Positions 1 through 64,000 of a stretch of DNA of 64,000 nucleotides are shown one piece after another. The notes beneath the pieces are model-generated. The model ran no database searches. It was not told where the DNA came from and saw only the letters and a program-made list of their open reading frames with translations. The DNA comes from Tahibacter soli (lineage in GTDB: Bacteria > Pseudomonadota > Gammaproteobacteria > Xanthomonadales > Rhodanobacteraceae). The stretch lies in assembly GCF_025717065.2 (NCBI RefSeq), contig NZ_JAOVZO020000003.1, positions 1-64,000 on the forward strand. Reading direction: 5' to 3'. Both the position numbers and the translations under genes were made by a program. Every line of letters begins with the position of its first letter. Position 1 is the first letter of the stretch.

Positions 1-16
1 GCCTGTCCGAACGGCG

Positions 17-1099
17 CTAGGGCCTTCCCCATTCCAGTTCGCGGATTTTCGCGCCGCCGTCTTCGCGCGTGACGACGACGGTGACGGCTTCACTGAACGA
101 TTCGCCGGAGATCGCGACGTAGACCCAGCCGAGGTCCGCGGGCGTCATGTCGGGCATGTCGTCCTCCGCCGACATCACGCAGACCTCGATCGAGGCGCCG
201 TCGGTGACGTCCGCGTATTCGATCATCCCTTCGTAGTCGCGCTGCAGGAGGTCGGCCGTGATCGCGGCGAGATCGCGCGAGAGCATCGCCTGCGCGGCGC
301 GGAAGTCGCCGTCCACGAGGTGTTCGGCGAACTGCTGCGCGGTAAACGCGGCGAGATCGAGCGCGCCTTCGCCATCGCCATCGCCGTCGTCGTCCGACGT
401 CTCGGTCGCGGTGCCTGGAGCAGCCGCGAGCGCGCCGAGGAGCGTCTCCTTGATGTCGCGAACCGGACCGGCATCGACGCCGCGTCGATCGAACTGCGCG
501 ATCAGTTCGTCGAACGACGCGTCGACGGCGGCCTTCGGATCGTAACCGCCGGCGAGCTTGCGTCGCGAGCGCTCGGCCTGCTGCGCGCCGGGGACGGCGT
601 AGTAGCCGGTCAGCGAGTCGAACGTGCGTACCGCCGCGGCGTAGTCGCCGAGCTGTTCGAGCAGCAATCCCTTCAGATACACCCAGTACTCTTCGGCGTG
701 CACCGCATTCGCGAGATCGTACAGTTCGGCCGCTTCGCGCAGCGTCGCGCGATGGATCGGCAGTGCGAAGTCGTCGGCGCCCGGCTCCCAGCCGCGCTTC
801 AACGGTGCGTCGAGCGATCTTGCGATGCCGCGCGACTGGCGGCGTGTGGCGAGCGAGTAGATTTCCGCCGCGGCGGCGCGGCGATCGTCGTCGGTGACGT
901 CGGCCATATCGGCGTTGCGAAGTCCGTCGAGAACGGCATCGGCCCCTTCGGCGGCAAGCGCCGCGATGTGTCGCAGCGCGGTCGCCTGTCGTCGCTTCTC
1001 GTCGGCGCCTTTCTTTCCGGCCGTGGCAGCGGTATCCAGGCGGGCCGCTTTCGCCGTGAGGGCCGCGGCAGCTTCGGCATTGCAACTCGTCGTGTTCAC
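17..1099 (-). CDS. Uncharacterised protein with a TPR-like segment
   Basis: I do not recognise a family for this 360-residue protein. It has no signal peptide or membrane segment, so it is probably cytoplasmic. The N-terminal 60 residues are Ala/Lys-rich and look helical. Around residues 125-165 a segment reading like one TPR helix pair (EYWVYLKGLLLEQLGDYAAA) is visible. An acidic Asp/Gly linker near residue 240 separates it from a C-terminal mixed domain that ends in a beta-rich stretch. It lies 13 bases downstream of the membrane-protein gene on the same strand and probably shares its transcript. The reading frame is intact and its codon use (G/C third positions) matches its neighbours. The function is unknown. 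Confidence 0.8.
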   Translation of the reverse strand: MNTTSCNAEAAAALTAKAARLDTAATAGKKGADEKRRQATALRHIAALAAEGADAVLDGLRNADMADVTDDDRRAAAAEIYSLATRRQSRGIARSLDAPLKRGWEPGADDFALPIHRATLREAAELYDLANAVHAEEYWVYLKGLLLEQLGDYAAAVRTFDSLTGYYAVPGAQQAERSRRKLAGGYDPKAAVDASFDELIAQFDRRGVDAGPVRDIKETLLGALAAAPGTATETSDDDGDGDGEGALDLAAFTAQQFAEHLVDGDFRAAQAMLSRDLAAITADLLQRDYEGMIEYADVTDGASIEVCVMSAEDDMPDMTPADLGWVYVAISGESFSEAVTVVVTREDGGAKIRELEWGRP

Positions 1100-1112
1100 G
1101 ATCGTCGCGCCC

Positions 1113-1526
1113 TCACTGAGTGCCGTCGAGCGGCGCCGGCTTCGGCGAGCGTCGAAGACTCAGCATCGCCAGGCCGTAGCCGAGCAACGCCGCCGCGAAA
1201 GCGCGAGCTAGGCCCGGCGGATAGAACTCGACGGTGTGCGGCGGCGTCGCCAGCGAGAGCGCGACGTCGAGCACCTGGAAGCCGACGAACGCCGCGACAA
1301 CATGTGCGAACCGGTACTTCGCGACGCCCAGTGCGAAACGCCAGTATAACAGCGCCGCGACGACGAAGATCGCCGTGCGCCGGACCAGACGCGCGTTGTC
1401 GACGGCGGTCTGGATCGTCGCGCCGTAGATTTCCCAATGCGCCATCGTCAATCCGCTGCAGAAGCCGATGACGTTCGCGGACAGGAAGATCAACGCCGAC
1501 CAGCCGGCAATCCGCTTCCAGTGCAT
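1113..1526 (-). CDS. Small membrane protein, unknown function
   Basis: This 137-residue protein starts at the methionine before HWKRIAGW. An in-frame upstream start would overlap the preceding gene, so the shorter start is preferred. Hydrophobic segments near residues 8-28, 50-65, 72-90 and 105-122 suggest four membrane spans. A charged, proline-rich tail (RRSPKPAP) would be cytoplasmic. I recognise no motif. It sits between two other small minus-strand genes with short gaps (about 30 and 13 bases), consistent with one operon. The membrane topology is inferred from hydropathy only. Confidence 0.75.
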   Translation of the reverse strand: MHWKRIAGWSALIFLSANVIGFCSGLTMAHWEIYGATIQTAVDNARLVRRTAIFVVAALLYWRFALGVAKYRFAHVVAAFVGFQVLDVALSLATPPHTVEFYPPGLARAFAAALLGYGLAMLSLRRSPKPAPLDGTQ

Positions 1527-1555
1527 TCCGATCCCCGGTTCGTCGGCCGTCGACG

Positions 1556-2110
1556 CTACGCGATTTTCACGACGCGACACCGCTCGCACAACGGGTACGA
1601 CGCGAGAAACGCCGCCGTCAGTGCGCGCATCTCGTCGAACGATGGCCCGTAGAGATACAGCGCGGTCTCCGACGGCCCCTGCCAGTAGCTGTAGATGTGG
1701 CCGCGATCGCCGACGGCGCTTTCGAGCGCGTCGTACACGGCGTTGGAATCGCAGCTTTCGTAGACCGAGTCCGGCAGGTCGGTGCCGTTCAAATACACGC
1801 CCAGACCTTCGGCGGCGCCGAACGCGCGCGGCGGGGCGTTGCCGACGAGCAACTGCGAGCCGTTCGGCGCGCCGAGGTCTTCGAGGTTCGCGACGAGCCA
1901 GTCGAGCACGTCGGGCGTGGCCGCATCGAGGCGAATTTCCAGGTCCGCATACTCGACCTCGCCCGACGGCGACATCTGCGTGCCGCCGCCCGTGACTTCG
2001 CCGTAGGCGGCCGCGGCGAGCCGCTCATTCAGCGGGTCTTCGAACAGGTCGCCGCGATGCATCGGCTGCAGCTTCGCGTTGAGTCGGGCGGTGACGAAGA
2101 CTTCGGACAT
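1556..2110 (-). CDS. Uncharacterised 184-residue protein
   Basis: The chosen start is the methionine of MSEVFVTARLNAK. The in-frame extension upstream is Arg/Cys-rich and not protein-like. The product is acidic, with no signal peptide or membrane span. It alternates beta-like and helical segments, for example DLEIRLDAATPDVLDWLVANL and DEMRALTAAFLASYP. The ending CERCRVVKIA contains a CxxC-like pair that could bind metal, but this is not enough to assign a role. It is the first gene of the minus-strand group running down to base 17. Function unknown. Confidence 0.75.
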   Translation of the reverse strand: MSEVFVTARLNAKLQPMHRGDLFEDPLNERLAAAAYGEVTGGGTQMSPSGEVEYADLEIRLDAATPDVLDWLVANLEDLGAPNGSQLLVGNAPPRAFGAAEGLGVYLNGTDLPDSVYESCDSNAVYDALESAVGDRGHIYSYWQGPSETALYLYGPSFDEMRALTAAFLASYPLCERCRVVKIA

Positions 2111-2333
2111 GGGCTTTCCGGCATGGCGGCAAACCGCGGACGCTACACCGCGGCCGTCGCACACGGCAAGGCGACGGCGCGCGCGACGTCTGCGACCTGC
2201 GTCACGCCGTCAACGAGTGAACGAGTGCATTTCTTGACTTGCGTTGGCGCGGCTCACACACTGCGTTCGATCAAACCCCCATGACTCGTCATCCGGTGCG
2301 TTGCGGGACGCCCGGACACGTCGGAGATCGCCT

Positions 2334-4196
2334 ATGCCTTTGCGCAGGGACGTCCTGAAGTGGAGCATCGCCGCCAGCGGCGCCGGCCTGCTGCCGAAAG
2401 CCGCGCGCGCGGCCGCCGACCCGAAAGCGATGCTCGTGTACCTGTGTCCGCCCGACGGCGAAGCGCCGGAGCTCGCAACGCCGAGCCCGCCGGCGCGGCC
2501 GTTCGTGCAGCCGCTGTTCGTGCCGCCGATCAAGCAGCCGGTAGAGCGGCTCGTGCCGCCGCCCGATCCGCGCGCGCATCAATTGTATAAAGATTATCTG
2601 CCGCGCAAGTTCTACGAAATCCGCGAGCAGGAATTCGTCTGGTGCTACCACCCCGACGCGCCGTACGACAAGGGCAGCGGATCGTGGGGCTTCGACGGTT
2701 CGACGCCCGGGCCGACGTACCACGCGCGCTACGGCGAACCCGTGCTCGTGCGCCGCTACAACGAGCTGCCGACCGTGGGCGTGTCGAAGGTGAACTTCGC
2801 GCTGCCGTCGACGACGACGCACCTGCACAACGGCCACACGGCGTCGGAAAGCGACGGCCAGCCGCAGGACTGGATCGACTCCGGCGAGTTCTGGGACCAC
2901 CACTACGCGAACTTCCCGGCGCGGCAGGACCCGCGCGAGAAGCTCACGACGCTGTGGTACCACGACCATCGCATGGACTTCACCGCGGCGAACGTCTACG
3001 CCGGCCTCGACGGCTTCTACCTCTTGTTCGACGACGAGGATTCCGGCGACGAGAACGATGCGAACCCGCGCGCGTGGCGCCTGCCGAGCGGCGACTACGA
3101 CGTGCCGCTGATCTTCCACGACATCCTGTTCGACGAGAACGGGCAGGTGCGCTGGAACTCGTTCAACACCGACGGCATTCTCGGCGACCGCTACACGGTC
3201 AACCGCAAGATACAGCCGTTCTTCGAGGTCGAGGCGCGCAAGTACCGCTTCCGTCTGCTCAACGGCGGACCGTCGCGCTTCTATCGCTTCGCGCTGTCGA
3301 CCGGAAAACCCTTTTGCGTGCTGACCGGCGACGGCAACGTGCTGCCCGAGCCGATCGACGCCGACCAGATCTATCTCTCGGTCGCGCAGCGCGTGGACGT
3401 CGTGCTCGACTTCTCGCAGCACCGGCCGGGCGACAGGATCCACCTCGTCAACAACCTCGAACAGACGAACGGCAAGGGGCCGTCGGGCCGCACGCTCGAT
3501 CCGCCGGTGCCGATCCTCGAATTTCGCGTGAAGGCCGCGACCGGCCCCGATCCGAGCCGCGTGCCGAAGCGCCTGCGACCGCTGCCGGTCGTCGACATGA
3601 GCCTCGTCAAGCAGCACCGCGTATGGGAGTTCGACTACGACGGCGGCCTGTGGACCGTCAACGGCAAGGTGTTCGAACCCAACCGCATCGACGCGGGCGT
3701 CGAGCGGGGCTCGGCCGAGATCTGGACGATCCGCAACGGCGGCAACAGCTGGTCGCATCCGGTGCACTGCCACTTCACCGAGTTCATCATTCTCGAAGTG
3801 AACGGACGGCCGATCCATCCGACGACGCTGCAGGATCACGTCGACGGCCGCCACGTGTTCACCGAAAACCTCGACCCCGACAACGGCAAGCGACCGCGCG
3901 TGCACACGTTCATGGGCGGGCAGCGCCGCGACGTCGCGACGATCCTGCCCGGCGACGAGATCAAGGTGTACATCCGCTTCAGCGACTTCCTGGGCAAGTA
4001 CGTCATGCACTGCCACAACGTCGTGCACGAAGACCACGCGATGATGATCCGCTGGGACATCGTCGAACCCGGCAAGGGCTTCGTCGGTTCGCGTTCGGTG
4101 CGGCAGGTGTATGGCACGCCGCCGGCGCCGCCGCATCTGGAGCCGCGCCCGGCGAACGGCACGCAGCAGGCCGACCAGGTGGAGGACGACCGATGA
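2334..4196 (+). CDS. Tat-exported multicopper oxidase
   Basis: A 620-residue multicopper oxidase of the three-cupredoxin type. The start at MPLRRDVLKW gives a twin-arginine signal (RRDVLK) followed by an Ala-rich hydrophobic stretch, so export is probably folded and metal-loaded. All four copper-binding motifs are visible: HLHNGH near 163, WYHDH near 208, HPVHCHF near 474, and HCHNVVHEDHAMM near 559. The last holds the type 1 Cys, its His ligands and a Met at the axial position. The substrate cannot be told from sequence; CotA-like, bilirubin-oxidase-like and Mn-oxidising relatives share these motifs. The stop overlaps the next start in an ATGA arrangement, so it is translationally coupled to a SCO-domain protein. 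A copper-handling or copper-dependent oxidation locus is the likely context. Confidence 0.93.
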   Translation: MPLRRDVLKWSIAASGAGLLPKAARAAADPKAMLVYLCPPDGEAPELATPSPPARPFVQPLFVPPIKQPVERLVPPPDPRAHQLYKDYLPRKFYEIREQEFVWCYHPDAPYDKGSGSWGFDGSTPGPTYHARYGEPVLVRRYNELPTVGVSKVNFALPSTTTHLHNGHTASESDGQPQDWIDSGEFWDHHYANFPARQDPREKLTTLWYHDHRMDFTAANVYAGLDGFYLLFDDEDSGDENDANPRAWRLPSGDYDVPLIFHDILFDENGQVRWNSFNTDGILGDRYTVNRKIQPFFEVEARKYRFRLLNGGPSRFYRFALSTGKPFCVLTGDGNVLPEPIDADQIYLSVAQRVDVVLDFSQHRPGDRIHLVNNLEQTNGKGPSGRTLDPPVPILEFRVKAATGPDPSRVPKRLRPLPVVDMSLVKQHRVWEFDYDGGLWTVNGKVFEPNRIDAGVERGSAEIWTIRNGGNSWSHPVHCHFTEFIILEVNGRPIHPTTLQDHVDGRHVFTENLDPDNGKRPRVHTFMGGQRRDVATILPGDEIKVYIRFSDFLGKYVMHCHNVVHEDHAMMIRWDIVEPGKGFVGSRSVRQVYGTPPAPPHLEPRPANGTQQADQVEDDR

Positions 4197-6379
4197 ACCG
4201 CCGCGAATGGCTCGGTCTTTCCGACGGTGCCGCCTGCCGCGTCACGCCGGTGCCGAACGTCGTCGTCACGACGCACGAAGGTCGCCGCGCGCTGTTCCAC
4301 GACGATCTCGCACGCGGCAGGATCGTGCTCGTGCAGTTCGCGTCGCTCGCCGACGACGCGGGCTACCCGGTGCTCGCGAACGTCGCCCGCGTGCAGGCGC
4401 TGCTCGGCGAACGTCTCGGTCGCGATGTGCACATCTGCACGATTACTACCGACGCGCAGAGCGACACGCCGCGCGCGCTCGCCGACGCCGCGAGGCGTCT
4501 CGGCGCGAAGCCGGGCTGGTGGTTCCTGACCGGCGAGCCGGCCGCGCTCGCGACGCTCAAGGCGCATTTCTTCCAGCACGGCCACGCGCACGGCGGCGAC
4601 GCCGAAGACTGCTCGCGCGGCGTCATGCGCTACGGCAATCCCGCGACCGGCCTTTGGGGCTCGGTGCCGGCGAAAGCGGAACCCGATTGGATCGCCGAAC
4701 GCCTGTCGTGGCTCGCCGCGCGCGGGACGCCCCACGGCGCGCCGCGGCGCCGCGGTCCGGCCGCGCTCGCGGCGCTCTGCGTCGCATTGTTGCCCGCGAT
4801 GTCGCGCGGAGAGCCGCATTCGGGCCATCGGTACCCGCAGCCGTATCTCGCCGCGTCGACGCAGACGACGGTCGGCGACGTGACGACCGTCGTCACCGGC
4901 GCGAGCCTGTTCGAACCCTCGCAGCCGTTCGTCGATCCGCCCGGCACGAACCTGTTGCCGACGATCTACACGAACCTGTTCGATTCGAACGGCGAGGAGA
5001 TGCTCAACACGCTGCCTTCGACGCCGACCGTGCCGTACAACCTGCACGACGGCGTGCCGGTGGTGACGACGATCGACCGCGTCTCGCCGACCACCGACCT
5101 CGCCGACGCGCTGGACCGCATCGACACGGTCGCGCGCGACGCGCGGCGCGGTCGCGACGACGAAGACGCCGCGCGCCGCGCGATCGACCGCGCGATCGAC
5201 ATCCTCGAGGGCAATCCGATCGAGAACCGCGCGTACAGCGGCTTTCCGCTGCTGCACTACACCGGGCCGCTGAAACTGAAAAAAGTGGAACCCGTGCTCG
5301 ACGCGAACGGCAACACGATCGGCGGCAACGTGAACGTGCACCAGATCTGGTACGACAACCACATCGAGTCGGATACCGCGATGCTCGACCCGAGCGCCGT
5401 GCAGGGCGTGCCGTGGACGATCACGTACACGCTCGACGTGCTCGATCGCGGTCGCGACGACTTCTCGCCGTTCGCGTTCTACGACGACGCGCCGAGCGGA
5501 CCGAAGCCCGGCGAATTCGGACGGCCGAACGTCGGCATGGACCAGACGTTCTTTCCGATGGACGAGGGCACGCGCACCGTTCTCAAGGTGAAGATGGCGC
5601 CGGCGAAATACTGGAGCCTCACGTACACGTGGGGCTGGCGCTGGCATGCGCCGCGCGCGCAGGTGACCGAGAACCGCCTGAAGGTGGTCGACGGCAAGGA
5701 TCTGTATCGGTGGGAAGCCGACGTGTTCGGCGAAAACCCGCGCGCGAGCGAGGCGGCGAAGCTCGCGGCGATCGCGAAGATCGGCGACCGCGCGCCGCCG
5801 AAAGTCCTCTGGCGGCTCCTGCGCGACGCGCGCAGGAGCGCGGCGGCGCGCGACTGGAAGCGCGTCGTCGCGCAGGTGGCCGACATGCGCGTCGCGTTCG
5901 ACGACTACAAGGACCGCACGCGCCTGCCACGCGACGTGAAGATCGATCCGGACGCCGACCTCACCCTGTTCTATGCGAACAACACGATCCACGGCCAGTT
6001 CACCGACGGCGCGGCGACGACGTTCGCCAAATACCAGTCGCGCGGCACGCCGATAAAAATCACGCTGCTCAACGGCGACTACTACGACCATCGCTACATG
6101 AACGTCGACTTCGGCGGCGGGCGAGGATGGGAGAACCAGTTCAAGTCGTCGGTGCGCGTCGGCGGCTCGGGCTGCTGGTTCACGTTCGGCCGTGCGTATA
6201 TCAATATCAATGTGGCGCAGCCGGTGCGCGTGCCGCCGGCGACGCCGCGCAAGGGCCACGAAGATACGCTCGGCCGCCACCGCGTGAATCTGACGCTCAA
6301 CGCCGATCCGTCGCGGCGGCTGCGGTTCTATCAGTTCGACCCGACGCATCACGATGTCGCGATTTTTTCGATTCACTAG
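4193..6379 (+). CDS. Cys-less SCO-like domain fused to a large unknown domain
   Basis: A 728-residue protein whose ATG overlaps the multicopper oxidase stop. Residues 1-175 follow the SCO/thioredoxin-fold plan (VLVQFASLADDAGYPVL, ICTITTDAQSDTP, WWFLTGEP). However, the CxxxC copper motif expected after the first strand is absent (ADDAGYP instead), and the later copper His is not apparent. Residues 186-203 form a hydrophobic segment after RRRG that resembles an internal signal anchor. The remaining 525 residues match no family I know and are rich in Trp, Tyr and His (WGWRWHAPR, NGDYYDHRYMN, DPTHHDVAIF). If translated as drawn, the SCO-like part is cytoplasmic and the large domain periplasmic. 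The 3' end overlaps the next gene by 26 bases. A start error or an ancient fusion could also explain the layout. Confidence 0.88.
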   Translation: MNRREWLGLSDGAACRVTPVPNVVVTTHEGRRALFHDDLARGRIVLVQFASLADDAGYPVLANVARVQALLGERLGRDVHICTITTDAQSDTPRALADAARRLGAKPGWWFLTGEPAALATLKAHFFQHGHAHGGDAEDCSRGVMRYGNPATGLWGSVPAKAEPDWIAERLSWLAARGTPHGAPRRRGPAALAALCVALLPAMSRGEPHSGHRYPQPYLAASTQTTVGDVTTVVTGASLFEPSQPFVDPPGTNLLPTIYTNLFDSNGEEMLNTLPSTPTVPYNLHDGVPVVTTIDRVSPTTDLADALDRIDTVARDARRGRDDEDAARRAIDRAIDILEGNPIENRAYSGFPLLHYTGPLKLKKVEPVLDANGNTIGGNVNVHQIWYDNHIESDTAMLDPSAVQGVPWTITYTLDVLDRGRDDFSPFAFYDDAPSGPKPGEFGRPNVGMDQTFFPMDEGTRTVLKVKMAPAKYWSLTYTWGWRWHAPRAQVTENRLKVVDGKDLYRWEADVFGENPRASEAAKLAAIAKIGDRAPPKVLWRLLRDARRSAAARDWKRVVAQVADMRVAFDDYKDRTRLPRDVKIDPDADLTLFYANNTIHGQFTDGAATTFAKYQSRGTPIKITLLNGDYYDHRYMNVDFGGGRGWENQFKSSVRVGGSGCWFTFGRAYININVAQPVRVPPATPRKGHEDTLGRHRVNLTLNADPSRRLRFYQFDPTHHDVAIFSIH

Positions 6380-8435
6380 CGCGATCGCGGCGATGCTGTT
6401 CGCCGCCGCGGCGTTCGCCGGGGACGCGACGCGTATGACGGTCGCGGTCGACGTGCCGGCCGTGACGCTCGTCGACGCCGGCGGCAAGCGTGTCGCGCTG
6501 CGCGACGCGCTTGCGGGGCCCGAGCCCGTTGCCGTGCAGTTCATTTTTACCACCTGCGGCACGATCTGCCCGGTGCTGACGCAGACCGCGGCGGCAGCGC
6601 GCCGCGCGATGCCGGCGCTGCGTGTCGTATCGGTGTCGATCGATCCCGACGAGGACACGCCGCCGCGGCTCGCCGCGTACGCGAAGCAACACGGCGCCGG
6701 CGACGGCTGGCGGTTTCTCACGGGCAGTGCCGACGACATCGTGGCGGTGCAGCGCGCGTTCGACGCATACGACGGCAGCAAGATGCGGCATCGGCCGCTG
6801 ACGTTCGTGCGCGCGTGGCCGCAAGACGCGTGGACGCGGCTCGAAGGCGCGTTTGCGGCGGCCGATATCGTCGATGCGGCAAGCGTCGCGGGCGATGCCG
6901 CGCTCGGACGGCGCCTGTACCGCGACGGCGTGCTCGCGTCGGGCGATGGGCTCGCCGCGCGCGCGCCCGGCGGCGCCGTGCTGACCGGCGCGTCGGCCGC
7001 GTGCGGGGCGTGCCATCGCGCGAGCGGCTACGGCGGGGTCGAAGGCCGCACGTTCGTACCGCCGATCGACGCGGCATCGCTGTTCGCCGCGCACGAGCCG
7101 CGCCGCGTCGACCGCTTTCGCGCGATGTATCAGGAGCAGCTGTCGCTCGACGCGATGACGCGTCTGCGCGCGGCGACGGCGCGTGCGCCGTACACGACGG
7201 CGACGCTGGCGAGGGCACTGGCGGACGGTGTCGGCGGCGACGGCCGCGCGTTCGACGCGCCGATGCCGCGCTATGCGCTCGCCGCGGCCGACCAGGCGAA
7301 TCTCCTGGCGTATCTCGCGACGCTGTCGGCGCGGGCGGCGCCGGGCGTCGACGACAAGGAAATCCATTTCGCGACGATCGTTGCCGGCGACGTCGATACC
7401 GGCAGGCGCGACGCGATGCTCGCGGTGATGCGCGCGTGGCTCGCGCAGCGCAACGCCGACGTCGCGCGCCGCGCTGCGCGACCGCCGAATCCGATGGGCT
7501 ACGAAGACGACCTGCCCGACGCGAACCGCACATGGACGCTCGACGTGTGGACGTTGACCGGCGATGCGTCGCAATGGTCCGCGCAGCTTGCGGCGCGTTA
7601 TCGCGAGCGTCCGGTATTCGCGCTGCTCGGCGGCACCGGCGACGGCGACTGGCGGCCGGTACACGCGTTCTGCGAAACGCAGCGCGTGCCGTGCGTATTC
7701 GCGCTGACCGACGTGCCCGCGGACGAGCACGGCGACTACAGCGTGTACCTGTCGGGCGGGCTGCCGCTCGAAGCGCGCGAGTTGGCCGCGCATCTCGCGG
7801 CGGCGTGGCGCGAAGGCGACCGGCTCGTGCAGATCGCGTCGGCGGATCGCCGCGGCAGCGTGCCGGCGGCGGCGCTGCGCGATGCGCTGGCCGGCACGAG
7901 CGTTCCGGTGCCGGTCGATCGCTGGCGCGACGAAGGCGGATCGACGACGGTCGTGCTGTGGCTGGGCGATGAAGCATTGCGCAGATCCGCAACGAAGCTC
8001 GCCGCTTTCAAGCGGCTCGACCATATCTACGTTTCTCGCGCGCTGGCGGGCGATGCGATCGCGGCGTGGCCGGCCGAGCTGCGCGACAAGACCGTGCTGA
8101 TCGACCGCGAGGCGAGCGGCGACGCGCTGCCGCACGCGTACCGCGCACGCGCGTGGCTGCGCTCGCACGGCGCGGCGGGCGACGCCGAAGCGACGAGACT
8201 GGCGACGTACTACGTCATGAGCGCGACGGAGTCGGCGGTTGCGCAACTGCTCGACCGGTGGTCGCGCGAGCTCTTCATCGAAACGATCGAACGCGAGGCG
8301 GAACTCGTGCCGAACCCGGGGCCGTATCCGGCGCTGTCGCTGGGGCCGGGGCAGCGCGTGGCGGCGAAGCGGTGCCGGTTCGTGGGGTATGGCGACGAGG
8401 CGAGGGCGAGCACCGCCGTCCGATCCGGGCTTTGA
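6354..8435 (+). CDS. SCO / cytochrome c / periplasmic-binding-like fusion protein
   Basis: A 693-residue exported protein. Residues 1-22 are a Sec signal peptide ending AAAAFAG. Residues 30-190 are a canonical SCO1/SenC domain with the copper motif C68-GTI-C72, the SVSIDPDEDTP strand and a His in KMRHRPL near 146. Residues 200-330 are a cytochrome c domain with haem-binding CGACH at 217-221 and a probable axial Met in APMPRY. From about 345 a third domain resembles the fold of branched-chain amino-acid-type periplasmic binding proteins (FATIVAGDVDTGRRDAML). The start overlaps the preceding gene by 26 bases, so the three genes are one operon. The combination suggests electron transfer coupled to copper delivery for the neighbouring oxidase. 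That link is inference. Confidence 0.9.
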   Translation: MSRFFRFTSAIAAMLFAAAAFAGDATRMTVAVDVPAVTLVDAGGKRVALRDALAGPEPVAVQFIFTTCGTICPVLTQTAAAARRAMPALRVVSVSIDPDEDTPPRLAAYAKQHGAGDGWRFLTGSADDIVAVQRAFDAYDGSKMRHRPLTFVRAWPQDAWTRLEGAFAAADIVDAASVAGDAALGRRLYRDGVLASGDGLAARAPGGAVLTGASAACGACHRASGYGGVEGRTFVPPIDAASLFAAHEPRRVDRFRAMYQEQLSLDAMTRLRAATARAPYTTATLARALADGVGGDGRAFDAPMPRYALAAADQANLLAYLATLSARAAPGVDDKEIHFATIVAGDVDTGRRDAMLAVMRAWLAQRNADVARRAARPPNPMGYEDDLPDANRTWTLDVWTLTGDASQWSAQLAARYRERPVFALLGGTGDGDWRPVHAFCETQRVPCVFALTDVPADEHGDYSVYLSGGLPLEARELAAHLAAAWREGDRLVQIASADRRGSVPAAALRDALAGTSVPVPVDRWRDEGGSTTVVLWLGDEALRRSATKLAAFKRLDHIYVSRALAGDAIAAWPAELRDKTVLIDREASGDALPHAYRARAWLRSHGAAGDAEATRLATYYVMSATESAVAQLLDRWSRELFIETIEREAELVPNPGPYPALSLGPGQRVAAKRCRFVGYGDEARASTAVRSGL

Positions 8436-9118
8436 CGCTCTCTTGCTCTTCGTTCGTCCCCCGGCGGAGGCCCACTGCCGTCCGGGTTATTTATGAAGGA
8501 CAACGGAAAACCGGCGCCCTGCTTGATGTATCGGCTTACACGACAGGTCGCGACTTGTCTTGCGAACCTCGTTGAGCCTCACGGTAGCGACGAAAACCAA
8601 ACCTCCATGAGATCATGCGCGTCGCCCCCTCTTCCCAGCCTTCTCCCCCAACGCGGTTGGGGGAGAAGGAGCCGAGGATTCAAGCGTCGCGCCGCTTTAG
8701 CCCTCTCCTCCAAGCTTGCTTGGGGGAGAGGGTTGGGTGAGGGGGCGACGCCGAGGTCTTCGTTGTGCCGACAGAAAAACACACTCGCCGGCACTGTGCA
8801 CATTTATTCCGGACAGCAGTGGGCCTCCGCCGGAATGACGAGCTTGGAGCGCGGCGGTTACCAAAACGGTTGCCATGCTTGCCGCTAAAGATTCCGACAG
8901 CCCCGCCCCCGCAACGCGTGCTCTCATCCACCGCAACAACCGGATGGCCGCCGTACCCGCGCGCCGTCACCATCGTCGCCGCCAACCCGCAAACCGTGTC
9001 CTGAATACCACTTCGCGCGCATCGCGCGCGCAAGTGGTCCTCGCAAACGGCAAGCGGTGCACCCAGGCTGCCCGGCTGCCGCCTTAACCTCGACCGCTTC
9101 GCGACGACGCCGACGACC
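8436..9118. other. Intergenic stretch holding a paired-hairpin repeat
   Basis: About 680 bases between the fusion protein and the transporter-like gene. The left half contains the paired-hairpin repeat described separately. Short open frames exist, but they run through the hairpins and have no ribosome-binding site or protein-like composition. No promoter could be assigned with confidence. Confidence 0.6.
8620..8750. repeat. Paired GC-rich hairpins (BIME-like element)
   Basis: Two hairpins, CCTTCTCCCCC/GGGGGAGAAGG at 8639-8669 and CCCTCTCCTCC/TGGGGGAGAGGG at 8701-8732, lie head to head. They are bounded by inverted GTCGCCCCCTC / GAGGGGGCGAC at 8621 and 8738. The same arrangement recurs at 19011-19144 and 37659-37794, and a single hairpin is at 18437-18468. 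The layout is like a REP/BIME element. Confidence 0.8.
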
Positions 9119-10078
9119 ATGAAGATTCGAACGCTGCTTTTGATGCTTTCTGCAACTTTCCCGGCGCACGCCGACGAACCCCAGCGCCAGTCGCTCGGCG
9201 ACGCCTGGTGGACCGGTCCGATGCTCGCGAATTCCGCCTCGACGCTGCCGCGCGGGCACTACCTCATCGAACCGTATCTGTACGACGTGCGCACGAACGG
9301 CGCGTTCGACCGCGACGGCAACCGGCACGGCACGAAGCGCTCGCACGGTTACGGCTCGCTGACGTATATGACCTACGGCGTCACCGACACCTTGTCGCTG
9401 AGCCTGATCCCGACGTTCGGCTACAACGATCCCGCCGAAGGCCTCTCGAGTTCCGGCATCGGCATGGGCGACGTGTCGATCGCCGCGCAGTATCGGTTGA
9501 CGCAGTTTCAGCCGGGGCACTGGATGCCGACGATTTCGCTCGCGCTGCAGCAGACGTTGCCGACCGGCAAGTACGACAAGCTCGGCGACCGCGCCGCCGA
9601 CGGCTTCGGCAGCGGCGCGAACACCACGATGATCGGGATTTATTCACAAACGTATTTCTGGATGCCAAACGGACGCATCCTGCGCATGCGGCTGAACCTG
9701 ACGAAGGCGATCTCCGATCGCGTCGGCCTGACCGATGCGAGCGTCTACGGCACCGAGGACGGCTTTCGCGGATCGGCGCGGCCCGGCGCGAGCTTCGTCG
9801 CTAACGCGGCCTGGGAGTACAGCATCACGCGCCACTGGGTGCTCGCGCTCGATGCGGTGTATCGGCAGACGCACAACACGCGCGTGCGCGGATTCGACGC
9901 GTCGGGCGCGGCGGCGACGTTCGATCTCGGGTCGAGCCGGTCGTTCGCGCTCGCGCCGGCGGTCGAGTACAACTTCAATGCGAATGTCGGGGTGTTGCTG
10001 GGGATGCGCGCGATTGTCGGTGGGCGCAATACGTCCGCACATGTCACGCCGGCTGTCGCTGTGAATATTGTTCGTTGA
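9119..10078 (+). CDS. Outer-membrane beta-barrel protein, phenol-MetA-pathway transporter type
   Basis: A 319-residue protein with a signal peptide (MKIRTLLLMLSATFPAHA) and alternating amphipathic beta strands typical of a small outer-membrane barrel. The pattern LPRGHYLIEPYLYD, then YGVTDTLSLSLIPTFGY, then PTISLALQQTLPTGKYD is what I associate with the 'MetA-pathway of phenol degradation' transporter family. Terminal strands (VGVLLGMRAIVGGRN, ending AVNIVR) are consistent with a barrel, although the last residue is Arg rather than the usual aromatic. No catabolic enzymes are adjacent, so the substrate is unknown. It stands alone between two long intergenic gaps. Confidence 0.8.
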   Translation: MKIRTLLLMLSATFPAHADEPQRQSLGDAWWTGPMLANSASTLPRGHYLIEPYLYDVRTNGAFDRDGNRHGTKRSHGYGSLTYMTYGVTDTLSLSLIPTFGYNDPAEGLSSSGIGMGDVSIAAQYRLTQFQPGHWMPTISLALQQTLPTGKYDKLGDRAADGFGSGANTTMIGIYSQTYFWMPNGRILRMRLNLTKAISDRVGLTDASVYGTEDGFRGSARPGASFVANAAWEYSITRHWVLALDAVYRQTHNTRVRGFDASGAAATFDLGSSRSFALAPAVEYNFNANVGVLLGMRAIVGGRNTSAHVTPAVAVNIVR

Positions 10079-10499
10079 TGCTTTGCCGCTTCGTCGTTTT
10101 GCACGGCGTTGAACAAAGCGTTCCGCTCGCTGCCGCGAGCGGGCAGAGAGGGATTGGTTGTCCAATCTCTCTCTGCACTCTCCAAGGACACCCCGACGGC
10201 CGCGGTTTGCGGGCTTCCATGCCCGCAAACTTCGCGAGATCGCTACGGGGTTCGCCGAAGGGCCATCCTGGCCCTACGGCGAACTCGCGTGCATCCCTGC
10301 ACGCGACCCTTCGGGCTGATCCTCCGCGATCTCGCCGCGGCCGACGGGGCCCAGGTAGAGCGGGCGGCTTCCTGCCGCCAGAAGCAACGGCAACGGCAAC
10401 GGCAACAGCCGAGGCTCGGCGAACCCACGCTCGTCGTGAAGATCGTTCGTACCTTTGCATTTGAACATTTGCGTTGCCCTGCCGGCGTAGAATTCCCCC
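10079..10499. other. Intergenic gap with clustered hairpins, no gene seen
   Basis: About 420 bases between the barrel protein and the AraC regulator. The left part is the multi-hairpin element. The right part has a short CAACGG hexamer run near 10385-10409 and the regulator's leader. Open frames across it look like translated repeat rather than protein. Confidence 0.55.
10123..10305. repeat. Multi-hairpin element
   Basis: Five consecutive inverted repeats, each with a loop of 3-6 bases: CCGCTCGC at 10123-10142; GCAGAGAGGGATTGG at 10143-10176 (one mismatch); TTTGCGGGC at 10206-10229; GTTCGCCGAAGGGCCA at 10250-10284 (16-bp stem, one mismatch); CGCGTGCA at 10286-10305. The density of near-perfect stems is far above background. 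I believe similar blocks are dispersed in related genomes, but I cannot check that here. Confidence 0.7.
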
Positions 10500-11351
10500 A
10501 TGTCCGTGACGCTCCTCCACCACGACGCCTCCCTCAAGATCATCGACTACCGCTGCCAGGCGGGGCCGCACGACACCCCCTACGTCGAACTCCACAACTC
10601 CCACTCCGTCGCCTTCGTCCGCCGCGGCAGCTTCGGCTACCGTCTGCGCGGCGAGACGCACGAACTCGTCGCCGGTTCTCTGCTCGTCGGCTATCCCGGC
10701 GACGAATTCATGTGCACGCACGACCATCACGTCTGCGGCGACGAATGCCTCTCTTTCCACTTTTCCGCAGAACTCGCGGCGAGCCTCGGCGACGCGTTCG
10801 CCGCGTGGCGCAGCGCGAGCGTGCCGCCGCTGTCCGAACTCATGGTGCTCGGCGAGCTCGCGCAGGCCGCCGCCGACGGGCGCAGCGACATCGGTCTCGA
10901 CGAAGCCGGCCTGCTGTTCGCCGCGCGCTTCGTCGACGTCGCCACCGACCATCGCCGCGCCGCCGTCCACGCGCAGCCGCACGAGCGTCGCCGTGCGGTT
11001 GAAGCCGCTTTGTGGCTCGCCGCGCATTCGCACGAACCGGTCGATCTCGCGCGTGCCGCGAACGAGGCGGGTCTGAGTCCGTTTCACTTCCTGCGCGTGT
11101 TCAACCGCGTGATCGGCGTGACGCCGCACCAGTACCTCTTGCGCGCGCGCCTGCGCCACGCCGCGCGGCTGCTCGCCGACGACGCAGGTTCGGTCACCGA
11201 CGTGGCCTACGACGTCGGCTTCGCCGACGTGTCGAACTTCGTACGCCGCTTCCGCGCCGCGGCCGGCGTGCCGCCGCTGCGTTTCCGGCGCGCCTCGCGC
11301 GGCGACAGCAAGATTTTCCAAGAACGCCTGCGCGCCGCGCGTCTAAGCTGA
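10500..11351 (+). CDS. AraC-family transcriptional regulator
   Basis: A 283-residue regulator. The N-terminal half (to about 165) is a cupin-like sensor domain ([29 protein letters not shown]) with a His/Cys-rich loop ([12 protein letters not shown]) that could bind metal. The C-terminal 100 residues hold the two helix-turn-helix units of the AraC/XylS family: [20 protein letters not shown] and [20 protein letters not shown]. It is followed after 33 bases by a VOC protein and a methylated-DNA methyltransferase, likely one operon. It has no Ada-type methyl-acceptor domain, so a direct alkylation sensor role is not evident. Confidence 0.92.
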
Positions 11352-11383
11352 CCTCCGTGTTCACACCCGACCGGAGCCTTCCC

Positions 11384-11734
11384 ATGTACGACCATATCGG
11401 CCTGCACGTCAAAAACCTCGACGCCAGCACGCGGTTCTACACCGCGGCGCTCGCGCCGCTCGGCCATGTGGCCGCCGACGGCGCCGGATTCGGCCCGCCC
11501 GGCAATCCCGGCCTGTGGCTGTACCACGATGCGAACGCACGAGGGCCCGGCGTGCACGTCGCGTTTCGCGCCGCCTCGCGCGATGCGGTCGACCGCTTCT
11601 ACGCCGCCGGCATCGCGGCCGGCGGTCGCGACAACGGCGGCGCCGGCGTGCGCGCCGACTATGCGTCGAACTACTACGCCGCGTTCCTGATCGACCCCGA
11701 CGGCAACAACGTCGAAGCGGTGTTCATGGAATGA
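11384..11734 (+). CDS. VOC-superfamily (glyoxalase-like) protein
   Basis: A 116-residue single-unit vicinal-oxygen-chelate protein. It begins YDHIGLHVKNLDASTRFYTA, the usual first beta-alpha unit with its metal-ligand His. It ends YYAAFLIDPDGNNVEAVFME, the typical last strand with a terminal Glu ligand. VOC proteins act as dimers in glyoxalase, dioxygenase or antibiotic-resistance chemistry; the substrate is not visible here. The stop overlaps the start of the methyltransferase gene (ATGA), so the two are translationally coupled. The start ATG follows GGAG with normal spacing. Confidence 0.9.
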   Translation: MYDHIGLHVKNLDASTRFYTAALAPLGHVAADGAGFGPPGNPGLWLYHDANARGPGVHVAFRAASRDAVDRFYAAGIAAGGRDNGGAGVRADYASNYYAAFLIDPDGNNVEAVFME

Positions 11735-12285
11735 CGGGGCCCACGCGCTACGCCTTGTTCGATACGCCGATCGGCGTCTGCGGCATCGCGTGGCGCGCGA
11801 CCGGCGTCGTCGGGGCGGCCGTCGTCAGTACCCACCTGCCCGAAGCGGATGCCGCGGCGACGCGCGCGCGCATCGAACGGCGCCATCGCGGTGCCGTCGA
11901 GACCGTGCCGCCGCGCGGCGTGCAATCGGCGATCGATGCGCTCGTCGCGCTGTTGTCCGGCGCGCGCGCCGACCTTTCGGCGATCCCGCTCGACCTGTCG
12001 GGCGCGACGCCGTTCGAGCGGCGCGTCTACGATGTGGCGCGCACGATCGCGCCCGGCACGACGCTGACCTACGGCGAAATCGCCGAGCGGCTCGGCGAAC
12101 GCAACGCGGCGCGCGACGTCGGGCGGGCGATGGGCCGCAATCCGTGTCCGCTGATCGTGCCGTGCCACCGCGTGCTCGCGGTCGGCGGCGCGCTCGGCGG
12201 GTTCTCGGCGCACGGCGGCGTCGTGACGAAGACGAAGCTGCTCGCGATCGAAGGCGCGCCGGGCCACGGCGATCTGTTCGCGTAG
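11731..12285 (+). CDS. ogt: Methylated-DNA--protein-cysteine methyltransferase
   Basis: A 184-residue O6-alkylguanine DNA methyltransferase that repairs alkylated guanine by transferring the alkyl group to its own cysteine. The active-site PCHRV is present in PLIVPCHRVLAVGGALGGFS. Before it are the conserved helix FERRVYDVARTIAPGTTLTYGEIAERLG and the recognition-helix region ARDVGRAMGRNPCP. The N-terminal domain is the usual variable beta domain. It is the last gene of the AraC-VOC-methyltransferase run, coupled to the VOC gene by a 4-base overlap. The symbol is by family; ada-C-type naming would be equally possible. Confidence 0.92.
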   Translation: MTGPTRYALFDTPIGVCGIAWRATGVVGAAVVSTHLPEADAAATRARIERRHRGAVETVPPRGVQSAIDALVALLSGARADLSAIPLDLSGATPFERRVYDVARTIAPGTTLTYGEIAERLGERNAARDVGRAMGRNPCPLIVPCHRVLAVGGALGGFSAHGGVVTKTKLLAIEGAPGHGDLFA

Positions 12286-12313
12286 ACCGCGTTCTTTTGA
12301 CAGGACCGTCCCC

Positions 12314-12460
12314 GAAATTTCGGCGACGAGTGCGACGTCGGCGATGCTGTCGGGATCGCCGACGCAGGTCGGCACCTACGTCGTGACGATCGCGGCGACC
12401 GACGCGGCCGGCTGTACCGGCGGGCGCACGTATACGCTCGTCGTGTCGATGCCGACGTAG
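12314..12460 (+). pseudogene. Fragment of an Ig-like repeat protein
   Basis: A 49-codon open stretch with no start or signal peptide ends at TAG. It translates to SGSPTQVGTYVVTIAATDAA followed by GCTGGRTYTLVV. This closely matches the first Ig-like (He_PIG) domain of the large protein at 13452 (SGTPTQAGNYLVTVTAVDAL, then GCGGGRTYALAV). It looks like the 3' remnant of a paralogue, left after deletion, upstream of the intact gene pair. Confidence 0.75.
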
Positions 12461-12615
12461 GCGGGTGCGGCCGGAAAAAATCCGGGTGAAAATTTCAACG
12501 GTGTCTTGCGGGCGTAAGGTACGTATAGCGTAAAGCGATGTGCTGTCCTATCGGGACATTGCCGAACGGCAAAGAAACGGCGCGCGCGAACAAAAAAAGC
12601 GCATTGGCCGATAAA

Positions 12616-12656
12616 ACGTGAAGTCCATCACGTAGACTCCGTACGCTTTCGTACGG
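12616..12656. promoter_or_regulatory. Two adjacent inverted repeats upstream of the secreted-protein operon
   Basis: ACGTGA-agtcca-TCACGT (12616-12633) and CCGTACG-cttt-CGTACGG (12639-12656) lie 75-115 bases before the ATG at 12731, in a locally AT-richer leader. They could be operators or mRNA hairpins. No regulator can be matched to them. Confidence 0.45.
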
Positions 12657-12730
12657 CGAAGGGATGCATCGAGCCGTCGTTCACGCACAACGGACTCGGC
12701 ACCACGAAGCCGGTACACCAGGGGTCAGCC

Positions 12731-13441
12731 ATGCAGCATGTCGTTCGCGCGCGCGCGAATCGCCTCGCTCGCGCCGCGCGTTCGCGCGTCGCCGCCGGTG
12801 CGATCGCGTCGTTTTTTCTCGTCGCGGTACCCGCGCTCAACGCGCAGACGCTCGTTCCGAATCCGCATCTGGATGCGCAACTGCCGCCGTGGAGTGCGTT
12901 CGTGTCGGGCGCGCCCGATCCGGTCGGCGGCGGCGCGGCACCGGCGTGGGAGTCGCCGCCCGACGTCAACGGCGCGCCGACCTCGGGCTCGGCACGCGTG
13001 CGGATGACGCCGACGCTGCCGAACGCCAAGTCCGGCATGGCGCAGTGCTTCGACTTCGCGACGCCCACGAGCATCCAGTTCCTGAACTACGGCATGGCGT
13101 ACTTCGTACCCTCGCCGGCGATGCTCGACGGCGCGACGGTCGCGACCGTCGAGGTACGCCTGTTCTCCGGCGCCGGCTGCGCGGGCTTCCTCTCGGGCGG
13201 CACGCAGATCCAGTCGCTCTCCGCGTCGAACCTGTCGGCGGCGACGTGGTACCGGCTCGCCGACAACCACTTCGTGCCGAACGACGCGCCGGTGACGGCC
13301 GCGAGCCTGCAGATTCGCGGGTACCTGCTGCAGGGCCCGGGGCAGCCGACCCAGTCGGAGTACGCGCTGAACCTCGACCACTTCGTCGTCGTGCCGAACA
13401 GCACGACGCCGGTTTCGCTGATCCGATTCGACGTCGAGTAA
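12731..13441 (+). CDS. Secreted protein of unknown function
   Basis: A 236-residue protein with a long, arginine-rich n-region, then a hydrophobic segment (GAIASFFLVAVPALNAQ) that reads as a Sec signal with cleavage after NAQ. The mature part (NPHLDAQLPPWSAFV, SARVRMTPTLPNAKSGMAQC) resembles a carbohydrate-binding-module-like beta sandwich. It has one clear Cys in AQCFDF and another in AGCAGF. No catalytic motif is seen. Only 10 bases separate its stop from the ATG of the large Ig-repeat protein, so they form an operon and may work together at the cell surface. Confidence 0.85.
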   Translation: MQHVVRARANRLARAARSRVAAGAIASFFLVAVPALNAQTLVPNPHLDAQLPPWSAFVSGAPDPVGGGAAPAWESPPDVNGAPTSGSARVRMTPTLPNAKSGMAQCFDFATPTSIQFLNYGMAYFVPSPAMLDGATVATVEVRLFSGAGCAGFLSGGTQIQSLSASNLSAATWYRLADNHFVPNDAPVTAASLQIRGYLLQGPGQPTQSEYALNLDHFVVVPNSTTPVSLIRFDVE

Positions 13442-13451
13442 GGGGCGCGCC

Positions 13452-16400
13452 ATGCATCGCTATCTGCACCGCGCGACCTTCGCGCTCATCGCCGCGCTCG
13501 CGTTCGACGCCGCCGCCGCGCCGTGTCCGACCACCACCATCACGCCCGCGACGGCGCTGCCCGGTGCGACGGTCGGCACCAACTACGCGCAGTCGTTCAC
13601 GGCCGCGAACAGCAACGCGCAGGCGTTCGCATTCGTCGTCACGAGCGGGCTGCCGTCCAACAGCGGCCTTGCGTTCGCGACTACCGGCGCGGCGAGTGCC
13701 GACTGGTCCGGCACGCCGACGCAGGCCGGCAACTATCTCGTCACCGTGACCGCGGTCGACGCCCTCGGCTGCGGCGGCGGTCGTACGTATGCGCTCGCCG
13801 TCGCGCAAGGCGCGCAGACGATCGCGTTCACGACGACCGCGCCGGCCGCAACGGTCGGCGGCGCGCCGTACGCGGTCGCCGCAACCGCCACGTCGGGCCT
13901 GCCGGTGACGTTCGCGATCGATGCCGCGTCGAGCGGCGTCTGCGCGATCGCCGGTAGCAGCGTCACGTTCCAGTCGCCCGGCACCTGCACGATCAACGCG
14001 AACCAGTCCGGCGATGCCAACTGGACCGCCGCGCCGCAGACGCAGCAAAGCGTCGCCGTCGGCCGCGCCGACCAGACGATCGCGTTCACGTCGATCGCGC
14101 CGTCGAACGCGGCGTTCAACGGCGCGACGTACACCGTCGCGGCAACCGCGACGTCGGCGCTGCCGGTCGCGTACGCGATCGACGCGTCGTCGAGCGCCGT
14201 CTGCACGATCGCCGGTACTACGGTGTCGTTCACCGGCGTCGGCACCTGCACGATCAACGCGAACCAGGCCGGCAACGCGAACTGGAACCCGGCGCCGCAG
14301 GCGCAGCAGAGCTTCGCCGTCGGCCGTGCCGATCAATCGGTGACGTTCACCTCGACCGCGCCGGCCGGCGCCGTCGTCGGCGGCGCGACCTACAGCGTCG
14401 CGGCAACGGCAACGTCGGGCCTCCCCGTGACGTTCGCGATCGACGCGGCGTCCGGCGCCGTCTGCACGCTCGCCGGCACGACCGTGTCGTTCGTCGGCAA
14501 CGGCACCTGCATGATCAACGCGAACCAGGCCGGCAACGCGAACTGGAATGCCGCGCCGCAAGCGCAGCAGAACGTCGCGGTCGGCACCGGCAATCAGGCG
14601 ATCACGTTCACGTCGACCGCGCCGACGGCCGCGACGTTCGGCGGCGCGACGTACGCCGTCGCGGCGACCGCGACCTCGGGCCTGACGGTGACGTTCGCAA
14701 TCGACGCATCGGCCGCGTCGGTCTGCACGATCGCCGGCAGCACGGTCAGCTTCACCGGCGCCGGCACCTGCGTCGTCAACGCGAACCAGGCCGGCAACGC
14801 CAACTGGAATGCCGCGCCGCAGGCGCAGCAGAGTTTCGCGGTCGGCAAAGCCTCGCAGACCATCACGTTCACGTCGACGGCGCCGGCCGCCGCGACGTTC
14901 GGCGGTGCGACGTACACCGTCACCGCGACCGCGACATCGGGTCTGCCGGTGACGTTGACGATCGACGCGTCGTCGAGCGCCGTGTGCGCGATCGCCGGTT
15001 CGACGGTGTCGTTCACCGGCACCGGTACCTGCACCATCAACGCGAACCAGGCCGGCGACGCGAACTGGAACCCCGCGCCGCAAGCGCAGCAGAGCTTCAC
15101 GGTCGCGAAGGCGTCGCAGACGATCACGTTTACCTCGACCGCGCCGACCGGTGCGACGTTCGGCGGTGCGACCTACACGGTCACCGCGACCGCGAGTTCG
15201 GGCCTGCCCGTGACGTTCACGATCGACGCGGCGTCGAACGCGGTGTGTTCGATCGCCGGTGCCACCGTGTCGTTCACCGGCGCCGGCACCTGCACGATCA
15301 ACGCGAACCAGGCCGGCAACGCGAACTGGAACGCGGCGCCCCAAGCGCAGCAGAGCTTCACGGTCGCGCGTGCGTCGCAGACGATCACGTTCACGTCGAC
15401 CGCGCCGACCGGCGCGACGTTCGGCGGCGCGACGTATACGGTCACGGCGACCGCGAGTTCGGGCCTGCCGGTAGCGTTCACCATCGATGCGGCGTCGAGC
15501 GGCGTCTGCACGATCGCGGGTGCCGCCGTGTCGTTCACCGGCGCGGGCAGCTGCACGATCAACGCGAACCAGGCCGGCAACGCAAACTGGAACGCGGCAC
15601 CGCAGGCGCAGCAGAGCTTCGCGGTCGCGCGTGCGTCGCAGACGATCACGTTCACCTCGACCGCGCCGATCGGCGCGACGTTCGGCGGGCCGACCTACAC
15701 GGTCAGCGCGACCGCGACGTCGGGCCTGCCGGTGGCGTTCGCGATCGACGCGTCGGCGAGCGCCGTGTGCGCGATCGCCGGCTCCACCGTGTCGTTCATC
15801 GGTGCCGGCACCTGCGTCGTCAACGCGAACCAGGCCGGCGACACGAACTGGAACGCGGCGCCGCAGGTGCAGCAGACCTTCGCGGTCGCGCGTGCGTCGC
15901 AAACGATCACCTTCACCTCGACCGCGCCGACCGGCGCCACGATCGGCGCCGGGACGTACACCGTCACGGCGACGGCGACGTCCGGCCTGCCGGTGACGCT
16001 GACGATCAACGGGGCGTCGGGCGGGGTGTGTACGATCGCCGGTTCCACGGTGTCGTTCATCGGCGAAGGCACCTGCGCCATCAACGCGAACCAGGCCGGC
16101 AACGCGAACTGGAACGCCGCGCCGCCGGTGCAGCAGAGCTTTGCGGTCAGCAAGCGGCCGCAGACGATCACGTTCACCTCGACCGCGCCGGCCGGCGCCA
16201 CGTTCGGCAGCGCGGGCACCTACACCGTTGCGGCGAGCGCGACGTCGACCTTCACCGTGACGTTCTCGATCGACGCGGCGTCCGCCTCGGTCTGCACGAT
16301 CGCCGGCGACACCGTCACGATCATCGGCGCGGGCACCTGCACGATCAACGCGAACCAGGCCGGCGACGTGAGCTGGGCAGCCGCGCCGCAGGCGCAGCAG

Positions 16401-18419
16401 TCGTTCGCGGTCGCGCGCGGCTCGCAGACCGTGGCGTTCACGTCGACGCCGCCCGCGACGGCGGTCACCGGCGGCACGTACACCGTTGCCGCGACCGCGA
16501 CGTCCGGCCTCCTGCCTGCGTTCACGATCGACGCGGCGTCGAGCGCGGTCTGCGCGATCGCCGGCGACGTCGTCACGTTCCACACCGCCGGCACCTGCAC
16601 GATCAACGCCGACCAGGCCGGCGACACGAACTGGGCAGCGGCGCCGCAGGTGCAGCAGAGCATGACCGTCACCGCGTGCCTCGTGCTGGCCGTCGGCGAA
16701 GTCGCCAACGGCGAGATGCCGGGCGGCGCCGACATCTGCATCTCGAACGGCGCGGGCATCGATACCGAATACACCTACATCCCGATCAACTTCTCGGCGT
16801 CGACCGACGCGGCGATGAGCGTCGTAGCGAACAACATCCAGGGCGTCAGCGGTCCTCCGGCGCCGCGGCCCGGCAACGGCGGCGGCGTCACGCTCGCGCC
16901 GCTCGACGACGTTGACGCGCCGACCGCCGACGCCGAGCCGCATGCGGTCGAATCGCCGCCGGCGTTCGATCGTCCGCACGACCTTTCCGACCTCGTGCCG
17001 GCGCGCGGCGGCGGCGGGCCGCTCACGGTCGGCCAGCTGATCGACCTCAACGCGACGATCGGCAGCTGCGGCGCCGCGCCGAGCATCCGCAAGGGACGCG
17101 TCGAGGCGGTGTCGCCGCCGTCGGCCGGCCTGCAGCATCTGTATGCGGTGCAGGAAGTCGTCGAGACGGCGGTCGGCAGCGGCGTCTGGGTACCGGCGAT
17201 CGCCGGCGGCTACCAGACCATCGATTTCCAGAATTTCGTCGATTCGTTCGTCAAGCCGGCCAGTTCCGCCGCCGGCCTGCAGTCGACGCCGCAAGGATCG
17301 ATCGATGCCACCGCGACGCCGCCGCTGCTGTTCACCGGCGCGATGGATCTGGCGGCCGCGAACTTCGGCGCGTTGACCGACGTCGACCTCAACGAAGGCG
17401 TGATCGTGTTCTTCACGAGGACGATGAACGCACTGAGTCCGGCGGCGACCGCGGGCGCACAGGGCCTGTTCCAGCCGCGCGACCTGTTCTCGTCGGCGAG
17501 CTGCGGCGGCAGCAACGAGGGCGAGATCCTCTATCTGCCCGTGCCCGATCCGACGGGCGTGATCAACTCGAACGTGCGCACGGTGTCGAGCCTCTACCAG
17601 CTCGCGATGCCGGCGCTGGCGCACCACTACGCGCACCTCACCAATGCCGCGCGTCGCCTGTACATGAACGGCGCGGCGCCGTTCGAGGAAACCTGGCTCG
17701 ACGAGGGCATCGCCTACGCGATGCAGGAGCTCGTGTTCTTCAACGCATCGGCCGGCCTCGCGCCGCGCGGCAACAGCCAGCTGTCGTCGCTCACGACCGG
17801 CCCGTTCGCGTCGCTGCGCGTGCGCGACTTCAACATGCACCAGAACCCGATGTTCGGGGCGATGCGCGACTACTTCTATCAACTGAACAGTACGAACGGA
17901 AACCGGCGCGCCGGGCCGCTGCGGCAGCCCGCGTATTCGGCGAGCACGACGCCGACGCGCCACGACGTCGTCACGCGGCAGTACACCGTCACGTTCACCT
18001 TCCTGCGCTACATGCTCGACCGCAAGAACACCGGCGACGCGGCGCTGCTCAATGCGCTGGTCAACACGAGCAACGTCGGCATCGCCAATCTGCAGGCCGC
18101 GATGAACGTGTCGATCGAGGACTGGACGCGCGACTTCCTGGTAGCGATGTACGCCGACGATGCCGTCGCCGGCATCGCGCCGGCGTACATGGCGCCGTCG
18201 TGGAACTACCGATCGGTCTACGGCGGCCTCGGCGGCTTCCCGCTGGCGGTGCTGCCGCTGACGAACGCCGTCGCGCAGCCGTTCGCGCTCGGCCCGGGTG
18301 GCGGCGCGAGCTATCAGCGCTTCGGCATCGCGGCCGGCCAGGTGGCCACCGTGACGCTGACGCAGAGCGGCGGCACGCCGACGGCGCAGATCCGCACGGC
18401 GATTCTGCGGACGAAGTAA
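13452..18419 (+). CDS. Giant secreted Ig-like repeat protein with degenerate metallopeptidase-like domain
   Basis: A 1655-residue protein with a signal peptide (to about residue 22, FDAAAAP). Residues 25-120 form a putative Ig-like (He_PIG) domain. Eleven tandem repeats of about 87 residues follow, each with the pattern QTITFTSTAP, then VCTIAG, then GTCTINANQAG and NWNAAPQAQQ. The two Cys per unit probably form a disulphide. From about 1080 the C-terminal region changes character and holds a zinc-peptidase-like helix (ALAHHYAHLTNA at 1389-1400) followed by EETWLDEGIAYAMQEL, the arrangement seen in M30 hyicolysin-type domains. The catalytic Glu of HExxH is replaced by His, so proteolysis is doubtful. 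An adhesin or matrix role is likely. A hairpin follows the stop. Confidence 0.9.
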   Translation: MHRYLHRATFALIAALAFDAAAAPCPTTTITPATALPGATVGTNYAQSFTAANSNAQAFAFVVTSGLPSNSGLAFATTGAASADWSGTPTQAGNYLVTVTAVDALGCGGGRTYALAVAQGAQTIAFTTTAPAATVGGAPYAVAATATSGLPVTFAIDAASSGVCAIAGSSVTFQSPGTCTINANQSGDANWTAAPQTQQSVAVGRADQTIAFTSIAPSNAAFNGATYTVAATATSALPVAYAIDASSSAVCTIAGTTVSFTGVGTCTINANQAGNANWNPAPQAQQSFAVGRADQSVTFTSTAPAGAVVGGATYSVAATATSGLPVTFAIDAASGAVCTLAGTTVSFVGNGTCMINANQAGNANWNAAPQAQQNVAVGTGNQAITFTSTAPTAATFGGATYAVAATATSGLTVTFAIDASAASVCTIAGSTVSFTGAGTCVVNANQAGNANWNAAPQAQQSFAVGKASQTITFTSTAPAAATFGGATYTVTATATSGLPVTLTIDASSSAVCAIAGSTVSFTGTGTCTINANQAGDANWNPAPQAQQSFTVAKASQTITFTSTAPTGATFGGATYTVTATASSGLPVTFTIDAASNAVCSIAGATVSFTGAGTCTINANQAGNANWNAAPQAQQSFTVARASQTITFTSTAPTGATFGGATYTVTATASSGLPVAFTIDAASSGVCTIAGAAVSFTGAGSCTINANQAGNANWNAAPQAQQSFAVARASQTITFTSTAPIGATFGGPTYTVSATATSGLPVAFAIDASASAVCAIAGSTVSFIGAGTCVVNANQAGDTNWNAAPQVQQTFAVARASQTITFTSTAPTGATIGAGTYTVTATATSGLPVTLTINGASGGVCTIAGSTVSFIGEGTCAINANQAGNANWNAAPPVQQSFAVSKRPQTITFTSTAPAGATFGSAGTYTVAASATSTFTVTFSIDAASASVCTIAGDTVTIIGAGTCTINANQAGDVSWAAAPQAQQSFAVARGSQTVAFTSTPPATAVTGGTYTVAATATSGLLPAFTIDAASSAVCAIAGDVVTFHTAGTCTINADQAGDTNWAAAPQVQQSMTVTACLVLAVGEVANGEMPGGADICISNGAGIDTEYTYIPINFSASTDAAMSVVANNIQGVSGPPAPRPGNGGGVTLAPLDDVDAPTADAEPHAVESPPAFDRPHDLSDLVPARGGGGPLTVGQLIDLNATIGSCGAAPSIRKGRVEAVSPPSAGLQHLYAVQEVVETAVGSGVWVPAIAGGYQTIDFQNFVDSFVKPASSAAGLQSTPQGSIDATATPPLLFTGAMDLAAANFGALTDVDLNEGVIVFFTRTMNALSPAATAGAQGLFQPRDLFSSASCGGSNEGEILYLPVPDPTGVINSNVRTVSSLYQLAMPALAHHYAHLTNAARRLYMNGAAPFEETWLDEGIAYAMQELVFFNASAGLAPRGNSQLSSLTTGPFASLRVRDFNMHQNPMFGAMRDYFYQLNSTNGNRRAGPLRQPAYSASTTPTRHDVVTRQYTVTFTFLRYMLDRKNTGDAALLNALVNTSNVGIANLQAAMNVSIEDWTRDFLVAMYADDAVAGIAPAYMAPSWNYRSVYGGLGGFPLAVLPLTNAVAQPFALGPGGGASYQRFGIAAGQVATVTLTQSGGTPTAQIRTAILRTK
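13812..16676 (+). repeat. Eleven tandem 261-bp repeats inside the Ig-like protein gene
   Basis: Eleven in-frame units of about 261 bp. Units 5-9 are the most alike at protein and DNA level, and the outer units are more diverged. This is consistent with expansion from the centre. The reading phase is kept throughout. Confidence 0.9.
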
Positions 18420-18436
18420 GGCGGCGAGCGCTTGAA

Positions 18437-18468
18437 CCCTCTCCCCCGACGGCAGTCGGGGGAGAGGG
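18437..18468. terminator. Hairpin between convergent genes, single copy of the repeat family
   Basis: CCCTCTCCCCCGAC-ggca-GTCGGGGGAGAGGG, a 14-bp perfect stem 18 bases after the stop of the large protein and 31 bases before the GFA gene's stop. It belongs to the dispersed hairpin family and could terminate both genes. It lacks a T-tract, so intrinsic termination is uncertain. Confidence 0.55.
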
Positions 18469-18498
18469 AGCGTCGGTGATGTGGCCGTTTCCGGCCGC

Positions 18499-18906
18499 TC
18501 AGCTCCCCGCGCTGCTTTGTGCAAACTGCCGCATTGCAGGATTCGTACACGCCCAGCCGAGCTTCTCGCCGACCCAGATTTCCTTCGTCGGCGCGAATGC
18601 CTCGGGATCGTCGAGCGTCGCGGTCGTGACGTCGACGGTGCGGCCTTCGGCGAACTTGCGATAGGTCAGCGGCGTACCGCAGTGCCCGCAGAACGAGCGC
18701 TCGATACCGGGCGACGATGCGTAGACGACCGGTTCGCCTTGCACGAACGCGAAGTCCTTCGTCGCGAAACAGGCCCAGCCGACGCTCGGCGCGCCGCTCG
18801 CGAGCCGGCAGCTGCGGCAGTGGCACAGCGTACCGATCACCATCGGGCCCGTGACGCGATAACGCACGGCGCCGCAACGGCAGCCGCCTTCGGCAGAGGT
18901 CGTCAT
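18499..18906 (-). CDS. GFA-family zinc-binding protein
   Basis: A 135-residue protein of the glutathione-dependent-formaldehyde-activating (GFA/CENP-V) fold. Zinc-ligand cysteines are visible in order: C9 and C11 (GCRCGAVRY), C28, C30 and C33 (LCHCRSCR), and C73 and C76 (FCGHCGTPL). The chosen start MTTSAEGG puts the first Cys pair close to the N-terminus as in relatives; the longer frame upstream is Arg-rich and runs towards a hairpin repeat. The family includes S-hydroxymethylglutathione synthase but most members have no proven activity, so only the fold is assigned. Confidence 0.88.
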   Translation of the reverse strand: MTTSAEGGCRCGAVRYRVTGPMVIGTLCHCRSCRLASGAPSVGWACFATKDFAFVQGEPVVYASSPGIERSFCGHCGTPLTYRKFAEGRTVDVTTATLDDPEAFAPTKEIWVGEKLGWACTNPAMRQFAQSSAGS

Positions 18907-19010
18907 GGTGGCGTTCTCCTGTGGCGAAGAATGTCGACTATAGCGCGGGGTCACGCGAGCACGGCTGCGCCGCGGCGGTCGTGCCAATCGCGTGTTGCGC
19001 GACGCTTGAA

Positions 19011-19144
19011 CCCTCTCCCCCAAGCTCGCTTGGGGGAGAGGGCAGGGTGAGGGGGCGGCGCCAGTGTCTACGTCGATCTCGACGAAGTGCGTGGCGTCGC
19101 CCCCTCTCCCAGCCCTCTCCCCCGACGGCAGTCGGGGGAGAGGG
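19011..19144. repeat. Paired GC-rich hairpins (BIME-like element)
   Basis: Hairpins at 19011-19042 (CCCTCTCCCCCAAG arm) and 19113-19144 (CCCTCTCCCCCGAC arm) flank a spacer with GTGAGGGGGCGGCG and GCGTCGCCCCCTC. It has the same architecture as 8620-8750 and 37659-37794. Confidence 0.8.
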
Positions 19145-19153
19145 AGTGTCTTG

Positions 19154-19630
19154 TCACGCGTGCGGCGCCGCAGTCGTCCCTGTCTCGCACCACCGCTTGA
19201 GCACGACCAACGTCACGTCCCAATAGAACGCGAGATGCCCGCGCACGGCATCGTCGACGAGATTGCCGAGCGCGAGCGTCAGCGTCGTTCCGGCAGGCGA
19301 GGGCGCGAGGGCGAATTCGATCGTCACGCGATGTTCCGGCGTATCGGGAAACGCGCGGCGCGACAGCGAGCTGTAGTGCGAGTAGCGCAACAGGCGCGAT
19401 GGTTCGAACGCGAGCACGGTGCCGGTATTCTCGAACGGAATCTTGCCGTGCAGCCTGCCGCGAAACGCGATCGGGCCGCCGACCTGCCAGGCCGTGTCCA
19501 GCGCGAATTCGTCGTCGGACATCCACGTGGCCACTTGTCGCGGTTCGGTCAACGCGTGCCAGACGGCGTCGGGCGGCACGTCGATGTCGATCGACTGGAC
19601 GATGCGCGCGGGCTTCGATTCGGCGGTCAT
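19154..19630 (-). CDS. SRPBCC / AHSA1-like domain protein
   Basis: A 158-residue START-like protein. The pattern ARIVQSIDIDVPPDAVWHAL, then EPRQVATWMSD, then GGPIAFRGRLHGKIPFENTG and LRYSHYSSLS is typical of the 'activator of Hsp90 ATPase homologue 1-like' (AHSA1) branch of the SRPBCC superfamily. These proteins bind hydrophobic ligands in a deep cavity and often sit near regulators. The start MTAESKP is preferred over an in-frame upstream ATG, which would run into the region preceding the divergent kinase gene. The ligand is unknown. A hairpin repeat lies directly downstream. Confidence 0.87.
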   Translation of the reverse strand: MTAESKPARIVQSIDIDVPPDAVWHALTEPRQVATWMSDDEFALDTAWQVGGPIAFRGRLHGKIPFENTGTVLAFEPSRLLRYSHYSSLSRRAFPDTPEHRVTIEFALAPSPAGTTLTLALGNLVDDAVRGHLAFYWDVTLVVLKRWCETGTTAAPHA

Positions 19631-19749
19631 GGCGGCTCTCGTACGGGATCGGCACGGCATGGGGGCGCCGGGCACTGTCCCAAAGGCCGAGGGCGCATCG
19701 CGCCCCGCGTTCGGTACCATCGCGCGAGACCCGCCGCACGGAACCGACC

Positions 19750-22700
19750 TTGCCCGCCAACCCGCTCGTCATCGCCGCAGGCCTCGTCTGGCTCGGCGGC
19801 CTGTTCGCGATCGCGCTGTGGGGCGAACGGCGCGGCGAGTGGCTGTCGCGGCACTGGGCCTACGTCTACGCGCTGTCGCTCGCGGTGTACTGCACGTCGT
19901 GGACGTTCTACGGCACCGTCACGCAGGCCGCGCATTCGGGCTGGTGGCTGCCGCCGACGTTCATCGGCACGATCCTGCTGTACGCGTTCGGCATCGGCGT
20001 GCTCGAGCGCCTCGTGCGCATCGCGCGCGAGTACAACGCGAGTTCCATCGCCGACCTCGTCGCCGCGCGCTTCGGCCGCAGCTCGGGCCTCGCCGCGCTC
20101 GTCACGGCCGTCGCCGTGCTCGGCATCGTTCCGTACATCGCGCTGCAGCTCAAAGCCGTCGCGATGAGCTATTCGCTGCTCACGCACGGCGGCGACGAAA
20201 TGAGCGCGCCGGCGTGGCAGGACAGCGCGCTGTGGGTCGCGCTCGTCATGGCGCTGTTCGCGATCCTGTTCGGCACGCGCCGCGCGTCGGCCGCCGAACA
20301 CAATCGCGGCCTCGTGCTCGCGATGGCGTTCGAAGCGGTGCTGAAACTCGGCGCGATGCTCGCGCTCGCGGCGGTGCTCGCCGAAGTCGACGTCGGCAAC
20401 GCCGTGCCGCGGGTGTCGAACAGCGACGGCCTGTTCGGCCTCGTCGTGCTCGGCGCGCTTGCGATGTTCACATTGCCGCACCAGTTCCACGTCGGCGTCG
20501 TCGAATGCCGCGAAGCGAATCACCTGAAGACCGCGCGCTGGCTGTTTCCGCTGTACATGGTGCTGATCGCGCTGCCGGTGCTGCCGCTCGCGCGCGCCGG
20601 CGACGCGATGCTCGCCGCGCGCGGCGTGCCGTCCGATCTCTACGTGCTCGCGCTGCCGCTGGCCACCGGCCATCCGAACCTCGCGCTGCTCGCGTTTCTC
20701 GGCGGTCTCTCGGCTGCGACCGGCATGGTGATCCTCGCGACGCTCGCGCTCAGCCTCATGATCGGCAACCACTGGCTCGCGCCGGTGATGCTGCGCGCCG
20801 GTTGGGCGCGGCGCCACGGCGGCGACCTGCGCGGCGCGGTGCTGATGCAGCGGCGCGTCGGCATCGTCGCGATCGTGCTGCTCGCGTGGCTGTACAGCCG
20901 CGCGGTCAGCGCGAGCGAAGCGCTGGCCGACATCGGCGCGAGTTCGTTCTCGGCGCTCGGCACGCTCGCGCCGGCGGTCATCGCGGCGATCTACCGCCCC
21001 GCGATCGGCGCGCGTGCGGTCGGCTGCGGCATCGCCGCCGGTATCGCCGTGTGGATTTATATCCTTTTGCTGCCGACGCTGCTCGCGGCTACCGGCAGCG
21101 ATGCCGCGTGGGTGTCGAGCGGTCCGTTCGGCATCGCGTGGCTCGCGCCCGACACGCTGTTCGGCCTCGACAACTGGGGGCGGCTGAACCGGGCGGTGAT
21201 CCTGTCGCTCGCGGCGAATCTCGCGGTGATGTCGCTCGTCGCGCAGCGCGGCGGCGCGACCGAGCGCGGCGCGCGCGTCGCGGTCGCCGGCGCCGATCTG
21301 CGCCGCGTCGCACGGCGGTTTCTGTCTCACGAACGCGTCGCCGCGCTGTTCGCGGATGTCGCCGACGCGCGCGCCGTGCCCGAGCCGCGCGTCGCGGCGG
21401 TCGAACACGAGCTCGCGGCGGTGATCGGCGCGGCGTCGGCGCGATTGCTCGTCGACACCGCGCGGCGCGACGCGGGGCCGGAACTCGACCAGGTGGCCAC
21501 GATCGTCGGCGAAGCGTCGGCCGATCTGCGCTTCAATCAGCGCGTGCTCGAAGCCGCGCTGCAGAACATGAGCCAGGGCATCTGCGTCGTCGACGGCGAA
21601 CTGCGCGTGGTCGCGTGGAACCGGCGCTACGCCGAACTGTTCGGCTTTCCGCCGGAACTGCTGGAACTCGGCCGGCCGGTGGCCGACCTGTTGCGCTTCA
21701 ATCTCGAGCGCGGATTCGCGACGGGCGATGCGATCGAGGAACAAGTGGAAAAGCGCCTCGCGCACTGGCGCGCCGGCACGCCGCACGTCTCGGAGCGGCG
21801 CTTTCCCGACGGCACGATCGTCGAAATCCGCGGCAACCCGATGCCGGGCGGCGGCTTCGTCGCGACGTTTACCGACGTCACCGCGTTTCGCCACAGCGAA
21901 GACGAACTGCGGCGCGCGAACGAAACGCTCGAACTGCGCGTCGTCGAACGCACGGCCGAACTCGAAGCGGCGACCCGCGAAGCGCAGCGCGCGAACGCCG
22001 CGAAAAGCCGCTCGCTCGCGGCGGTGAGTCACGATCTCGCGCAGCCGTTGAACGCGGCGCATCTCTTCACACATGCGCTCGCGCAGCAGTTGAAGCATGC
22101 GCAATACCGCGAAGCCGTGACGAACATCGACGGCGCGCTGAGTTCGGCCGAAGGGCTGCTCGGCGGACTGCTCGAAGTCGCAAGACTCGACGCGGGTGGC
22201 TTCAAGCCGGAGCGCCGCGCGTTCCGTCTCGACGAGCTGTTGCAGCATCTCGCGGCGGAGTTCCGCGTGCTGGCGCGGGAGAAAGGCCTGGAGCTGCGCG
22301 CGGTCGCGACGCATGCGTGGGTCGACAGCGATCCGCAGCTGCTGCGGCGCGTACTGCAGAACTTCCTCGCGAACGCCGTGCGCTACACGGCGAGAGGCCG
22401 CGTGCTGATCGGCTGCCGCAGACGCGGCGGCGAGATCGTGATCGAAGTGTGGGACAGCGGGCCGGGCATATCCCCGGAAAACCAGTCGTTGATCTTTGAA
22501 GAATTCCGCCGACTCGACCGCGGCGGCGGCGGGCTCGGACTAGGTCTCGCGATTGCAGAACGCATCGCGCGACTGCTCGGCCACGAACTGCGGCTGCGCT
22601 CATGGCCGGGACGCGGCAGCGTATTCGCGCTCGCGGTACCGAGAGCGGCGCCCGACGCGACGGCGCTGACGCCGGCGCGCACCGAACGCGTCCGCGCGCC

Positions 22701-23070
22701 GAAAAGCCGGGTGCTGGTGGTCGACAACGACGCGGCGGTGCTGAAAGCGATGCAGGCATTGCTGGCCGGCTGGCAATGCGAAGTGGCGGCGGCGTCCGAT
22801 GCGTCGCAAGCGCTCGCGGCATGCGCGCAGGCGAAGCCGGACGTGCTGCTGCTCGACTACCACCTCGACGGCGACGTGACGGGGCCGGAAGTGCGTGCGC
22901 AGATCGTGGCGGCGCACGGCGAGATTCCGTGCGTGGTGATCACGGCGGACCAGAGCGATGCGACGCGGGCGGATTGCGAGGCGGCAGGGTGCTTGATCCT
23001 CTACAAGCCGTTGAAGCCGTTGGCGTTGAAGTCGTTGATGGCGAGGGTGCTGGCGGCAGTCGTCAAGTAA
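19750..23070 (+). CDS. Hybrid histidine kinase with solute-symporter-type membrane domain (CbrA/NahK-like)
   Basis: A 1106-residue sensor. Residues 1 to about 500 are a sodium:solute-symporter-like membrane domain (SWTFYGTVTQAAHSGWW, GIVPYIALQLKAVAMSYSL). A PAS domain follows near 600-700 (NMSQGICVVDGELRVVAWN), then a coiled linker, a HisKA domain with phospho-acceptor H761 (AAVSHDLAQPLN), a HATPase domain (NFLANAVRY, VWDSGPGI, GLGLAIA) and a C-terminal receiver with Asp in LLLDYHLDG near 1034. No ATG lies near the first membrane helix. The in-frame TTG before PANPLVIA is the likely start, as further upstream the frame is not protein-like. CbrA relatives sense nutrient status. No partner regulator is adjacent. 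Confidence 0.9.
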   Translation: MPANPLVIAAGLVWLGGLFAIALWGERRGEWLSRHWAYVYALSLAVYCTSWTFYGTVTQAAHSGWWLPPTFIGTILLYAFGIGVLERLVRIAREYNASSIADLVAARFGRSSGLAALVTAVAVLGIVPYIALQLKAVAMSYSLLTHGGDEMSAPAWQDSALWVALVMALFAILFGTRRASAAEHNRGLVLAMAFEAVLKLGAMLALAAVLAEVDVGNAVPRVSNSDGLFGLVVLGALAMFTLPHQFHVGVVECREANHLKTARWLFPLYMVLIALPVLPLARAGDAMLAARGVPSDLYVLALPLATGHPNLALLAFLGGLSAATGMVILATLALSLMIGNHWLAPVMLRAGWARRHGGDLRGAVLMQRRVGIVAIVLLAWLYSRAVSASEALADIGASSFSALGTLAPAVIAAIYRPAIGARAVGCGIAAGIAVWIYILLLPTLLAATGSDAAWVSSGPFGIAWLAPDTLFGLDNWGRLNRAVILSLAANLAVMSLVAQRGGATERGARVAVAGADLRRVARRFLSHERVAALFADVADARAVPEPRVAAVEHELAAVIGAASARLLVDTARRDAGPELDQVATIVGEASADLRFNQRVLEAALQNMSQGICVVDGELRVVAWNRRYAELFGFPPELLELGRPVADLLRFNLERGFATGDAIEEQVEKRLAHWRAGTPHVSERRFPDGTIVEIRGNPMPGGGFVATFTDVTAFRHSEDELRRANETLELRVVERTAELEAATREAQRANAAKSRSLAAVSHDLAQPLNAAHLFTHALAQQLKHAQYREAVTNIDGALSSAEGLLGGLLEVARLDAGGFKPERRAFRLDELLQHLAAEFRVLAREKGLELRAVATHAWVDSDPQLLRRVLQNFLANAVRYTARGRVLIGCRRRGGEIVIEVWDSGPGISPENQSLIFEEFRRLDRGGGGLGLGLAIAERIARLLGHELRLRSWPGRGSVFALAVPRAAPDATALTPARTERVRAPKSRVLVVDNDAAVLKAMQALLAGWQCEVAAASDASQALAACAQAKPDVLLLDYHLDGDVTGPEVRAQIVAAHGEIPCVVITADQSDATRADCEAAGCLILYKPLKPLALKSLMARVLAAVVK

Positions 23071-23133
23071 TACTCGATAACCGAGTCCGTGGCCGAACCG
23101 TGCCTTTGAATGTCCCGCTCGTTTGTTGCGGCA

Positions 23134-23490
23134 TCACCGCGCGCTACTGCGTAAATTCGGTTTCTTCGCGGCAGGCTTCGGCGCGAGCGTGATCAGCAAC
23201 ACGCATCCGACGGCATCGGCATAGCGGCGCAGCGTGGCCATCGACGGTGCATGCTTGCGACTGCCCGCGCTCGATTCCAGACGCGCCACGGTCGCCTGTG
23301 CGACGCCCATGCGCTCGGCAACATCGGCCTGCGTCATGTCGGCCTGCTGGCGTGCGCGGACCAGTTCGGCCAGTGCGGCGAATTCATCGGACAGTGCGTC
23401 GTAGGCTTTCGCGAAGGCCGGGTCTCGCGACCAGCGCTTGCGCGTCTTGTCGATATCCAGGGGGACCGGATTGAAGCGGTCGCGGCTCAT
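23134..23490 (-). CDS. higA: HigA-type antitoxin, XRE-family DNA-binding protein
   Basis: A 118-residue protein with a helix-turn-helix near residues 52-73 (MTQADVAERMGVAQATVARL) followed by SMATLRRYADAVGC, the usual extension of XRE-type antitoxins. The N-terminal 40 residues are charged and probably contact the toxin. Its ATG overlaps the stop of the upstream toxin gene in an ATGA arrangement, giving the toxin-first order typical of HigBA modules. It probably represses its own promoter upstream of the toxin. The basic C-terminal tail (KPAAKKPNLRSSAR) is compatible with DNA binding. Confidence 0.9.
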   Translation of the reverse strand: MSRDRFNPVPLDIDKTRKRWSRDPAFAKAYDALSDEFAALAELVRARQQADMTQADVAERMGVAQATVARLESSAGSRKHAPSMATLRRYADAVGCVLLITLAPKPAAKKPNLRSSAR

Positions 23491-23810
23491 GTTCTCACCT
23501 CTCTCAATCGTGTTCGCGCTGTTTCAAGATCGAGCGCGGGCGTCTTTTCGGTCTTCTTGATGATCGCGTGCAAGATCACGATGCGCCGACCGACCAAGGT
23601 GCAGTAGAACGCTCGTCCGGTTCCTTCGCTGCTCTTCGCCCGGATCTCGAACAACCCGACGCCCATGGCTCTCGTATGCGGCATGCCAAGATCGGGGCCA
23701 TATTCGTTCATGACCTCGACGATGCGCAGGAAGCGCGCACGTATCCCGGCGGGCCACGACGCGATCGCCGCCGCGACCTTGGCGTTGTAGTAGCTCAGCT
23801 GCCATGTCAT
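23487..23810 (-). CDS. higB: HigB/Gp49-type toxin (RelE superfamily)
   Basis: A 107-residue toxin of the Gp49-like HigB family, whose members cleave mRNA on the ribosome. The conserved core GLFEIRAKSSEGTGRAFYC, then GRRIVILHAIIKKTEKTP, is clear. The start MTWQLSYYN is preferred over the ATG ten codons upstream because it begins at the first predicted strand. It is translationally coupled to the antitoxin downstream. The pair is chromosomal and sits beside a broken SymE-like gene, so this 1.2-kb stretch may be a toxin-antitoxin island. Confidence 0.88.
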   Translation of the reverse strand: MTWQLSYYNAKVAAAIASWPAGIRARFLRIVEVMNEYGPDLGMPHTRAMGVGLFEIRAKSSEGTGRAFYCTLVGRRIVILHAIIKKTEKTPALDLETARTRLREVRT

Positions 23811-23936
23811 GACTATAGCATCCTTGTTATAGGTTGGCACCAGGTTCGCACCAGGTTCGCGCGAGAAGCCGGAGCTCGCCGCGTGCAGCGCAATACAAAG
23901 CTCGCTGCGGTCGTCTCAGGCTAGCGCTGTGCTCGG

Positions 23937-23983
23937 CACGTCAAGGACTGCGCAAGTTCGATAGAACCGAATCCTTGACGTGC
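23937..23983. repeat. 12-bp inverted repeat with inner hairpin
   Basis: Perfect arms GCACGTCAAGGA (23937-23948) and TCCTTGACGTGC (23972-23983) enclose a smaller GTTC-gata-GAAC stem. It lies upstream of the toxin gene and could be a regulatory stem or an old recombination site. It does not match an integron attC. Confidence 0.5.
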
Positions 23984-24102
23984 CTGCGCGCGGCGCTCTG
24001 AAAGGTCGCCCGCAGCGACCTGTTGCTGAAGGGCAGAGCGCGAACGGCGCGGTTTGGGCCACGCCGTTCGCCAACCACAACCCACTTCCTACAAGGTGGA
24101 TC

Positions 24103-24312
24103 ATGGCCAAGCCCAAGCATAAATCTTCCACATAATCCACAAAGTGCATTCGTATCGGTACGTCACTTTATTCCACGAACAGCGGTTTCTCCGAACGGCT
24201 CGTCCCGTACATCCGCCTGCGTGGCAATTGGCTCTCGAACGCCGGCTTCGAACCGAACGACGTCGTCGTCATCCGCATCACCCGCGGCCGTCTCGTCATG
24301 ACCCGCGCCTGA
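24103..24312 (+). pseudogene. SymE-like toxin gene with in-frame UAA
   Basis: An ATG with a good ribosome-binding site (AAGGTGG seven bases upstream) opens MAKPKHKSST, then hits TAA at 24133-24135. The same frame continues at once with STKCIRIGTSL and later PYIRLRGNWLSNAGFEPND, ending LVMTRA. That core matches the SymE toxin domain (P-x-I-x-L-x-G-x-W-L-x-x-A-G-F). A single nonsense codon therefore splits an otherwise complete gene of about 69 codons. An alternative start after the stop is possible but no ATG or GTG is present before the core. I call it a pseudogene. Confidence 0.72.
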
Positions 24313-24851
24313 CGTCTCACCGGCGGAAGCTTCGCGCGTCGAGGCTTCCGCTTGTCCTGCTGTGCGCGCAATGCACGATCAAGGAACGTCGCCCGGGCGT
24401 CGATCGTGTGAGAAGCGTCGGCGAGCTTTGGCTTTTTTTCGCGTGTCGTACCGCCCCGCACCGGTGTGGCGGCTCGTTTGACGGATTGTGGAAAATTTCA
24501 GCAGGCTCGCAGCGGTCATCGCAACGCCATACAGAAAGAACTCAAAGCGTGTTTCGACACCCGGAACTATCGCCGCACAACCACCAGCGTCCTCCCCCGT
24601 TGGTCGCCCTTGCTACTCCCGCATCACAACTGCGACGATTCATCCGTCGTGCGCCGTACGGTCGCACGGCACCCGCGCCTCTCCCGCGCCGACAAGCGGC
24701 AACCACGGACAACCCGATTCGCAGCGCTTCGATCATCGACGCCGCGACGGGCTCGGTACGCTGCGCGTCGTGCCGGCTTTGGCGCCGCACCAACGCCATT
24801 CCTTCAGGGGGAATCCATGTACCTCTCACTTGCCCGACCCGGGGCAGACCG
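24313..24851. other. Intergenic leader without a clear gene
   Basis: About 540 bases between the SymE-like remnant and the tailed secreted protein. An 8-bp stem lies just after the SymE stop. The rest shows only short Arg/Pro/Ser-rich frames that I reject as genes. It probably contains the promoter of the following two-gene operon. Confidence 0.5.
24323..24351. terminator. Stem-loop after the SymE-like remnant
   Basis: GCGGAAGC (24323-24330) pairs with GCTTCCGC (24344-24351) across 13 bases, 11 bases after the stop codon. There is no strong T-run, so terminator function is only likely. Confidence 0.4.
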
Positions 24852-26779
<1,928 letters not shown>

Positions 26780-27019
26780 CGCGCTCGCGTCGATGACACA
26801 GCGAAGCGGTGCCGGCGACGGCATCGCTTCGATAAAGTTATCTATGGGATTCGTGCAGATTTGGCGAATGACGCAAGACTCGCCGCGCGTCAGAGCCGCA
26901 TGTTGTCGCGGCGGACGGTTTCGGGCCAATCGAGCTTCTCCGGATCGGGCAGGTATCCGTGCCGCTGCACGCAAGCGCGAAGACGAAGACACGGCCCAGG
27001 GTACGCGTCGACGCGTACC

Positions 27020-27451
27020 TCATCTCTCTTCCCAGGCGAAGTCGTAGAACACACGAAACACGTTCGCGTCGAGATCGTGCGCGAAGAATTCGTAGAGCTT
27101 GTACGGCCTGGCTTCCGGCGGACCGGCGATGCGTGCGCCGGCCGCGTTCCATTCCGCGTGTATCGCGTCGACCTCGGCGCGGTCCGACGCGTTGAACCAC
27201 AGCACGATCGGCGGCCGGTTGCCGCGCTGGTCTCTGAAATCCGCGTCGCTCATGAACAGCCGCGTGTCGCCGCGCGAGAGGCCGGCGAGACCGAGCTGCT
27301 CGTCCGACCAGTCGATGTGGTAACCCAACTGGTCGCGATAGTAGGCGAGCGCCTTCGGCAGGTCGCCGACCGGGACTTCCGGGCAGGCCGGCGGGAACGG
27401 TGTCGATGCGCGCGCGCAGGGGTCGGTCGGGGCTTGGGGATCGAGGGGCAC
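27020..27451 (-). CDS. VOC-superfamily (bleomycin-resistance-like) protein
   Basis: A 143-residue protein. The GTG start before PLDPQAPTDP is chosen as the nearest start to the domain; the open frame upstream is not protein-like. The core PACPEVPVGDLPKALAYYRD, then LGYHIDWSDEQLGLAGLSRG, matches the glyoxalase/bleomycin-resistance beta-alpha unit. LYEFFAHDLDANVFRVFYDF is the closing strand with the expected acidic residues. Ligand unknown. It is transcribed away from the DUF2569 gene, and the 230 bases between them presumably hold both promoters. Confidence 0.85.
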   Translation of the reverse strand: MPLDPQAPTDPCARASTPFPPACPEVPVGDLPKALAYYRDQLGYHIDWSDEQLGLAGLSRGDTRLFMSDADFRDQRGNRPPIVLWFNASDRAEVDAIHAEWNAAGARIAGPPEARPYKLYEFFAHDLDANVFRVFYDFAWEER

Positions 27452-27682
27452 GGTGCCTCCGTGGATAGTCGATGTTGCAGGCGGCGAACGCCGAAGCGGT
27501 GACCAGCGGGGCGATTGTGGCAAGCCCGAAGCGTTCGGAGCTACGCGCCCGGAGCTTTGCGACTCTGATCGTCTCCTGGCGCCGAACGAATGTTCGCTTT
27601 CCGCTGCATCGCACATTCCTGCCAGATGCGAGACCGCGCCTCGTACGAAACGAGGCGACGGCGGCAACCACAGGGGAAAACG

Positions 27683-28225
27683 ATGAGTGCAACGAACGCG
27701 GAGCCGCAAGGCATCGGCGGCTGGCTGCTGCTGCCGGCGATCGGGCTGATCCTGTCGCCGATCCGGCTGGCATTTGCGATCTACACGCAGGCGACCGTGC
27801 TGGTCACGGTGACTACGCAGCCGGCTTTCACCGAACCCGGGTCCGCCTTCTATCACCCGAACTGGGCCGGCTACGCGTTCGCCAGCTTGGCGAGCAGCAT
27901 CGCGCTGTTTGCGGCAACCCTCTATCTCGCGTGGCGCTTCTTCACCCGGTCGCCGAAGCTGCCGATGCGCTACATCCAGTGGATGCTCGCCGTGGTCGCG
28001 CTGCAGTGGGCGGATATCGCCGTCGTGAAGCACAACGGATTTCCGATGGTCGGCATGTCCGACGCCGACCTCTATCGCGATCTCGTTCGCGCCGTCATCG
28101 CGTCCGCGATCTGGATTCCGTATTTCCTGTATTCGAAGCGCGTCAGAAATACGTTCACCGAGGCACCTGCAACGGCGACTGCGCCTCGCGTCGAACGCCG
28201 CGAACCGGCGGTTGACGAGTGGTGA
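27683..28225 (+). CDS. DUF2569 membrane protein
   Basis: A 180-residue membrane protein opening GIGGWLLLPAIGLILSPIRL, the signature of DUF2569. Four hydrophobic segments are visible near 14-35, 60-85, 98-115 and 138-155. An acidic-basic tail (RVERREPAVDEW) follows. A clear AGGGG ribosome-binding site precedes the ATG. The function of the family is not known. It converges with the saccharopine-dehydrogenase-like gene with only 7 bases between stops. Confidence 0.88.
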   Translation: MSATNAEPQGIGGWLLLPAIGLILSPIRLAFAIYTQATVLVTVTTQPAFTEPGSAFYHPNWAGYAFASLASSIALFAATLYLAWRFFTRSPKLPMRYIQWMLAVVALQWADIAVVKHNGFPMVGMSDADLYRDLVRAVIASAIWIPYFLYSKRVRNTFTEAPATATAPRVERREPAVDEW

Positions 28226-28232
28226 TCGCACT

Positions 28233-29255
28233 TCAGCTCAGACGCAGACAACCCGGCGACAGCGCCGCGAGAAAATCCGGCGCGTCGAACGCTTCGCCCG
28301 CGGCGACGACGCCGACCTTCCTGCTGCGCCCGTCGACCACGCGCGTCATCGCCTCGATCACCAGCGGCGCCGTGACCGCGTAGATGTCGCGCCCGCTCGC
28401 GGCGACGCGTCGCACCGCGTCGCCGTTGCGCACGACCGCCTCGATCGCGAACCGCTGCGACGATCGGCCGGTCTCGTCGCTCGCGACCGGCGGCGGCGTC
28501 GACGGATCGCGGATGTCTTCTATGGCCGACCGATTGATATACGAATGCAATTCTTGCGTCTGCAGGTGCCGCGAGATCGTGATCGTTTCCGAGAACGGCA
28601 ATGCGAGCATCGTCTGCGTTCCGAACGACGCGTCGAACGTCCACTCGCGCGTCGGCGCCGGGTCGGCGAGAAAATCGAGCCGGCCGTTCGTTATCACGCG
28701 GCGCCGGTAGTGGTTGCGCTGTCCGGTCAGGCGCGTGCCGAGCGTCGGCTGCCAGCTGTCGAGCGCGACGGCGATGTCGATCGCGTCGGCCCGCGGCCAG
28801 TCGCCGATCGCCGTCGTCGCGAGCAGGTCGGCGAGGCCGCCGTAGAACGCCATGCCGGGCAGCACCGCGACGCCGGCGCGCTTCGCGGCTTCGTCGTGTT
28901 CGAACGCGTCGAGCACCGCCTGCTGTTCGGCGGTCACGTCGAGGTAGTGCACGCGCGCGCGCAGTGCCGCGGCGATCAGCGGCGGCGCCGTGTCGAGAAA
29001 CGGGCCGGCGCAGTTGATCACCGCGACGACGCCGTCGACGGCGCGATCGAGCGACGCCGCATCGTCGACCGATGCGACGCGCCGTTCCAGCGCCGGGTAC
29101 GCCGCGCCGAACGCGTGCAGTTTCGCGGCGTCGCGGCCGGACAGCACCGGAGTCCATCCGCGCCTCGTCAGCTCCGCGACGACGAAGCGGCCGGTGTGCC
29201 CGTAGGCGCCGTACACCGTGACGTTGCGATTCGAAGCTCCGTTCCGTTCCGACAT
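28233..29255 (-). CDS. Saccharopine-dehydrogenase-like NAD(P)-binding oxidoreductase
   Basis: A 340-residue enzyme. The Rossmann signature is VTVYGAYGHTGRFVVAEL near residues 12-29, followed by LSGRDAAKLHAFG and VINCAGPF. This pattern places it in the saccharopine dehydrogenase / trans-acting enoyl reductase superfamily. The second half (SETITISRHLQTQELHSYIN) is the substrate domain, typically acting on lipid-like substrates. It is unlikely to be a true lysine-pathway enzyme given its size and the absence of pathway neighbours. It is transcribed with the SDR gene upstream, 77 bases apart. Confidence 0.88.
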   Translation of the reverse strand: MSERNGASNRNVTVYGAYGHTGRFVVAELTRRGWTPVLSGRDAAKLHAFGAAYPALERRVASVDDAASLDRAVDGVVAVINCAGPFLDTAPPLIAAALRARVHYLDVTAEQQAVLDAFEHDEAAKRAGVAVLPGMAFYGGLADLLATTAIGDWPRADAIDIAVALDSWQPTLGTRLTGQRNHYRRRVITNGRLDFLADPAPTREWTFDASFGTQTMLALPFSETITISRHLQTQELHSYINRSAIEDIRDPSTPPPVASDETGRSSQRFAIEAVVRNGDAVRRVAASGRDIYAVTAPLVIEAMTRVVDGRSRKVGVVAAGEAFDAPDFLAALSPGCLRLS

Positions 29256-29332
29256 GACGCGCTATCCGTTCGTGCCCGCCGTTCGGGCACGCACAGTAGA
29301 CGCGTTCGCGCCGATCGCCGCTGTCGAAATCT

Positions 29333-30079
29333 TTAGCGACTCGCCTGCGCGAGCGCGACCGCATCGGGCCCCGCCGGAAACCGCAGCTGCCCGGTCGCAT
29401 CGTTCGCGGCGCGCCACACCGCATCGGCGACGTCGGCCGCCACGGTCACGGCGCCGATCTGCGCCAGCGATGCGAACACCGCCTGCGCGAACGGCGCGTA
29501 GGCTTCCGGAATCAGGCCCTGCATGCGCGTCTGGCCGTTGCTCGTGAAGCGCGTCGTCGGCGCATAGCCGGGCTGCACGAGCTTCACGGTCACGCCGAAG
29601 TGCGCGAGTTCGTGCGCGAGCGACGCCGTGAATCCTTCGATCGCCGTCTTGCTCGCGGTGTACGCCGCGACGAGCGGCATCGGCGCGAGCACCGCGCTCG
29701 ACGTCACGTTGACGATCGTGCCCGAGCGGCGCGCGCGAAACCGCGGCAGCACCGCCTGCGTCACCGCCATCGTGCCGAACGTGTTCGTCTCGAACACGTC
29801 CCGCACCGTCGCCATCGGCGTGGCTTCGAACGCGCCGAACAGGCCGATGCCCGCGTTGTTGACGAGCACGTCGATCGGGCCGCACGCATCGAGCGCGTCC
29901 GCGATGCCGTCGGGCCGCGTCACGTCGAGCGCGAGTACGCGAAAGCGTTCGGCCGGCGCCGACGCGGCGTCGCTCGGCGTACGCATCGTCGCGATCACGT
30001 TCCAACCCTCCGCGTGAAAGCGCCGCGCGGTTTCGAGGCCGTAGCCGGACGAGCAGCCGGTAATCAGTACGGTTTTCAT
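29333..30079 (-). CDS. Short-chain dehydrogenase/reductase (SDR)
   Basis: A 248-residue classical SDR. The cofactor motif is TGCSSGYG near residues 7-14. The NNAG motif is in VLVNNAGIGLFG, the catalytic Ser is in VNVTSSAVLA and the catalytic Tyr/Lys in YTASK. The C-terminal lid (GQTRMQGLIPEAYAPFAQAV) would set substrate range. Substrate unknown. An AraC-family regulator is divergently transcribed 97 bases away and is the obvious candidate controller. Confidence 0.92.
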   Translation of the reverse strand: MKTVLITGCSSGYGLETARRFHAEGWNVIATMRTPSDAASAPAERFRVLALDVTRPDGIADALDACGPIDVLVNNAGIGLFGAFEATPMATVRDVFETNTFGTMAVTQAVLPRFRARRSGTIVNVTSSAVLAPMPLVAAYTASKTAIEGFTASLAHELAHFGVTVKLVQPGYAPTTRFTSNGQTRMQGLIPEAYAPFAQAVFASLAQIGAVTVAADVADAVWRAANDATGQLRFPAGPDAVALAQASR

Positions 30080-30175
30080 CGTTGTCTCCAGTGATTGATC
30101 CGGTGCGCATCTTGGGCGACGATTGCAGGACTATCTACGATGAAAAGTCCGAATTTCTTTGGCAAGAGTCCGGCC

Positions 30176-31087
30176 ATGACCGATCCGCTGTCCGAAGTCG
30201 TCCGCCTGCTGCGACCGCGCGCGGTGTTCTCGAAGGGCATCAGCGGCGCCGGCCGCTGGGCCGTGCGCTACGCCGAATACGGCGAACCGAGCTTCTGCGC
30301 GGTGCTCGAAGGCGCGTGCCGTCTCGCCGTCGACGGCCACGCGCCGCTGACGCTCGCGGCCGGCGACTTCCTGCTGCTGCCGGCCACGCCGGGCTTCACG
30401 ATGTCGGGCTTCCGGCCTGCGACACCGCAGCGGATCGACCCGAAGCGCACGCCTGCGCCGTCCGGCGAAGTGCGTCACGGCACGCAGAGCGGGCCGCCCG
30501 ACGTGCGCCTCGTCGGCGGCGCGTTCGCGTTCGATTCGCCGGACTCGAGGCTGCTCGTGTCGCTGCTGCCGCAGCTGATCCATGTGCGCGGCGTCGAGCG
30601 GCTGTCGTTGCTCGTGCGGCTGGTCGGCGAGGAGTCGGCCGACCGGCGGCCGGGGCGCGAACTCGTGCTCGCGCGACTCGTGGAAGTGCTGCTCGTCGAA
30701 GCGCTGCGCGCGTCGGGCGGCACCGACGCGCCGCCGGGCCTATTGCGCGGACTGACCGACGCGCGCCTCGCGCCCGCGCTGCAGCAGATGCACGCGCGCA
30801 TCGCGCAGGCGTGGACGGTCGAGCAGCTCGCCAAGGCATCGGCGCTGTCGCGCTCGGCGTTCTTCGATCGTTTCGTGCGCACGCTCGGCATGACGCCGAT
30901 GGAATACCTGCTCGCGTGGCGCATGGCGGTCGCCAGGCGCTGGCTCGGCGACGGCGAACTCGCGCTCGCGCAGGTGGCCGAGCGCGTCGGCTACGGTTCG
31001 GCGAGCACGTTCAGCACGGCGTTCGCGCGGCACGTCGGAGAGCCGCCGGGGCGCTACGCGCGTGCGCGGCGGCGGGCGTTCGCGTAG
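30176..31087 (+). CDS. AraC-family regulator with cupin sensor
   Basis: A 303-residue regulator. The start MTDPLSEVVRLLRP is the usual beginning of the cupin_6/AraC group; another ATG 12 codons upstream is possible. The cupin domain covers 1-180 (FCAVLEGACRLAVDG, DFLLLPATPGFTM). The C-terminal AraC domain shows both helix-turn-helix units (WTVEQLAKASALSRSAFFDR, and ALAQVAERVGYGSASTFSTA) and the conserved GEPPGRYAR ending. Divergent to the SDR gene, so it probably controls the SDR / saccharopine-like pair. Confidence 0.92.
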   Translation: MTDPLSEVVRLLRPRAVFSKGISGAGRWAVRYAEYGEPSFCAVLEGACRLAVDGHAPLTLAAGDFLLLPATPGFTMSGFRPATPQRIDPKRTPAPSGEVRHGTQSGPPDVRLVGGAFAFDSPDSRLLVSLLPQLIHVRGVERLSLLVRLVGEESADRRPGRELVLARLVEVLLVEALRASGGTDAPPGLLRGLTDARLAPALQQMHARIAQAWTVEQLAKASALSRSAFFDRFVRTLGMTPMEYLLAWRMAVARRWLGDGELALAQVAERVGYGSASTFSTAFARHVGEPPGRYARARRRAFA

Positions 31088-31116
31088 GTTTCGCTTTTTG
31101 CACTTGTCCGGCGCGC

Positions 31117-31455
31117 TCAGACGAGACTGCCGAGCACCATGACCGGGTAGTACATCGCGAACGTCGCGAGCGGCAGCAGCACGACGAGCGATCCGACGCC
31201 GGTCGCGAGCGCCGCGACCGAACGCATCGCGCGGATCGGCCAGACGAACCACACGGCGACCACGACGAACGGCAGCAGCAGGAACAGCCAGCGCGTCTCA
31301 ACGAACCAGCGCGTGAGGTTCGGCAGCTCGACTGCGAACTGGCGCAGCGTCGGCACGAACGTGCCCACGATCAGCGGAATCGCGATGCCGGCGATCGCGG
31401 CGGCGGCGACGCCGAGGCCGAACAGCAGTTGCTCGGTGTTGCGGGAGATCTTCAT
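31117..31455 (-). CDS. Small membrane protein, unknown
   Basis: A 112-residue protein with three hydrophobic segments: LLFGLGVAAAAIAGIAIPL near 10-30, RWLFLLLPFVVVAVWF near 56-72, and LATGVGSLVVLLPLATFAM near 84-102. I recognise no family. It sits between the convergent AraC gene and the LysR gene on the same strand as the latter. A positively charged N-terminus suggests the amino end is cytoplasmic. Confidence 0.75.
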   Translation of the reverse strand: MKISRNTEQLLFGLGVAAAAIAGIAIPLIVGTFVPTLRQFAVELPNLTRWFVETRWLFLLLPFVVVAVWFVWPIRAMRSVAALATGVGSLVVLLPLATFAMYYPVMVLGSLV

Positions 31456-31497
31456 GCCGGTACTTGAGCACCGCGGCGGGCAGGGGTCAAGGCGGCG

Positions 31498-32388
31498 TCA
31501 CTGCGCGCACACTTCGCGCACGCACTCGCGCAGCCAGCGGTGCGCCGCGTCGGCGTCCATGCGCGGATGCCACAGCATCGACACCGTAAAAGGCCGCGTC
31601 GTCACGGGCAGCGCGAAGCTGTGCATGCCCGCGCGCAGGTTGCCGGTGTGCCGTTCGGGCACCGTGGCGACGAGGTCGGACGCGCGCGCGAGCGCGAGCG
31701 CCGCCGCGAAGCCGCCGACGATCGTGACGATCTCGCGCGCGAGGCCGAGCGCCTGCAGCGCGTCGTCGACCGGCCCGGTGCCGGCATTGCGCCGCGACAC
31801 CAGCACATGCGCGCCCGCCGCGTAGCGCGCCGGCGTGACCGCGCCGCGGGCGAGGCGATGGCCCTTGCGCACGACGCCGACGAAGCGGTCGCGGAACAGC
31901 GCGCGCGTGCGCACCTCCGGACCCGTCGCGTCGCCGACGACGCCGGTCTCGAGATCGACCGTGCCGTCGCGCAGCGCCGTGCTCTCCTTGTTGAATTTCT
32001 GTACGAAGCGCAATCGCACGCCGGGCGCGTCGTCGCGCAGGCGCGCGATCAGCGCCGGGCCGAAGTTCTCGACGAAGCCGTCGCTCGTGCGCAGCGTGAA
32101 CGTGCGCGCGAGCCGCTTGAGATCGAGCGCTTCGGCGGGCCGCAGCACCGCCCGCGCTTCGTCGACGAGACGCCCGACGCGCTCGCGCAGTTCGAGCGCG
32201 CGCGGTGTCGGAACGAGGCCGCGTCCGGCCCTGACGAGCAGCGGATCGCCGGTCGTTTCCCGCAGCCGCGCGAGCGCGCGGCTCATCGCCGACGGACTCA
32301 GCCGCAGGCGCTGCGCGGCGCGCGCGACGCTGCCTTCGGCGAGCAGCACGTCGAGCACGGCGAGCAGGTTGAAGTCGGGCGCGGACAC
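31498..32388 (-). CDS. LysR-family transcriptional regulator
   Basis: A 296-residue LysR regulator. The N-terminal winged helix-turn-helix is clear (LLAVLDVLLAEGSVARAAQR, LRLSPSAMSRALARLRET, DPLLVRAGRGLVPTPRA). A periplasmic-binding-type effector domain follows from about residue 90. The GTG before SAPDFNLL is chosen because LysR proteins begin just before this helix. An ATG 15 codons upstream would nearly abut the divergent MFS gene. It probably regulates that exporter. Confidence 0.9.
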   Translation of the reverse strand: MSAPDFNLLAVLDVLLAEGSVARAAQRLRLSPSAMSRALARLRETTGDPLLVRAGRGLVPTPRALELRERVGRLVDEARAVLRPAEALDLKRLARTFTLRTSDGFVENFGPALIARLRDDAPGVRLRFVQKFNKESTALRDGTVDLETGVVGDATGPEVRTRALFRDRFVGVVRKGHRLARGAVTPARYAAGAHVLVSRRNAGTGPVDDALQALGLAREIVTIVGGFAAALALARASDLVATVPERHTGNLRAGMHSFALPVTTRPFTVSMLWHPRMDADAAHRWLRECVREVCAQ

Positions 32389-32512
32389 GCGGCGAACGTA
32401 GCACGGTTCGTGCTGGCATGGCGTTTCGTGCACGTATTCAGTGCAACTCGTGCGTCTTCCGCCTGGTTTCGACGGCCCCTACGCTTGCGGCATCGCATCG
32501 GGAGTTGCCGCG

Positions 32513-33991
32513 TTGAACGCCGTATCGAAGTCCGTACCGGAAGAAACCGACCGCGCGCCGTCGTCGCGCCGCGCGCTGGCGAGCCTCTCGCTCGCCACGC
32601 TGCTCGCCTCGCTCGGCACGAGCATCGCGAACGTCGCGCTGCCGACGCTCGCGCGCGCGTTCGACGCGTCGTTCGCGCGCGTCCAGTGGGTCGTGCTGGC
32701 GTACCTGATCGCGATCACCGCGCTGATCGTCGGCGCCGGGCGACTCGGCGACCTGGCCGGCCGGCGCCGCCTGATGCTGTTCGGCCTGAGCGTGTTCGCG
32801 GCCGCGTCGCTCGCGTGCGGCGTCGCGCCGTCGCTGGAATGGCTGGTCGCGGCGCGGGCGGCGCAGGGCGCGGGCGCGGCGGTGATGACGGCGCTTACGC
32901 TTGCGTTCGTCGCCGACGCGGTGCCGAAAGAGCGGACGGGCCGCGCGATGGGCTGGCTCGGCACGATGTCCGCGGTCGGTACCGCACTCGGACCATCGCT
33001 CGGCGGCGTGCTGATCGCGAGCTTCGGCTGGCGCGCGATCTTTCTCGCCGGCGTTCCGTTCGGCATGCTCGCGTTCGCGCTCGCGTATCGCCACTTGCCG
33101 CGCGACCGCGCGACGCCGATTGCCGAGCGCGGGCACTTCGACCTCAAGGGCCTGCTGCTGCTCGCGCTGACGCTCGCCGCGTACGCGCTCGCGCTGACGG
33201 CGCATCGCGGCGGCTTCGGCGCGTTCAACGTCGCGCTGCTGTCGGCCGCCGCGGCGGGCGCGGTGCTGTTCGCGTTCGTCGAGGCGAGAACCGCGTCGCC
33301 GCTCGTGCGCCTGTCGCTGCTGCGCGAGCCGCGATTGCGCGCGGGGTTCGCGCTGAGTGCGACCGTCATGACGGTGATGATGGCGACGCTCGTCGTCGGC
33401 CCGTTCTATCTCTCCGGCGCGCTCGCGCTCGACGCGGCGCGGGTCGGTCTGGTCATGTCCGCGGGGCCGGTCGTCTCGGCGCTGAGCGGCGTGCCGGCGG
33501 GACGGCTCGTCGATCGCCACGGCGCGGCCCGTGCGACGATCGTCGGGCTTGTCGCCCTCGCGATCGGCTGCGGCGCGCTGACGCTGTTGCCGCCCGCGTT
33601 CGGCGTCGCCGGCTACGTCGTGCCGCTCGTCGTCGTCACCGCCGGCTACGCGCTGTTCCAGGCCGCGAACAACACGGCGGTGATGCGCGATATCGGCGCG
33701 GAGCAGCGCGGCGTGGTTTCGGGATTGCTCAACCTCTCGCGCCACCTGGGCCTCGTCACCGGCGCCGCCGCGATGGGCGCGGTGTTCGCGTTCGCGGCGG
33801 ATGCGCGCGACGGCGCGCAGGCGAGCGCGGAAGCGGTGGCGCGCGGATTGCGCGTCACGTTCGCGATCGCGACGGTGCTGGTCGCGGGCGCGCTGGCGAT
33901 CGCGGTGCGGCGTCCGTGGGAGCGGCGCCGCGCCGTCGATTCGTCGATCGCGGCTACGCTCGCCGCATCAGCACGACGATCAGAACGATGA
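32513..33991 (+). CDS. MFS drug-exporter-type transporter (DHA2-like)
   Basis: About 492 residues with some 14 hydrophobic segments, the size of the DHA2 drug:H+ antiporter branch. Motif A is GRLGDLAGRRRLMLFG, after an N-terminal helix of the family's type (SLGTSIANVALPTLARAF). The TTG start at 32513 is preceded by GGAG at good spacing. An in-frame GTG at 32441 would add 24 non-conserved residues and leave almost no room for a promoter with the divergent LysR gene. The substrate is unknown. The 3' end overlaps the convergent DUF3309 gene by 38 bases. Confidence 0.88.
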   Translation: MNAVSKSVPEETDRAPSSRRALASLSLATLLASLGTSIANVALPTLARAFDASFARVQWVVLAYLIAITALIVGAGRLGDLAGRRRLMLFGLSVFAAASLACGVAPSLEWLVAARAAQGAGAAVMTALTLAFVADAVPKERTGRAMGWLGTMSAVGTALGPSLGGVLIASFGWRAIFLAGVPFGMLAFALAYRHLPRDRATPIAERGHFDLKGLLLLALTLAAYALALTAHRGGFGAFNVALLSAAAAGAVLFAFVEARTASPLVRLSLLREPRLRAGFALSATVMTVMMATLVVGPFYLSGALALDAARVGLVMSAGPVVSALSGVPAGRLVDRHGAARATIVGLVALAIGCGALTLLPPAFGVAGYVVPLVVVTAGYALFQAANNTAVMRDIGAEQRGVVSGLLNLSRHLGLVTGAAAMGAVFAFAADARDGAQASAEAVARGLRVTFAIATVLVAGALAIAVRRPWERRRAVDSSIAATLAASARRSER

Positions 33992-34106
33992 GCAGGATCA
34001 GACCCAGGCCGCCGCTCGGGTAATAGCCCCAGCCGGCGCTGTACGGCCAGGTCGGAAGCGCGCCGAGCAGCAGGAACAGCAGCAGTACGATCAGGACGAG
34101 GCGCAT
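33954..34106 (-). CDS. DUF3309 small membrane protein
   Basis: A 50-residue protein, LVLIVLLLFLLLGALPTWPY then GYYPSGGLGLILLIVLIVVL, matching DUF3309: two membrane helices joined by a Pro/Gly/Tyr loop. The start follows a strong AAGGAG ribosome-binding site. It lies downstream of csbD on the same strand, separated by a perfect hairpin. The family is often near stress genes, with no known function. The 3' end overlaps the MFS gene. Confidence 0.87.
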   Translation of the reverse strand: MRLVLIVLLLFLLLGALPTWPYSAGWGYYPSGGLGLILLIVLIVVLMRRA

Positions 34107-34120
34107 GGCAGCTCCTTGAA

Positions 34121-34147
34121 GGCGCGGCGCCGCGAAGGCGCCGCGCC
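34121..34147. terminator. Perfect 11-bp hairpin between csbD-like and DUF3309 genes
   Basis: GGCGCGGCGCC - GCGAA - GGCGCCGCGCC. The stem sits between the csbD-like stop and the DUF3309 start, so it may cut back downstream expression or stabilise the csbD mRNA. No T-tract follows. Confidence 0.6.
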
Positions 34148-34156
34148 GGGAAAGAC

Positions 34157-34354
34157 TCAGAGAGAATCCGCGAAATCCTTGATCTGCTTCTTCGCCACGT
34201 CGCGCGCGATGCCGTAGCGCTCCTGCAGCTTGCCCTCGAGGTATTCCGCGTTGCCCTCGGCGGCCTGCACGTCGTCGTCGGTGAGCTTGCCCCACTTGGC
34301 CTGCAGCGAACCCGACAGCTGCTTCCATTTGCCCTTGATCTTGTCTTCGTTCAT
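34157..34354 (-). CDS. CsbD-family stress-response protein
   Basis: A 65-residue hydrophilic protein: [20 protein letters not shown], then [20 protein letters not shown], then [10 protein letters not shown]. This is the CsbD family signature. Members are strongly induced by general stress; their biochemical role is unknown. The start ATG lies 17 codons into a longer open frame whose upstream part is not conserved. A GGAG ribosome-binding site is present. Confidence 0.93.
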
Positions 34355-34544
34355 GACCGGACTCCTTGGTTGAAGATGAGCGACGCGACCCGTTGATCGC
34401 GGCAATCGAATGCTTCAACAGCCGTGCCAGCGGCCGATCCCTGTGAAAACGCGGCGAATGCGGACGTTGCGCCATGCACATTGCGCCGTGACGGACGCGG
34501 GGATTGCGCGATGCAGGACCCCGCCGAGTCCGCTTGTGAGCGGC

Positions 34545-35321
34545 TTACGCGTCGCCCCGCATCGTCGCGAGCCGCAAAAACGCCTCGTGCTGATACCGGC
34601 TCATCCGCAGCTGCTGGCCGTTGTCCATCGTCACGACGTGATAGCCGTTGAACCACGGGTGGATCGTCTTTACGCGCCGCACGTTGACGATCGCCGAACG
34701 GTGCACGCGCACGAAACGGCGCGGGTCGAGCCGCTCGGCCAGCGTCGCCATCGTTTCGCGCAGCTCGTGCACGCGATCGGCAAGGTGGATTTGTACGGTA
34801 TTGCCGTTCGCCCGGATCCAGACGACGTCGTCGACGTCGATCAGCGCGACGTGCTCGCCAATGCGCACGCGCAGGCGTTCGAGATGCTCGTCGCGGCGGC
34901 GCAGCGCGTCGAGCATCTTCGCGATCTGCGCCGACGCTTGCGTTTGCGCGTCGGCGGCGGCGAGGCGCGTCTTCGCGCGCCGCAGCGTCTCGGCGAAGCG
35001 CTCGCGGCCGAACGGCTTGACGAGATAGTCGAGCGCGTTCGCGTCGAAGGCGCGTACCGCGTACTGCTCGTATGCGGTGACGAACACCGTCGGCGGCATG
35101 TCGGCGGCGCCGATCGCCGCGACGACGTCGAGGCCGGTCATCGCCGGCATCTGGATGTCGAGAAACACGAGATCCGGCTTGCGCTCTCGGATCGCCGTGA
35201 CGGCCGACGCGCCGTCGCCGCATTCGCCGGCGAGCGCGATGTCGGCGTCGTTGCGCAGCAGGCGCACGATCGCGCGGCGCGCGAGCGGTTCGTCGTCGAC
35301 GACGAGCGCGGCGATGCTCAT
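34545..35321 (-). CDS. LytTR-type response regulator
   Basis: A 258-residue response regulator of the LytR/AlgR type. The receiver domain has acidic residues VVDDEP at 8-12, phospho-acceptor D55 in LVFLDIQMP, and the VTAYE and KPF motifs. The LytTR DNA-binding domain occupies about 150-250 (VVWIRANGNTVQIHLAD, RFVRVHRSAIVNVRRV). Its ATG overlaps the sensor kinase stop (ATGA). Because that kinase has a frameshift, this regulator may lack its dedicated phosphodonor unless the shift is programmed or a sequencing error. Confidence 0.92.
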   Translation of the reverse strand: MSIAALVVDDEPLARRAIVRLLRNDADIALAGECGDGASAVTAIRERKPDLVFLDIQMPAMTGLDVVAAIGAADMPPTVFVTAYEQYAVRAFDANALDYLVKPFGRERFAETLRRAKTRLAAADAQTQASAQIAKMLDALRRRDEHLERLRVRIGEHVALIDVDDVVWIRANGNTVQIHLADRVHELRETMATLAERLDPRRFVRVHRSAIVNVRRVKTIHPWFNGYHVVTMDNGQQLRMSRYQHEAFLRLATMRGDA

Positions 35322-36444
35322 GCGCGCGCGTGCCCGGGTTCGTGTTCGTGTTCGGGCGGTGCGTCGTCGTCGACGACGGCACGGAACGGCAGGCGCAGGC
35401 GGCATGCGACGCCCTGCGGCCAGAGCATGTCGAGCCGCAGCTGCGCGGCATCGCCGTAGAGTTCGGCGAGGCGCAGCCGCGTGTTCGCGAGGCCGATGCC
35501 GTGGCCGGCCGCGCCGTCGCCGGGTTCGAGCGTGCTGTTGCGGTTGCGCACGTCGATGCACAGGGTGTCGTTTTCGCGACGGATTTCCACTTCGATACAG
35601 TCGGCGCCCACGCGCTTGCCGATGCCGTGTGTGATCGCGTTCTCGACGAGCGGCTGCAGCAGAAGGCTCGGCACCGCGGCGTCGAGCGCGTCGGGCGCGC
35701 GTAGATCTGCGTCGTCAGGCGATCCTTGAAGCGCGTGCGCTGGATGCCGAGATACAGATCGAGCAGCGCGAGTTCGCGGCGCAGCGAGATCTCCTGGCCG
35801 TCGTAGTCTTCGAGAAACGCGCGCAACAGGTTCGACAGGCGCAGCAGCATGTCCTCGGCCGACAGCGCGTCCTCGTCGAGCAGCGTGACGATCGCGTGCA
35901 GCGTGTTGAACAGGAAGTGCGGCTGCAGCTGCGTCTTGAGCACCTGCAGCCGCGACTGCGCGAGTTCCGTCGCGAGCCGGCTCGCTTCGATGTCGCGACG
36001 CGCCTTCTCGGCCTGGTAGTGCAGCGCCTGCCGGATCGCCAGCAGCGCCCAGTATGTCAAAAGGCCCGTCGCGACGTGCTGCGCGACGAAGTAGCGCAGC
36101 TGCAGCGCAAAACCGCTGGGCTCGAACAGCGTCGAGACGAGCGCGCCGGCGGCGATCGCGATCATGGTCACGCCGGCGCTCGCGATCGCGTGCATCGCGT
36201 ACGCGCGCCCGCGCGGCGGCGCGGCGATCGGCCAGCGCTCGGCGAGGCGAAACACCAGCGGCGCGAGGCAGGCCCACGCGCCCCACTGGATCGCCGACCA
36301 GCGCAGGTAGACGATCGCCGGCCATGTGTCGGCGAGCAGCAGATCGTAGACCCAGCGCTGCAGCGCGAAGACGACGACGACCGACGACCACAGCGCGACG
36401 TAGCGCGACAGGCCGATTTCGATGCTGCCGAGACGAACGTTCAT
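35318..36444 (-). pseudogene. LytS-type sensor histidine kinase, frameshifted
   Basis: The gene begins MNVRLGSIEIGL and encodes four hydrophobic segments, then the His-kinase domain of the LytS group (LQPHFLFNTLHAIVTLLDED, LRRELALLDLYLGIQRTRF). At about 35694-35702 the frame is lost (after TTQIYARP). The correct continuation, DALDAAVPSLLLQPLVENAI followed by the HGIGKRVG ATPase part and ending at 35318, lies in another frame. Removing two bases, or adding one, in the GCGCGCG run restores a complete kinase. The distal frame is the one that overlaps the regulator start, so the operon was intact until recently. A sequencing error is possible. Confidence 0.82.
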
Positions 36445-36632
36445 CGGCGGCATCGTAGAGGGCGCGTGCGACGCTGAAAAGCGCGCCGGCGCGCGGCGAC
36501 GATTCGCCATGCCGGCACGACGATTCGCCCCGCATCGCCGGCCGCCGTGGTCGCATGCGCCGCGCGGGAGGTGGTCCTTTGCGCCGTCGCGGCGCCGACT
36601 TACGGTGGCGCGCCGATCTTGCGGAGCCGCCC

Positions 36633-37595
36633 ATGTACCGCAGTGCCCTGACGATGGTTCTTGCGCTGACGTTCTGCGACAGCGGGGCGGCGTCGCCGTA
36701 CGCGTCGCCCGTGCCGTTGCCGCGGCCGGTGCCGTTCGCGCCGGGCGTCGTGTCGACCGGTCTGTCCGACGGTCCGCCGACGTTCTCGCCGGACGGCCGC
36801 ACTTTGTACTTCTTGCGAAATTCGCCGGACGGGCGCTGGTGGACGATCGTCGCGTCGCACTACCGCGACGGGCGCTGGAACGCGGCCGAGGTCGCGCCGT
36901 TCTCGGGACGGTACAACGACGCCGATCCGACGTTCTCGCGCGACGGCCGCACGTTGTGGCTCGCGTCGAACCGACCGGTCGACGGCCGCGCGCACGCCGA
37001 TACCGACATCTTCGTCGCGCATCGCGACGGCGACGGCTGGGGCGAGTTCCGGCGCGTCGACGCGGTGTCGAGTCCCGCCGACGAGTATTTTCCGATCGTC
37101 GTCGACAGCGGCGCGATGTATTTCGCGTCCGAACGCGACGGCGGCCAGGGCGGCACCGACGTATGGCGCGCGCCGCGCGCCGGGGACGGCTTCGGACCGC
37201 CGGAGAATCTCGCGGCGCTGAACACGCCGGGCAACGAGATCGAGGCGTTCGCGGCGCCCGACGAGAGCTGGCTGATTCTCGCGAGCGACGGACGCGCCGA
37301 CACGCTCGGCAAGTACGACCTGTACGTGTCGTGGCGGTGCGACGGCGCGTGGACCGAGCCGCGCCACCTCGGCGACGGCATCAACAGCGACGCGAAGGAC
37401 TACGCGCCGAAGCTGTCGCCGGACGGACGCTATCTGTTCTTCACGAGCAACCGCAGCACGTTCGGCGAACCGAAGGGAAGGCGCCTGACGACGGCCGAGC
37501 TCGACCGGCGGTTGAACGCGCCGGGCAACGGGTTGAACGACGTGTATCAGGTCGACGTTGCGGCGTTGAAACTCGTGTCGCCGTGCGGGCGTTGA
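36633..37595 (+). CDS. Secreted PD40 beta-propeller protein
   Basis: A 320-residue exported protein. The start MYRSALTMVLALTF gives a signal peptide. Repeated PD40/WD40-like blades are visible, with SPDGRTLYFLR, SRDGRTLWLASNRP, APDESWLILAS and SPDGRYLFFTSNRS as blade edges. TolB-like propellers of this kind bind proteins or glycans. It shares blade order and the ending (RRLNAPGNGLNDVYQVD) with the next gene at 37828, so the two are tandem duplicates. A paired-hairpin repeat lies between them. No enzyme motif. Confidence 0.88.
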   Translation: MYRSALTMVLALTFCDSGAASPYASPVPLPRPVPFAPGVVSTGLSDGPPTFSPDGRTLYFLRNSPDGRWWTIVASHYRDGRWNAAEVAPFSGRYNDADPTFSRDGRTLWLASNRPVDGRAHADTDIFVAHRDGDGWGEFRRVDAVSSPADEYFPIVVDSGAMYFASERDGGQGGTDVWRAPRAGDGFGPPENLAALNTPGNEIEAFAAPDESWLILASDGRADTLGKYDLYVSWRCDGAWTEPRHLGDGINSDAKDYAPKLSPDGRYLFFTSNRSTFGEPKGRRLTTAELDRRLNAPGNGLNDVYQVDVAALKLVSPCGR

Positions 37596-37658
37596 TGTGA
37601 GAAAGCGGTCGTTGCAACCGCATGCGCGAATCCTGTCCGTAGACTGAGCCACGCAACA

Positions 37659-37794
37659 CCCTCTCCCCCAAGCTTGGTTGGGGGAGAGGGATGGGGTGAG
37701 GGGGCTGCGCCGGATACTTCCTTGAGCGCGACGAAGCGCGAAGCGTCGCCCCCTCACCCCGACCCTCTCCCCCGCAGGCTTGCGGGGGAGAGGG
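37659..37794. repeat. Paired GC-rich hairpins (BIME-like element) between tandem paralogues
   Basis: Hairpins at 37659-37690 and 37763-37794, each with CCCTCTCCCCC arms, are separated by a spacer with GTGAGGGGGC and GCGTCGCCCCCTCAC. Same family as 8620-8750 and 19011-19144. Confidence 0.8.
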
Positions 37795-37827
37795 AGTCAT
37801 TTTCCAAACGTGGCGGAGTGAACAACG

Positions 37828-38796
37828 ATGCATCGTCTTGCAAGTTCAATCGCAATGCTTCTCGTCGCCGTCGGCGCGCAAGCCGCGCCGCCCTACGCCT
37901 CGCCGACCCCGATCGCCAGGCCCGAGATCTTCGGCACCGGCATCTTCTCGACCGGCCACGACGATGCGCACCCGACGTTCTCGCTCGACGGCAACACCGC
38001 GTACTTCGTGCGGTCGAGTCCGGACTTTCGCTACTGGACCCTGCTCGAAACGACGTTCGTCGACGGCCGCTGGTCGACGCCCGAGGTCGCGCCGTTCTCG
38101 GGGCAGTACAATGACGCCGACGTGTTCTTTACGCGCGACGGCAACGCGACGTACATCATTTCGAACCGGCCCGTCGCCGGGCGCGCGCATACCGACACCG
38201 ACATCTGGGTGCGCCGTCGCGACGGCGCCGGGTGGGGCGAGTTCTCGCGCGTCGACGCGCTCGCGAGCGACGGCGACGAATACTTTCCGACGCTGACCGA
38301 CCGCGGCACGATCTATTTCGGCTCCGAACGACCCGGCGGCAAGGGCAAGTGCGACCTGTGGCGCGCGCAGCCGCAGGGCGACGGTTTCGGCGAGCCGGAA
38401 AATCTCGCCGCGCTGAACACGCCCGGCAACGATATCGAGGCGTACGTCTCGCCCGACGAGAGCTGGCTGATCTTTTCGAGCGACGGCCGGCCCGACACGC
38501 GCGGCGCCTACGACCTGTACGTGACGTATCGCTGCGACGGCGCGTGGACCGAACCGCGCAACCTCGAGAACCTCAACACGACCGGCTGGGAATTCGGCGC
38601 GCGCGCGACGCCCGACGGCAAGTACCTGTACTTCACGAGCAACCGCAGCACGTTCGGCGAGCCTGCTGGCCGCCGTCTCGATGCCGGCGGGCTGGATCGC
38701 AAGCTGAACGCGCCCGGCAACGGCCTGCGCGACATCTACCGCATCGACCTCGACGCGCTCGAGCTCGCGTCGCCGTGCGCGCGACCGGGAACTTGA
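37828..38796 (+). CDS. Secreted PD40 beta-propeller protein, paralogue
   Basis: A 322-residue exported protein with a signal peptide (MHRLASSIAMLLVAVGAQAA). Blade edges SLDGNTAYFVRS, TRDGNATYIISNRP, SPDESWLIFSS and TPDGKYLYFTSNRS match the neighbour at 36633 blade for blade. Both also carry the ending RKLNAPGNGLRDIYRIDLDA. It has a distinct loop, GGKGKCDLWRA, with one extra Cys. Likely a duplicate pair that diverged after duplication. Substrate or partner unknown. Confidence 0.88.
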   Translation: MHRLASSIAMLLVAVGAQAAPPYASPTPIARPEIFGTGIFSTGHDDAHPTFSLDGNTAYFVRSSPDFRYWTLLETTFVDGRWSTPEVAPFSGQYNDADVFFTRDGNATYIISNRPVAGRAHTDTDIWVRRRDGAGWGEFSRVDALASDGDEYFPTLTDRGTIYFGSERPGGKGKCDLWRAQPQGDGFGEPENLAALNTPGNDIEAYVSPDESWLIFSSDGRPDTRGAYDLYVTYRCDGAWTEPRNLENLNTTGWEFGARATPDGKYLYFTSNRSTFGEPAGRRLDAGGLDRKLNAPGNGLRDIYRIDLDALELASPCARPGT

Positions 38797-38889
38797 AACG
38801 GCGGCTGCGTTCTCATCGTGCCGAGCGGCGAGCCCGCGCATTGTCCGCTTGTGGACAATGTGACGGGGCTGCACGATCGGAGGGAACGC

Positions 38890-40302
38890 ATGACCGCACG
38901 AAGGAGGCCGCGCGGCGGCCGTTGGATCGACCTGTTCGCGCGTGCCGCATTCGCGCTGGCCGCCGCGACGGCCATGCCGTTCGCCGCGGCCGACGCCCCC
39001 GCGCCGCTCGCGTGGAAGACGATCAACGCCAAGGGCGGCTATACGGCCGAAGCCCTCGGCGATCCGCGCGGCGAAGGCACGCGCGTCGTCGTGCGCGCGA
39101 GCGCGTCGCCCGAGGGCGACTTCGGCGGCACGGGAACGGCCGTCGACGCGGCGCCGCTGCGCGGTTCGCGCGTCGTCGTCGAAGCGACGCTCGAGCCGTC
39201 GGCGGAGGCGAACAACGTGACGATCTGGCTGCGCGCCGACGATGCGAACGCCAAGCCGATCGGCTTTGCGACGTCGGCGCCGCAGCCGGTGCCGCCCGGC
39301 ACGTCGGCGCGCCGCGAGATCGGCCTGTGGGTGCCGCAGGCGGCGACGCACGTCGTGTTCGGCGTCGTGCTGCCGGGGAAGGGCTCGGTCGTCGCGGACC
39401 GTCTGCGGCTGCGCGTCGACGCCGACGCGAAACCCGCCGGCGGCGTCACCGCGCGCGCGACGATCGACGCGGCGATCGCGATCGTGCGCGACAAGGCGCT
39501 CAAGGCGGATGCGATCGACTGGCCGGCCGCATCTGCGCGCTATCGCGCGATGGCCGGCGACAGCGATCCCGCGCCGGTCGCGTACGCGGCGATCCGCGCG
39601 CTGCTCGCCGAACTGCGCGACGGGCACAGCTTTCTGATGGAACGTGCCGATGCGGAAGACCACGACGGTGCCGGACGCGCGATCGAATCGCCGGTCGTGC
39701 GGCTCGAAGCCGGCGGCATCGGCTACGTGCGCGTGCCGGCGTATACCGGCGGCAATCCGGCGGACGTGACCGCGTTCGCGCAGACGATGGCCGCTGAAAT
39801 CGACGCGATTTCCGCACAGGCCACGCGCGGCTGGATCGTCGACCTGCGCGGCAACGGCGGCGGCAACATGTGGCCGATGCTCGCCGGACTGCGCGCGCTG
39901 CTCGGCGACGGCGAGATCGGCGGCTTTCGCGACCGCGACGGCAAGGTCGAGCGCTGGCGCGCCGGCGACCTCGTCGACGGCGTGAAAGCGCACGCCGATC
40001 TTTCGAACGCGCGCGTCGCCGTGCTGCTCGGTCCGAAGACCGCGAGTTCCGGCGAGGCGGTCGCGGTCGCGTTCCACGGCCGTCCGAACGCGCGCGCATT
40101 CGGCCGCGCGACCCACGGACAGGCGAACGCGAACTCGATGCACAAGCTGCCGGACGGCAGCCGCCTGCTGCTGTCGACCGCGATCGATCTCGATCGCCAC
40201 GGCACGGCGTTCGGCGGCAAGGTCGAGCCCGACGAGGTCGTCGACGGCGAGGCCGAGACGCTCGCCGCCGCGACGGCCTGGCTCACCTCGCCGGCACCGT
40301 GA
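38890..40302 (+). CDS. Secreted S41-family peptidase
   Basis: A 470-residue protein. The start follows GGAGGG and begins MTARRRPRGGR; a hydrophobic signal region (ARAAFALAAATAMPFAAADA) follows. Residues 50-200 form a beta-sandwich-like domain. The C-terminal half is an S41 (Tsp/C-terminal processing) peptidase domain: GYVRVPAYTGG, GWIVDLRGNGGGNMWPM, VAVLLGPKTASSGEAVA. The nucleophile is in the TASSGE motif. I see no PDZ domain. The 3' end overlaps the convergent VOC gene by 20 bases. Confidence 0.9.
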   Translation: MTARRRPRGGRWIDLFARAAFALAAATAMPFAAADAPAPLAWKTINAKGGYTAEALGDPRGEGTRVVVRASASPEGDFGGTGTAVDAAPLRGSRVVVEATLEPSAEANNVTIWLRADDANAKPIGFATSAPQPVPPGTSARREIGLWVPQAATHVVFGVVLPGKGSVVADRLRLRVDADAKPAGGVTARATIDAAIAIVRDKALKADAIDWPAASARYRAMAGDSDPAPVAYAAIRALLAELRDGHSFLMERADAEDHDGAGRAIESPVVRLEAGGIGYVRVPAYTGGNPADVTAFAQTMAAEIDAISAQATRGWIVDLRGNGGGNMWPMLAGLRALLGDGEIGGFRDRDGKVERWRAGDLVDGVKAHADLSNARVAVLLGPKTASSGEAVAVAFHGRPNARAFGRATHGQANANSMHKLPDGSRLLLSTAIDLDRHGTAFGGKVEPDEVVDGEAETLAAATAWLTSPAP

Positions 40303-40693
40303 CGACGTCGTAACCGGCGCGCCATTCGACGAAGCAGAAGCCGTGGCCGAACGGATCGGCGAGCCCGGCGATGACGCCCCAGCCGGCCTCGGCCGGCGGG
40401 CGTTCGAGCGTCGCGCCCGCGGCGAGGGCGCGCGCGACGGCGGCATGCACGTCGTCGACGATCACGTCGAGGTGCATCGGCGTCCAGTGGCGTGCGTAGT
40501 CGCGCGGCTGTTCGCCCGCCGCGATCGTGCCGGCCGGTTTCTCGATCAGGTACAGCAGCGCCGGCAGTCCGGCGAGTTCGGCGATCGCGCCGCCGAACAG
40601 CCTGCGTGTTTCGCGCAGGTCCAGCGCGCGCACATAGAACGCGACGGCGGCGTCGAGGTCGGGGACGTCGAGGTTGATCATCAGCTCGTGCAT
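40283..40693 (-). CDS. VOC-superfamily protein
   Basis: A 136-residue glyoxalase-like protein beginning MHELMINLDVPDLDAAVAFY and ending DPFGHGFCFVEWRAGYD, the typical first and last VOC strands with metal-binding His and Glu. The longer open frame upstream is Arg-rich and was rejected. It overlaps the convergent S41 peptidase gene by 20 bases. Substrate unknown. Confidence 0.88.
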   Translation of the reverse strand: MHELMINLDVPDLDAAVAFYVRALDLRETRRLFGGAIAELAGLPALLYLIEKPAGTIAAGEQPRDYARHWTPMHLDVIVDDVHAAVARALAAGATLERPPAEAGWGVIAGLADPFGHGFCFVEWRAGYDVVTVPAR

Positions 40694-40885
40694 GAGTCCG
40701 CTCCGCGAGGATCGCAGGTTCGATTGTGCGCGTAGCCGGCGCTTCGCGGCGCGATTCGTCCCGCGCCCGCGACGATTCGTCCACATCGTTGCGACGACTC
40801 GTCCCGGAATCGTTTTCGAAAACACGCGGCGATGGTTCGATCGGCGCACCGGCTAGCAACGCCGCCGCCTTTCCGGAGTTCCGTC

Positions 40886-41206
40886 ATGCGCGTGTTCCGC
40901 ATCGTTTTCTTCGCCGCCGTCGCCGGGGGCGCTCTTGCGCGTACGCCGACGCGCTACCTCGAACTCGTCAACCGCGCGCCCGACACCGTGACGTCGCTCG
41001 CCGCGGCGCCGGCCGGCGAGGAAGCGTTCCTCGACGTGCCGCTCGTCGAGCCGTTGCACGGCGGAGAGGCGACGCGGGTCGAACTCGCCGCGGGCGGCTG
41101 CCGCTACGACGTGCGCGTCGCGTTTCGCGGCGGCCGCACGGTCGTCTATCGCGGCGTCGACGCGTGCCGTGACGGCGGCCTGTACATCGACCGGCTGCCG
41201 CGCTGA
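40886..41206 (+). CDS. Small secreted protein, unknown
   Basis: A 106-residue protein with a signal peptide (MRVFRIVFFAAVAGGALA). The mature part TPTRYLELVNRAPDTVTSLA and RVELAAGGCRYDVRVAFRGG, with a second Cys in GVDACRDGG, looks like a small beta-sandwich with one disulphide. A GGAG site precedes the ATG. A strong bidirectional hairpin follows at 41221. No family recognised. Confidence 0.83.
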   Translation: MRVFRIVFFAAVAGGALARTPTRYLELVNRAPDTVTSLAAAPAGEEAFLDVPLVEPLHGGEATRVELAAGGCRYDVRVAFRGGRTVVYRGVDACRDGGLYIDRLPR

Positions 41207-41220
41207 CCGCGCCAAAGAAA

Positions 41221-41240
41221 AAGGCGCCTCGCGGCGCCTT
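41221..41240. terminator. Bidirectional intrinsic terminator
   Basis: AAGGCGCC-tcgc-GGCGCCTT, flanked by AAAGAAA on the left and CTTCTTCGTT on the right, sits between the convergent small secreted protein and M13 peptidase genes. The stem with A-rich and T-rich flanks suits termination in both directions. Confidence 0.85.
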
Positions 41241-41263
41241 CTTCTTCGTTCACATTGCGGCAA

Positions 41264-43315
41264 TTACCAGATCTTCACGAGCTTGTCGCCCGAACGCACC
41301 ATCGCATCGCCGGCCTTGCACGAGAACGCCTCGGCGAACTGGTGCATGTTCGACGGCGCGCCGATCGCGCGGAACTGCGCCGGCGCGTGCGGATCGACGT
41401 TGAGGCGGCGCTTCAGTTCTTCCGGACGGAAGTTGCGGCGCCACACCTGCGCGAAGTTGATGAAGAAGCGCTGGTCCGGCAGCAGGCCGTCGATCTGTTC
41501 CTTCGAGTTCTTGTTGTCGCGCGCCTGCGCGAGCTTGAACGCGTCGTACGACACCGACAGGCCGCCGAGGTCGGCGATGTTTTCGCCGAGCGTGAGCTGG
41601 CCCTTCACGTGCAGGCCGTCGATCGCGACGTAGTCGTCGAACTGCTTGACCAGTCGCGCGGTGCGCTCCTCGAACTTCGTGCGGTCTTCTTTCGTCCACC
41701 AGTCGGCGAGGTTGCCGGTCGCGTCGAACTTGCTGCCTTCGTCGTCGTAGCCGTGCATCATTTCATGGCCGATCACGGCGCCGATGCCGCCGTAGTTGAG
41801 CGCGTCGTCGGCCTTGGCGTCGAAGAACGGCGGCTGCAGGATCGCGGCGGGGAAGACGATCTCGTTCTTGAGCGGGTTGTAGTAGGCGTTGACGGTCTGC
41901 GGCGTCATGCCCCATTCCTTCTTGTCGACCGGCTTGCCGATCTTGGCCATGTCCCAGTCGTGGTTGAACTTCGCCGCGGCCGACACGTTGGCGAAGTAGC
42001 CTTCCGGCTTCACCGCGAGGCCCGACCAGTCGCGCCACTCGTCCGGGTAGCCGATCTTCGGCGTGAAGCTCGCCCACTTGTCGAGCGCCTTCTTCTTCGT
42101 GTCGGCGCCCATCCATTCGAGCTTCTCGATGCGCTCCTTCGTCGCGGCGCGCAGGTTGTCGACGAGTTCCTGCGCGCGCTTTTTCGCTTCCGGCGGGAAG
42201 TTCTTGTCGACGTAGAGCTGGCCCATCGCCATGCCCATGCTTTCTTCGACCGTGTCGATCACGCGCTTCCAGCGCGGGCGGTTTTCCTGCTGGCCGCGCA
42301 GCGTCTTCGAATAGAAATTGAAATTTTCTTCGACCAGCGCGTCGGACAGATACGGCGACGCGCCGTCGATCACGTGCGCGCGCAGATAGGCCTGCCAGTC
42401 GGCGGCCGGCACGTCGGCCAGCATCGCGTCGACGGCGGCGAAGAACTTCGGCTGCGACAGCGAGAAGCCCTTGATGTCGAGGTTCTGGCTCGCGAGGAAC
42501 TTGTTCCAGCCGAAGCGCGGATTCTGCTTCTGCGCCTCTTCGACCGTCACGTAGTGGTACTGGTTTTCCGGGCTGCGCAGTTCGACCGGCGCGAGCGAGG
42601 CTTCGGCCAGACGCTTCTCGAACGCGAGCACCTTGCCGGCCTGCGCCGCCGCGGCGGCCTTGTCGGTGCCGGCGAGTTCGAGCACCTTGGCGACGTGCGC
42701 GACGTACGCGTCGCGAATCTTCTTGTAGCTGCCGTCCTTGCCGTCTTCAAGGTAGTACGCGCGCTCCGGCAGCGCGAGGCCTCCCTGGAACGCGTAGGCG
42801 ATCTGCATCGTCGAGTTCTTGAAGTCGGCTTCGCCGCCGAAGTTGAACAGCTGCGCGCGGCCCTGCGCGTGCGCGTCGTGCAGGAACGCGGCGATCTCTT
42901 CGGGCGTCTTCAGGCCGTCGATGCGCTTCAACGTATCGGCGATCGGCGCGACGCCGGCCTTGTTCGCCGCCGCTTCGTCCATGCCGCTCTTGTAGAACGC
43001 GCCGATCTTCGATTCGATCGAGCCGGGCTTGGCCGAGGCGAGGTCCTTCGCGGCGGCTTCGGCGATGTCGTGCGTCGCGGCGAGCGAGGCCTCGTCGAGC
43101 TGCTCGAAGCTGCCCCACGTCGAGCGGTCGCCCGGGATCGCGTTCGCGCGGATCCAGTTGCCGTTGACGTAGCCGAAGAAGTCGCCGCACGGGTTGAGCT
43201 TCTTGTCGAATTGCTTGACGTCGATGCCGCGCGTGAGTTCGACGGCGGCGTGGCCGTACGACGCGACGGCGAGGCCGACGGCGAGGGCGAGCGGTTTGAA
43301 GAGGCGCTGTTTCAT
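41264..43315 (-). CDS. pepO: M13-family zinc metallopeptidase
   Basis: A 683-residue neprilysin-like peptidase. The signal peptide is MKQRLFKPLALAVGLAVASY, then GHAA. The zinc-binding HEMMH lies near 514 (VIGHEMMHGYDDEGS), and the third ligand Glu is in GENIADLGG. The substrate-binding NAYYNP motif is in QTVNAYYNPLKNEI. The N-terminal part, NPCGDFFGYVNGNWIRAN, is typical of M13. It is transcribed with a close paralogue upstream (94 bases between them). A strong terminator follows. Acts in the periplasm or at the surface on small peptides. Confidence 0.95.
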   Translation of the reverse strand: MKQRLFKPLALAVGLAVASYGHAAVELTRGIDVKQFDKKLNPCGDFFGYVNGNWIRANAIPGDRSTWGSFEQLDEASLAATHDIAEAAAKDLASAKPGSIESKIGAFYKSGMDEAAANKAGVAPIADTLKRIDGLKTPEEIAAFLHDAHAQGRAQLFNFGGEADFKNSTMQIAYAFQGGLALPERAYYLEDGKDGSYKKIRDAYVAHVAKVLELAGTDKAAAAAQAGKVLAFEKRLAEASLAPVELRSPENQYHYVTVEEAQKQNPRFGWNKFLASQNLDIKGFSLSQPKFFAAVDAMLADVPAADWQAYLRAHVIDGASPYLSDALVEENFNFYSKTLRGQQENRPRWKRVIDTVEESMGMAMGQLYVDKNFPPEAKKRAQELVDNLRAATKERIEKLEWMGADTKKKALDKWASFTPKIGYPDEWRDWSGLAVKPEGYFANVSAAAKFNHDWDMAKIGKPVDKKEWGMTPQTVNAYYNPLKNEIVFPAAILQPPFFDAKADDALNYGGIGAVIGHEMMHGYDDEGSKFDATGNLADWWTKEDRTKFEERTARLVKQFDDYVAIDGLHVKGQLTLGENIADLGGLSVSYDAFKLAQARDNKNSKEQIDGLLPDQRFFINFAQVWRRNFRPEELKRRLNVDPHAPAQFRAIGAPSNMHQFAEAFSCKAGDAMVRSGDKLVKIW

Positions 43316-43409
43316 GGAGATCCTTCGATGGCGGGCCCGCTCGCGCGGGGCTTGGGGTTGGAAAGGTTGAGGACGCGCACGCCGTTCGTGCGCGGAACGT
43401 TGAAAAAGT

Positions 43410-45449
43410 TCACCAGATATCGACGCGGTCGGCGGCCGGCCGCACCATCGCGTCGCCGGCCTTGCACGAGAACGCGGCGGCGAACGCCGGCAGGTTCGCG
43501 AGCGGGCCGAGCACACGCCACTTGGCGGGCGCGTGTTCGTTCGACTGCACCTGCACGCGCAGCGCCGCGTCGCGCTGCGCGCCGCGCCACGACTGCGCGA
43601 ACGCTAGAAAGAAACGCTGCTCGGGCGTCAGCCCGTCGATCTTTTCGGCGGGCTTGCCGGCGCGCGCGATCTGCCACGCGTCCCACGCGACCTGCAGGCC
43701 ACCGAAGTCGGCGATGTTCTCGCCGAGCGTGAGCTCGCCGTTGATGTGCAGATCGTCGATCGGCGCGAACGCGTCGAACTGCTTGACGAGCTTGGCGGTA
43801 CGCTCCTCGAACTGCTTGCGGTCGTCGTCGCTCCACCAGTCGGCGAGCGCGCCCTTCGCGTCGAAGCGGCTGCCCTGGTCGTCGAAACCGTGCAGCAGCT
43901 CGTGGCCGATCACCGCGCCGATCGCGCCGTAGTTGACCGCGTCGTCCATCTTCTCGTCGAAATACGGCGGCAACAGCTGCGCGGCGGGGAATACGATTTC
44001 ATTTTGCAGCGGATTGAAATACGCGTTGACGGTCTGCGGCGACATGCCCCATTCGGCGCGGTCGACCGGCTTGCCGATCTTGTCGATCTGGCGCCGGCCT
44101 TCGAACGCGGTGGCGGCGGCGACGTTCGCGTAGTAGTTGCCGCGGGAGACCTTGAGGCCCGAGTAGTCGCGCCACGAATCGGGATAGCCGATCTTCGCGA
44201 CGAGGCCGTCGAGCTTGGCGTAGGCGGCCTTTTTCGTCGCCGGGCTCATCCAGTCGAGCTTGTCGATGCGCACGCGCAGCGCTTTTTTCAGGTTTTCCAC
44301 GAGTTGCACGGCGCCGGCCTTCGCGGCCGGGGGGAACGCGCGGGCGACGTAGACTTCGCCGACCGCTTCGCCGAGCGCCGCGTTCGTCGCGTCGAGCGCG
44401 CGCTTCCAGCGCAGCTTGATTTCCTGCGAGCCGTACAGGTGCTTGCCGCGGAATCCGAAGTTCGCGTCGACGAATGCCTTGGACAGCATCGGCGCCGCGT
44501 GGTCGACGAGATGGAAGACGAAGTACGCGCGCCAGGTTTCGACCGGCACGTCGGCGATCGCCGCGTCCATCTCCCGGAAGAACGCGACCGGCGCGAGCGA
44601 GAACGTGTCGACGTCGGTGCGGCCCAGCGCGTTGAAGAAGCCGCTCCAGGAAAAATGCGGCGTTTTCGCATCGGCCGCCTTCAGCGTCGTCTTGTCGTAC
44701 AGCTTGTCCGGATCGCGCAGCGCGACGGGATCGAGCGACGCCTTGGCGAGCCGCGTTTCGAGCGCGACGACCGCGTCGGCCTGCCGGTTCGCGTCGGCGC
44801 TGCCGGCGAGCACGAGCAGCTGCGCGACATAGGCGCGATAGAAGCCGAGCAGGTCTTTCGATTTGGCGTCGTCGCGCAGGTAGTAGTCGCGATCGGGCAG
44901 GCCGAGGCCGCCCTGGACCGCGTAGGCGATCGCGGTCCCCGGGTTCTTCATGTCCGAATCGACGAACAGGTCGAACAGCGCGAGATCGCCGCGCGCGTGG
45001 CTCTCGCGCACGAAGGCGGCGACGTCGGCGGGCGTCTTGAGCGCCGCGATGCGCGCCAGCTCGGGTTCGATCGGTGTACGGCCGGCTTTTTCCGCGCCGG
45101 CTTCGTCGAGCGCGGTCGCGTAGAAATCGCCGATTTTCTGCGTATTGCTGCCCGCGGGTTCGGGCTTCGTCGCCGCCGCGTCGAGCACGCCGCGCAGCAT
45201 TTTTTCATTGCGTTCGCGCAGCTCGTCGTCGAGGCTCCAGCCGCCGTATTCGGGCGGAATGGGATTGCCCTTGAGCCAGCCGCCGTTCGCATACTGGAAA
45301 AAGTCGCGACAGGCGGGCGTCGCCGGATCGAAATTCGCGGCGTCGAGACCGCGTTCGTTGGCGCAGGCCATGCCGGCGAACGCGCAGCCGAACGCGAGCG
45401 CGGCGGCGCGCGCGCGAAGGGAACGACGGGCTGGAAGCGGTTGACGCAT
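43410..45449 (-). CDS. pepO: M13-family zinc metallopeptidase, paralogue
   Basis: A 679-residue neprilysin-like peptidase, paralogous to the next gene downstream. The signal peptide is RARAAALAFGCAFAGMACA. Zinc ligands are HELLH near 512 (VIGHELLHGFDDQGS) and Glu in GENIADFGG. The QTVNAYFNP substrate motif and the N-terminal PACRDFFQYANGGWLKGN pattern are conserved. It lies first in the pair. All catalytic residues of M13 are retained, so both copies should be active. Confidence 0.95.
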   Translation of the reverse strand: MRQPLPARRSLRARAAALAFGCAFAGMACANERGLDAANFDPATPACRDFFQYANGGWLKGNPIPPEYGGWSLDDELRERNEKMLRGVLDAAATKPEPAGSNTQKIGDFYATALDEAGAEKAGRTPIEPELARIAALKTPADVAAFVRESHARGDLALFDLFVDSDMKNPGTAIAYAVQGGLGLPDRDYYLRDDAKSKDLLGFYRAYVAQLLVLAGSADANRQADAVVALETRLAKASLDPVALRDPDKLYDKTTLKAADAKTPHFSWSGFFNALGRTDVDTFSLAPVAFFREMDAAIADVPVETWRAYFVFHLVDHAAPMLSKAFVDANFGFRGKHLYGSQEIKLRWKRALDATNAALGEAVGEVYVARAFPPAAKAGAVQLVENLKKALRVRIDKLDWMSPATKKAAYAKLDGLVAKIGYPDSWRDYSGLKVSRGNYYANVAAATAFEGRRQIDKIGKPVDRAEWGMSPQTVNAYFNPLQNEIVFPAAQLLPPYFDEKMDDAVNYGAIGAVIGHELLHGFDDQGSRFDAKGALADWWSDDDRKQFEERTAKLVKQFDAFAPIDDLHINGELTLGENIADFGGLQVAWDAWQIARAGKPAEKIDGLTPEQRFFLAFAQSWRGAQRDAALRVQVQSNEHAPAKWRVLGPLANLPAFAAAFSCKAGDAMVRPAADRVDIW

Positions 45450-45584
45450 GAGCGGGGCGCAGGGTAAGGACTGGACCGCCGATCATACAGTGTCGAAGGT
45501 TGGGGCTAGCCCCGGGGCGCGCGCAGGCGCAGTTCCGGCGGGTTGCCAGGGCGCATAATCGGCAAAATCACATCGGGAGCGAAC

Positions 45585-46970
45585 ATGCGCGTACGGTTTT
45601 GCGGCGCCAACGGCGAGGTCACGGGTTCGAGCCATCTCGTCGCGATCGACGACAAACTCGTGCTGCTCGACTGCGGCATGATCCAGGGCGACGAGGAAAC
45701 CGAAGCGCGCAACGCCGATCCGTTTCCGTTCGATCCCGCGCGCATCGACGCGCTGGTGCTCAGCCACGCGCATATCGACCACGTCGGCCGCGTGCCGTTG
45801 CTCGTCAAGCGCGGTTTCACGGGCCCGATCTGGGCGCAGGCCGCGACCGCCGATCTCACGCGCATCATGCTCGAGGATTCCGCCTCGATCGCCGAGAGCG
45901 ACACGCTGCGCGAGAACCGCCGGCGTGCGCAGCAGGGGCAGAAGCCGCTCGATCCGCTGTACACGCGCGAAGACGCGAAGGCCGCGCTGCGCAACGTGCG
46001 GCGACTCGACTACGGCGAGGCGAAGGAAATTCTGCCCGGCATCCACGTGCGCCTGCGCGACGCCGGCCACATCCTCGGCTCGGCCGCGGTGGAATTGTGG
46101 ACCGACGGCGAGGCGCCGCGCCGGCTCGTGTTCTCGGGCGACATCGGCCCGAAGGGCACGCCGATCCTGCGCGATCCCGAGCCGATCGCCGACGCCGACA
46201 TCGTGCTGATGGAATCGACCTACGGCAACCGCCTGCACCGCTCGCGCGGCGACACGGTCGACGAGCTGGGCCGCGTGTTCGGCGAGGCGTACCGGTCGGG
46301 CGGCAACATCGTGATTCCGGCGTTCGCGGTGGGTCGCACGCAGGAACTCCTGTACTGGATGGCCGAGAACTACGAGGACTGGGGCGTCGATCGTTTCCGC
46401 ATCTATCTCGACAGCCCGATGGCCGGCAAGGTGCTGTCGGTCTATGAAAAACACGACGATATTTTCGACGACGAAGCCAGGCGATTGTGGGCGAGCCGGC
46501 ACCAGCCGCTGCGGCTGCCGAATCTGCGCGTGACCGAGTCGGTCGACGAATCGCAGGCGCTCAACCGCGAAGAAGGCGGCGCGGTGATCATCGCGGGTTC
46601 CGGCATGTGCAACGGCGGACGCATCCGCCATCACCTGCGCCACAACCTCGGCCGCGAGAACGCGCATATCGTGTTCGCCGGCTACCAGGCGCACGGCACG
46701 CTCGGGCGGCTCCTCGTCGACGGCGTGCACGACGTGCGGCTGTTCGGCGAACGCATCGAGGTGCGCGCGCAGCGGCACACGATCGGCGGCCTGTCGGCGC
46801 ATGCCGACCAGGCCGGACTGATGGAATGGTACGGACATTTCACGAGCCGTCCGCCGGTATACCTCGTGCACGGCGAAGACGAGGCGCGCCGCGCGCTCGC
46901 CGGCAAATTGCGCGAGAAGTACGGCGCCCGAGCCGAACTCAGTCGTCCCGGCGGCATCGTCGAGGTCTGA
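45585..46970 (+). CDS. MBL-fold/beta-CASP RNA-processing exonuclease
   Basis: A 461-residue protein of the metallo-beta-lactamase beta-CASP family. The start MRVRFCGANGEVTG follows a GGGAG ribosome-binding site. The metal-binding HxHxDH is in SHAHIDHVG near 61, with more ligands in DAGHILGSA and SGDIGP. The beta-CASP part has STYGNRLH, AFAVGRTQELLY and IIAGSGMCNGGRIRHHL, and the late His is in GLSAHADQ. This is the RNA-cleaving CPSF73-like bacterial group. No membrane or signal segment. It is divergent from the peptidase pair. Confidence 0.93.
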   Translation: MRVRFCGANGEVTGSSHLVAIDDKLVLLDCGMIQGDEETEARNADPFPFDPARIDALVLSHAHIDHVGRVPLLVKRGFTGPIWAQAATADLTRIMLEDSASIAESDTLRENRRRAQQGQKPLDPLYTREDAKAALRNVRRLDYGEAKEILPGIHVRLRDAGHILGSAAVELWTDGEAPRRLVFSGDIGPKGTPILRDPEPIADADIVLMESTYGNRLHRSRGDTVDELGRVFGEAYRSGGNIVIPAFAVGRTQELLYWMAENYEDWGVDRFRIYLDSPMAGKVLSVYEKHDDIFDDEARRLWASRHQPLRLPNLRVTESVDESQALNREEGGAVIIAGSGMCNGGRIRHHLRHNLGRENAHIVFAGYQAHGTLGRLLVDGVHDVRLFGERIEVRAQRHTIGGLSAHADQAGLMEWYGHFTSRPPVYLVHGEDEARRALAGKLREKYGARAELSRPGGIVEV

Positions 46971-47289
46971 TCCGTCGCGCGCGGCGTGATCGTTTCCGCC
47001 GCGCGATCGCGCTTCTCCCGTCAGGGGCCGCAGCGATGCGGCAGGCGGGCGCGCGCCTGTCGAATCGTGCCGCGGCACGGCATGGACGGCATCGCCGGCC
47101 GGGAGTAAGGTTTCCAGCATGCGCTGCGGTACGGCGGGGGTCGGCTGCAGCGCGGGGAGTCCTTGAACGACAAGGTGTCGCTGCATGACGAACCGGACCG
47201 CAGAGCGGTCCGGCGGGCGCCGGTGGTCGTCCCGATCGCCGGCGAGGGGCTGGCGTGGTTCCGCCGCTGCGCGGAGCAGGGGGGTTACC
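46971..47289. other. Intergenic leader, no gene seen
   Basis: About 320 bases between the nuclease and the giant surface protein. Frames here are short and Arg-rich. The right end holds a G-rich run (GGAGCAGGGGGGTTACC) just before the GTG start, a plausible ribosome-binding site. No hairpin stands out. Confidence 0.5.
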
Positions 47290-50200
47290 GTGAAAAATCG
47301 TTCGGGTGCCGTTCGTCGCGGGCTGGGCCTGCTGTCGTTCGCCGGCGTGCTGCTGATCGGGGGAGTTTCGCAGGCGCGTACCGTTCCGGCCGCGAAAGCC
47401 GAGCCGGTGCCGACGCTGCTGTCGATCGACGCGCCGCGCAACGGCAAGGATCCGGCGCCGCCGGTCGAATCGCTGCCGCGCTCGCCGTCGAACCCGACGG
47501 CGCAAAGCCCCGTTGTACGACCGTCGTTCAATATCGATCCGTCGCTCAACGCCGAGGTCGAGCCGAACGGCACGCCGGCCACCGCGACACCGCTGCCGCT
47601 GACGAACGGCGCGACACATATCGTCGGCAACATCTATCCGAACGGCGATCTCGACTTCTACAGCTTCACCGCCGCCGCGGGCGACCGCGTCTAGGCGGCG
47701 CTGCAGACTTCGGCGTCGGGCAGCGCGTCGAACGACAGCGTGCTCGAACTGTACGCGAGCGACGGCACGACGATTCTCGAAGGCGACGAGGACGACGGCT
47801 CGTTCGGCACGCTGTCGTCGTCGATCGCCGGCACGACGCTTGCGACGGCCGGCACGTACTACCTGCGCGTCAAGCACAATTCGGCGACGGCGCAGCTGCG
47901 GCCGTATCACCTGTACTTCCAGTTGCGCAGCGGCACGCCGACGCCCGAAACCGAACCGAACGACACGGCGCCGGGCCAGGCGCTGCCGGTCGGCGGCTGG
48001 GTCGACGGCAGCGTTGCGAGCGCAACCGACGTCGACTTCTATTCGATCACGCTCAACGCCGGCGACACGGTGTTCCTGAGTCTCGACCAGGATCCCGAGC
48101 GCAACGGCGATTCGAACCTGCGCCTGGGCCTGGGCGTGTTCGACACGCTGGTGCTGCTCGTCAACGACAGCGGCGCCGGCTTCGCGCCGTATACCGCGCC
48201 GGACTCCGAAGCGTATTTCATGACCGTCAAGGACGCCGGCACGTATTCGATCTACGTCGATACGTCCGCCGCGGCGACGTTCGGCACGTATCACCTCTCC
48301 GCTACCGTGTTCCCGCGCGTGACGACCGGCGTCAACTGCACCACCTACACGTCGACGAACGTGCCGGTCGCGGTGCCCGATGTCGGTTCGGTCACGTCGA
48401 CGCTGACCGTGCCCGGCAACCCGCGCATCGCCGACATCAACGTCGCGATCCAGGGCAACCACACGTTCATGGCCGACTACGACGTGCACCTGATTTCGCC
48501 GGCGGGCAACGACGTGGGCCTGTTCACCGACGTGTTCAACCAGACGACCGGGGGCCGGTCGCTGCTCGATATCGTGATCGACGACGAAGCGGCGATTCCG
48601 CCCGCCTTCCAGGTGTCGGCCGGCATGCGCGTGCAGCCCGAATTCAACTACCGTCTCGCCTGGTTCGACGGTGAGAACGCCGGCGGCACGTGGACGCTGC
48701 AGGTGCGCGACGACGTCGCGGTGGACACCGGCAGCATCACCGGCTGGAGCATCGAGATCTGCGAGGCGCCGCCGCCGCCGGCGTGCGCGCCGGGCTTCGT
48801 GCCGCAGACGGTGTACTCGACCGATTTCGAATCGGGCGCCGCGGGTTTCACGCACAGCGGCACGGCCGACGAATGGGAGCTCGGCCTGCCGGCGACCGTC
48901 GCGACCGCGACGGCGAATCCCGTCGCCGCGTTCAACACCTGCGCGAGCGGCACGAACTGCTGGAAGACCGATCTCGACAACACCTACAACGCGTCGAGCA
49001 GCCAGGATCTGTTGTCGGCACCGATCAACCTCGCGGGGCTGTCGCCGCCGGTCGTCGTGAGCTGGGCGCATCGGTACCAGATGGATACGGCGACCAACGA
49101 CCATTACAACGTGTCGATCCAGCAGGTCGGCCTGCCGGCCACGGCGATCCGCCTGTTCGAGCACCTCGACGCGGTGATGACCGACGCCGTCGGCAATCCG
49201 GTCGTGCAGGTGCCGGCCAGCGCCGGCTGGGGGGTAGTGGACAAGCGCGCCGACACGATGGCAGGAAACAATGTGGAATTGTTGTTCCACCTCGACAGCG
49301 GCACCGGCGCGACGAACTTCGGCGGCGCGGCGATTGACGATGTGACGGTTACCGCGTGCCGCGCGGCGACGGCAGACCTCTCGATCACGAAGACCGACGG
49401 CGTGACGACCGCGACGCCGGGCGGCAGCGTGACCTACACGATCACGGCGTCGAACGCCGGCACCGACGCGGTGACCGGCGCAACGGTCGCCGATTCGTTC
49501 CCGGCCTCGCTCACGTGCACCTGGACGTGCGTCGGCGCGGGCGGCGGCACGTGCACGGCGGCGGGCTCGGGCAACATCAACGACGCGACGAACCTGCCGG
49601 TCGGCGGCAGCGTCACGTATACGGCCACCTGCGCCGTCAACGCGAGCGCGACCGGCACGCTGTCGAACACCGCGACGGTGTCGTCGGCGATCAGCGATCC
49701 GAATCCGGCGAACAACTCGGCGACCGATACCGACACGCTGACGCCGAACGCCGACCTCGCGATCACGAAGACCGACGGCGTGACGACCGCGACGCCCGGC
49801 GGCAGCGTGACCTACACGATCACCGCGTCGAACGCCGGCCCGAGCAACGCGCCGGGTTCGACGATCGCCGATACGTTCCCCGCGTCGCTCACGTGCACCT
49901 GGACGTGCGTCGGCGCCGGCGGCGGCACGTGCACGGCCGCGGGCAGCGGCAATATCGGCGACACGGCGAATCTGCCGGCGGGCGGCAGCGTCACGTATAC
50001 CGTGTCGTGCGCTGTCAGCGCGGCCGCGAGCGGCACGCTCTCCAACACCGCGACCGTCGCGGCGCCGGCCGGCGTCACCGATCCGAATCCGGCGAACAAC
50101 TCGGCGACCGACACCGACACGGTGACGCCGAGCGCCGATCTTTCCATCACGAAGACCGACGGCGTCGCGAGCGTGACGGCGGGCGGTTCGACGACGTACA

Positions 50201-52203
50201 CGATCGTCGCGGCGAACGCGGGACCGAGCAACGCGACCGGCGCAACGGTCGCCGATACGTTCCCGGCGTCGCTCACGTGCGCGTGGACGTGCGTGGGCGC
50301 CGGCGGCGGCACCTGCACGGCATCCGGCAGCGGCAATATCGGCGACACCGTGAACCTGCCGGCCGGCGGCTCGACGACGTATACCGCGACCTGCGCGGTG
50401 GCGCTCGCGGCGACCGGCACGCTTTCCAATACCGCGACCGTCGCGGCGCCGGCCGGCGTGACCGATCCGAACCCGGCGAACAACGCGGCGACCGACACCG
50501 ACACGATCAACGCGGCCGGCGCGAACGTCGCCGGCACGAAGACCGTCGCCGGCACGTTCACGCCGGGCGCGTCGGTCACGTACACGGTGACGCTGACGAA
50601 CAGCGGCGGGCCGCAGGGCGACAACCCGGGCAACGAGTTCACCGACGTGCTGCCGGCGAGCCTCACGCTGGTGTCGGCCTCCGCGTCGAGCGGCACTGCG
50701 GTGGCGAGCGTCGGTACGAATACGGTGACGTGGAACGGCCCGATCCCGATCGCCGGCAGTGTCACGATCACGATCAACGCGACGATCTCGCCGTCGGCCA
50801 CCGGCACGATTGCCAACCAGGGTTCGATCTCGTACGACGGCGATGGCAACGGCACGAACGACGCGACGCGCACGACCGACGATCCCGCCGTGGGCGGCGC
50901 GGCCGATCCGACGCAGTTCACGGTCGGCGGCGCGGTGTCCGACCTGTCGATCACGAAGACCGACGGCGTGGCGAGCGCGACGCCGGGCGGCTCGACGACT
51001 TACACGATCGTGGCGTCGAACGCGGGGCCGAGCAACGCGACCGGCGCGACGGTGACCGACACCTTCCCGGCCGCGCTCACGTGCACGTGGACGTGCGCCG
51101 GCGCCGGCGGCGGCACGTGCGCGGCGTCGGGCAGCGGCAACATCGGCGACACGGTGAACATCCCGGACGGCGGCAGCGTCACCTACACGGCGACGTGCGC
51201 GATCGGCGCGTCGGCGAGCGGCAGCCTCGCGAATACCGCGAGCGTTGCGGTGCCCGTCGGCACGAACGATCCGGATCCCGCGAACAACAGCGCGACCGAC
51301 ACCGACACGCTCGCCGCGAGCGCCGACATCGCCGTCACCAAGACGAACGGCGGTACGACGTCGACCGCGGGCGGCACGACGGCGTACACGGTCGTCGTCT
51401 CGAACGCGGGTCCCAGCGACGCCGCCGGCGTGACCGTGAACGACACGCTGCCGGCCGCGCTCACCTGCACGTGGACGTGTGCCGGCACCGCCGGCGGTAC
51501 ATGCACGGCGTCCGGTTCGGGCAGCATCGCCGACACGGCGAACCTGCCGGGCGGCGCGAGCGTGACGTATGCGCTGGCGTGCAGCATCAGCGCTTCGGCG
51601 ACGGGCAGCCTCGTCAACACCGCGAGCGCCGCGGCGCCGGCCGGCACGGCCGATCCGACGCCGGGCAACGACAGCGCGACCGACACCGACGCGCTCGGCG
51701 CGAGCGCCGACCTTGCGGTCACGAAGACGGACGGCGTCACGACGGTGCTGGCCGGCGGCGTGCTGACGTACACGATCGCGGCGACGAACGCGACGGGTCC
51801 GAGCGCGGCGATCGGCGCGACGGTCAACGACACGCTGCCCGCCGAATGCGCGGCCCCGACATGGGCGTGCGCGGCGACCGGCGGCGCGGTCTGTCCGGCA
51901 TCCGGCAGCGGCTCGATCGCGGCGAGCGTCGACCTGCCGGCCGGCGGCGCGGCGACGTTCACCGTGACGTGCCCCGTCTCGGTCGCCGCGGCGATCGGCA
52001 CGGTGATCACGAACACCGCGACGATCGCGGCGCCGGCCGGTCTCACCGACCCGACGCCGGGCAACGACAGCGCGACCGACACGACCACGGTCGCGGCGCG
52101 CGAGATCGCCGTGCCGGTGCCGGCGCTCGGCATCTGGGCGCTGCTGCTCGCCGCGCTCGGCCTCGTCGCGCTCGCGCGGCGCGGTGTGCGGCGGACCGAC
52201 TGA
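47290..52203 (+). pseudogene. Giant PPC / P-domain / DUF11 surface protein interrupted by an amber codon
   Basis: From a GTG start (MKNRSGAVRRGLGLLSFAGV) a signal peptide leads into a first PPC domain (VEPNGTPATATPLPL, DLDFYSFTAAAGDRV). The frame then meets TAG at 47692-47694 and continues in phase with AALQTSASGSASNDSVLELY, completing that PPC domain. A TAC-to-TAG change is the simplest reading. Downstream, in order: a second PPC domain, a proprotein-convertase P domain (about 345-490), a jelly-roll-like domain (about 495-695), seven DUF11 repeats (ADLSITKTDGVTTATPGGS type) and an IPTL-CTERM-like anchor from 1607 (VPVPALGIWALLLAALG, then ARR). About 1637 residues in all. Broken, read through, or a base error. 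A functional version would be a surface adhesin. Confidence 0.85.
49378..52080 (+). repeat. Seven DUF11 repeats
   Basis: Seven in-frame units, most about 125 codons, each starting ADLSITKTDGV or a variant and carrying SLTCTWTCVGAGGGTC, SGNIGDT and DPNPANNSATDTDT. The fourth unit (NVAGTKTVAGTFTPGASVTY) is diverged and lacks the Cys cluster. DUF11 modules form stalk-like Ig folds on surface proteins. Confidence 0.88.
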
Positions 52204-52335
52204 CGTCGCGCGCGGCGGCGGGCCTGCCCGCCGCCGCGCGATCCGTCGAGGAAACGGCGCGGGTTTCAACACCCGCGCCGGCGACGGCGCGAAGCGTCAT
52301 TTGGCCCGCGCGCGGCCGTTCGCTAGATTCGGGGC

Positions 52336-53082
52336 ATGTCCCGCCTTCTCGTCTTCCAGCACGTCGCCGCCGAACCGCTCGGCACGCTCGACCGCCTGAT
52401 CCGGCGGCGCGGCCATCGCATCAAGTTCGTCAACTTCGAGCGCCATCCCGACGCCGAGCCTTGCCTCGACCGCTATCGCGGCCTCGTCGTGCTCGGCGGT
52501 CCGATGAACGTCGACGAGCAGGATCGCAGGCCGCACCTGACGACCGAACTGCGCGCGATCGAAACCGCGCTACGCCAGGACAAGCCGGTGCTCGGCATCT
52601 GCCTCGGCGCGCAGTTGCTCGCGCACGTGCTCGGCGCGCCGGTCACGCGCCACCGCCAGCCGGAGATCGGCTGGTACGACGTCGCCGCGACCGACGCTGG
52701 CAGGGGCGACCCGGTGCTCGGCGCGATCGGCGCGGCGCGGCCGATCTTTCAATGGCACAGCTACACGTTCGAGCTGCCGCGCGACGCGCAGCACCTCGCG
52801 CGCAGCGGCACCTGCGAGAACCAGGCGTTCCGCTACGGCCGCGCGGCCTACGGCTTCCAGTTTCATCTCGAGGCCGACCGCGCGCTGATCGAACGCTGGC
52901 TCGGCATCGAGCGCTACCGCGACGAACTCGCCGCGGCGAACCTGCCGCAGGACGCGCAGACGATCCGCGAACGCACCGCGCTCGAGATCGACGCCATGCA
53001 GGCGACGGCCGAAGCCGTGTTCAATCCGTTTCTCGATCTCGTCGGCCGTCCGGCCCGCCGCATCACGCTCGGTTCGCGTTGA
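52336..53082 (+). CDS. Class I glutamine amidotransferase, GMP-synthase-like
   Basis: A 248-residue stand-alone glutamine amidotransferase. The oxyanion strand is LVVLGGPMNVDEQD. The nucleophile Cys is in LGICLGAQLLA and the His/Glu pair in FQFHLEAD. This is the GATase1 domain without a synthase partner, the group annotated as 'GMP synthase-like amidotransferase'. The C-terminal 50 residues (LPQDAQTIRERTALEIDAMQ) are helical. It could cleave gamma-glutamyl compounds. It is followed by an amine oxidase after 99 bases, same strand. Confidence 0.9.
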   Translation: MSRLLVFQHVAAEPLGTLDRLIRRRGHRIKFVNFERHPDAEPCLDRYRGLVVLGGPMNVDEQDRRPHLTTELRAIETALRQDKPVLGICLGAQLLAHVLGAPVTRHRQPEIGWYDVAATDAGRGDPVLGAIGAARPIFQWHSYTFELPRDAQHLARSGTCENQAFRYGRAAYGFQFHLEADRALIERWLGIERYRDELAAANLPQDAQTIRERTALEIDAMQATAEAVFNPFLDLVGRPARRITLGSR

Positions 53083-53181
53083 TCGCCCGTCGGCGTTTAC
53101 TTCCCCGTTCGGCATCCGTACGGTGCCGTTCGTGTACCTTGCAACGAATCCACGTTGCGGTGGACCGTCAGGGAGGAACCG

Positions 53182-54804
53182 ATGAGCCGTACCCCGTTGA
53201 TGCGCGTGCTGCGGCGCGCGTTTTCCGTTGCGCGCGCGTCGCAGACCGGCGCCGTGCCGCTCGACGAAACCATCGCGCGCGCGTTCGAAGCGCGCGCCGA
53301 CGCCTCTCGCCGGCGCTTCCTGCGCCAGGGCGCGACGGCCGCGGCGGCGCTGACGCTCGCGTCGTGCCGCCATATCCCGTTGTATACGCCGCCGACGGAG
53401 GAAGACGTCGTCGTGGTCGGCGGCGGCATCGCCGGCCTCACGGCCGCGTGGCGCCTGCGGCAGGCCGGCGTCGGCGCGACCGTGTACGAGGCGCAGAACC
53501 GCATCGGCGGTCGCATCCTGAGCCTCGCGGGCCATTTCGCCGACGGCCAGGTGTGCGAACTCGGCGGCGAACTGATCGACACCGGCCACGCGCGCATGCG
53601 CGCGCTCGCCGACGAGTTCGGCCTGCCGCTCGACGATCTGGCGGGCACCGAGACGCCGGGTCACGACGACACGTGGTACTTCGGCGGCGCGCACCGCAGC
53701 GAGCACGAGATCATCGCCGCATTCGCGCCGATCGCGCAGGCGCTCGCGCGCGACCAGGCGATCCTCGGCGACGTCGACATCACGTACCGCACCCCGGGCG
53801 ACGCCGCCGCGTTCGACCGCCTGTCGATCGCGCAGTGGTTCGACGCGAACGGCGTGTCGGGCTGGATGCGCACCCTGCTCGACGTCGCGTACACGACCGA
53901 GATGGGCCTCGAGTGCGACGAGCAGTCGGCGCTCAACCTTCTGACGTTCATCGACGCCGGCACCGACGCGTTCCGCATCTTCGGCGAGAGCGACGAGCGC
54001 TATCACGTGCGTGGCGGCAACGACCGCATTCCCACGGCGATCGCCAAGCACCTGTCCGGCGCGATCGAAACCGGCGCGGCGCTCGAGGCGATCGCACAGG
54101 ACAGCAGCGGCGGCTATCGCCTGACGTTCCGCCGCGGTTCGTCGAGCGTCGACGTGCGCGCGAAGCAGGTGGTGCTGGCGATTCCGTTGACCACCTTGCG
54201 GCAGGTGCAGCTGTCGGTCGAACTGCCGCCGGTGGAACAGCGCGCGCTGGCGCAGCTGCGCTACGGCACTAACGCGAAGCTCATGATCGGCGTGAACGAG
54301 CGCGTGTGGCGCACGCGCGCGCGCGGCAACGGCAGTCTGATGTGCGATCTCGCGCCGCAGACGACGTGGGAAACGAGCCGCCAGCAGGCCGGCAGCGCCG
54401 GTATCCTGACCAACTTCACGGGCGGCCGGCACGGCCTGGCGATTGGCGAGGGCACGCCGAAGCAGCAGGCCGACCGCGCGGTGGCCGAACTCGATCGCGT
54501 GTTTCCGGGGCTCGCGTCGGCGCGCGCGGGCGCGCGCGAGGCGCGCTTCCACTGGCCGACGCATCCGTGGGCGCGGGGCAGCTATCTGTGCTTCGCGCCG
54601 GGACAGTGGACGACGCTGCGCGGCGCGTTCGGCGAGCCGGCCGGCAATCTTTTCTTCGCCGGCGAACACTGCTCGCTCGACAACCAGGGCTTCATGGAAG
54701 GCGGCGTCGAGTCGGGCGAGGCGGCGGCGCAGCAGGTACTCGCGGCGCGCGGCGTCGCGAAGACGGCCGGGCTAGCGCACGTCGCGCAGCGCGTCGTCGG
54801 GTAG
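53182..54804 (+). CDS. Exported flavin-containing amine oxidase
   Basis: A 540-residue FAD enzyme of the monoamine oxidase/phytoene-desaturase group. A Tat-type signal, SRRRFLRQGATAAAALTLAS, is preceded by about 40 residues and ends before a Cys (TLASC) that could be lipidated. The Rossmann motif is VVVVGGGIAGLTAAW near 76-90, then GGRILSLAGHFADG. The closing FAD motif is NLFFAGEHCSLDNQGFMEGG. A GGGAGG site precedes the ATG. The substrate is probably an amine; the amidotransferase upstream suggests polyamine or gamma-glutamyl-amine use, but this is inference. Its 3' end overlaps the convergent TIGR03032 gene by 33 bases. Confidence 0.9.
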   Translation: MSRTPLMRVLRRAFSVARASQTGAVPLDETIARAFEARADASRRRFLRQGATAAAALTLASCRHIPLYTPPTEEDVVVVGGGIAGLTAAWRLRQAGVGATVYEAQNRIGGRILSLAGHFADGQVCELGGELIDTGHARMRALADEFGLPLDDLAGTETPGHDDTWYFGGAHRSEHEIIAAFAPIAQALARDQAILGDVDITYRTPGDAAAFDRLSIAQWFDANGVSGWMRTLLDVAYTTEMGLECDEQSALNLLTFIDAGTDAFRIFGESDERYHVRGGNDRIPTAIAKHLSGAIETGAALEAIAQDSSGGYRLTFRRGSSSVDVRAKQVVLAIPLTTLRQVQLSVELPPVEQRALAQLRYGTNAKLMIGVNERVWRTRARGNGSLMCDLAPQTTWETSRQQAGSAGILTNFTGGRHGLAIGEGTPKQQADRAVAELDRVFPGLASARAGAREARFHWPTHPWARGSYLCFAPGQWTTLRGAFGEPAGNLFFAGEHCSLDNQGFMEGGVESGEAAAQQVLAARGVAKTAGLAHVAQRVVG

Positions 54805-55821
54805 CGCGTACGACGACGCGAGCAGGTCGCCGTCGAACACGATTTCGGGATACGCGACGCCGTGCAGCGCGTGCACGGCGAAGATTTCCTGCACGCCGCC
54901 GGTGAACTTCACGAACGCGAGCGTCGCGCCGGTGCCGGTGTGCACGGCCCATACGCCGGACAGCCGCTCGGCGTTGTCCTGCGTGATCGGAATATCGGTG
55001 AACGCGTTCGTCTCGCGCAGCTGCGACAGGCCGATCAGCGCGACGGGACCGGCGAAGTCGAGCCCGCGCGCGAAGCCCGGCACGCGCGCGACGTCGGTCT
55101 TCGCGCCGGTGGCCGGGTCGATCGTCACGAGCGCGCCGCGGCCCGATTCGAGCAGCCACAGGCGGCCGTCGTGCCAGCGCGGCGAATGCGGCATCGACAG
55201 ACCGCGCGCGAGTATTTCGGACGTTTTTACGTCCATCACGACGCCGCCGTCGCGCTTGTTCTCGCGCCAGCCCTGCGGCGTCGCCGTCGCGCCGAGCGCG
55301 GTGACGTAGCGCGGTTCGCCGTCGCGCATGCCCAGGCCGTTCAAGTGACAGCGATCCTCCGCCGCGTAGCCCGGTACGAACGGCGGGCGCCAGCGCGGCA
55401 CGAAGCTCGACGCTTCGTCGAGCGTGCACAGGCACGAGAACAGCGTGTTGACGAACCACAGCTTGCCGGCGCCGTCGAACGCCATTTCGTGGATGTCGAT
55501 CGCGCCGGTGACGTGGCGCCGGCGCATCAGATACACCGCGTCGTGGCGCGGTGGATCGGCGAGCCGCCGCGCTGCCGCCGGCATATTGTAAAACTCCACT
55601 ATTTCCGACGCCGCGCCGAGCGCGAGCCGGTTGCGGTCGGCGGCAAGGCCCATCGGCCGCGCGAACGTGCGGTAGTGCGTATTGAGCACGCCGCCGTCGG
55701 GGCGCAGCACGACGAGCTTGCCGGCCTGGTAGGTCGTGACGAGCACGCTCGCGCGCAGCTCCGACAGCAGCGCGGGAAAGTTCGCGGTGTGGACGCTCGC
55801 GAGCGTGTCGTCGTTCGTCAT
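54772..55821 (-). CDS. TIGR03032-family protein
   Basis: A 349-residue protein of the TIGR03032 family: TTYQAGKLVVLR, YRTFARPMGLAADRNRLALG, and IDIHEMAFDGAGKLWFVNTL followed by FSCLCTLDEASSF. It appears to be a beta-propeller, with no signal peptide. Function unknown; relatives often lie beside secreted or glycosylated proteins. It lies 3 bases downstream of the secreted beta-helix gene, so they are one transcript. Confidence 0.88.
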   Translation of the reverse strand: MTNDDTLASVHTANFPALLSELRASVLVTTYQAGKLVVLRPDGGVLNTHYRTFARPMGLAADRNRLALGAASEIVEFYNMPAAARRLADPPRHDAVYLMRRRHVTGAIDIHEMAFDGAGKLWFVNTLFSCLCTLDEASSFVPRWRPPFVPGYAAEDRCHLNGLGMRDGEPRYVTALGATATPQGWRENKRDGGVVMDVKTSEILARGLSMPHSPRWHDGRLWLLESGRGALVTIDPATGAKTDVARVPGFARGLDFAGPVALIGLSQLRETNAFTDIPITQDNAERLSGVWAVHTGTGATLAFVKFTGGVQEIFAVHALHGVAYPEIVFDGDLLASSYALPDDALRDVR

Positions 55822-55824
55822 CGG

Positions 55825-57657
55825 TCAGTTCTGCGTCTCGAACCCGCTCGTGAAGATCGTATCGGGCGTCGGCTGCGCCTCGTACGCGCCGATGTCGGCC
55901 GCCGCGCCCGAAACGCGCACCCAGAACGCGCCGCGCTGATCGTACGCGAGCCCGCCCGCGCTGCCCGCGTCGATCGCCGGGCTCGTCGCGGCGAGCGCGT
56001 GCGTCTTCGTCGGGCCGCCGTTGTCGGCGAGCGGCGCGAGTTGCGGATCGGCCGTCAGCGTGTCGCCCGGCAGGTCGGCCGGCGAATTCGCGTTCGGGAT
56101 CAGGTTCTTCGAGCCGGTGACGATCTTCGGGAACGACCACAGGTTCGTCGCGGTGCCGTTCGTCGAGTTGTTCGCGACGATCGTCGAGTCGAGCCGGATG
56201 CCGTACGTGTACTCGGTGCCGCTGATGCCGGCGCCGCGGCGCGTGGCGGTGTTGAACGCGATCGTGGAATTGGCGAACTCGAAGTTGCCGCCGTCGGCCA
56301 TGATGCCGCCGCCTTCGCGCGCGGTATTGCCCGAGATCGTCGAGTTGATCACGCGCGTGGGCTGCGGCGCGTATTCGCCGAACAGGATGTTGATGCCGCC
56401 GCCGTCGGCGCCCGACGTGTTGCCGGTGATGGACGAATCCACGAGCTGCACCGACGTGCCGAAGCCGAGGATGCCGCCGCCGGCTTCGTCGATGCCCGCG
56501 TCGTTCGCGCCGACGTTGTTCTCGATGCGCGTGCGCGCGATCGAAAGCACGCTGCGATCCGGGCCGATCATTCCGCCGCCGGCCGAGTCGGCATGATTGC
56601 CGCTGATCGTGCTGTCCGTGATTTCCGCCGTGACGGATTCGCCGCCGGTGAAGAAGCGAAAGCCGCCCGCGCCGCCGTAGTGATTCGTCGACGTGACGGT
56701 GTTGTCGGCGACCGTGACGCGCGAGAGCCGCGCGTCGCCGATGACGATGCCGCCGCCGCCCTGCGGCGCGCACACGCCGCACTCGGAAATGTTGGTGTTG
56801 CCGCTGACGGTCGACGCGACGAGGTCGAGCGAGGCCACCGGCGAGCCCTGTTCGCGCGAGCCGACCGACAGACCGCCGCCGAACACCTCGTAGCTGTCCG
56901 ACTTCGCCGTGTTGCCGGTGATCGTGGCGTTGCGCAGCGTCGTCGGGCCGTGCGCGTGGATGCCGCCGCCCTGCGCGACGTTGCCGAACTGCGCGGCCGG
57001 TTCGGCCAGATGCGTGTGCGCGGTGTTGCCGGTGACGACGACGTCGGCGCCGTCGAGATTGCCGCCGACGAAGATGCCGCCGCCGAAGACGCGGCCGGTG
57101 CCGTCGACGCGGCTGCCGGTGATGCGCACGTTCGCGAGCGTCGCGTTGCCCATCGCCGCGACCGCGCCGCCGCGCGCGCCGTCGACGGCGTTGCCGCCGG
57201 CAGCGCAGGCGTCGAGCGCCACGTTGGTCAGCGACAGGTCGGCCTGGCTCACGACGCAGCCGCCGACGTCGCCGGCGCGCCCGTTCGACAGCGCGAGGTT
57301 TTCGAGCGTCAGCCGGCCCGAGCCCGCATGCGAGAACACGCGGTCGGCGCCGCTGCCGGCGATCGAGAAGTTCTGTGCCGCGCCCGCGCGGACCGTCAGG
57401 TCGGCGATGCCGTTCGTCTGCAGCGCGCTCGCGAGCGAAATCGCGTTGCAGGAAAGGCCGGAAAGATCGATGACGTCGCTGCTGCCGGCCGCCGCGACCG
57501 AGGCGCGCAGGCTGCCGGCGCCCGAGTCGTCGCAGTTGACGACGGCCGGTGCCGCGAGCGCGAGCGCGGTCGGTGCGAGCAGCGCGACGGCGAGGCACGC
57601 GGCGAGCGGACGCCGTGCATGACGGCGGGAGCGGGGGAGGCGGGTGTTCGACATCAT
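55825..57657 (-). CDS. Secreted parallel-beta-helix protein with F-x-x-G-F-E tail
   Basis: A 610-residue exported protein. The signal peptide lies in RPLAACLAVALLAPTALALA. The mature region is a right-handed parallel beta-helix of the 'choice-of-anchor Q' type, with repeats such as VRITGSRVDGTGRVFGGGIF, ATITGNTAKSDSYEVFGGGL and STISGNHADSAGGGMIGP. The closing block is LAPLADNGGPTKTHALAATS, then PAIDAGSAGG and DIGAYEAQP, followed by the short tail DTIFTSGFETQN. Likely cell-surface or polymer-associated, with no catalytic residues obvious. The next gene downstream on this strand is TIGR03032. A CadC-like regulator lies upstream. Confidence 0.9.
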   Translation of the reverse strand: MMSNTRLPRSRRHARRPLAACLAVALLAPTALALAAPAVVNCDDSGAGSLRASVAAAGSSDVIDLSGLSCNAISLASALQTNGIADLTVRAGAAQNFSIAGSGADRVFSHAGSGRLTLENLALSNGRAGDVGGCVVSQADLSLTNVALDACAAGGNAVDGARGGAVAAMGNATLANVRITGSRVDGTGRVFGGGIFVGGNLDGADVVVTGNTAHTHLAEPAAQFGNVAQGGGIHAHGPTTLRNATITGNTAKSDSYEVFGGGLSVGSREQGSPVASLDLVASTVSGNTNISECGVCAPQGGGGIVIGDARLSRVTVADNTVTSTNHYGGAGGFRFFTGGESVTAEITDSTISGNHADSAGGGMIGPDRSVLSIARTRIENNVGANDAGIDEAGGGILGFGTSVQLVDSSITGNTSGADGGGINILFGEYAPQPTRVINSTISGNTAREGGGIMADGGNFEFANSTIAFNTATRRGAGISGTEYTYGIRLDSTIVANNSTNGTATNLWSFPKIVTGSKNLIPNANSPADLPGDTLTADPQLAPLADNGGPTKTHALAATSPAIDAGSAGGLAYDQRGAFWVRVSGAAADIGAYEAQPTPDTIFTSGFETQN

Positions 57658-57769
57658 GGACTCCGAGACAAGGTGATGCGCATGGCGACGCGGTGCCGCC
57701 CGGCGATCCGAGCATCGCGGCGTTCGTTCCGGGCAGCCATGCCGGCGCTGTTCCGTTTCCGTTCCGCGG

Positions 57770-57854
57770 CCGTTCGGCCGCCGTTCGGCCGCCGCTCGGC
57801 GGCGTCGCCGCGCGGTTGCGGCCTCAACGCGCGTTAGCAGCCTCAACGCGCGTT
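57770..57854. repeat. Short GC-rich palindrome and direct repeat
   Basis: GGCCGTTCGGCCGCCGTTCG forms overlapping palindromes at about 57770-57803. A 15-base direct repeat GCCTCAACGCGCGTT occurs at 57821-57835 and 57840-57854; the second copy overlaps the stop of the regulator gene. It looks like a small local duplication. Confidence 0.6.
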
Positions 57855-60221
57855 CGCCGCCGCGCCGGCGAGGCCGGGCGGCTGCGCGTCGGGCACGGGC
57901 CGCTCGCCCGCGAGCTGCCGCACGCGCGCGAGCGCCGACGCGGCGGCGTCGGCGCGGCCCAGCGCGCGATACAGGCGCCACTGCGCGAGCGCGCTGTCGT
58001 AGTCCCGATCGGCGTAGCGCGCGATCAGCCCGACGACGACCGCGGCGCGGTCGAGCCGGCCCGCGTCGATCAGGAATCCGGCGTACGACGTCGCGACGAG
58101 CGCCTGCGTGTCGGCACGGCCCTGCGCGCCGGCGAGCGTCAGCGCCGATTCGTAGGCGGCCGTCGCGGCGTCGGTATCGCGGTCGGCGGCGGCCTGCTCG
58201 GCCTGCGCCACGCCGGCGGCGACGCCGACCGCCGGCTGCACGCTGCCGCGCGCCCATCCGGCCAGGAGCTGCGTCTGCGCGCGCGCCTGGTCGTCGTGCG
58301 CGAGCCGGCGCAGCGCGCGCACGGCCGTCAGCGACGCGATCGCCCGCGCGCTCGCGAGTTCCGGCGATGTCAGCGCCGCGCTCGCGCGCTGCGCGAGCAG
58401 CACGGCGTTCGCGTCGTGGCCGGCCTCGTAGTCGAGCCGCGCGAGCGCCGCGCGGGCCAGGGCCGCTTCGACCGAGTCGTCGGCGGCGCCCGCGCTGCCG
58501 ACGACCTCGTCGTACAGCCCGCGCGACTCGCCGAGCCGGCCGTTGTCCGCGAGCGCCGACGCGCGCGCGATCGTGTAGCGCGCGCGCAGCGCCGGGTCGC
58601 TGATGCGGTGGCGTTCCGACCAGCCGAGTTCCGCCGTCTTGAGCGCCTCGAGCGGATCGAGCAGTGCCAGATGCGCCTCGACCTCGTTGATCAGCGACAC
58701 GACGAATTCGGTGAACATGCCGAAGCGCTGGAACTGCCGGCCCGCGCGTTCGAAGCCGGGCAGCGCCTCGGCCGGCCGGCCCGAACTCATTTCGACGACG
58801 CTCTCGTTGCCGTCGACGATCGCGAGCAGCAGCGGATCGCCGGCCGCGCCGAGCACGACGCGCGCACGCGAGAAATCGGCGAGCGCGGGCTCGCGGCGCA
58901 CTTCGCGCGCATGGATCACGCCGCGGTGGTGATACGCGCGGCCGAGCGCGATCGGTTCGTTGCGCGACTGCAGAAGGTCGATGGCCTCGTCGCACGCGCG
59001 CATCGCCGCGTCCATGTGCGCCGTGCGCGACTCGACGACGCACAGCGCCTCGAGCGCGCGGCCGCGCACGACCGGGTCGGTTTCGGCCGGCACGTCGGCG
59101 AGGATGGCCGCGATGTGTTCGCGCGCGGCGTCGAAGCTGCCGGCGCGCAGGTCGACCTGCACTTCGCGCAGTCGCAGCTCCGGTGCGTTTTTCAACGCGG
59201 CCGGCGCGTTCGCGACGAGCGCGCGCGCTTCGTCCATGCGATCGGACAGGCGCGCCGCGTCGACGCGTTGCACGAGTTCGGCCAGTGTCGGCGCCACCGG
59301 CGGCGCGGCCGCCGCGGAACGCCGGCCGAACAGTTCGAGCAGGCGCTCGGCGACCTCGTTCGCTGCCGCGATCGCGTTGTCGGCCTCGGCCTGCACCGCG
59401 CGGCGCGTACCGTCGGCGTCGACGAGTTCGGCACGCGCGATCCACTGCGTGCCGCGCCGCGCGAGCGCGGGCTGCACGAGATGCCGCACGTCGACCGCCC
59501 GGCGCACGGCCGCGAGTGCCGCTTCGGGCGTGGTGCCTTCGGGCGCGAGCCGCACGATGCTGTCGCTCGCGACCACGGGCAGGCCGGCGGCGCGCAGCCG
59601 CGTCGCGACGAGATCCATGAAGCCGAGCCGTAGCCACGCGTCGCCGGGCTCGGCCGCGATTTCGGCGGGCAGCACGGCGCTCGCGTCGGGCGGCGCCGCA
59701 TGCGTGTCGACGACGAGCGTGCGGTCGGCGCTCGTCGGTGCCGGCGGGCGCCAGAAGAACGCCGCGGCGATCGCGGCGAGCACGACTGCGGTCAGCGCGA
59801 TCCAGGGTGTGCGCGACTTCGCTCGCGTCGAGGATCGCGGCGTTTCGTCCGTCGGCCGTGCCGTGACCGGCGGCGGCGTGCCAGACGGCTCCGTATCGAT
59901 TGCGTCGACGGTGACTTGTGCCACCCAGTGATAGCCGAATCGCGGCACCGTGCGCAGAAACGCCTGCTCCTGCGCGTCGTCGCCGACCGCGCGCCGCGCC
60001 GCGAGCACGGCCTTGCCGAGCATCGTGTCGCTGACGCTCGCCTTGCCCCATACGGCCGAGACGAGTTCGTCGCGACCGACGGCGCGGTCGCGGTGTTCGA
60101 CGAGATACGCGATGCAATCGAACACGGTGGGTGCGAGTTCGACGCGCGCGCCGCCACGCCGCAGTTCGCGCGCGGCGACATCGAGCGTGCAGTCGCCGAA
60201 GCGGAAGCGTTGCCTGACCAT
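57843..60221 (-). CDS. CadC-like membrane transcriptional regulator with TPR-type C-terminus
   Basis: A 792-residue protein. Residues 1-105 are an OmpR-type winged helix (LAPTVFDCIAYLVEHRDRAV, RDELVSAVWGKASVSDTMLG, RTVPRFGYHW). A Pro/Thr linker follows, then a single membrane span near 140-157 (PWIALTAVVLAAIAAAFFW). The 630 remaining residues are helical repeats of TPR character (EALKTAELGWSERHR, YDEVVGSAGAADDSVEAALA). DNA binding is thus in the cytoplasm and sensing outside, as in CadC/ToxR. It lies upstream of the beta-helix protein on the same strand and is a candidate regulator of it. Confidence 0.9.
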   Translation of the reverse strand: MVRQRFRFGDCTLDVAARELRRGGARVELAPTVFDCIAYLVEHRDRAVGRDELVSAVWGKASVSDTMLGKAVLAARRAVGDDAQEQAFLRTVPRFGYHWVAQVTVDAIDTEPSGTPPPVTARPTDETPRSSTRAKSRTPWIALTAVVLAAIAAAFFWRPPAPTSADRTLVVDTHAAPPDASAVLPAEIAAEPGDAWLRLGFMDLVATRLRAAGLPVVASDSIVRLAPEGTTPEAALAAVRRAVDVRHLVQPALARRGTQWIARAELVDADGTRRAVQAEADNAIAAANEVAERLLELFGRRSAAAAPPVAPTLAELVQRVDAARLSDRMDEARALVANAPAALKNAPELRLREVQVDLRAGSFDAAREHIAAILADVPAETDPVVRGRALEALCVVESRTAHMDAAMRACDEAIDLLQSRNEPIALGRAYHHRGVIHAREVRREPALADFSRARVVLGAAGDPLLLAIVDGNESVVEMSSGRPAEALPGFERAGRQFQRFGMFTEFVVSLINEVEAHLALLDPLEALKTAELGWSERHRISDPALRARYTIARASALADNGRLGESRGLYDEVVGSAGAADDSVEAALARAALARLDYEAGHDANAVLLAQRASAALTSPELASARAIASLTAVRALRRLAHDDQARAQTQLLAGWARGSVQPAVGVAAGVAQAEQAAADRDTDAATAAYESALTLAGAQGRADTQALVATSYAGFLIDAGRLDRAAVVVGLIARYADRDYDSALAQWRLYRALGRADAAASALARVRQLAGERPVPDAQPPGLAGAAANAR

Positions 60222-60976
60222 ACGCAGAGGTTAGCTGCGCACGCGGCCGGCGCAAAGCCAAAGTCCGTCAATTCGACCAACGGACACCTTTTCCATGCGA
60301 GCGCCGTTCGCGGCGGGCGTGCGCAGGCGACGGGGCGCGGCGGTCGCGCGTGCCGCTGCCGCTCGTCGTCGTATGCGGCGAGGTGGCGCTGCGGTTTCTG
60401 CGTACGCGCCGGGGGGCGAAGGCGAAACGCGGGGGTTCGTATCGGGGGGGCGTTCCCACCGGTCCGGGGGCATGCCCTTCGGGCCTGCCTGCGTGCCGCC
60501 AGCAACCGGCGCCTTTGAATACCAGCAGGTATGTTCGCTGCGTCGCGGCCGGCAGGCTGCCCGCAACGGATAGTCGCGACCCGAAAAGATACTTGCGGGT
60601 ACGTAATTTCCGTAAAGACGCCGTGATGTCTGTTCGGATTGTCGACGCCATCGCATGGTGAATCGCGTTGAAAATACGCCACCGAATTCTTTTATGTGCC
60701 GGTGCGTGACGGGAGTGAGCGAGTTCTCTCGGTCACGAAATGCAAATTGCTATTCAACGAACCTCGATGAATCAATGGTTTCCGTTTCATCAGGGCAAAA
60801 ATTGAGAGTGCGAAGAGAATAATTTGAGGAATAGAGACGAGCTCCCTCGGCAAGCTCCGGGCCGCTCTGCCTGAACCGTATCGATGCTGACGATCTTCGC
60901 TCAGCGAGATGCGCTGGCGGATGGACTTTGTCGTCAAGCAGGCATGCGCGGTCTTGCCATCATCTAGGGGCTTTTC
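60222..60976. other. Divergent intergenic region with low-GC segment
   Basis: About 755 bases between the divergent regulator and the final giant gene. The left half is GC-rich with an open frame on the minus strand that I do not trust. From about 60590 to 60960 the base composition drops sharply (runs such as AGAGTGCGAAGAGAATAATT). It probably carries the promoter of the giant gene. No RNA gene or IS remnant is recognised. Confidence 0.55.
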
Positions 60977-63900
60977 ATGTTCAGAATTTTCAGGGCGAGA
61001 GCGCGTCGGGGGTCCGACGTGAATCCGCGACCGTACGGCGTCGATCCCCAGGGTGTCGGCCCGACTCCCGAACCGCGCAGCCGGTCTGGCGTTGCGTCGC
61101 TGAAGCACGCGTACGAACGCCTTCGCGCTTCGATGCGGCAGATGATGCGAAATCGCGGCGCGACCTTCGCGCAATGCCCCGCGGCAAGGTCGTCCGAGGC
61201 CGCAAATCCGACCGTCGCCGGCCTTCCGTCGGGGCGAGTCAACCGCGTCAGGCCGCGTCCGGCGGGCTTGACGATAGCGGCAGGTTTCGCGGCGGCGTTC
61301 TCGATGGCAGGGGCGGTGTCGGCGGCGGACATCCCGTGGAGCTGCAACCAGTTCGCCTACCTGTTCCAGGGCGCGAGCGGCTCGGGGGGCAACGTGACGA
61401 GGGTGAATCTGGCCTCCGGCGCCAGCCAGTCCGTGGGCAACATGACGTCCCGTCTCAATGGCGTGGGCTTCAACACGCGCGACAACTATTTCTACGGTTG
61501 GGACGTCGACAACAACCGGCTGATGCGGGTGAGTTCGGACCTGACCCTGACGAACCTCGGCAGGCCTGCGGGCGTGTCGGCGACCGCCGACTACAACGTG
61601 GGCGACTTCGACGACAGCGGTCGTCTCTGGCTGTCGTCGTCCGACAGGAACGACTGGGTGGCGATCGATCTGGCCGACCGGAATTCGGCGACGTACGCGA
61701 CGGTGGTGCGTTCGGGCTCGGCGCAGCTCGTGCCGGCCGGACACAACAGCGCCGACTGGTCATGGATCAACGGCGCCTTCTATCGCGTGGCGGTGGACCG
61801 GACGAACCCCTGGCGGCCGCGCCTGATCCGGTTTTCGCCCGGCAGTTCCGGCAACGGAACGGTGACCAATCTCGGTGTCATCGCCGGGCTGACGCCGACC
61901 ACCACGAATACGAACTTCGGCGCCACGTACTCCGGGCCGGGCGGCTTTTTGTACGGCAGCGACAACCAGTCGGGTCGAATTTTCCGCGTCGATACGGGTG
62001 CGGCCAGCCCCGCGGCGACGCTCATGTCGACGGGGCCGGCCTCGACCGGCAACGATGGCGCGCGTTGCGCGAGCGCGACGATCGATCAGGCGACCCTGCA
62101 GCTCGCGAAAGCCTGGGGGGCCAACATCGCGGGCAATCAGGTAACGATCGGCGCGACCACCGGCGGTACGAACAACACGGTCGCATTCACGGCAACCGCA
62201 CCGGCGGCGGCCAACAGCGGCGCGGCGGTCGCGATCAATGTCGGGAGCGTCGTCACGTTGCCTGCCGAGGGCGGGCCGAACGTCGCCAACTACACGACGA
62301 CGCTGGCATGCACCGGGGGACATACGCTGTCCGGCACGAATGGCCAGCAGGCCAATACGCTTACGATCAACAGCACGAATGCGGCGGTGTGTACTTATAC
62401 AAATACGGTGCGCCGACCGACGCTGCAGGCGGCGAAATTCGCAACCGCCGCGGGCACGTTCTCGTTCACCGGCAACAACGGGTATCCGGGAGATACGATC
62501 GCGGCGGCCGCGAATGCCTGGACCAACGGCGCCGTGCGCCAGCTCAGCGCCCCGAACGTGGCGGTAACGCTGACGGAAGCCGATCCGGGGGCCGGCTGGG
62601 TGAACTCGGTGGACACCTGCCGCGACGTGAACAACGGCAGCGCCCCGATTCCCGGACTCACCTACAACGCGGCAACGCGTACCTACACGATACCCGCCGC
62701 TCGGGTACTGCCGAACAGCGCCATCATCTGCGGGTTCGTCAATACCCGGGTACCGACGCTGCAGGCGGCGAAATTCGCGACCGCCGCGGGCACGTTCTCG
62801 TTCACCGGCAACAACGGTTATGCGGGAGACACGATCGCGGCCGCCGCGAACGCCTGGACCAACGGCGCCGTGCGCCAGCTCAGCGGCTCGAACGTGGCGG
62901 TGACGCTGACGGAAACCGATCCGGGCGCCGGCTGGGTCAATTCGGTGGACAACTGCCGCGACATGAACAACGGCAACGTCCCGATCCCGGGACTCACCTA
63001 CAACACGGCAACACGTACCTACACGATACCCGCCGCGCGGGTATTGCCGAACAGCGCCATCATCTGCGGTTTCGTCAACCGGCGGGCCGCGACGCTGCAG
63101 CTTGCCAAAGCATGGAGCGCCGACAGCCGCGCCGGCGATCAGGTGACCATCGGCGCAACGACGGGCGGAACGAACAACACCGCGACGTTTGCCGCGACCG
63201 CGCCGACGGCCGCCAACAGCGGTGCGGCGGTCGTCGTGACGGTCGGCGACGTCGTGACGCTGCCCGCCGAAGGCGGAACGAACGTCGCCAACTACACGAC
63301 GACGTTGGCCTGCACCGGCGGACATACGCTGTCGGGCACGAACGGCCAGCAGACGAATACGCTGACGATCACGAGCCCGAACGCCGCAGTGTGCACGTAT
63401 ACGAACACGCGCCGATCGCAGCAGCTGACGCTCGCCAAGACCTGGGCCGCCGGATCGACCGCCGGTCACACGGCGACGGCAACGACGACCGGCGGCACGA
63501 ACAACGCGACGTTCGCCTCGACCGCGCCGACCGCCACGACCGGCACGGCCGTAACCGTGCGTGCCGGCGACGTGATCACGCTGCCTGCCGAAACCTTTGG
63601 CGGCGGCGCGACCGCGGCGAGCTACGACGCCATCGTGCAATGCACGGGCGGCAGCACGCTGGCGTCCGGTGCGACCGGCCGCCCGCTCACGATCAGCGCC
63701 AGCGCGACGGCAACGACCTGCACCTACACGAACACGCGCGTCGTCGCGCCACAGTTGACCGTGGCGAAGACGACGAGCACGCCGCGTTTCACGGTGGGCG
63801 TGGCGGCGAGCTTCACGCTGACGGTGACGAATTCCGGCACCGTGGCAACGACGGCGCAGACGGTCGTGACCGACACGGTGCCCGCAAGCCTGACGCTCGG

Positions 63901-64000
63901 CGCGATGCCGGCCGATTGCACGGCGAACGGCCAGACCGTCACCTGCACGATCGCCGCCGGCCTCGCCGTCAACGCGAGCGCGGCATTCGTGATCCCGGTG
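60977..64000 (+). CDS. Giant secreted repeat protein, 3' end outside the window
   Basis: An open frame from ATG 60977 (an in-frame TAG lies just upstream) to the window edge, 1008 codons with no stop. A basic N-terminus of about 95 residues precedes the signal-like segment (AGLTIAAGFAAAFSMAGAVS at 95-114). Residues about 118-360 form a DUF6923-like beta-propeller (WSCNQFAYLFQGASGSG, RLNGVGFNTRDNYFYGWD). Repeats follow: A (LQLAKAWGANIAGNQVTI), B, B, A, A-like, then a DUF11-type unit (LTVAKTTSTPRFTVGVAASF). Two B units of 112 residues are nearly identical. Probably a surface stalk protein with a C-terminal anchor beyond the edge. A later in-frame Met (RQMMRNRG) is a possible alternative start. 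Confidence 0.85.
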   Translation, partial: MFRIFRARARRGSDVNPRPYGVDPQGVGPTPEPRSRSGVASLKHAYERLRASMRQMMRNRGATFAQCPAARSSEAANPTVAGLPSGRVNRVRPRPAGLTIAAGFAAAFSMAGAVSAADIPWSCNQFAYLFQGASGSGGNVTRVNLASGASQSVGNMTSRLNGVGFNTRDNYFYGWDVDNNRLMRVSSDLTLTNLGRPAGVSATADYNVGDFDDSGRLWLSSSDRNDWVAIDLADRNSATYATVVRSGSAQLVPAGHNSADWSWINGAFYRVAVDRTNPWRPRLIRFSPGSSGNGTVTNLGVIAGLTPTTTNTNFGATYSGPGGFLYGSDNQSGRIFRVDTGAASPAATLMSTGPASTGNDGARCASATIDQATLQLAKAWGANIAGNQVTIGATTGGTNNTVAFTATAPAAANSGAAVAINVGSVVTLPAEGGPNVANYTTTLACTGGHTLSGTNGQQANTLTINSTNAAVCTYTNTVRRPTLQAAKFATAAGTFSFTGNNGYPGDTIAAAANAWTNGAVRQLSAPNVAVTLTEADPGAGWVNSVDTCRDVNNGSAPIPGLTYNAATRTYTIPAARVLPNSAIICGFVNTRVPTLQAAKFATAAGTFSFTGNNGYAGDTIAAAANAWTNGAVRQLSGSNVAVTLTETDPGAGWVNSVDNCRDMNNGNVPIPGLTYNTATRTYTIPAARVLPNSAIICGFVNRRAATLQLAKAWSADSRAGDQVTIGATTGGTNNTATFAATAPTAANSGAAVVVTVGDVVTLPAEGGTNVANYTTTLACTGGHTLSGTNGQQTNTLTITSPNAAVCTYTNTRRSQQLTLAKTWAAGSTAGHTATATTTGGTNNATFASTAPTATTGTAVTVRAGDVITLPAETFGGGATAASYDAIVQCTGGSTLASGATGRPLTISASATATTCTYTNTRVVAPQLTVAKTTSTPRFTVGVAASFTLTVTNSGTVATTAQTVVTDTVPASLTLGAMPADCTANGQTVTCTIAAGLAVNASAAFVIPV
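62090..63411 (+). repeat. A-B-B-A repeat block inside the last gene
   Basis: Unit A at 62090-62416 and 63089-63411 (about 109 codons). Unit B at 62417-62752 and 62753-63088 (exactly 336 bases each). The two B copies differ at few bases over long stretches such as GCCTGGACCAACGGCGCCGT, indicating recent duplication or gene conversion. Confidence 0.88.

What the first reader, a model, noticed from the sequence alone, without database searches (positions are those of the whole stretch)
2334..8435. Coupled multicopper oxidase / SCO-like / SCO-cytochrome c operon: candidate undescribed redox system
Three genes overlap end to start (4 and 26 bases), so they are co-translated. One is a Tat multicopper oxidase with all copper motifs. 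One carries a SCO-like domain without copper cysteines plus a large unknown domain. One joins a copper-competent SCO domain, a c-type haem domain (CGACH) and a binding-protein-like domain. Known SCO proteins deliver copper to oxidases, and c-type cytochromes carry electrons. The set therefore suggests a dedicated oxidase with its own copper loading and electron partner. I know of no described system with this exact set; that statement is from memory.
Basis: partly seen in the sequence, partly recalled or inferred. Interest (0 to 1): 0.75.

Follow-up and report, generated by a model that had tools for sequence, protein, structure and literature searches.

The report
Iodide-oxidase-like copper enzyme gene cluster
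Three overlapping bacterial genes encode a copper enzyme and its helper proteins in the layout of the known bacterial iodide oxidase, with helper genes fused together, and the same layout turns up in the genus of an ammonia-oxidising bacterium, a group in which the cause of iodide oxidation is an open question.

Summary
In detail: a Tat-type multicopper oxidase (A), a Cys-less SCO domain fused to a ~525-residue unknown domain (B+C), and a copper-competent SCO domain fused to a haem-c/binding-protein-like protein (D+E), overlapping by 4 and 26 bases. It recurs: A-B-C stand together at 13 of 15 loci with a close C relative (14 genomes, one an Acidobacteriaceae MAG), with B, C, D and E as separate genes elsewhere. 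So the window carries gene fusions, not new domains. B lacks CxxxC in 13 of 13; D keeps it in 6 of 6. The seven A's put in a tree form one clade. The unfused order (oxidase, SCO, ~60-76 kDa unknown, SCO, unknown) is that published for the iodide-oxidase (iox) cluster of Iodidimonas; D+E resemble parts of the manganese-oxidase operons mnxG and mof. I read it as an iox-like cluster with fused genes: a new variant of a known kind. It is not filed as IOX: no authentic IoxA/IoxC sequence could be had, ioxF is missing, the substrate is untested. In the genus of an amoA-bearing genome both this five-gene form and a form followed by a CusA/CzcA exporter occur, which bears on an open question about iodide oxidation by ammonia oxidisers.

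The parts
2334..4196 (+). A: multicopper oxidase (IoxA-like by context), 620 aa, twin-arginine signal
4193..4196 (+). 4-base overlap of A stop and B start (ATGA)
4193..4753 (+). B: SCO-like domain without CxxxC; twin-arginine start kept but hydrophobic part of the signal lost
4754..4804 (+). internal hydrophobic, signal-like stretch (residues 188-204) at the fusion point
4793..6379 (+). C: ~525-residue domain (IoxC-like partner by context), fused to B here, a separate ORF in relatives
6354..6379 (+). 26-base overlap of C end and D start
6354..6848 (+). D: SCO domain with CGTIC and distal KMRH, with signal-like hydrophobic N-terminus
6849..7346 (+). E, first half: cytochrome c domain (CGACH, MPRY)
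7347..8435 (+). E, second half: periplasmic-binding-protein-like domain (Pfam match only in some relatives)

Best explanation
The operon makes an exported multicopper oxidase of the iodide-oxidase (iox) kind together with its own partner and copper-loading proteins. Shown: gene content, order, motifs, fusions, recurrence. Inferred: A is exported folded by the Tat route and passes electrons from a small substrate at its type-1 copper to O2 at the trinuclear site, giving water; the most likely substrate is iodide, giving I2/HOI. C is the oxidase's partner subunit, as IoxC is in the purified enzyme. B, a SCO fold without copper cysteines, can hardly do SCO thiol or copper chemistry and most likely docks or stabilises C; their fusion here points the same way. 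D, which keeps CxxxC and the distal His, loads copper into A; E, the haem protein fused to D here, most likely keeps D reduced or drains electrons from it. In the window B+C and D+E have become single proteins, and how the B half reaches the periplasm is unsettled.
For: Published iox cluster: six genes in one direction, ioxA multicopper oxidase (62 kDa), ioxB/D/F SCO1/SenC, ioxC (71 kDa) of unclear function but found in the purified enzyme, ioxE unclear (PMC9415286 passages). Unfused clusters L019 and L033 have A (66 kDa), B SCO-like (25.5-26.6), C (66.7-69.0), D SCO (23.6-24.1), E (about 62, start assumed) in that order, and C is 75-76 kDa in the three exporter-type clusters measured. A, B, C travel together: 13 of 15 loci; A's with B-C are one clade, 7 of 7 (the other six loci were found later and are not in the tree), support 100/100; pairwise identities of A, B and C correlate at 0.91-0.96 over 21 pairs. 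All four copper motifs in 13 of 13 A's. A 2025 paper says ioxA and ioxC homologues occur in some Nitrosomonas (PMC12335899 passages); in the family of G102 (three AMO copies) C occurs in 10 of 125 genomes, all in one genus, eight of them close and two distant relatives.
Against: No authentic IoxA or IoxC sequence could be compared. 0 of 385 alphaproteobacterial genomes drawn had C, although the known iodide oxidisers are alphaproteobacteria (whether Iodidimonas was drawn is unknown, and the tool warns that an empty answer without a positive control shows nothing). No third SCO (ioxF) is near: the only other SCO match of this genome is about 380 kb away. The published IoxE is not described as a haem protein. 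IoxA is called distant from CotA, while A's best solved relatives are bilirubin oxidase and CotA-like proteins (E 2e-59, 2e-52). Seven clusters continue into a CusA/CzcA-type exporter, which would suit metal handling. Of six genomes with C tested for AMO only G102 has it.
Confidence: 0.6

Rival explanations
1. A copper or heavy-metal defence operon: A is a periplasmic Cu(I)/metal oxidase like CueO, with SCO proteins as copper carriers.
For: Seven of the 15 C loci continue into HlyD + CusA/CzcA-type exporter genes (L032 by reading the ORF only); A's best NCBIfam profile is CueO, far below its cut-off (168 vs 525 bits).
Against: The window and five other clusters continue with D (and E) instead; by eye A has no Met-rich insert; the tested A's form a clade apart from the two other oxidase matches of this genome that were put in the tree (a third weak match was not).
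Confidence: 0.15
2. A manganese(II) oxidase operon of the mnxG/mofA kind.
For: The mnxG operon of P. putida GB-1 has two SCO genes and a cytochrome-c/substrate-binding protein (PMC11409713); relatives of E sit in oxidase-FKBP-E or oxidase-FKBP-E-SCO runs like mof (L087, L083; PMC8218464).
Against: A is a 620-residue CueO/bilirubin-oxidase-type enzyme, not the large MnxG/MofA type (sizes of those recalled or as in L083); no FKBP or SurA-like gene in the three ORFs; C was matched in none of 18 other E regions.
Confidence: 0.13
3. A laccase-like oxidase of unspecific phenolic substrates whose helpers are only for folding and copper loading.
For: IOX itself acts on ABTS, syringaldazine and other phenolics (PMC9415286); solved relatives are bilirubin oxidase, CotA, laccases.
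Against: Ordinary laccases are not known to need such a set (recalled); A, B and C are retained together at 13 of 15 loci.
Confidence: 0.12

Closest known systems
Iodide oxidase (iox) gene cluster of Iodidimonas strains (IoxA and IoxC also in Roseovarius sp. A-2)
   Same: Order oxidase - SCO - ~60-76 kDa unknown - SCO - further unknown; two-part enzyme A + C by analogy; all genes in one direction
   Different: Here B+C and D+E are fused, no ioxF nearby, no gsp genes recognised among the neighbours scanned; homology to authentic Iox proteins untested; activity untested
mnxG operon of Pseudomonas putida GB-1 (MnxG, beta-propeller, SCO, SCO, cytochrome-c/substrate-binding protein, SurA)
   Same: Oxidase with two SCO proteins and a cytochrome c joined to a substrate-binding-protein domain
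   Different: Different oxidase type; no beta-propeller or SurA in the three ORFs; has C instead
mof operon (MofA, MofB/Mip, MofC cytochrome c, metallochaperone)
   Same: E matches the cytochrome genes of mof-like runs in L083 and L087
   Different: No FKBP protein; much smaller oxidase
Oxidase + SCO pairs beside type II secretion genes (L021, L022, Fuscovulum plasmid L046)
   Same: Oxidase followed by SCO; SCO fused to a haem domain in L021 and L022 (CxxCH read by eye)
   Different: B and C not found there (for L021, L022); oxidases form a separate clade

Membership tests
Iodide oxidase (IOX) | Multicopper oxidase with four copper-binding regions (IoxA) | tested here: met
   Four motifs in the window and 12 of 12 relatives
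Iodide oxidase (IOX) | Gene order A, SCO, C, SCO, E in one direction | tested here: met
   Unfused in L019, L033, L126, L128; as two fused pairs in the window
Iodide oxidase (IOX) | Sequence homology of A and C to authentic IoxA and IoxC | not testable with these tools
   Original paper not held; no named iox record found in plasmids
Iodide oxidase (IOX) | Third SCO gene (ioxF) in the cluster | tested here: not met
   Only one other SCO match in this genome, about 380 kb away; none matched downstream in L126 or L128
Iodide oxidase (IOX) | gsp genes in the flank | tested here: inconclusive
   None recognised among the 14 window proteins scanned; a GspG-like pseudopilin 2.7 kb after E in L126
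Iodide oxidase (IOX) | Oxidises iodide to iodine | not testable with these tools
   needs an assay
SCO copper chaperone (domain D) | CxxxC and distal His (CXXXCXnH, PMC9145763 passage) | tested here: met
   CxxxC 6 of 6; KMxH 5 of 6, not matched in L127
SCO copper chaperone (domain B) | CxxxC | tested here: not met
   absent in 13 of 13
MnxG/MofA manganese oxidase operon | MnxG- or MofA-type oxidase | tested here: inconclusive
   No MnxG or MofA sequence was at hand; A is 620 aa and its best profiles and solved relatives are CueO and bilirubin oxidase
MnxG/MofA manganese oxidase operon | SCO genes plus cytochrome-c/substrate-binding protein | tested here: met
   D and E

The most novel reading that the evidence does not exclude
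C is a cupredoxin-fold relative of multicopper oxidases that has lost its copper and become an obligate partner subunit, and B a dead SCO that carries it; the five-gene form is an iodide (or other inorganic anion/metal) oxidase with a built-in haem-linked copper-loading route, spread by transfer among distant bacteria including Acidobacteria and ammonia oxidisers, and it explains iodide oxidation by the latter.
Probability: 0.2. Interest if true: 0.7.

Novelty: new variant of a known kind. Interest (0 to 1): 0.5.

Why it matters
In the papers seen, IOX is known from a few alphaproteobacteria, and the roles of the Iox proteins other than IoxA are unclear. The fusions here (B with C, D with E) are hints of who works with whom, and the conserved lack of copper cysteines in B says it is not an ordinary SCO copper carrier. 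[quoted passage not shown] two genomes here (L126, L128), in the genus of an amoA-bearing genome that is probably Nitrosomonas, show A-B-C-D-E complete, so the question whether this cluster causes iodide oxidation by ammonia oxidisers becomes testable.

Tried and rejected
Fold of C: two AlphaFold2 models (mean pLDDT 72.6 and 72.9, pTM 0.79). In both cases Foldseek's 50 listed PDB rows are multicopper oxidases and laccases (plus a copper nitrite reductase and SufI), but at E 4e-4 to 5e-2, TM 0.1-0.3 and rmsd of about 16-23 A; in the viral library the two best rows are copper oxidases (E 4e-3, 0.13). Profile-profile comparison of C with A finds no kinship (probability 0.4%), and the PDB holds no significant sequence match (best E 0.1). 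I therefore do not claim a cupredoxin fold; it stays in the novel case.

Idea that B+C is a special new domain architecture: rejected; B and C are separate ORFs in the 12 other clusters with A-B-C. Idea that the set is confined to this genome: rejected. A plain CueO: set aside because of C and the separate clade. Plasmid searches found oxidase+SCO pairs in Skermanella and Rhodobacterales; a C relative (from L019) had no plasmid match. 385 alphaproteobacteria: no C. Promoter/terminator scan: 0 promoter-like and 1 terminator-like site, both no more than in shuffles. PHROGs: no match. Seven literature searches (listings of an open-access library) showed no paper that I recognised as describing the fused form; most subscription papers are not in that library.

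Rows left out: the short fragment G973/L042 was not examined; L125 begins 49 bases before C, so A and B cannot be judged there; L003 (second copy in the Acidobacteriaceae MAG) has C without A or B; four distant C relatives (L049, L050, L129, L130) have no oxidase in the fetched stretch, one of them (L049) has a CxxxC SCO about 1 kb away. The tree has 7 of the 13 A's; the six found later were not added. Nine weak matches cover only the SCO part and were not counted as C; the neighbourhoods of five of them (G369, G107, G071, G246, G256) were fetched.
Full report
Observation. The three ORFs are as described, at 2334-4196, 4193-6379 and 6354-8435 on the + strand, overlapping by 4 and 26 bases. GC of the stretch equals that of the window (69.5%). 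The next likely gene downstream starts at 9119, about 680 bases on; the nearest upstream ORF outside the oxidase that I take for a gene (1556-2164) runs the other way. No promoter- or terminator-like signal exceeds shuffles.

Domains. A is a Tat-type multicopper oxidase with all four copper motifs (HLHNGH, WYHDH, HPVHCH, HCHNVVHEDHAMM); best solved relatives are bilirubin oxidase and CotA-like proteins. B is SCO-like without CxxxC. C has no Pfam or NCBIfam match above cut-off, no PHROGs match and no significant sequence relative in the PDB. D has CGTIC and KMRH, E has CGACH and MPRY and a second half that is periplasmic-binding-protein-like: no match in the window, Peripla_BP_6 at 6e-13 in one of 3 relatives, weakly and below cut-off in L083, none in L087 or L126.

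Recurrence. The whole gene-2 protein matched 12 of 398 genomes of the phylum, but only 3 of these (this genome, G366, G102) in the C part; the rest match the SCO part. With an alignment of C: 5 of 369 genomes of the class, this one included; 4 of 247 of the phylum of an Acidobacteriaceae MAG, three of them distant or short; 0 of 385 alphaproteobacteria; 10 of 125 of one family, eight close and two distant. These sets overlap in part. Close relatives stand at 15 loci in 14 genomes (window included). A and B lie directly upstream at 13: the window, L019, L033, L020, L031, L032, L048 (the MAG), L122, L123, L124, L126, L127, L128. The two others are L125 (contig begins just before C) and L003 (C alone). 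Four distant relatives of C have no oxidase nearby.

Two forms. Downstream of C, six clusters continue with D and, unless the contig ends (L127), E: window, L019, L033, L126, L127, L128. Seven continue with HlyD and a CusA/CzcA-type exporter: L020, L031, L032, L122-L125 (family tested in L020 and L031, BLAST in L122-L125, L032 read by eye; in L031 and L032 a gene lies between, Pfam glutamine cyclotransferase in L031). L048 ends inside C; L003 shows neither. Only in the window are B+C and D+E single ORFs; elsewhere they are separate, genes lying 15 to 106 bases apart where I measured (L122-L128 were not measured and some of their ORFs overlap). The fusions are therefore the peculiarity of this genome, and suggest that B works with C and D with E.

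Motif conservation. CxxxC is absent from B in 13 of 13 (read from the alignment for seven; by pattern for six) and present in D in 6 of 6, with KMxH in 5 of 6. E has CxxCH and MPxY in 5 of 5. A has four motifs in 13 of 13 (in L126-L128 the last reads HEDHEMM). So B is a SCO fold that is kept without its copper cysteines.

Common history. In a tree of 23 oxidases the seven A's included form one clade (100/100). Pairwise identities of A, B and C among seven clusters correlate (0.95, 0.91, 0.96 over 21 pairs). In one genus of the G102 family both forms lie after the same genes (thymidylate synthase, dihydrofolate reductase and a decarboxylase by my reading of the ORFs; L020, L126, L128). The one same-genus genome of the window in the samples lacks C (G154). 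Patchy occurrence suggests transfer.

What is known. The iox cluster (ioxA-F) and the co-purification of IoxA and IoxC are described in PMC9415286 (abstract, passages and figure legends seen), and shortly in PMC5928188, PMC10556733, PMC12535851 (passages) and PMC4082002 (whole text). The original 2012 paper (PMC3346402) is not held. [quoted passage not shown] PMC11409713 (passages) lists the mnxG operon with two SCO genes and a cytochrome-c/substrate-binding protein; PMC8218464 (passages) the mof operon. The match in order, alternating SCO genes and protein sizes (A 60-70 kDa, C 59-76 kDa where a complete separate gene was measured) is why I read this as iox-like. That the haem protein corresponds to ioxE is inference: its published description is only 'unclear'.

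The D-E pair is a wider module. E relatives occur in 12 of 369 genomes of the class, this genome and G544 included. Of 18 regions fetched around the others, 14 hold a SCO gene, 5 a gene matching the oxidase profile, none C; several of these contigs are only 3-8 kb, and oxidases of other types may escape my profile. L083 has oxidase-FKBP-E-SCO, the mof layout. So the iox-like core A-B-C has taken up, or shares, a copper-loading pair that also stands with other oxidases.

Ammonia oxidisers. Of six genomes with C tested, G102 alone has PF02461 (AMO), in three copies; the sequence P0004 looks like bacterial AmoA (recognised from memory). All 10 of 125 genomes with C in its family are in its genus; that this is Nitrosomonas, and that the other nine oxidise ammonia, is inference. 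L126 and L128 carry the complete A-B-C-D-E.

Uncertain. The window's B half has a twin-arginine start without the hydrophobic part, while a signal-like stretch sits at residues 188-204. Either the B half stays inside, or the protein is exported with A, or the fusion is recent and damaging. This weakens any claim that the window's copy works.

Verdict. New variant of a known kind: an iox-like operon with two gene fusions. Not filed as IOX, since homology to IoxA/IoxC could not be tested, ioxF is missing and the activity is unknown.

Noticed in passing
window 13452-18419 (+): 1655-aa ORF with about 11 tandem copies of a 261-base (87-residue) unit (13815-16661) and a C-terminal part with a metallopeptidase-like 'EETWLDEGIAYAMQE' stretch (recognised from memory); no Pfam match at E 0.001.
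   Followed up: partly
window 19399-23070 (+): Hybrid sensor kinase (PAS, HisKA, HATPase, response regulator).
   Followed up: no
window 4193-4804: Twin-arginine start without hydrophobic part, and an internal signal-like stretch at the fusion point of B and C: export of the B half is unclear.
   Followed up: partly
L074, L076, L084 (and L082, L079, L085): SCO + cytochrome-c/binding-protein pairs; in L074, L076 and L084 next to the same two unknown protein types (about 180-210 and 270-320 aa), in others near response regulators or giant proteins: a recurring module of unknown function.
   Followed up: no
L021, L022, L046: Oxidase + SCO pairs (SCO fused to a haem domain in L021, L022, read by eye) beside type II secretion genes; L046 and L047 also lie near a peroxidase-family gene.
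   Followed up: partly
L020, L126, L128: In one genus two different versions of the cluster (with D-E, or with a CusA/CzcA exporter) sit after the same chromosomal genes.
   Followed up: partly
L049 4435-7041 (-), L050 7091-9748 (-), L129, L130: Distant, longer relatives of domain C (736-885 aa) without an oxidase in the fetched stretch: C belongs to a wider unknown family.
   Followed up: partly
L023 5555-11829: An oxidase-like ORF (by eye), SCO and cytochrome-c/binding-protein gene followed by pseudopilin-like genes in a one-contig 5.4 Mb genome.
   Followed up: no
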